From positions 1-22,212 of IMG/VR virus record IMGVR_UViG_3300030110_001547: a stretch of DNA of 22,212 nucleotides; one strand, written 5' to 3'. Positions within the stretch are counted from its first letter, which is position 1. Each line of letters starts with the position of its first letter. Shown piece by piece: positions 1 through 22,212 of this stretch. A model generated the notes under the pieces. That model saw nothing but the letters and a program-made list of their open reading frames with translations. It did not search any database and was not told where the DNA came from. The position numbers were made by a program, and so were the translations under genes. This DNA is from a virus.

Positions 1-30
1 GTAAATTTTATGCTAAAATGTGTTTCATGA
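1..30 (+). CDS. Possible C-terminal end of an upstream gene (partial)
   Basis: Reading from base 1, the frame stays open for nine codons (VNFMLKCVS) and stops at TGA 28-30. That stop overlaps an ATG at 27 in the ATGA arrangement seen at several other junctions in this window. A short upstream gene, such as a small terminase subunit, would be expected before the large terminase, but nine residues cannot identify it. The main support is the overlap pattern. Confidence 0.3.
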   Translation, partial: VNFMLKCVS

Positions 31-1436
31 TACATGAACAACGTGATGCTCTATTCGGTGCCATAGGTTACACACCTACGGCTGCCCAGCTTGATATTCT
101 TAATGATGATGCTAGATTCAAACTAGTTGCCGGTGGCGTAAGAGCAGGTAAGTCTAACCTTGGGGCTATGTATATGTTTGAAAAGATTATGGCTAAGATT
201 GTCGAGGACCCTGATGCTGCTTCTGGCAGTGTTTATTGGCTAGTTGCTGCAGATTACGAGAGAACTAGGGGTGAGTTTGACTATCTTGGAGATGCCTTCA
301 ACAGGCTAGGTATAATTAAACGTGCCACACGTCAGGTAGACCCCGGATACATTGAGGTGTCCGTTGGTTCTAAGAACCTAAAACCGTTGATTATCAAGAC
401 TAAGTCTGCGACTGACTACAGAAAACTTGCGATGGAAGCCCCGATGGGCATCGTTGCTTGTGAGGCTTCGCAGTTAGACCAAGAAAGTTACTGGCGATTG
501 ATGGAGAGAGTGGCAGAAAAGCGTGGTTGGGTATTCCTAGAGGGTACTTTTGAGGGAAGTCTAGGATGGTACCCCCAACAATTTACGTCATGGCAATCAC
601 CGGGTATTCAAAATTTAGAGAGTGCGAAAAGTTTTTCACTACCTACATGGACTAATACACATATATTTCCGTTGGGAGAGGATGACCCTGAAATAGAAAA
701 GATGAGAACTGAGCATTCCGATGAATGGTTTAATGAACGTGTCGCCGGAATCCCAAGTCCTCCAAGTGGATTGGTGCATCCGTCATTTAATGTAAACATT
801 CATGTGAGAGAAGTTGAGTATGACCCAGACGAGATTGTGTATCTTGCAGTTGACCCGGGCTATTCTAGGATGACCGAAAGTGCGTATGCCGTTGAGGTGT
901 GCCACATAATTGATGGGCAAGTGCAGGTATTTGACGAAATTTATGAGAGAGAATTGATTGCTTCCGACATAATCGAGGTAGCCAAGAAAAGATTTTGGTG
1001 GAATAACACGGATAAGTTTGGCGTAATTGACGTTGCAGGAAATGCACACGCCGGAGCCATGCCATCAAACACTGAGATATGGTTCAAAGAAGCAAATTTA
1101 ATTATGCAAAGTCAGCCCGTAAAGATTATTGACGGCATCGAGAGAATGAATAGTATGCTCAAGCCAGACCCAATAGACTTAGAGCCCGGATTAGTCATTG
1201 ACCCTACTTGCAAAGGACTGATTTCTGAACTTGGAGGAGGACCAAATCCGTTTGACGGACAGGTCAGAGTTTATAGTTGGCAAATGAACCGAGAAGGTGG
1301 GGTAGTTGGAAATGTTCCGAGAGACAAGTATAATCATGCTGTAAAGGCATTAACTTATCTGATGGTAAATCAGTTTGGATATGCCGGTAATGAAAACTAT
1401 CAAAGGGAAGTTATCCCAGTGACGAGATTTAGATAA
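18..1436 (+). CDS. terL: Terminase large subunit (packaging ATPase and nuclease)
   Basis: This is the motor that cuts concatemeric phage DNA and drives it through the portal into the prohead. The Walker A motif GGVRAGKS is at residues 39-46. A Walker B-like segment with its catalytic Glu (GIVACEA) lies near 144-151, followed by a coupling-motif candidate (LEGTFEGS) near 174-181. The C-terminal half has the RNase H-like nuclease pattern: a first Asp in YLAVDPGYS near 274-282, a second in FGVIDVAG near 334-341, and a late DKYNHAVKALTYL helix near 436-448 of the kind terminases use for the last metal ligand. At 472 aa the length is normal for the family. The start is uncertain: ATG 18 is the longest option, but ATG 27 overlaps a possible upstream stop and loses only three residues. 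Neither has a clear Shine-Dalgarno site. Codon use is less AT-biased than at 3361-8630. Confidence 0.95.
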   Translation: MCFMIHEQRDALFGAIGYTPTAAQLDILNDDARFKLVAGGVRAGKSNLGAMYMFEKIMAKIVEDPDAASGSVYWLVAADYERTRGEFDYLGDAFNRLGIIKRATRQVDPGYIEVSVGSKNLKPLIIKTKSATDYRKLAMEAPMGIVACEASQLDQESYWRLMERVAEKRGWVFLEGTFEGSLGWYPQQFTSWQSPGIQNLESAKSFSLPTWTNTHIFPLGEDDPEIEKMRTEHSDEWFNERVAGIPSPPSGLVHPSFNVNIHVREVEYDPDEIVYLAVDPGYSRMTESAYAVEVCHIIDGQVQVFDEIYERELIASDIIEVAKKRFWWNNTDKFGVIDVAGNAHAGAMPSNTEIWFKEANLIMQSQPVKIIDGIERMNSMLKPDPIDLEPGLVIDPTCKGLISELGGGPNPFDGQVRVYSWQMNREGGVVGNVPRDKYNHAVKALTYLMVNQFGYAGNENYQREVIPVTRFR

Positions 1437-3364
1437 TGGCTAGAAAGACACAAGACGAAATAGTTGGTGATGTTTTAAATAAAATAGAAACACTATTTGA
1501 CCAAGACCAACCCTTACACGACAGAATGGACATAGATTACTCCACATGGAGATTAACTCACTTTGTGCCAGACGAAGAAGAAGGTGTCGACCCAGAGGAT
1601 GCTTACACAACTAACTCAATGAGAACATTAGCAGACAAGATAGAAAGTTTTATTTCTGGTTCTGAGCAAGTTGTAAGAGTGCATAATGATGCTGCAGACG
1701 AACAGAAACGTGCTGCAAACGATAACTTAGAAAGATTAGTCATTGGAATGCACAGGCAAATAAATAAAAGAATGCAAAGAAAAGGTGAGCCATTGCTTAT
1801 ACCTCAGCTTGCTTGGTACTCTACGGTACGAGGTGGTAGGATAGCAACAAGGTCACTGCTTAGAAAGAAGCCAAATGGTGAAACTTTTGCAGAGATAAAA
1901 CCACTAGACCCAAGACATTTGGTTGTCCAGTACGGAGAAGAAGAACCAATCTTTGCAGCTTACAGAATGACTCAAACAAGGTCAGAGATAAGAGACACCT
2001 ACAAGAATTTTAAATTTTACGATGTCACACTTGACGATGGTCACGAAGTAGAGTTTGTTTACGACTGTTACGAAAGACAGATTGTAAACGGCGAAGTTAA
2101 ATACATGAACTATGTAATCATTGATGACCACTATGCAAAGAAACCTGCAGATACGTTTGCACTTATGTTTCCAATATGTTCTGTCCCAGTTGGGAGTGTA
2201 CCGATTCTTGCTACATCTGACACAGGAATGCGACAGATTGATAGCATGGCAGACATCGAAGACCCGATAAAAGACTTCTCAGAATCAATTTTTGCTCCTA
2301 ACAGGGACATCATTAAGTTTAAAAATAGAGTTTTCTCGTACAGAATGGCACTTGCTGCAAGAGCAGTAGACCAAGCCTACAAGGTTTCATCGTTAGACGG
2401 AACTAAGGCATTAGAAGACAACCCATCAAAGAAGGGGTCACAAATAAATGTGTCAACTCAAAATCAAGAAGACGTACAGCCATTACCGTTGTCACAATCA
2501 CCAAGAGATGCAGACGTATTGCTTGGTGCAATCAATGACGATGAAGTAGACGGTGGATTACCACCACAGGCTTTTGGAATATTGCAAGCACCAATATCTG
2601 GTTATGCGATGAGACAGCTTGGAACTAACATAGAACAGAAAGTTATTCCAAGACTTACAGCAGTTCAAAACTTACTTGAAATGTCTTTTGAACATTTAAT
2701 TATGATGTACGAAACTAAAGGGTACAAAGAGTTAAATGTATCTGGTAAGACATACGCAAAGATGCCTTTTGACGGACCGATAAAACCAGATGACATAAAA
2801 AACCACGGTGATTTAACATTTACTTTACTGCCTGCATTACCAGAAGATGATATGCAAAGATATTCTATTGCACAGATGGCAACTCAACCTACAGCAACTG
2901 GTGAGTCATTAGTGTCAATGGACTTTGCAAGAGACAGAATTCTTAAAATGCAAGATGCAGATTTAGAAAGACAAAGAATATACGAACAGATTGCAAGAAC
3001 ATCGACACCAATTATGCAGTTAGTTCAGCTTTACACTGCAGCAATGAAGAGTGGTGATGAGCAAATGGCTCAACATTACTTGCAAGAAATCAAAACTGCA
3101 GAAGAACAAAAACAGATGCAGGAACTTGCACAACGTATGGCATTTATGCAACAATATGGACAGATGCAGCAACCAATGGCACCCCCTGAGCAGGGAGCCC
3201 CTACATCGAATGGAGTAAGACCAGAGGTCATGCCTAATGCAGCCATGGGAGGCATACCGAATACTCCATCACCTAACCAAGGCATGAACACGGCAGCACC
3301 CAGACCCGGAGCCCAAAGTGAAAGAACTCAATTACTTAGAAGTATAGGACTGGAAGAAGAATGA
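1436..3364 (+). CDS. Portal (head-tail connector) protein
   Basis: This is the likely dodecameric ring at the packaging vertex, which docks the terminase and later the tail. The evidence is position directly after the terminase (TAATG one-base overlap), a size of 642 aa suited to podovirus-type portals, and a mixed alpha/beta N-terminal region that opens with charged helices (DEIVGDVLNKIETLFDQD). A long helical segment follows near residues 375-425, including an AFGILQAPISGYAMRQLGTN stretch like portal stem/crown regions. From about residue 520 the protein becomes helical and Gln/Met-rich (EQKQMQELAQRMAFMQQYGQ), then Pro/Gly/Asn-rich to the end. That tail looks like a disordered or barrel-type C-terminal extension. 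No alternative role fits the position and size better, but I recognise it by context more than by a unique motif. Confidence 0.85.
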   Translation: MARKTQDEIVGDVLNKIETLFDQDQPLHDRMDIDYSTWRLTHFVPDEEEGVDPEDAYTTNSMRTLADKIESFISGSEQVVRVHNDAADEQKRAANDNLERLVIGMHRQINKRMQRKGEPLLIPQLAWYSTVRGGRIATRSLLRKKPNGETFAEIKPLDPRHLVVQYGEEEPIFAAYRMTQTRSEIRDTYKNFKFYDVTLDDGHEVEFVYDCYERQIVNGEVKYMNYVIIDDHYAKKPADTFALMFPICSVPVGSVPILATSDTGMRQIDSMADIEDPIKDFSESIFAPNRDIIKFKNRVFSYRMALAARAVDQAYKVSSLDGTKALEDNPSKKGSQINVSTQNQEDVQPLPLSQSPRDADVLLGAINDDEVDGGLPPQAFGILQAPISGYAMRQLGTNIEQKVIPRLTAVQNLLEMSFEHLIMMYETKGYKELNVSGKTYAKMPFDGPIKPDDIKNHGDLTFTLLPALPEDDMQRYSIAQMATQPTATGESLVSMDFARDRILKMQDADLERQRIYEQIARTSTPIMQLVQLYTAAMKSGDEQMAQHYLQEIKTAEEQKQMQELAQRMAFMQQYGQMQQPMAPPEQGAPTSNGVRPEVMPNAAMGGIPNTPSPNQGMNTAAPRPGAQSERTQLLRSIGLEEE

Positions 3365-4332
3365 ACACTTATAGAATTGTAATCAAAGGTGAAACATACT
3401 ATGTAAATGCTACATCAGCACAAGAGGCTGAAACAATATTAAGAAGGTCAAGATTTAGTGATGATATATTACCTGACGATAATGCTACAGTTACAGAAAG
3501 TAGTATTCCAACAGGCGATACTTCTAATTTAAATATAATCAATCAAACCAATTCCCCAGCACTTTACATTGACACAAGTTCTATTGGTTCAGGTGCAGGT
3601 GGTATTGGAGATGTAGGTGTTTCTTCTGGTGAAGTTTTACCAAGTTCACCATTAAATTTAACTAAAGAACAACTTGAACGTGAAAGACAACCATTTGGAC
3701 AATTTCAAAGAGGTTTCTTAACAGGTTTAGGTCGTGACCCAGATGCTCAATTAGGTGGAGCAGAAAGAAGATTTTTTCAAACTAGACAAGCACCCGGACT
3801 ATCATCAATATTATTTGATGCTTTATTAAACCCAACAACTTTTCAAGACTTTATTGGTGTAGCAGGTGTTGCAGATTTAGATGAAACTGATAAAAATTTT
3901 ATAAATTCTCAAAGACAATTACAGGGATTAGCCCCTATAACAGATGCTGAAACACAAAGAGCATCACAATTTAGATTATCAGAAGCTGCAAAAAATCTTG
4001 GAGCAAGAGGAGTTGATGTTTTTCAAAACGCAAGAAATACATTTAGAAATCTTTTAGCAGGTGCAAATCAAAACTTTTCTGGTTTAGATAACAACAGTGC
4101 ACAAAGAACTTCATTACTTGAATTGACTAATCCTTCATTTAATAATAGACAAGCACTTACCGATTTATACAACCTTGGATTAGGAGCAGCACAAGATAGA
4201 TATGGTACATTTTTAGGAAGCCGTATAATTCCTAATCAAGCTAATTTAGAGGCACAATTTCAAACTGCTAGTGCACCAGAAAGAGAAGCAGGTTTCTTAG
4301 ACTTTTTAGGTAACAGGTTAGGATTAACTTAA
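3361..4332 (+). CDS. Hypothetical virion-associated protein, 323 aa
   Basis: I do not recognise a family. It starts in an ATGA overlap with the portal stop. The first 35 residues read as a small beta-beta-alpha unit (YRIVIKGETYYVNATSAQEAETILR). A Ser/Gly/Thr/Asn-rich linker follows to about residue 95, then an Arg, Gln, Asn and Phe-rich helical remainder. There is no signal peptide and no clear membrane segment. Codons are strongly AT-rich (AGA for Arg, TTA for Leu, GCA for Ala), like the next two genes and unlike the terminase. Sitting between portal and scaffold with two other unknowns, it may belong to an internal or ejected protein set. That is inference from order only. Confidence 0.75.
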   Translation: MNTYRIVIKGETYYVNATSAQEAETILRRSRFSDDILPDDNATVTESSIPTGDTSNLNIINQTNSPALYIDTSSIGSGAGGIGDVGVSSGEVLPSSPLNLTKEQLERERQPFGQFQRGFLTGLGRDPDAQLGGAERRFFQTRQAPGLSSILFDALLNPTTFQDFIGVAGVADLDETDKNFINSQRQLQGLAPITDAETQRASQFRLSEAAKNLGARGVDVFQNARNTFRNLLAGANQNFSGLDNNSAQRTSLLELTNPSFNNRQALTDLYNLGLGAAQDRYGTFLGSRIIPNQANLEAQFQTASAPEREAGFLDFLGNRLGLT

Positions 4333-4662
4333 ATGGCAATACAGAATTTTGACATTGGTGGTTTATCAAACTATCAAAGACAATTATTTGATGCTGCACC
4401 TAGAGATGTATTTTTTGCAGGTCTTCCACAAAATTTATCATTTAATCAAAGACAATTTTTTGAAAGTCAGTATCAACCAATATTTTCAAATTTTCTTGGT
4501 CAAAATGTAAGAAGAGTTGCAGCAGGACAAGATGCAATGCCATTCTTAGATTATATGTCAGGACTAGATGTAAATAGATTGCAAAGAGATGCACCAATGA
4601 GTCAAACAGGTATGGGCGAAAGAGGTATTACATCTGGTGGCAGATTCTTTTTTGGTAGGTAG
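4333..4662 (+). CDS. Hypothetical protein, 109 aa, Phe/Gln/Asn/Arg-rich
   Basis: Unrecognised. The ATG follows the previous stop directly (TAAATG), so translation is probably coupled. The composition is unusual: many Phe, Gln, Asn and Arg residues in short motifs such as NYQRQLF, FNQRQFFESQY and GGRFFFGR at the very end. These resemble the style of the C-terminal half of the preceding 323-aa protein, so the two may act together. No transmembrane helix, zinc cluster or enzyme motif is visible. The strand and frame are supported by tight packing and by the same AT-rich codon pattern as the neighbours. Confidence 0.7.
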   Translation: MAIQNFDIGGLSNYQRQLFDAAPRDVFFAGLPQNLSFNQRQFFESQYQPIFSNFLGQNVRRVAAGQDAMPFLDYMSGLDVNRLQRDAPMSQTGMGERGITSGGRFFFGR

Positions 4663-4664
4663 AA

Positions 4665-7600
4665 ATGGTACAAGAAATATTTGGAACTTTTAAAGAAAAT
4701 TTAGACAATTGGTTAAATCAAGGAAACAATAAAAAAGAACTTGATAACATAGCAAAAGATGTAACTGGTTTACCAAATGTTAAAGTCAAAGACCCTCAAG
4801 CATTTACAAGATTTTTGCAAGATACAACTCAACAACCACAACCAGATAGCCCACCAGTTTTTGGACAAGGTGGTCTAATAGACCCACAAAGAGTAAAAGA
4901 ATTTGGTTTAGGTTTAGCAGAACTTGGTAGTTATGGTTTAGGTGAAGCAGGAGAAGCAATACGAAATATTGATGTTGGTGGTCAACCTTTGTATGAAGCA
5001 GGTTCTGTACAGCAAGGATTAATTGACCCACAAATTGCCATGGATTTTGCAAGAAGAGCCGGTGGTCCTGAAATACCAGAGGCTGTACCTTTTATTGGAG
5101 GAATGACTCCACTTGAAGCTGGTGCAGGTGGTCTTGCAGCAATGACAAGTCCATTGGATGTTGCATTAACAGCAGGAACTGTAGGTTTAGGACCATTAGT
5201 AAGTGGTTCTTTAAAAACAACAAGAGCAGCTTTGCCAGCAACTAAGATTGGTAAAGCACAAAAAGCAGCATTAAAAATTCCAGAAGTTTTAGCAGAGCCT
5301 GTATCAAAAGGTTCAATTAAAAAAAGAGCATTGGCTGAAGTTGCAATTACAACTCCAGCAACAACTTCAATTGTTGGAACTCAAAAAAGACAAGAAGAAG
5401 GCACAGCATACGGATTTGAAAATGCTGCAACAGCAATTGCTGCAGGAATATTTACAACTGGTGCAGGTTTAACTACAGGGCAATTAGCAAAAAACGTAAA
5501 CCTTTCAAGAATTAAAAACGCAATGAAGTCATCTGAAATAGCTTACGCTAAAACAAATGATGATAATTTAGCAGGCGATGTTTTAAATGACCCTTTATTT
5601 AAAGCACATTATGAACAGATATCACCAAGCCAAAAAGCCTTTGTAGATTCATATTTAAATCAAGTAACAAAGACACCAATAACACAAAAACAAAAAGAAT
5701 TTTTATATGAAAAATTATTAGGAACATATAACAGAAAAAGAGTAGATAAAATAACTGAAGTTTTAAATAACAATGACCCAAAAAAATATGAGGCACAGCA
5801 ACTGGTAGATACTTTAAATAATGTTAATACGCAGAAAAAAAATAAAATAAAATCTTTAGATGTTGAGTACGATGAAAAAGTTAATTCAAGCAACAAAGGT
5901 AGACTTGCTAGAGTATTTGAAAGCAATGGCAGAGTACACAGAGTATATAAAAATGTTACGCAATGGGACCCAGATGCAAATAAACAAACAACTGTTTTAA
6001 ATGGTAGACAACAAGAAATAATTGATAAATTAATTATTGCTGTAAAAACAGGTGATGCACAAAGTGCAGCAGAGTTTGCAGCAAGAAAAAAAGCACAACA
6101 AATAGAAGCAGAAGAAATATATTCAAGAGTTTATAATGAAAACATAGATGAAGGTCGCATACCTAGAGAGGCAGATGCTGAAGCAAGGAGTGCTGTAAAT
6201 GAACATAACAAAAAAATTAATAAGATGAATCAAGGACCAACAACTACAGTAACTTTTAATCCTAATAAAGCAAACTTGCCTACTTACAAAACAATAATAC
6301 CTAGAGAAGGTACTCCGTTATACAAACAATTGTTAACTGGTTTAAGTAACACTAAATACAGTGTTGAAGAAACAAGTTTTTTTAAAATTGAAGATGTCGA
6401 TGAGTTACTAAAAGCTATCGATACAAATATTTTAAATAATCTTGATAAACAAAAAGCTATTAATGCTTTAATAAAATTAATGGGTGACCCAAAATATAAG
6501 GGAAAATATAAAACACAAAAAATAAAAGATGGATTTGGGGCATCAGAACAAGAAATTTTAGAAGCACCAAGATTTGGATTAGAAGGCAAAATACCTAATG
6601 CAGAAGAAATAAATATATTAAAAAAAGCATTTGGTAATGAATTAGTTAATGAATTAATTAAATTACAAAGGAGTGGTTTAAAAACTACTTTTACTACACC
6701 TAGCTTTACTGTTGCTGGCAGAACTATTAAGAGTAAACAATTTAATTTAATCCAAACATTAGACCAATTATGGGCAATACCAAGAGTTTTAAAAGCAACT
6801 TTTGACTTGTCTGCAATAGCATTACAAGGTGGATACTTTTTAATGACAAGACCTAAAACAACAGTTAAAGCAATTAAAATTGGTCTTGGTGAGGCATTTA
6901 GACCAATGTTTGAGTTGTTACTTGACCCAAGAGCATTAGATTTAAAACTAAAAAGATTATATTCAAGACCAAATGTAAGAGAATTGGTTGAAGGTGGTAT
7001 GGAAGTTACTGACACTACAAGTGCAAGATTAGTTGATAGAGAAGAAGGATTTTTGCCAAGCCTTACTGAAAAACTGCCAACCTTTACAATATACGGACCA
7101 ATAGTACGGGCAAGTAATAGATTTCATTCAGGTTTTTTAAGTGCACTTAGAGCAGAAGTTGGAGACTCTATAATGAAACAAATGAAAGAACATGGCGTAC
7201 CAATGGACAAAGACTTAATTGCAGACATTGCTAAATATGTAAATTGGTCTACAGGTAGAGGACCAAAATGGGGTGGTGATAAAGCTGTTGGATTTATGAA
7301 TAGAATATTATTTTCATACAGATTGCAAACATCAAGAATAATTTTTCCTTTTGTTGGAATGATTCCACACAAGGCTTTGTTAGGAAGAGGTCCTATTGGG
7401 AATGTTATTAAGAAGGACAGGGCTAAGTTTATGCTTTTTCTTGGTACAATTTTAGGTCTTGCAAAGCTAGTTGGAGAAAAAGAAAATAGAGTAAAGGTAG
7501 ATACTTTAAAAGGTAAAATCAGAGTTGATGAACAAAGTTTTGATTTTGATACAGGTGCTTTTTCTTATGGTGATTTAGCATTTGATATTATTGAGTCAAT

Positions 7601-8630
7601 TTCACCATTACAATCAAAAGCATCAACAGGTATTCCGTATGATAAAGAGTTGTCAGCAACGTTATTAAATAAATTATCTAGTTTGCAAAATCCTGCAGTT
7701 TCAATGATAAAAGAAGGAATTACAGGTAAAGATTATTATGGTAATGAAATAAATTGGGAAGAATACAATCCTATAGCTTTTGATGAAAATATTTTAGAAA
7801 GACAATCAAGAGTAGCAAAAAAATATCTTTTGCCTTTAAATATTTTAGAAACAATAGAGGCTTATGAAATATTACAAAGTGGTCCTCGTGCTGCTTTAGG
7901 TGGTAGTGCTGACACTATAGGTGTAATGTCATCGACTTATGTAAACAAAAATGATATTGCTTTAGATTTATTTAAAAAAGAATATACAGAACTTTATCCG
8001 TTTGAGCAAAAATTTGTTACTACTATGTATTATTCTGACGATAGAGTAAATAGAGAAATACCTACAAGTTTAAAACTTGAGCAAGATTTTCAAAACGAAA
8101 TGAACGCATTATTAATAGCATACACAAACGGTGATAAAAACAGAGCAGAAGTAGTAAATGATTATTTTAGCAGAAGAGATTATAAGTTTGCAGGACAAGA
8201 TGTTGCAGGAAGAATTACTTATGGTTGGGATGAACAAGACAGAGAAGATTACGATGTAACTGAATATAGTTATGGTAACGAAGCACAGAAAACAGCTTTA
8301 AGACAACATAGAGAAATTATGGATACAGACGGTGTGCAACTTAAAGATGCACAAGGAAACCCAACAAGACTTATAAACTGGAATGAATACGACAGGATTA
8401 AAACTGCAATAAGAGCAAATTGGACAACAGAACAAAAAGAGTTTGTTGCTGCAAATAGTTTATTCTTTGAAGCATTGATTCCAAGAAAAATATTTGATTT
8501 ACTTCCAGCATCTCATCAACAAAAAATTATTGATTCTATTAGAGCAAGAGAAAAACTTTTGAATGAAAGACTTAATTACAATCTTCAAGAAGAATATGAC
8601 AAAGCATTTGAACGATTGAATAATAAATAA
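4665..8630 (+). CDS. Very large internal/ejection-type virion protein, 1321 aa
   Basis: The largest gene in the window. The N-terminal 280 residues are Gly/Ala-rich with repeated hydrophobic runs (for example EAGAGGLAAMTSPLDVALTA and NAATAIAAGIFTTGAGLTTG), which could insert into or cross a membrane. Residues 290-540 are Lys/Gln/Asn-rich and helical. From about 700 a more conserved-looking core appears, with NWSTGRGPKWGG followed by MNRILFSYRLQTSRIIFPF near 855-893. I remember this TGRG...FS.R...SR pattern from large phage and prophage 'polyvalent' proteins. A hydrophobic helix (KFMLFLGTILGLAKLVG) lies near 922-938. The C-terminus is charged and helical. The length is close to T7 gp16 (1318 aa), a DNA-ejection protein, but I see no sequence match to it. 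The position between portal and scaffold suggests virion assembly. Internal or ejected protein is inference; an inactive polyvalent protein is the alternative. Confidence 0.75.
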   Translation: MVQEIFGTFKENLDNWLNQGNNKKELDNIAKDVTGLPNVKVKDPQAFTRFLQDTTQQPQPDSPPVFGQGGLIDPQRVKEFGLGLAELGSYGLGEAGEAIRNIDVGGQPLYEAGSVQQGLIDPQIAMDFARRAGGPEIPEAVPFIGGMTPLEAGAGGLAAMTSPLDVALTAGTVGLGPLVSGSLKTTRAALPATKIGKAQKAALKIPEVLAEPVSKGSIKKRALAEVAITTPATTSIVGTQKRQEEGTAYGFENAATAIAAGIFTTGAGLTTGQLAKNVNLSRIKNAMKSSEIAYAKTNDDNLAGDVLNDPLFKAHYEQISPSQKAFVDSYLNQVTKTPITQKQKEFLYEKLLGTYNRKRVDKITEVLNNNDPKKYEAQQLVDTLNNVNTQKKNKIKSLDVEYDEKVNSSNKGRLARVFESNGRVHRVYKNVTQWDPDANKQTTVLNGRQQEIIDKLIIAVKTGDAQSAAEFAARKKAQQIEAEEIYSRVYNENIDEGRIPREADAEARSAVNEHNKKINKMNQGPTTTVTFNPNKANLPTYKTIIPREGTPLYKQLLTGLSNTKYSVEETSFFKIEDVDELLKAIDTNILNNLDKQKAINALIKLMGDPKYKGKYKTQKIKDGFGASEQEILEAPRFGLEGKIPNAEEINILKKAFGNELVNELIKLQRSGLKTTFTTPSFTVAGRTIKSKQFNLIQTLDQLWAIPRVLKATFDLSAIALQGGYFLMTRPKTTVKAIKIGLGEAFRPMFELLLDPRALDLKLKRLYSRPNVRELVEGGMEVTDTTSARLVDREEGFLPSLTEKLPTFTIYGPIVRASNRFHSGFLSALRAEVGDSIMKQMKEHGVPMDKDLIADIAKYVNWSTGRGPKWGGDKAVGFMNRILFSYRLQTSRIIFPFVGMIPHKALLGRGPIGNVIKKDRAKFMLFLGTILGLAKLVGEKENRVKVDTLKGKIRVDEQSFDFDTGAFSYGDLAFDIIESISPLQSKASTGIPYDKELSATLLNKLSSLQNPAVSMIKEGITGKDYYGNEINWEEYNPIAFDENILERQSRVAKKYLLPLNILETIEAYEILQSGPRAALGGSADTIGVMSSTYVNKNDIALDLFKKEYTELYPFEQKFVTTMYYSDDRVNREIPTSLKLEQDFQNEMNALLIAYTNGDKNRAEVVNDYFSRRDYKFAGQDVAGRITYGWDEQDREDYDVTEYSYGNEAQKTALRQHREIMDTDGVQLKDAQGNPTRLINWNEYDRIKTAIRANWTTEQKEFVAANSLFFEALIPRKIFDLLPASHQQKIIDSIRAREKLLNERLNYNLQEEYDKAFERLNNK

Positions 8631-8645
8631 AAATTAGTATACAAT
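8616..8645 (+). promoter_or_regulatory. Candidate sigma70-like promoter before the scaffold-capsid genes
   Basis: A TTGAAT box at 8616-8621 and a TATACAAT stretch at 8638-8645 are spaced 16 or 18 bases apart, depending on the hexamer chosen. They run across the end of the 1321-aa gene into the 46-base gap before the scaffold. This gap is one of the few with room for a promoter, and it precedes genes needed in high amounts. The region is very AT-rich, so chance matches are common. A strong ribosome binding site (TAGGAG, 8666-8671) follows, five bases before the scaffold ATG. Confidence 0.35.
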
Positions 8646-8676
8646 GTAATTAAAATTAAATATTTTAGGAGTTGTA

Positions 8677-9570
8677 ATGGTAACAGACAAACAACCTGAG
8701 AATTCAACATCTCCTGACTCGCAGCCAGAACTTTCTGAGCCTGCTGAATCTACTTCAGGAATTGTAGACAATACTGACCCTGCTGTGAACGAACAACTAC
8801 AGCAACAAGGATTAATACAAAATGGAGCAGAGCAAGCAGAACCTACAGGAACTTCAGAGCCCGAATCAGCCGGTGCAGAACTACCTCAAAGCGTTGAGCC
8901 AACAACGAGTGTTGAAAACTCTCGTTCTTATTCGCAAGATGAATGGAGGAAAGCACAATCATCTTACGATAAACAAATAGCAGACTTGCAAAAGTCCCAA
9001 CAAGACTTGCAGGCACAGTTGCAACTGAGTCAATCAGAAGCAACGATAGAAGCTAAGAGGAGAGAAGTTCAACAGCAGTATGAGATGCAAGGATATGCTC
9101 CTGAGCAGGCACAACAACTTTCTACACAAGCTGCATCACAAGAGAGGCAAATGCTTCAGATACAGCAGGAGAAAGATAGACTGCTTGCACAACAGCAGCA
9201 ATTATCTCAATCATCAGAACATACTGCAAAGGTAGCAACGGCAAGGCAATTGCTTTTGGAAAAGGGTATTAAGCCCGAACAGAAAGTAGGCAAGACCACA
9301 GCTTATGATGTGTTAATGTCAACTGTCGACCCAAATGCAATGCAGTCAATGGCTGAAAGTATCGCTGACTTAACAGTCCAGCAACAGCGAGTTTTAGAAA
9401 CTCAGCAGAACAAGGTACCGAGTTCGGGACCTTCGCAGGAACTTCAGTCAGGACAGCCTTCGCCTGCAGCACCATTAAATGAGAAAACTTTAATGGAACG
9501 CTACTTGCAAGGCGACAATGACCCAAAGGTCGTTGAATATGCAAGAAGAGTAGCTTCCGGTGACATATAG
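8677..9570 (+). CDS. Capsid scaffolding protein
   Basis: The likely internal scaffold that guides coat protein into a prohead and then leaves. The call rests on position directly upstream of the major capsid protein and on typical composition. The N-terminal 80 residues are acidic and Pro/Ser/Thr/Gln-rich and look disordered. A long Gln-rich coiled coil follows near 95-190 (helices such as YDKQIADLQKSQQDLQAQL). A short C-terminal segment (TLMERYLQGDNDPKVVEYAR) resembles the coat-binding helices of scaffolds. There is no protease motif, so it is scaffold only and not a fused maturation protease. The start is fixed by AGGAG at 8667-8671, five bases ahead of the ATG. Codon use is less AT-skewed than in the gene before it. 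Confidence 0.85.
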   Translation: MVTDKQPENSTSPDSQPELSEPAESTSGIVDNTDPAVNEQLQQQGLIQNGAEQAEPTGTSEPESAGAELPQSVEPTTSVENSRSYSQDEWRKAQSSYDKQIADLQKSQQDLQAQLQLSQSEATIEAKRREVQQQYEMQGYAPEQAQQLSTQAASQERQMLQIQQEKDRLLAQQQQLSQSSEHTAKVATARQLLLEKGIKPEQKVGKTTAYDVLMSTVDPNAMQSMAESIADLTVQQQRVLETQQNKVPSSGPSQELQSGQPSPAAPLNEKTLMERYLQGDNDPKVVEYARRVASGDI

Positions 9571-9583
9571 GAGATAAACAACT

Positions 9584-10450
9584 ATGGCAACCACAGCAAC
9601 TACTGGGAATTTAGAAAATGCCCAGAACATAATAATTACTGCTGCTAGGTTTACTGAAGAGCACAATGCTCCTGCTATGGCTTTGATTGAGCAAATGAAT
9701 TTGCCAAAAGGGGCTAAACAGGTAACTGTGCCAAAAGTAGGTCAAATGACTATTTCTGATTTACAAGACGGATTCGACATTGTTGATGACGAAGAAATCG
9801 GAATGACAACTGTAGACCTTACTGCTTCAGAAGTCGGAGCAAAAGTAATTCTTACAGACAAACTAATCAGGCAATCTGCAAACAACATTTTTTCAATTGT
9901 AGGTAGACAGCTTGGTGATGCAATGGCAAGAAAAAAAGACACTGATGTCCACGCATTGTACTCAGGACTAAACGATGGAACTACCTTTGGTGGTTCTGTA
10001 GCGATGAGTCTTGCAAACGTAGCAGGTGCAATCGCAAATGCTAAAGGACAAAAGTTTGGTTCGCAGATTTACATCTTGCAACACCCTTTTGCAACCTTTG
10101 ACATTGCAAACACAGCAGTAACAGCAACAGGTGCAGCAGCCGGTATTCCGGATGGATTTGCAACTGACTTGCTAAACAACTTCTTTTCAAACATTAGACC
10201 ACTAAACGGTGTTCCAATCTTTGAAGATGGAAACTTAGCAATAAGTGGAAATAATGCAGTTGGAGTTATTGCAGATAAATCAGCACTAGGTGTACTTAAA
10301 TCAGTAGACACTAGAACTGAAAGACAAAGAGATGCTTCAATGAGAGCAACTGAAATAATAATTACTGCAGACTACGGTGTGTTTGAAATTGACGATACAA
10401 AGGGTGCACCTTTGACATTTGATGCTCAAGCACCGGGAACTTCTGCATAA
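9584..10450 (+). CDS. Major capsid protein (HK97-type fold expected)
   Basis: The main shell protein. At 288 aa it follows the scaffold with a 13-base gap containing a good ribosome binding site (TAGGAG, 9568-9573). The N-terminus is short and has no processed delta domain. The central region (VTVPKVGQMTISDLQDG, then DDEEIGMTTVDLTASEVGAKVILTD) reads like the E-loop and P-domain strands of HK97-fold coat proteins. A long helix with RQLGDAMARKKDTDVHALYSG matches the spine helix. The later YILQHPFATFDI and the near-terminal ADYGVFEIDD strand fit the A-domain and last P-domain strand. No decorating immunoglobulin-like domain is attached. Identification combines gene order with fold-like pattern and is strong overall, although I cannot name a closest reference phage. 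Confidence 0.9.
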   Translation: MATTATTGNLENAQNIIITAARFTEEHNAPAMALIEQMNLPKGAKQVTVPKVGQMTISDLQDGFDIVDDEEIGMTTVDLTASEVGAKVILTDKLIRQSANNIFSIVGRQLGDAMARKKDTDVHALYSGLNDGTTFGGSVAMSLANVAGAIANAKGQKFGSQIYILQHPFATFDIANTAVTATGAAAGIPDGFATDLLNNFFSNIRPLNGVPIFEDGNLAISGNNAVGVIADKSALGVLKSVDTRTERQRDASMRATEIIITADYGVFEIDDTKGAPLTFDAQAPGTSA

Positions 10451-10464
10451 CATTAGGAGAATAA

Positions 10465-10851
10465 ATGGATACTAGAGAACGTGCAGAAAAGAGACAAGAG
10501 TTAGTAGCTTCGGGCTATGCTTGGGACATGATTGATAACTGGCAAAACAAAACAGATTTATACTGGCACATCGATAAAAAGACTGTGACTGGAGAAGTAG
10601 GTTTTAAGAAAGGCACAGTGATTAAGAATGTACCGGGGACACCTGACTACTTACTTAAGATGGCTCGAAAAGGGGCGTACTCTTATCCACCTACTACCGA
10701 TTGTGAATGCAATCATTGTAGTTATAAAAGAAAAAAAGAAGAGGCAGAGGATGTAACCATTGACCGAGTTCCTGCCTCTTCTACAAATAAACAAACATCG
10801 GTTGATGACGGGGTGTACAATAAACCCGAGGAAAAACAGGAGGCAATTTAA
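10465..10851 (+). CDS. Hypothetical head-module protein with a small Cys/His cluster, 128 aa
   Basis: Function unknown. It has a TTAGGAGA ribosome binding site and lies between the capsid and decoration genes, so it is probably made with the head. The N-terminus is charged and helical (TRERAEKRQELVASGYAWDM). A middle part contains NVPGTPDYLLKMARKGAYSYPP, a pattern I associate with small proteins next to phage capsid genes, though I cannot name the family. Residues 80-85 form C-x-C-x-H-C (CECNHC), which could bind one metal ion, possibly across subunits. A Lys/Glu-rich, probably disordered tail follows. The gene contains an inverted repeat at 10737-10782. Its stop overlaps the next ATG (TAATG). 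Confidence 0.75.
   Translation: MDTRERAEKRQELVASGYAWDMIDNWQNKTDLYWHIDKKTVTGEVGFKKGTVIKNVPGTPDYLLKMARKGAYSYPPTTDCECNHCSYKRKKEEAEDVTIDRVPASSTNKQTSVDDGVYNKPEEKQEAI
10737..10782 (-). terminator. Terminator-like inverted repeat, read on the minus strand
   Basis: An 11-bp perfect stem is formed by AGAAGAGGCAG (10737-10747) and CTGCCTCTTCT (10772-10782), with a 24-base loop. On the minus strand the stem is followed directly by TTTTTTCTTTT (complement of 10726-10736), the layout of a Rho-independent terminator for antisense transcription. It lies inside the 10465-10851 gene, where Lys codons supply the A-run, so chance is a serious alternative. On the + strand no U-run follows. Confidence 0.25.
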
Positions 10852-11588
10852 TGTCGTTTCCACAAATGATTTCCGGTAAGCCGGGATGGGAGAAGCAAAC
10901 TTCCACATCACAAAAGCACAAACTTGGAACAAAAATGATTATCCAAGATAGAGTATTCAGATATGTAGAAGCAGGTGAAGCTATTACTGCAGGTCTATTG
11001 ACCATGGGTAAAGACGGAACTGATGCACACCAAGTTGACTTGGCTGTTGCAGCAGGTTCAGTAGGTGATACAACAATCACACTGTCTGGTTCTCTTACAA
11101 TTGCTGAAGACTTATACAAAGATGGCTACATAATCTTCAATGACGTTGAAGAAGAAGGTCATATGTACAAAGTAAAAAGTAATACTGCTGTATCTTCAGC
11201 AACAGGTTGTGTAATAACACTTGATGAAGAAGATGGTTTAGTAACTGCGATTACTACATCACAGCAAGTAGGACTTTATGAAAACCCATACAAAGACATT
11301 GAAATTCATGATGGTAATGGAATTGACAGTGCTCCACTTGGTTGGACACAAGTTGACATTGCATCAGGTTCATACGGATGGATATGTGTTAATGGTTGGA
11401 CTGCAGCCTTAGTTGACGGCACTCCAGCAGCAGGTAGCCCACTTGTTACATCTAACAACGCATCTCTTGATGGTTCAGTTGAGGTGTACGATGAAGATGG
11501 TACTGATAACTTAGCACCAGTTGCAGTTAACGGACCACTTGCAGGTGTTGCCGGTGAATACGCATTCATCAAAGCAAACATAGAATAA
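10851..11588 (+). CDS. Likely capsid decoration (cement) protein, 245 aa
   Basis: Probably binds the outside of the mature capsid and stabilises it. The start sits behind an AGGAGG site and overlaps the previous stop. Residues 20-55 (KHKLGTKMIIQDRVFRYVEAG followed by EAITAGLLTMGKDG) resemble the start of head-decoration proteins that I recall beside capsid genes. The next 100 residues are beta-rich (AVAAGSVGDTTITLSGSLTI, then KDGYIIFNDVEEEGHMYKV). The C-terminal 80 residues form another Gly/Asp-rich beta region (YGWICVNGWTAALVDGTPAAG). No enzyme motif is present. The role is inferred from place and composition; a head fibre or minor structural protein is the main alternative. Confidence 0.7.
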   Translation: MSFPQMISGKPGWEKQTSTSQKHKLGTKMIIQDRVFRYVEAGEAITAGLLTMGKDGTDAHQVDLAVAAGSVGDTTITLSGSLTIAEDLYKDGYIIFNDVEEEGHMYKVKSNTAVSSATGCVITLDEEDGLVTAITTSQQVGLYENPYKDIEIHDGNGIDSAPLGWTQVDIASGSYGWICVNGWTAALVDGTPAAGSPLVTSNNASLDGSVEVYDEDGTDNLAPVAVNGPLAGVAGEYAFIKANIE

Positions 11589-11601
11589 ACATCTAATTGC
11601 A

Positions 11602-11639
11602 TAAGTGGGAGGATTGTTTCCTTTCGGTTCTCCCACTTA
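11602..11639 (+). promoter_or_regulatory. Strong intergenic RNA hairpin
   Basis: A 12-bp stem pairs 11602-11613 (TAAGTGGGAGGA) with 11628-11639 (TTCTCCCACTTA); all pairs are Watson-Crick except one G-U. The 14-base loop can form a small inner CC/GG pairing. It lies in the 59-base gap after the decoration protein gene. No U-run follows, so it is not a classic Rho-independent terminator. The left arm contains GGGAGG, a Shine-Dalgarno-like sequence that pairing would hide. It could limit transcription or protect the 3' end of the capsid messages. Confidence 0.6.
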
Positions 11640-11647
11640 CACTAATT

Positions 11648-12019
11648 ATGGTTACAGAATATAACGGAAACATAGATGGACTTTGGACCCCACAGGGTTC
11701 AGTTGTAACTCGTGTCGTAGACTTAGGTGGAGACACAGGTGCAAAGGTTTATCATTTCAAGGTGAAAGACCCTGTGACTGGTAAACTGTTTGAACTGAGA
11801 GTAATCGGAGATGACAATCACAGTAAAGCAGAGATAGAAGATTTAGCAGGTAATGCTTATGAGAAATGGCTTTTAGACATGAGAGCAAAAGAACATAAAA
11901 GAAAACCTACTGTAGAGGAAAGAAGAGAAATTGGTAAAATCATCCGTGAGATGAAACAATATTGGAAGAAGAGGAATGAATCTTCAACTGGTAAATTATA
12001 TTTTGAAGGAGCCAAATGA
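11648..12019 (+). CDS. Hypothetical protein, 123 aa
   Basis: Unrecognised. The N-terminal half is a probable small beta domain (TRVVDLGGDTGAKVYHFKV, then TGKLFELRVIGD). The C-terminal half is a highly charged helix pair (AKEHKRKPTVEERREIGKII, then MKQYWKKRNES). I chose ATG 11648 over a TTG at 11597, because the longer form would translate straight through the hairpin and adds a non-repeating MHKWEDCFLSV-type leader. No Shine-Dalgarno sequence is visible within 8 bases upstream of ATG 11648; the nearest, GGGAGG at 11607-11612, is in the hairpin stem. The position after the head genes and before the fibre suggests a head-tail junction or assembly role, by context only. Confidence 0.7.
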   Translation: MVTEYNGNIDGLWTPQGSVVTRVVDLGGDTGAKVYHFKVKDPVTGKLFELRVIGDDNHSKAEIEDLAGNAYEKWLLDMRAKEHKRKPTVEERREIGKIIREMKQYWKKRNESSTGKLYFEGAK

Positions 12020-12393
12020 CATTACAAAGAGTACATAACAGTCTGAATATACATACTGCATCCATTCCTTTCTATTTAGAAACGAGTTTTACGGCTGACG
12101 ATACAGACAATCATGATTTTTTATTTAACGCTAGTGGAAAAGCCGTTCAAACAATTCATGTAAACAACGCAAGTAATCAGACTGCAACGATAACTTTATA
12201 CGGTTGTCAGGCTTCTGATTCAACTGTAGGTTCCACAACTGCAGTTCAGATAGGTTCGTTTACAGTAGCAGCAACAAGTGGAGGCTATGAATGTTGTAGT
12301 GACCCATTTCCGTATTACATAGTAAGAGTTACTTACTCTTCTACGCCAGATGGTTCAACTACTAAATTATTTGTAAACACAGGGGTGGATTAA
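12016..12393 (+). CDS. Hypothetical beta-rich structural protein, 125 aa
   Basis: Unrecognised. It starts in an ATGA overlap with the previous stop, behind GAAGGAG. It is almost entirely short strands rich in Thr, Ser and Val (QTIHVNNASNQTATITLYG, VQIGSFTVAATSGGYEC), ending with strands such as YYIVRVTYSS. This suggests a compact beta-sandwich. Such proteins next to fibre genes are often fibre adaptors or fibre-attached jelly rolls, but no motif proves that. It ends directly against the ATG of the 991-aa fibre gene (TAAATG), so the two are probably co-translated. Confidence 0.7.
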   Translation: MTLQRVHNSLNIHTASIPFYLETSFTADDTDNHDFLFNASGKAVQTIHVNNASNQTATITLYGCQASDSTVGSTTAVQIGSFTVAATSGGYECCSDPFPYYIVRVTYSSTPDGSTTKLFVNTGVD

Positions 12394-15369
12394 ATGTTAG
12401 GGGTAAAAAGTGCCAGTCTTGGCAAGATGGGAACGCACACACTTGATGGTGCATCTCATACAGACGTTACAAGTTTAACTGAGGCTAAAGGTGATATTTT
12501 AGTTTACACAGGAAGCACTTGGGACAAATTAGCAATAGGTACAAACAATAAAATACTTATTGCAGACTCAAGCACATCAACAGGTTTAGCTTGGGCAGAA
12601 GATATTACAATTGGTGGTGACCTAACAGTATCTGGTGACACAATCACAGCAAACGTTGCAACCATACAGGTTGAAGACAAGAACATGGAGTTAAACAAAG
12701 TTGGTTCTCCGAGTGATTCTAATGCTGATGGTGGTGGTCTAACAATAAAAGGTACCTCTGATAAGACAATTACATTTACAAACGCTACTGGCGATTTTGA
12801 TTTCTCAGAAAACGTAGACATAGCCAGTGGTAAAACATTTAAAGTAAATGGCACTACAGTTCTTTCTAACAACACTTTAGGTAGTGGAGTTACATCTTCA
12901 TCACTTACAAGTCTTGGAACAATAACTACAGGTGTTTGGAACGGTACTGCAATAGGTTTAGCTTATGGTGGTACAGGACTTGTCGGTGCTACAGACGGTA
13001 AGATAGTTGTAGCAGACGGTTCTGGTGCTCCAGTAGCAGTTCAAGCTATGACTGCTAACGATGGTACTTTCAAACACGAAGTAGGTGGTATTGAGGCAGA
13101 TATCTCAGCAATAGCCAAAGGTGGAATTGTTGCTGGTTCTGGTACTGGCTCAATGGCAATCAGAACTGTTGGAAGCAATGACCATGTACTTACTGCAGAT
13201 AGCAGTGAAGCTACTGGTATGAAATGGGCAGCAGCAGCATCAGGTGCAGTTACTGCACTAAACAATGCTACAGCAAACGAAATAGTAACAGTTGGTTCTA
13301 CAACAACAGAACTAGATGCAGAAGCTAACCTTACATTTGATGGCTCAGGAGACCTTGAGATAGGTGCTGGTTCATCTGGTGACCCTAGAATTACATTTGA
13401 TATAAACAGCACAGACGAATGGACTGTAGGTGTTGATGACGATGATAGTGATAAATTTAAAATAGACACTGGTGCTGCAGTAGGTGGAGCAACTAAATTT
13501 AGTTTAGATAGTTCTGGTAATGCAGTTATTGCTGGTGCTCTTACTTTAGGTTCAACATCTTTTGCAAACTCTGACGGAGTTCTTCAAGTAGCAGGTCAGA
13601 CTAATATTACATCTTTAGGCACACTTACTGCTTTGACAGTTGATGACATTGGTTTAGATAGTAAGACAGTCACAATGACTGGTTCTTCTGGTGATACAGC
13701 AACATTAGTTGTTGCAGCCAACGGTGCATTTTCAATAAATACTAATGATGCTTCTGCAGCAGCAGCACATCTTACAGTAGATATTGACGGTGATATAACA
13801 CTTGATGCACACACAGGTATATTTAAATTCTTTGATGCTGGCAGTGAAGTATTAAGACTTACTGAAAGTGGTTCTGGCGATGTTACTGTCAAGTTAGCTA
13901 CAGATAGCAAAGACCTTATATTTACAGACAACGGTGATGCTGAAGGATTTAGAATCTTAGATGCTGCAGCAGGTGTTAAAGTTGCAGGCACATTAGATTT
14001 AGGTCACGCATCAGATACTACTATTGCTAGAGCAAGTTCGGGTCAAATAACTGTTGAAGGCACTGCAGTGTTACTTGCAGGTGCTCAAACAGGTATTACA
14101 TCTATTCATGCTACAGATTTAATAATAGGTGAAGATGCACAAACTGCAATAGACTTTGGCACTGCTAATGAAATTGATTTTAAAGTAGACAATGCTAACA
14201 GATTAACTCTTGATACTGGTGCATTATATCCTGCAACTAATAACCAAATAGATTTAGGTACAAGCTCACTTGAATTTAAAGATGCCTTCTTTGATGGCAC
14301 AGTTACAGCAGATGCCTTTGCAGGTCCAATTACAGGTGATGTAACTGGTAACGTAAGTGGTACAGCAGCTACAGTAACTGGAGCAGCACAAAGCAACATT
14401 ACTTCGCTTGGAACCTTAACAACACTTACTGTAGATAACGTAATCACAAATGGTGCAACTATTGGTCATACTGATGATACAGACTTAATGACATTGGCAG
14501 ATGGAGTTCTTACTGTCGCAGGTGAAGTTTCAATGACTACTTTAGATATAGGTGGCACTAATGTAACTTCTACTGCATCTGAACTTAACTTACTTGATGG
14601 TGGTACATCAGTTGGTGGTTCTATTACAGTTGCAGATGCTGATGGATTCGTTGTAAATGATGGTGGAACAATGAAAACCATTCCTGCATCAGATGTAAAA
14701 ACATACGCTGGTGGTAGTGGTGGTGCTTATTCCCTTGTATCTAGCACTAATTTTGGTGCAAATAGCACTATGACAACTGAATTTTCAAATATATTTACAG
14801 AAGAAAATGCAAACTACAGAATATTTCTTCAAATGGGTCAATATAATCAAAGTGGCACCCCATTTCCATATTTAAGATTGTATACAGATACAGGAACAAC
14901 AGAAGGTGCAGTAGCACAATATCATGGCAGAAGCATTGGTTCAGGAGCTGTGGCTACAGAAACTAATTTAGGAACAGGAAGTGCACGCCCAAGTGGTGAT
15001 GAATGGTCAATGATATGTGCAACTGATACTAATGCTGGTGTAATTCAAGGTGATGACTTTCCAGCTTATCATGCAACTATAGATATATTTAATGCTAGAC
15101 ACACAACTGGAACTAGCCAAACAACGAACAGAGATAGAGTAACTGCTATTCAATGTCAAGGTGGTTATATGGATATGGCAGGATACTATAAACAATTTAA
15201 TTTTCATATAATGTTGGATGAAGCATCAGAATTATTTGGTTTTGGAATACATACGTCAAAATACTATCCTGACTCTGATGGTGCTTTAGGTACAAACCTG
15301 CATGGTTCAAATAATCCTACTCAAGGTATGGCAGGGCAATTTGATTTATATAAGATAAGCGTTACTTAG
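12394..15369 (+). CDS. Long repetitive tail fibre protein, 991 aa
   Basis: The probable receptor-contacting fibre. The N-terminal 60 residues contain a TLDGASHTDVTSLTEAKGD segment typical of phage fibres that begin with a 'time-dependent' style repeat. Residues 60-770 are a Gly/Thr/Ser/Asp-rich beta stalk. It carries recurring units (LTSLGTI near 171, NITSLGTLTALTVDD near 404, NITSLGTLTTLTVDN near 668) and an ASELNLLDGG motif near 728. Near 778 the texture changes to an aromatic, non-repetitive C-terminal domain of about 210 residues (for example NYRIFLQMGQYNQSG and AGYYKQFNFHIMLDE), the likely host-binding tip. The DNA there is also more AT-rich. No chaperone or autocleavage motif is visible at the end. 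Expected to be trimeric. Whether it is a fibre or a shorter spike cannot be settled here. Confidence 0.85.
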   Translation: MLGVKSASLGKMGTHTLDGASHTDVTSLTEAKGDILVYTGSTWDKLAIGTNNKILIADSSTSTGLAWAEDITIGGDLTVSGDTITANVATIQVEDKNMELNKVGSPSDSNADGGGLTIKGTSDKTITFTNATGDFDFSENVDIASGKTFKVNGTTVLSNNTLGSGVTSSSLTSLGTITTGVWNGTAIGLAYGGTGLVGATDGKIVVADGSGAPVAVQAMTANDGTFKHEVGGIEADISAIAKGGIVAGSGTGSMAIRTVGSNDHVLTADSSEATGMKWAAAASGAVTALNNATANEIVTVGSTTTELDAEANLTFDGSGDLEIGAGSSGDPRITFDINSTDEWTVGVDDDDSDKFKIDTGAAVGGATKFSLDSSGNAVIAGALTLGSTSFANSDGVLQVAGQTNITSLGTLTALTVDDIGLDSKTVTMTGSSGDTATLVVAANGAFSINTNDASAAAAHLTVDIDGDITLDAHTGIFKFFDAGSEVLRLTESGSGDVTVKLATDSKDLIFTDNGDAEGFRILDAAAGVKVAGTLDLGHASDTTIARASSGQITVEGTAVLLAGAQTGITSIHATDLIIGEDAQTAIDFGTANEIDFKVDNANRLTLDTGALYPATNNQIDLGTSSLEFKDAFFDGTVTADAFAGPITGDVTGNVSGTAATVTGAAQSNITSLGTLTTLTVDNVITNGATIGHTDDTDLMTLADGVLTVAGEVSMTTLDIGGTNVTSTASELNLLDGGTSVGGSITVADADGFVVNDGGTMKTIPASDVKTYAGGSGGAYSLVSSTNFGANSTMTTEFSNIFTEENANYRIFLQMGQYNQSGTPFPYLRLYTDTGTTEGAVAQYHGRSIGSGAVATETNLGTGSARPSGDEWSMICATDTNAGVIQGDDFPAYHATIDIFNARHTTGTSQTTNRDRVTAIQCQGGYMDMAGYYKQFNFHIMLDEASELFGFGIHTSKYYPDSDGALGTNLHGSNNPTQGMAGQFDLYKISVT
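12904..14439 (+). repeat. Protein-level repeats in the fibre stalk
   Basis: The motif (N/S)xTSLGT(I/L)T recurs at 12904-12927, 13603-13647 and 14395-14439. The last two copies extend to LTVD(D/N). A weaker QTGITSI copy is at about 14086-14106. The copies differ at the DNA level, so this is an old amino-acid repeat and not a recent DNA duplication. Spacing is irregular, about 700-790 bases. Confidence 0.6.
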
Positions 15370-15377
15370 GAGATATT

Positions 15378-15770
15378 ATGGCTACATGGAAAGATACAGA
15401 TGGTTTTACAGATGCACAAGTTGCTGTGTTGAATAATTTAAGCAATACAAGGTATAGCAATGACACTTATAACTGGGCAAATGCAAACTTTCAACTAAGT
15501 CTTGTTGGTACTGATATAGAAAATTTAAGGTCAATGGTAAATATTACAAACTATCAATTAGTAAGTGTTAATCCATCTGTTTTACAGAGCACTTTAAATG
15601 TTACATACGATAGTGCTAGTGATTATACAGACCAAGAAAAATCTTGGATTGCAGGTTGGAAATTTAATAATGTAGGAAAAATAGGTTTTGCAATAGCAAG
15701 GGCTAAAAGATTATCAGCACTTTCTTATGCAGACCAAACTATTATAGACCTTTTAGGAGAATCATTGTAA
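15378..15770 (+). CDS. Hypothetical protein, 130 aa
   Basis: Unrecognised. The start has a good TTAGGAG ribosome binding site and an eight-base gap from the fibre gene. The sequence is Asn/Ser/Tyr-rich and appears alpha-helical with short turns (DAQVAVLNNLSNTRYSNDTY, then a KSWIAGWKFNNVGKIGFAIA region). It has no Cys, no membrane span and no enzyme motif. It lies between fibre and adaptor genes and shares a stop-start overlap (TAATG) with the next one. It may help assemble or attach the fibre, by position only. Confidence 0.7.
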   Translation: MATWKDTDGFTDAQVAVLNNLSNTRYSNDTYNWANANFQLSLVGTDIENLRSMVNITNYQLVSVNPSVLQSTLNVTYDSASDYTDQEKSWIAGWKFNNVGKIGFAIARAKRLSALSYADQTIIDLLGESL

Positions 15771-17044
15771 TGGCAGCAATACAATCAAAAAATAGAGCAG
15801 AACTAAGACAGTCAATAGGCTATCAACTTGGTGCTTGTACTGTAGGAACTGCTAGTGCAAATACAGACACAATTACTTTAAAAGACACAATAAATCTTTT
15901 TGGTGGTGACGATGAATACAATGGTTCATGGATTGTAGTTACAGATGCTACAGATAACACTGTAAATATAAGAAGAATAACTGACTATACTGCTAGCACT
16001 AACTTAATCACAGTATCACCTGCACTTAGTTTTAACGTTGCTACTGGAGATGCTTACGAAATATATGACAACGATTTACCACCTGCAAGAATACACGATT
16101 TTATAAACAGGGCTATATCTGGGATTACACGGAAAGGTGCCCCACAGACTACTGACTTTAGTTTACATTCATCATCTGAAGTATATGCTTACTCATTGCC
16201 ATCAGATTTGATTGGACTGCAGAAAGTAGAATACAGAAAAAAATACTTTGGTAAATCATTACTTACTTGTGATGCTGTCTTTGATGAAAGAACAGATGGT
16301 GTGTCAAGCGTTGTAGTAGATGAAGAAGACCACAGAGAAGGTCAAGCTGCAAACAAGATGGTTATTCCTGCTTCTACTGGCACAAATGCAATATTAATAT
16401 CTGACTCAATAACATCTACAAACATATCAGGTTATACTCATTTAGAATTTTTTATAAAAACAAACGTTGCACTTACAGCAGGTCAATTTGTAGTAAGGCT
16501 ATCTGCAGTAGAAAACAATGCTACAAGTGGTGTCTATGAAGAAGTAGCAGTGCCTGCAACATCAGCAGACACATGGACTCATCACAGAATAGCTTTGAGT
16601 AGTGCAGAGAACCTAACGGCTATAATATCTGTTGGCTTGATACAAGTAGCAGACATTGGTGCAGCAACTGTATCAATAGATGATATTAAGGTATCAAGAG
16701 ATTACGGTGCAGCATACGAAGAAATACACAGAAACTTTTACACAATAGACAGAGCAAACAGAAGATTAGTGTTTGATGAGAATGCTAGAGCAGTTGTAAG
16801 AAACTCTTTGCTTAAACTTACTGGAGTAAAAAAACCTACACTGCTTACATCTGACACAACAAGTTGTGATGTAGAGCCAGAGTTTATTATCCAAAAGGCA
16901 TCATCAATGGCATTGCTTGCTAGGTCTGACAGGTCTGCTGAAAGAAGAGAAGCAGCACAATTAGATAGTGAAAGAATGAATTTACAGGCAGAGCAAACGT
17001 TAGCAAGGAGTCAAACTCCACAGAGGTGTGTTTGGATTGATTGA
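15770..17044 (+). CDS. Tail adaptor-like protein with a carbohydrate-binding-like insert, 424 aa
   Basis: Probably a tail ring or adaptor just below the portal. Residues 1-160 contain an opening helix (SKNRAELRQSIGYQLGAC), a beta segment about response to time and position (WIVVTDATDNTVNIRRITDY) and DNDLPPARIHDFINRAISG, a helix typical of small adaptor proteins. Residues about 165-312 read as a separate beta-sandwich: a FDERTDG opening, paired strands, HLEFFIKTNVAL, TWTHHRIALSS and a closing VSIDDIKVSRD. That ending is typical of carbohydrate-binding jelly rolls. Residues 313-424 return to the adaptor pattern with helices (FIIQKASSMALLARS). The insert could bind host glycans or strengthen the ring. 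Adaptor function is inferred from order and from the helices either side of the insert. Confidence 0.7.
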   Translation: MAAIQSKNRAELRQSIGYQLGACTVGTASANTDTITLKDTINLFGGDDEYNGSWIVVTDATDNTVNIRRITDYTASTNLITVSPALSFNVATGDAYEIYDNDLPPARIHDFINRAISGITRKGAPQTTDFSLHSSSEVYAYSLPSDLIGLQKVEYRKKYFGKSLLTCDAVFDERTDGVSSVVVDEEDHREGQAANKMVIPASTGTNAILISDSITSTNISGYTHLEFFIKTNVALTAGQFVVRLSAVENNATSGVYEEVAVPATSADTWTHHRIALSSAENLTAIISVGLIQVADIGAATVSIDDIKVSRDYGAAYEEIHRNFYTIDRANRRLVFDENARAVVRNSLLKLTGVKKPTLLTSDTTSCDVEPEFIIQKASSMALLARSDRSAERREAAQLDSERMNLQAEQTLARSQTPQRCVWID

Positions 17045-18930
17045 TGGCAGTAAAAGTAGTTGATGAAAATGAAATAATATTAAATGGTGTTTACTACCGT
17101 GTATCTAATCCTGTAAGAAGATTTATTACAAGTCAGTTTCCCGGCAAGATTACTCTTGGTGATTACAACCTAGAGTCAAACCCTATTACATCTACGTTTG
17201 TATCTAGTGACCACAGAGGTGGTATAGGTATAGAACGTATGGACCCATCAAAAGATTTAGATAGAGTCTGGTGGTCTACTGGGCAACTAAGACACAAAGA
17301 CCACTTTGTTTTACCGAAGCTAGCAGTTGCTAGTGGTAGTGACCCTGACACAACCTTAGAACAATTTTTAACCTTTAAAGGGGTATTGTATGCAGCAGGA
17401 GGAGGATTCCTGCATACATACAACACAAGTGATTCATGGGATGATATTACAGTGTCAACAACAACGCCAATCGATAACTCAACAGATGCTGAAGTTGGTA
17501 TGGTAAATGGTGTTTCAACGGCAGTTTTCGCCAACAAGAGAGGTGTTTATTACAGCACAACAGGTTCTGGTTGGGCTTCAAACTCAACTGCAAGCACACC
17601 GTTTATAGCATTTTTTAAAGACCAAATATATGCAATAGACAAAGACGGACAACTAAGACGGTCATCTGATTTATCAGGTAGTTGGACTAACGATGCTACT
17701 TTAAAATTAGATGATGATTCAATAGTAGGTCTTATTGTTGCAAGAAATGCAAGTCAAGAAAGAGTCTTATACGCAGTGACTCAACAAGGTTTATATGTGC
17801 ATGATGATGCTAATACTAGATTTATCAAAACAGATTTTATTATTCCTAAAGGTGAAAACAATGGAATAGGAACAGCAACATGGAGGGGTAGTATTTACTA
17901 TCCTTCAAACATGGGTTTATTTAAAATAAATGTAGGAAGAGATGCAACAGTGGTTACAACTGTTGGTCTTGATAAAGATGATGGTGTTCCACAAGTTTAT
18001 AGAGGAAAAATTACAAAGGTTATTCCTACACTTAACGAGTTATTGTTAGTTGTAAATGCACAAGAACAAGACACGACACCACTTACAACACGAATTCATA
18101 ATACAGCCGGAAGCAGGTCAAGACAGAATGTTCATGTCGGTGGAGGTCTTACAGGTTTTTCTTATGTTGCAGCTTTTGATGACAGAGGCTATGAAATAAA
18201 ACATATTACAGGTTCTAGTTCAGCAGGTATTACAGGTGCATTTGTTGGCACAGACCAAAACAAATACAGGCTGTGGGTAAACTATGACAACAATGCTTAC
18301 TTTGTAAATTTATCAACAGATGTTATTAATCCAAGTCAGATTGCTGACCAAACTTATGCAAGTTCAGCAACTCTTGAAACACCATATTTTGATGCAAACG
18401 TTATTGGTCAAGACAAAGTAGCACTAGCACTTAGAGTAGAAACAGAAAATCCTACAACTGATGAAACTGTTACAGTCTCATACGCTACAAACTACAATGA
18501 TACTTTTACAGCTTTATCTGCAATATCAAGCACTGGCGAGACAGAATTTAAACTACCATCTAGTGCAAATCCAATTGGGATAGAGTTTAGAAGTATAAAA
18601 TTTAAGGTGGCACTAGCAAGAGGCAGCACAAACACAAACAGTCCTGACATGATAAAACTTGCTTTACTATTTAAAAAAACATTACCAGTGCAGTTTGGTT
18701 TTGATGTTCTTCTTGATTTAACTAATGACCACAAAGGTAAAACAATAAGAGACTTGCAAGCTGCAGTAGATACTGCAATAGCAAATAAAACTCTTATGGA
18801 ACTTACTTACCGTGATGATTCCGGTGGCACTAGAAATTACTATGTCACCGTGCTGAGTGCACAGGCTCTGGAGGAAACTGGGTTAAACGAGAGGGCACGT
18901 TTTAGATTAACGTTAAGTGAGGCTGTGTAG
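17044..18930 (+). CDS. Beta-propeller-like tail nozzle protein, 628 aa
   Basis: Probably the nozzle at the tip of a short tail. ATG 17044 overlaps the previous stop by one base and is preferred over an adjacent TTG at 17041. Residues about 110-310 contain repeated blade-like units: GVLYAAGGGFLHTYN, GVYYSTTGSGW, QIYAIDKDGQLRRSSD, VLYAVTQQGLYVHDD and SIYYPSNMGLFKIN. These hydrophobic-YA-x-G strands are the usual signature of propellers. The remaining 300 residues are beta-rich, with an AYFVNLSTDVINPSQ region and a C-terminal strand set ending in ARFRLTLSEAV. Short-tailed phages often place a propeller-bearing nozzle beside the adaptor, which matches the order here. A host-binding role for the propeller is possible. 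Confidence 0.7.
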   Translation: MAVKVVDENEIILNGVYYRVSNPVRRFITSQFPGKITLGDYNLESNPITSTFVSSDHRGGIGIERMDPSKDLDRVWWSTGQLRHKDHFVLPKLAVASGSDPDTTLEQFLTFKGVLYAAGGGFLHTYNTSDSWDDITVSTTTPIDNSTDAEVGMVNGVSTAVFANKRGVYYSTTGSGWASNSTASTPFIAFFKDQIYAIDKDGQLRRSSDLSGSWTNDATLKLDDDSIVGLIVARNASQERVLYAVTQQGLYVHDDANTRFIKTDFIIPKGENNGIGTATWRGSIYYPSNMGLFKINVGRDATVVTTVGLDKDDGVPQVYRGKITKVIPTLNELLLVVNAQEQDTTPLTTRIHNTAGSRSRQNVHVGGGLTGFSYVAAFDDRGYEIKHITGSSSAGITGAFVGTDQNKYRLWVNYDNNAYFVNLSTDVINPSQIADQTYASSATLETPYFDANVIGQDKVALALRVETENPTTDETVTVSYATNYNDTFTALSAISSTGETEFKLPSSANPIGIEFRSIKFKVALARGSTNTNSPDMIKLALLFKKTLPVQFGFDVLLDLTNDHKGKTIRDLQAAVDTAIANKTLMELTYRDDSGGTRNYYVTVLSAQALEETGLNERARFRLTLSEAV

Positions 18931-19352
18931 TGGTAACCCAGAGGCAGAGGAGAACAAGCAGTGGTAGGGTCCTTGAGCCTGTACCTCAGTGGTGGACATT
19001 GGCAGGAGGAAGCCAACCAGAATACTATGTATATAAAGCATTACTTAGGACTGGAAGAAAACTAAATGTAGATTTTACTTACCAATCAAAACAATTTGGT
19101 GGGAGGCTTGAAAGAGGTGGTGCTGTAGCAGACTTTTTAATTGTATCTCCACCTTTAGGAATTAATGTTCAGAGCAAATATTATCACGCAAGAACGACTA
19201 ATCAACGAGCACATGATAGACTACAGAGAGAGCAATATGAGGCAAACGGTATTAAAATAGCTTTTATTGACGAGGATGAAGCGTTTGAAAACGCTGACTA
19301 TTATGTTAGAAGGGCGTTAAGTGGTTACACTAGCACGCCGTTAGGAGACTAA
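18930..19352 (+). CDS. PD-(D/E)XK nuclease-like protein, 140 aa
   Basis: A probable small nuclease-fold protein. The GTG start shares one base with the previous TAG. After a basic N-terminus (RQRRTSSGR), Glu31 opens a helix (PEYYVYKALLRTGRKL), then strand FTYQ. RGGAVADFLIV gives Asp68, and INVQSKYYH gives Gln81-x-Lys83, the Asp-(Gln/Glu)-x-Lys core of PD-(D/E)XK enzymes. A helix with RAHDRLQREQYEANGIKIAF and IDEDE follows, as in Vsr- and resolvase-like members. Gln replaces the more usual Glu; some active families of this fold tolerate this, so activity is uncertain. At 140 aa it is near the minimum for the fold. It sits between nozzle and second fibre, an unusual place for a nuclease. Confidence 0.65.
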   Translation: MVTQRQRRTSSGRVLEPVPQWWTLAGGSQPEYYVYKALLRTGRKLNVDFTYQSKQFGGRLERGGAVADFLIVSPPLGINVQSKYYHARTTNQRAHDRLQREQYEANGIKIAFIDEDEAFENADYYVRRALSGYTSTPLGD

Positions 19353-19354
19353 AT

Positions 19355-20467
19355 ATGGGAATAGAATTATCAGGATTTGCATACGATTCTGCAGGTAGTC
19401 CAGTTGCAGATGGTAGTGCTGTAAATGTTTATGACAGAAATACTACAACTAATGCTAGGGCTACGACTTCAACAAGTGGTGGTGCATGGAGTATTAGTAA
19501 CAGTAACGTCACTGTAAGCAGTGTTTATCAAATGGATGTTGAAGTAACTGTTGGCAGTACAAAAGTTAGATACAAGTATGATGATGAAATAATGCTCCAA
19601 AGAGTAGATGTAAAAGACTTTGTACTAAGGTCTGGTTCATCTAATCAATATGTCCAGACTATAGTTCCAGAAACATTAACAGCAGACAAAACAGTTACTA
19701 TTCCTAATCAAACTGGAACAGTAGCTTTAATTAATTCTTCAAATCAGTTATTTATTGGTGACACTACATCTACTACTTTAGGTCAAGGTTTAGTTATTAA
19801 TGGTGCTTCTAATTCTTCTCCAAATATAGAACTTAAATCTGCACAAGTTGCTCATGGACTAACTGGAACAACCGAGACTGACACTTTTGCAACGTTTGGA
19901 TTATCTGATGCTACTGGTGGTTTAGCAATAACTGGTATCACAGAAACACAAGAGTCTAATAGTTTAGATAGTGCAATAAGAATTAGAGGAGTACAAAAAA
20001 ATACTGTTGATAGTGACTCAACTGCTAATGCAGGTGCTCCAGTTGTATTAGAAGGTGTAGAGCACGATGGTTCAAACACTATGTCAGATTTAGGTGACGA
20101 TGAAAATGTTGTTGTATTTAAAAACGGAACTGGAATAAATACAACTACACATATATTTAAAGGTGACGGAGACATATTCGTTGACGGTTCAACTACAATC
20201 ACAGCCTTTGACGATTACGATGACGTAGCTTTGCTTACTGCATGGAACGGTGCTGTGACACAAGATAATAGATATAAAGTAGAGTTTAAATCTTGGGTTG
20301 ATGAACACAAAGATACTCTTGAAAGTTTAGGAATAATTGCACCAAACTCTGACGGCACATTTCATTACTCAATCAAAAACTTAAACACTTTGATGGTAGG
20401 TGCTATTAGACAACTAGGTGCAAAAGTAAATAAACTAGAGGAACAACTAGCTTTGAAAGGAGCATAA
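19355..20467 (+). CDS. Second tail fibre protein with coiled-coil C-terminus, 370 aa
   Basis: The start is fixed by TTAGGAG, seven bases before the ATG. Residues 1-90 form a transthyretin-like beta-sandwich candidate (LSGFAYDSAGSPVADGSAV, then GGAWSISNSN and STKVRYKYDDE), a fold often used for fibre attachment. Residues 90-270 are Thr/Asn/Ser-rich strands. Near 285 comes FDDYDDVALLTAWN, then an amphipathic helix. From about 325 the end reads LGIIAPNSDGTFHYSIKNLN followed by the helix MVGAIRQLGAKVNKLEEQL. That layout resembles the end of S74-type fibre chaperone domains but lacks an obvious cleavage Ser/Lys pair, so it may be a reduced or non-cleaving trimerisation unit. The role is probably receptor binding or fibre anchoring. 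Confidence 0.75.
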   Translation: MGIELSGFAYDSAGSPVADGSAVNVYDRNTTTNARATTSTSGGAWSISNSNVTVSSVYQMDVEVTVGSTKVRYKYDDEIMLQRVDVKDFVLRSGSSNQYVQTIVPETLTADKTVTIPNQTGTVALINSSNQLFIGDTTSTTLGQGLVINGASNSSPNIELKSAQVAHGLTGTTETDTFATFGLSDATGGLAITGITETQESNSLDSAIRIRGVQKNTVDSDSTANAGAPVVLEGVEHDGSNTMSDLGDDENVVVFKNGTGINTTTHIFKGDGDIFVDGSTTITAFDDYDDVALLTAWNGAVTQDNRYKVEFKSWVDEHKDTLESLGIIAPNSDGTFHYSIKNLNTLMVGAIRQLGAKVNKLEEQLALKGA

Positions 20468-20653
20468 ATGGCAGATTTAACAGTATCAGTAACTGATGCA
20501 CAGTTAACTAGAATTAAAAAAGCGTTAACTGAAAATGGTGTGGAGCCTGATAATGCAGGCGTTGTGACGTGGTTAAACAATCAACTAAACAACAGAGTCA
20601 AAATATACGAGGAAGCTGTAGCAGTTGACTCGGTATCTGGCTTAGGACTATAA
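20468..20653 (+). CDS. Small hypothetical protein, 61 aa
   Basis: Unrecognised in function. ATG follows the fibre stop with no gap, behind AAAGGAG. The N-terminus starts with a strand (DLTVSVTDAQLTRIKKAL) and a helix follows (VVTWLNNQLNNRVKIYEEA). I recall similar short proteins near marine phage tail genes, but no role is known to me. It could be a fibre-assembly helper, like the small proteins that follow fibre genes in other phages; this is position-based inference. Confidence 0.65.
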   Translation: MADLTVSVTDAQLTRIKKALTENGVEPDNAGVVTWLNNQLNNRVKIYEEAVAVDSVSGLGL

Positions 20654-20659
20654 GGAATT

Positions 20660-20827
20660 ATGGATAACGAAATAAGTATTAAAACAGAAGATGTGCAAAG
20701 TGCAATACAAAAAAACCCAGCAATAGACTGGGCTCTTAAAGAAGAGTCATTACTAAGACAAATAAGAGAATTAAAAACTAAACTTTCTGAATATGAGAAA
20801 GACGAAGAGGAGAACAAAGATGCCTAG
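20660..20827 (+). CDS. Small coiled-coil protein, 55 aa
   Basis: A short gene of 56 codons, six bases after the previous stop, behind TAAGGA. It encodes an acidic N-terminus (DNEISIKTEDVQSAIQKNP) and then an amphipathic helix (LLRQIRELKTKLSEYEKDE) with a heptad-like Leu/Ile pattern, so a coiled coil is likely. It has no membrane span. Its stop overlaps the start of the next small basic gene by eight bases. Unlike its right-hand neighbours it is acidic overall. It could be an oligomerising partner for basic proteins; this is speculative. Confidence 0.55.
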   Translation: MDNEISIKTEDVQSAIQKNPAIDWALKEESLLRQIRELKTKLSEYEKDEEENKDA

Positions 20828-20924
20828 TGGAAGAAATTACGGTAGTGGAAGAAGTAGTGGTATGACAGCCCCAAAACCAAAGAAAAAAACGGTTAAAAAG
20901 AATGGCACCAAGAAAAAAAAATAA
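20820..20924 (+). CDS. Tiny basic protein, 34 aa, possibly the front of a longer gene
   Basis: A 35-codon frame behind GAGGAG (20809-20814), five bases from the ATG, the best start signal in this part of the window. It begins MPSGRNYGSGRSSGM and ends in a Lys-rich run, with no hydrophobic core. It overlaps the next gene by 23 bases, and nine consecutive A's (20913-20921) lie within the overlap. A +1 shift or loss of one A would join it to the next frame as one 91-aa basic protein. Whether it is separate, fused or broken cannot be decided from this copy. Confidence 0.5.
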   Translation: MPSGRNYGSGRSSGMTAPKPKKKTVKKNGTKKKK

Positions 20925-21096
20925 AACAGCCAAAGGCGTTTCACTAAATGGTTTGACTGATAAACAACAGTCAACAATGGTTAAACACGCTAAACATCAT
21001 ACTGCAAAGCATTTAAGAGATATGAAGAAACGTATGATGAAAGGTGTCTCATTTACAGCAGCCCACAAACAATCAACGAAAGCAGTAGGAAGATGA
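20902..21096 (+). CDS. Small basic protein with a His-rich motif, 64 aa
   Basis: Function unknown. It opens with MAPRKKNKTAKG and continues with LTDKQQSTMVKHAKHHTAKH, a helix, then LRDMKKRMMKGVSFTAAHKQ. The pattern of KQ...M..H..HHT.KH...M...M..G.SF..AH is one I remember from many small marine phage proteins, all uncharacterised. The five histidines lie on one stretch and could bind metal or nucleic acid. No strong ribosome binding site precedes ATG 20902, which fits either translational coupling or a fusion with the preceding frame. The stop overlaps the next ATG (ATGA). Confidence 0.7.
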   Translation: MAPRKKNKTAKGVSLNGLTDKQQSTMVKHAKHHTAKHLRDMKKRMMKGVSFTAAHKQSTKAVGR

Positions 21097-21305
21097 AATT
21101 TATAATTAAATTCTTACCACAACCTTACAAGAATATAGTTACTTTCTTTTTGGCTACACTTGAAAATGTAAACGAGAAAGAAGAATTAGAAAGAATAGGT
21201 AAACTATTTGCAGAGATTCTTGAAGATGGTTCAGTTACTCCACAAGAGTGGTTGTCGCTTGCAGGCAAAAACGGACTTGGTATACTAAAAGGTAATGGCA
21301 AGTAG
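21093..21305 (+). CDS. Small hypothetical protein, 70 aa
   Basis: Unrecognised. It starts in an ATGA overlap behind AGGAAG. It has one moderately hydrophobic segment near residues 9-23 (PQPYKNIVTFFLATL), too short and interrupted for a confident membrane helix. An amphipathic helix follows (NEKEELERIGKLFAEIL), then DGSVTPQEWLSLAGKNG, a DG-V-EW type ending I recall from small phage proteins. It is the least basic gene in the right-hand cassette. A holin-like role was considered, but the hydrophobic part is weak. Confidence 0.6.
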   Translation: MKFIIKFLPQPYKNIVTFFLATLENVNEKEELERIGKLFAEILEDGSVTPQEWLSLAGKNGLGILKGNGK

Positions 21306-21525
21306 AACCAAAAAAAAGAAAACTAAAAAAAAGGCAACCACAAGTAAACGTAAGTTTAAAAAGGTCCCTAAGACCAAAGGTGGTGTGCCTAAGAAGTACG
21401 TCAAGGGTGCTAAGAATCCAAAGGCTAGAGAAGCCGAGATAAAGAGAACTAGAAAACTTTATCGTGAAGGTAAACTTACACCTGCTATGATGGACAGAAT
21501 AAGTAAACAGAGGAGCAGAGGATAG
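21295..21525 (+). CDS. Highly basic protein with a KYVKG...YREGKL motif, 76 aa
   Basis: Overlaps the previous gene by 11 bases. The first 30 residues are nearly all Lys, Arg, Thr and Ser (ASRTKKKKTKKKATTSKRK). The second half has a defined motif: PKKYVKGAKNPKAREAEIKR, then TRKLYREGKLTPAMMDRISK. I recall comparable PKKYL-G...K..EI..T.K.Y..GK segments both as separate phage genes and as the front part of longer uncharacterised proteins of large algal viruses. The basic front part probably binds DNA or RNA. The next gene begins directly at its stop (TAGTG), and its motif would follow in those longer proteins, so the two may function as one unit. Confidence 0.7.
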   Translation: MASRTKKKKTKKKATTSKRKFKKVPKTKGGVPKKYVKGAKNPKAREAEIKRTRKLYREGKLTPAMMDRISKQRSRG

Positions 21526-21851
21526 TGTCAGCAGGAAGATATAAAAGTATTCCCGGAGCAAGCAGGTACTCTAAGTCTACCTTAGACAAGGTATACAAGA
21601 GAGGACTTGGTGCTTACTACTCATCTGGTAGTAGACCAAAAACAAGTGCTCATGCTTGGGCTATGGGAAGAGTAAAATCTTTCGTCACTGGTAAAGGTGG
21701 TGCAAGAAAGGCAGATAAAGATTTACTTAGAGGTGGTAGCAAAAAGACCACTGCAAGAAAGACTACTGCAAAGAAGACTGCTAAGAAAAGAACTACCAAG
21801 AAAAGAACAACTCGTAGAAAACGAGTAAAGACTATGGGTATGGGTAGTTAA
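21525..21851 (+). CDS. GAYYSSGSRP-motif protein with histone H1-like tail, 108 aa
   Basis: GTG start at the previous stop, behind AGAGG. Residues 1-65 form a compact conserved-looking part: RYKSIPGASRYSKSTLDKVY, then RGLGAYYSSGSRPKTSAHAW and MGRVKSFVTGKGGARKADKD. The GAYYSSGSRP...W..xRv.SF..G.GG.RKAD core is one I recall from uncharacterised proteins in phages and in large algal DNA viruses; I cannot give the family number with confidence. Residues 73-100 switch to Lys/Arg/Thr repeats (KKTTARKTTAKK, TKKRTTRRKR), like the tails of bacterial H1-like proteins, so DNA or RNA binding is likely. Possibly packaged with the genome, by inference. Confidence 0.75.
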   Translation: MSAGRYKSIPGASRYSKSTLDKVYKRGLGAYYSSGSRPKTSAHAWAMGRVKSFVTGKGGARKADKDLLRGGSKKTTARKTTAKKTAKKRTTKKRTTRRKRVKTMGMGS

Positions 21852-22166
21852 ATGGCTCATGATAGTAGAAAGAAATCCATGCTTAAAAAGTATGGTCTTA
21901 AAGGTGTAAATAAAGCTAAGAGAACACCAAGCCATCCTACAAAGTCACACGTTGTTCTTGCACAAGAAGGTCATACACTAAAACTAATTAGGTTTGGACA
22001 GCAAGGTAAACGTGTAGGAACACTAAAAGGTACAGCAGGTAAACCAAAGAAAGGTGAGTCTGCTAGAATGAAAGCTAAAAGAAAATCATTTAAAGCAAGG
22101 CACGCTAAGAATATTGCTAGAGGTAAAATGTCAGCAGCTTGGTGGGCAGATAAGGTAAAGTGGTAA
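21852..22166 (+). CDS. Basic protein with FGQQG...KSFKARH...SAAWWADKVKW motif, 104 aa
   Basis: ATG directly follows the previous stop (TAAATG). After a basic lead (DSRKKSMLKKYGLKGVNKAK) comes HVVLAQEGHTLKLIRFGQQG, a strand pair, then a Lys-rich linker and KAKRKSFKARHAKNIARGKM leading to SAAWWADKVKW at the end. I recall the order FG..G, basic RH segment, then S..(Y/F)W....(K/L)W from small phage proteins and from algal giant-virus proteins of unknown function. It is probably a compact nucleic-acid-associated protein, but no catalytic residues are evident. With its two left neighbours it forms a set whose members all seem to have counterparts in large algal viruses. Confidence 0.75.
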   Translation: MAHDSRKKSMLKKYGLKGVNKAKRTPSHPTKSHVVLAQEGHTLKLIRFGQQGKRVGTLKGTAGKPKKGESARMKAKRKSFKARHAKNIARGKMSAAWWADKVKW

Positions 22167-22212
22167 TGCCAAAGCCAAAAGGTAAAAAGAAATATAGTAC
22201 AAAGCAAAAGAA
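22166..22212 (+). CDS. Start of another basic protein (cut by window end)
   Basis: ATG 22166 overlaps the previous TAA by one base. The 15 complete codons read MPKPKGKKKYSTKQK, again very Lys-rich, and the frame is open at the window edge. It continues the run of basic genes. Nothing more can be said about its length or role. Confidence 0.5.
   Translation, partial: MPKPKGKKKYSTKQK

Follow-up and report, generated by a model that had tools for sequence, protein, structure and literature searches.

The internal head proteins of phage T4 are small, basic, late products that lie inside the head. Related in sequence to one of the genes described here is ORF125 of Vibrio phage ICP1, which is located in the ICP1 head block, with the major head/decoration genes on one side and the terminase on the other. 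It contains an S78_2/XkdF protease domain (PF14550, residues 36-160, E 6.6e-10) and is labelled 'capsid protease' in many later ICP1 records. Small, basic proteins of the phrog_7595 type are encoded by HMO-2011, by SIO1 and other cobaviruses, and by S-CBS2, S-EIV1 and the CRP phages, where they are hypothetical or unannotated. A third related group is found in the Kyanoviridae, in which HTVC008M gp130/gp131 and Melnitz gp18 carry modules that recur, as separate genes, in the locus analyzed below. For the DUFs concerned, no paper on function was found in the searched literature, in which one giant-virus genome paper mentions a DUF incidentally. Virion proteomics, DNA-binding or host-target data for any homologue were likewise not found in that literature, which included few subscription journals.

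We examined a window of 22,212 nt from a marine phage, positions 1-22,212 of the IMG/VR virus record IMGVR_UViG_3300030110_001547, read on one strand. Its last 1.4 kb (20820-22212) contains seven overlapping or abutting genes, all on the + strand, here called the cassette and named by product length. They are p34 (20820..20924), a Gly/Lys-rich peptide gene that overlaps both an upstream 55-aa gene and p64; p64 (20902..21096), which is phrog_31838-like (E 4.8e-6); p70 (21093..21305); p76 (21295..21525), which is phrog_38321-like; p108 (21525..21851), which has a GTG start; p104 (21852..22166), of family phrog_7595; and p48 (22166..22212), which is truncated by the window end and encodes a basic protein of 48 aa when whole. 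The families of p64, p76, p108 and p104 had been catalogued before, without function. As the initial annotation stated for the basic genes, neighbors are tightly packed: from the 55-aa gene to the truncated gene the gaps are -8, -23, -4, -11, -1, 0 and -1 nt, i.e., six of seven junctions overlap and one abuts.

The same annotation placed the cassette right after fibre genes, which was not borne out. Two short genes with acidic products of 61 and 55 aa (pI 4.5; 20468..20827, + strand), which stand outside the basic set and are retained in the closest relatives, lie between the putative 370-aa 'fibre' gene and p34. The fibre label itself found no profile support, and a close relative of the 370-aa gene had no PHROG match. 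Further upstream, a 140-aa basic gene (18930-19352) is flanked by tail-type genes and weakly resembles REase_MTES_1575 and HNH/homing endonucleases (E 0.025-0.1); it is a possible small nuclease within the structural block.

The region beyond the window end is visible in a 37.7-kb IMG/VR contig (L087) with 99.9% identity over the cassette, in which p48 is complete at 48 aa. Downstream of the cassette, L087 encodes first a 378-aa protein and next a CxxC protein of 48 aa; the ORFs beyond these are on the opposite strand and, unprofiled, look like DNA-metabolism genes. The cassette thus stands at the end of the late (virion-gene) block. The 378-aa protein (L087 6847-7983) has a hydrophobic, Lys-rich N-terminus and is conserved in close relatives, with no match in PHROG or NCBIfam profiles.

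The claim that six of the last seven genes are packed with Lys and Arg was confirmed. The five complete basic proteins have a pI of 11.4-11.7, with 27-41% K+R and 0-5% D+E, and p70 (pI 6.2) is the non-basic exception inside the cassette. Products of the upstream genes range from pI 4.1 to 9.4. To judge how unusual this is, K+R counts were set against those of all segments of equal length in the 6,895 aa that the upstream genes encode. Three proteins exceed the richest upstream segment (p76, 31 vs 19; p108, 33 vs 24; p104, 30 vs 23), and for these the concentration of charge is unusual, as had been proposed. For the shortest two complete basic proteins the claim is weaker: p64 only equals the upstream maximum and p34 is one below it, so taken singly they are not exceptional in charge.

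Since close relatives retain the cassette reading frames, we regard these frames as genuine. The p34 frame is kept in four relatives (L006, L007, L088 and L089), and in two others (L092 and L095) its site is occupied by peptides of other composition that are equally basic. Its sequence diverges among relatives, while its position and Gly/Met/Lys character stay. p70 is also retained in close relatives. In alignments of relatives, p104 keeps certain aromatic, Gly and Pro residues without exception, and p108, p76 and p64 each have a conserved core, with the motif LTxRQ..TMxKHxKHHTxKHxxxMxxxMxxGxSFxxAHKxxxKxVGK in p64. For p48 the motif is KYSxKQKKLARVAxPRDKITGADFKKL. No match to p34, p70 or p48 was present in the family catalogue. 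The cassette consists of several families rather than one, and its members belong to a recurring toolkit of short, conserved late genes rich in Lys and Arg that marine phages carry.

The protein p104 matches phrog_7595 over the full profile (positions 3-96 of 96, E 1.2e-34), and the phrog_7595-type proteins of HMO-2011, the cobaviruses, S-CBS2, S-EIV1 and the CRP phages align with it over most of their length at about 37-71% identity. Among the loci inspected, the cassette neighbors of p104 are absent from these phages; P-HS2/MED4-184 is the exception. Foldseek comparison of the p104 model with viral models gave, below close relatives, ICP1 ORF125 (prob 0.75) and a PBSX XkdF protein (0.66), a lead that sequence searches then confirmed. 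The C-terminal 78 residues of ORF125 (184-261) match phrog_7595 at positions 9-96 of 96 (E 5.8e-11). When stand-alone and large-phage p104 copies, but not ICP1, were used to build a profile, it recovered ORF125 at E 1.2e-10 among 20,145 ORFs, and 109 of its 111 matches below 1e-3 were p104 homologues. In the reverse direction, tblastn with the ORF125 tail alone retrieved the small p104-type proteins of CRP-2 (1e-11) and S-H1 (7e-4), and S-H1 was also recovered by a search starting from p104. A further match of ORF125, at residues 175-267, is to phrog_220 (E 4e-8), a family annotated as 'minor head protein and DNA pilot'; p104 itself reaches only E 0.012 with the same part of that profile.

From the profile and tblastn matches to the ORF125 tail we conclude that p104 corresponds, by well-supported homology, to the C-terminal module of an XkdF-type capsid maturation protease, present here as a free-standing copy. 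The ORF125 match covers the profile of the p104 family nearly end to end, whereas p104 is its own gene without a protease domain: no PF14550 match was found for it in Pfam, and only the C-terminal phrog_7595 module is in common with the XkdF/S78_2 protease. The AlphaFold2 model of p104 (mean pLDDT 80) is a mostly confident mixed fold with a helix, a beta-hairpin and two C-terminal helices, and Trp, Gly and Pro residues are strictly conserved. Against the PDB, neither Foldseek nor VIA-align gave a hit to p104 at E < 0.001 (best VIA Z 2.8), and profiles of p104, p108, p76 and p64 had no significant match among the sequences of solved structures. As far as we found, the tie between phrog_7595 and the protease tail is new, as are the reading of p76-p108 as a split DUF5824 and the recurrence of basic mini-genes as a late toolkit. 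With this tie, work on cultured phages and on ICP1 has a definite starting point, and two questions become testable: whether these are head-interior proteins, and what the protease tail does.

Two observations on p104-type proteins were set aside. The label 'HVA1 family protein' of the CRP-901/902 proteins receives no support from Pfam for the CRP-902 one. In one contig (L039 5983-8664), the p104 frame continues into a product of 893 aa in total, whose repeats are Cys-rich and secreted-looking; this may be a genuine fusion or an assembly chimera, and being a single contig it was not used as evidence.

The neighboring p108 matches the C-terminal part of DUF5824 (PF19141) at positions 70-124 of 127 (E 1.2e-10; 42.1 bits, gathering cut-off 25) as well as phrog_28338 (E 5.5e-15). 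By itself p108 does not give a full-length DUF5824 match, and the alignment identifies it as the C-terminal half of this domain. AlphaFold2 predicts a helical core with a low-confidence K/T/R-rich tail (mean pLDDT 71). With VIA-align the best score was Z 4.3; the matches, for example EF-Ts, RNAP omega and a ribosomal protein, reflect common helical arrangements and were not counted as evidence. The upstream partner p76 has the conserved core VPKKYVxGAKNPxxREAEIKRTAxLYRxGKLTPAMMDRISKQRSKG. It precedes p108 in 98 of the 103 unique p108 loci among the viral matches listed, and in 86 of these 98 the two genes are within 5 nt or overlap, so p76-p108 is a near-obligate two-gene unit.

When p76 and p108 were joined, the DUF5824 match began at profile position 1. 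In light also of the fixed adjacency of the two genes, the pair is probably a split DUF5824, in which p76 would provide, as its own gene, the N-terminal half that p108 lacks. In bit score the joined pair from the window showed no gain (40.8 bits vs 42.4-44.7 for shuffled controls); the joined pair of HTVC111P scored 40.4 bits vs 33.6 and 34.9 for its controls. A linker-histone match (E 0.022, under the cut-off) arose only in the artificial join of the two HTVC111P genes and was ignored. Against bacterial genomes, the p76 profile gave two good matches, one beside host genes. The latter is in a 263-kb contig of an uncultured SAR116 single cell (L235 1-12189, CACBIM010000001.1), where a late region with p76-p108, p64 and p48 adjoins ABC-transporter-like genes. 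This arrangement suggests an integrated SAR116 prophage or a chimeric contig; no tRNA was found at the locus.

In large phages the modules of p108 and p104 occur together. We found 55 ORFs of the large-phage type that carry both, in proteins of about 400-990 aa that often contain cytidyltransferase domains, and such fusion links the two window proteins. In Kyanoviridae-like contigs DUF5824 resides in large proteins, with a cytidyltransferase domain in 17 of 40 carriers. HTVC008M gp130/gp131 and Melnitz gp18 have the p108-like and p104-like modules on neighboring genes or on one gene; unlike in the window, their p108-like module is fused to cytidyltransferase. A p76-like motif ('GTQPAKYY...') in large-phage proteins had weak profile scores (best 13.4 bits) and is not claimed.

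HTVC008M gp130 (the cytidyltransferase) and gp131 are encoded in a replication/metabolism region away from the head genes, so the modules are not confined to head proteins. This location, the cytidyltransferase fusions in T4-like phages, the high charge and the low-complexity K/T/R tail of p108 would all suit late intracellular binders of nucleic acid, which organize replicated phage DNA, or act on RNA or ribosomes, and do not enter the head. We consider such a role unlikely, though worth keeping in mind, as the homology to a capsid protease and to a minor head/DNA-pilot family points to the head instead, and there is no meaningful HU, H-NS or histone match for the window proteins. Searched against Pfam and NCBIfam at E up to 1, these proteins gave a single exception, p108 with an Rv3852-family profile at E 0.23, far under the cut-off.

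Gene neighborhoods in other phages also include head genes. In P-HS2/MED4-184 the order is head morphogenesis - 63 aa - p76 - p108 - p64 - p104 - 223 aa - major head protein, and in KBS-S-2A p104 lies between the genes for head morphogenesis and the major head protein; both are cultured siphophages. The p76-p108 pair follows a portal homologue at one locus (L203), and in phage DSL-LC01 DUF5824 is found three genes after the portal. In the cobaviruses SIO1 and ICBM2, as in Vibrio phage D274, the position of p104 in the late block is terminal or nearly so. Recognized head genes are within 3.5 kb of 18 of the 103 p108 loci, a count that may miss many head genes of these phages because they escape recognition.

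Lysis genes are more often seen nearby: a recognized holin, lysozyme or M15 peptidase gene is within 3.5 kb of 60 of the 103 p108 loci, and in HTVC026P, HTVC111P and HTVC106P the cassette-type genes are next to lysozyme or M15 peptidase. The cationic proteins could thus serve lysis, some of them like disruptins, which are short amphipathic antimicrobial helices in phages without spanins (PMC12819732), by disrupting the outer membrane once holin and endolysin have done their work. Late structural genes commonly have lysis genes as neighbors anyway, and the P-HS2 and KBS-S-2A genes are in the head block. The predicted mixed fold of p104 with its beta-hairpin and strictly conserved Trp, Gly and Pro also fits poorly with such helices. 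We rate a lysis function for the cassette as distinctly improbable. For some members a disruptin-like role is possible; for p104 and p108, the occurrence of their modules in a capsid protease and in large proteins with cytidyltransferase domains counts against it.

The initial annotation offered three readings of the basic genes: a packaged DNA-condensing set, a late nucleic-acid-binding system acting on host DNA or RNA, and internal head proteins delivered with the genome. The head-related one has gained support, since p104 is a homologue of the protease tail, its module in ORF125 matches a minor-head/DNA-pilot segment, and the P-HS2/MED4-184 and KBS-S-2A genes are positioned in the head block. 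In view of the late position and the capsid-protease and minor-head links, our tentative best guess, held at somewhat less than even confidence, is that the cassette encodes late accessory modules of prohead assembly or of the capsid interior that contact nucleic acid or scaffold by charge. The proteins would presumably be expressed late and enter, or act on, the forming prohead. Their conserved cores might dock on scaffold, portal or shell, and Lys/Arg surfaces and tails would hold on to packaged DNA or to acidic faces of the scaffold, helping to organize the capsid interior; some proteins may exit with the DNA. In this picture p76 and p108 would function as the two halves of a single protein with p104 alongside, and p34, p64 and p48 would be smaller charge-bearing partners. 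The likeness to the T4 internal head proteins, in being basic, small and late, is an analogy only. What has been established is the location, homology, gene coupling and fusion; late expression, head entry, contact with nucleic acid and joint action are inferred.

How far the genes work together, as the initial annotation argued from shared composition and tight coupling, can be judged from their recurrence. The families are widespread, with at least about 600 stretches in viral contigs. Cultured representatives are P-HS2/MED4-184 (L002), with p76-p108-p64-p104 together; HTVC111P (L168), with p64-p76-p108; HTVC026P, with p76-p108; and HTVC106P, with a p104 homologue (gp30) whose neighbor gp29 looks like p48 by eye. 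In tblastn against phage records, a p76 relative had no match and a p64 relative one weak match, a result to be read with the low-complexity filter in mind, which probably masks Lys-rich queries. Gene order is stable for p76-p108 only: p64, p104 and p48 accompany this pair in several different orders and are often absent, and most p104-seeded loci lack p76-p108. A joint role is accordingly firm for p76-p108 (98 of 103 loci) and looser for p108 with p104 (the 55 fused ORFs). The cassette as such is not conserved in order, yet small basic families still cluster as a class.

That clustering bears on whether the genes are simply independent, with the Lys-rich composition being typical of short late proteins in AT-rich phages and joint function limited to p76-p108. 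The variable order of p64, p104 and p48 and the many p104 loci without p76-p108 agree with this. Against it, another recurrent basic family is located within 1.5 kb at 67 of 80 p104 loci and 77 of 80 p108 loci, compared with about 1% of distant positions. As the distant-position contrast is inflated by synteny, less basic small families were used as a second control. Small conserved basic families have a density of 0.62 per kb within 1.5 kb of the p104 and p108 anchors, compared with 0.31 and 0.26 for their less basic counterparts; the latter cluster there too, via synteny, but roughly half as densely, and their density declines less steeply with distance. Given also the strongly conserved cores and the p108-like/p104-like fusions, we find such independence quite unlikely.

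Clustering of small basic ORFs around the anchors revealed further recurrent families, including unnamed ones. Among them are half of DUF5872 (a sub-threshold Pfam match, E 7.5e-5) and a weak DUF6312 match. A wider proposal would be that small marine phages encode basic head modules (split DUF5824, phrog_7595, possibly split DUF5872, DUF6321 and others) as separate, exchangeable mini-genes, that larger phages fuse them into capsid proteases or multi-module proteins, and that all belong to a common capsid-interior toolkit organizing packaged DNA. We rate this generalization as rather unlikely in its full form.

Several of the neighboring families have features of their own. Two small basic families near p108 match DUF6321 (L131 879-1151, E 9.6e-13; L116 819-1118, E 1.9e-19) and have an RRxSFxAR-like motif in common with p104 (KRKSFKAR). 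In Roseobacter phage CRP-1, a DUF5872 protein seems, by eye, to be divided between two small basic genes, gp59 and gp57 (L003 3225-3353 and 3817-4074), much as DUF5824 would be between p76 and p108; a metagenomic family similar to gp57 matches positions 51-110 of DUF5872 with a score just below the cut-off. Finally, unnamed small basic proteins with 28-31% K+R adjoin the p104 homologue in ICBM2 (gp30, L242 5425-5706) and S-CBS2 (gp045, L240 5534-5848).
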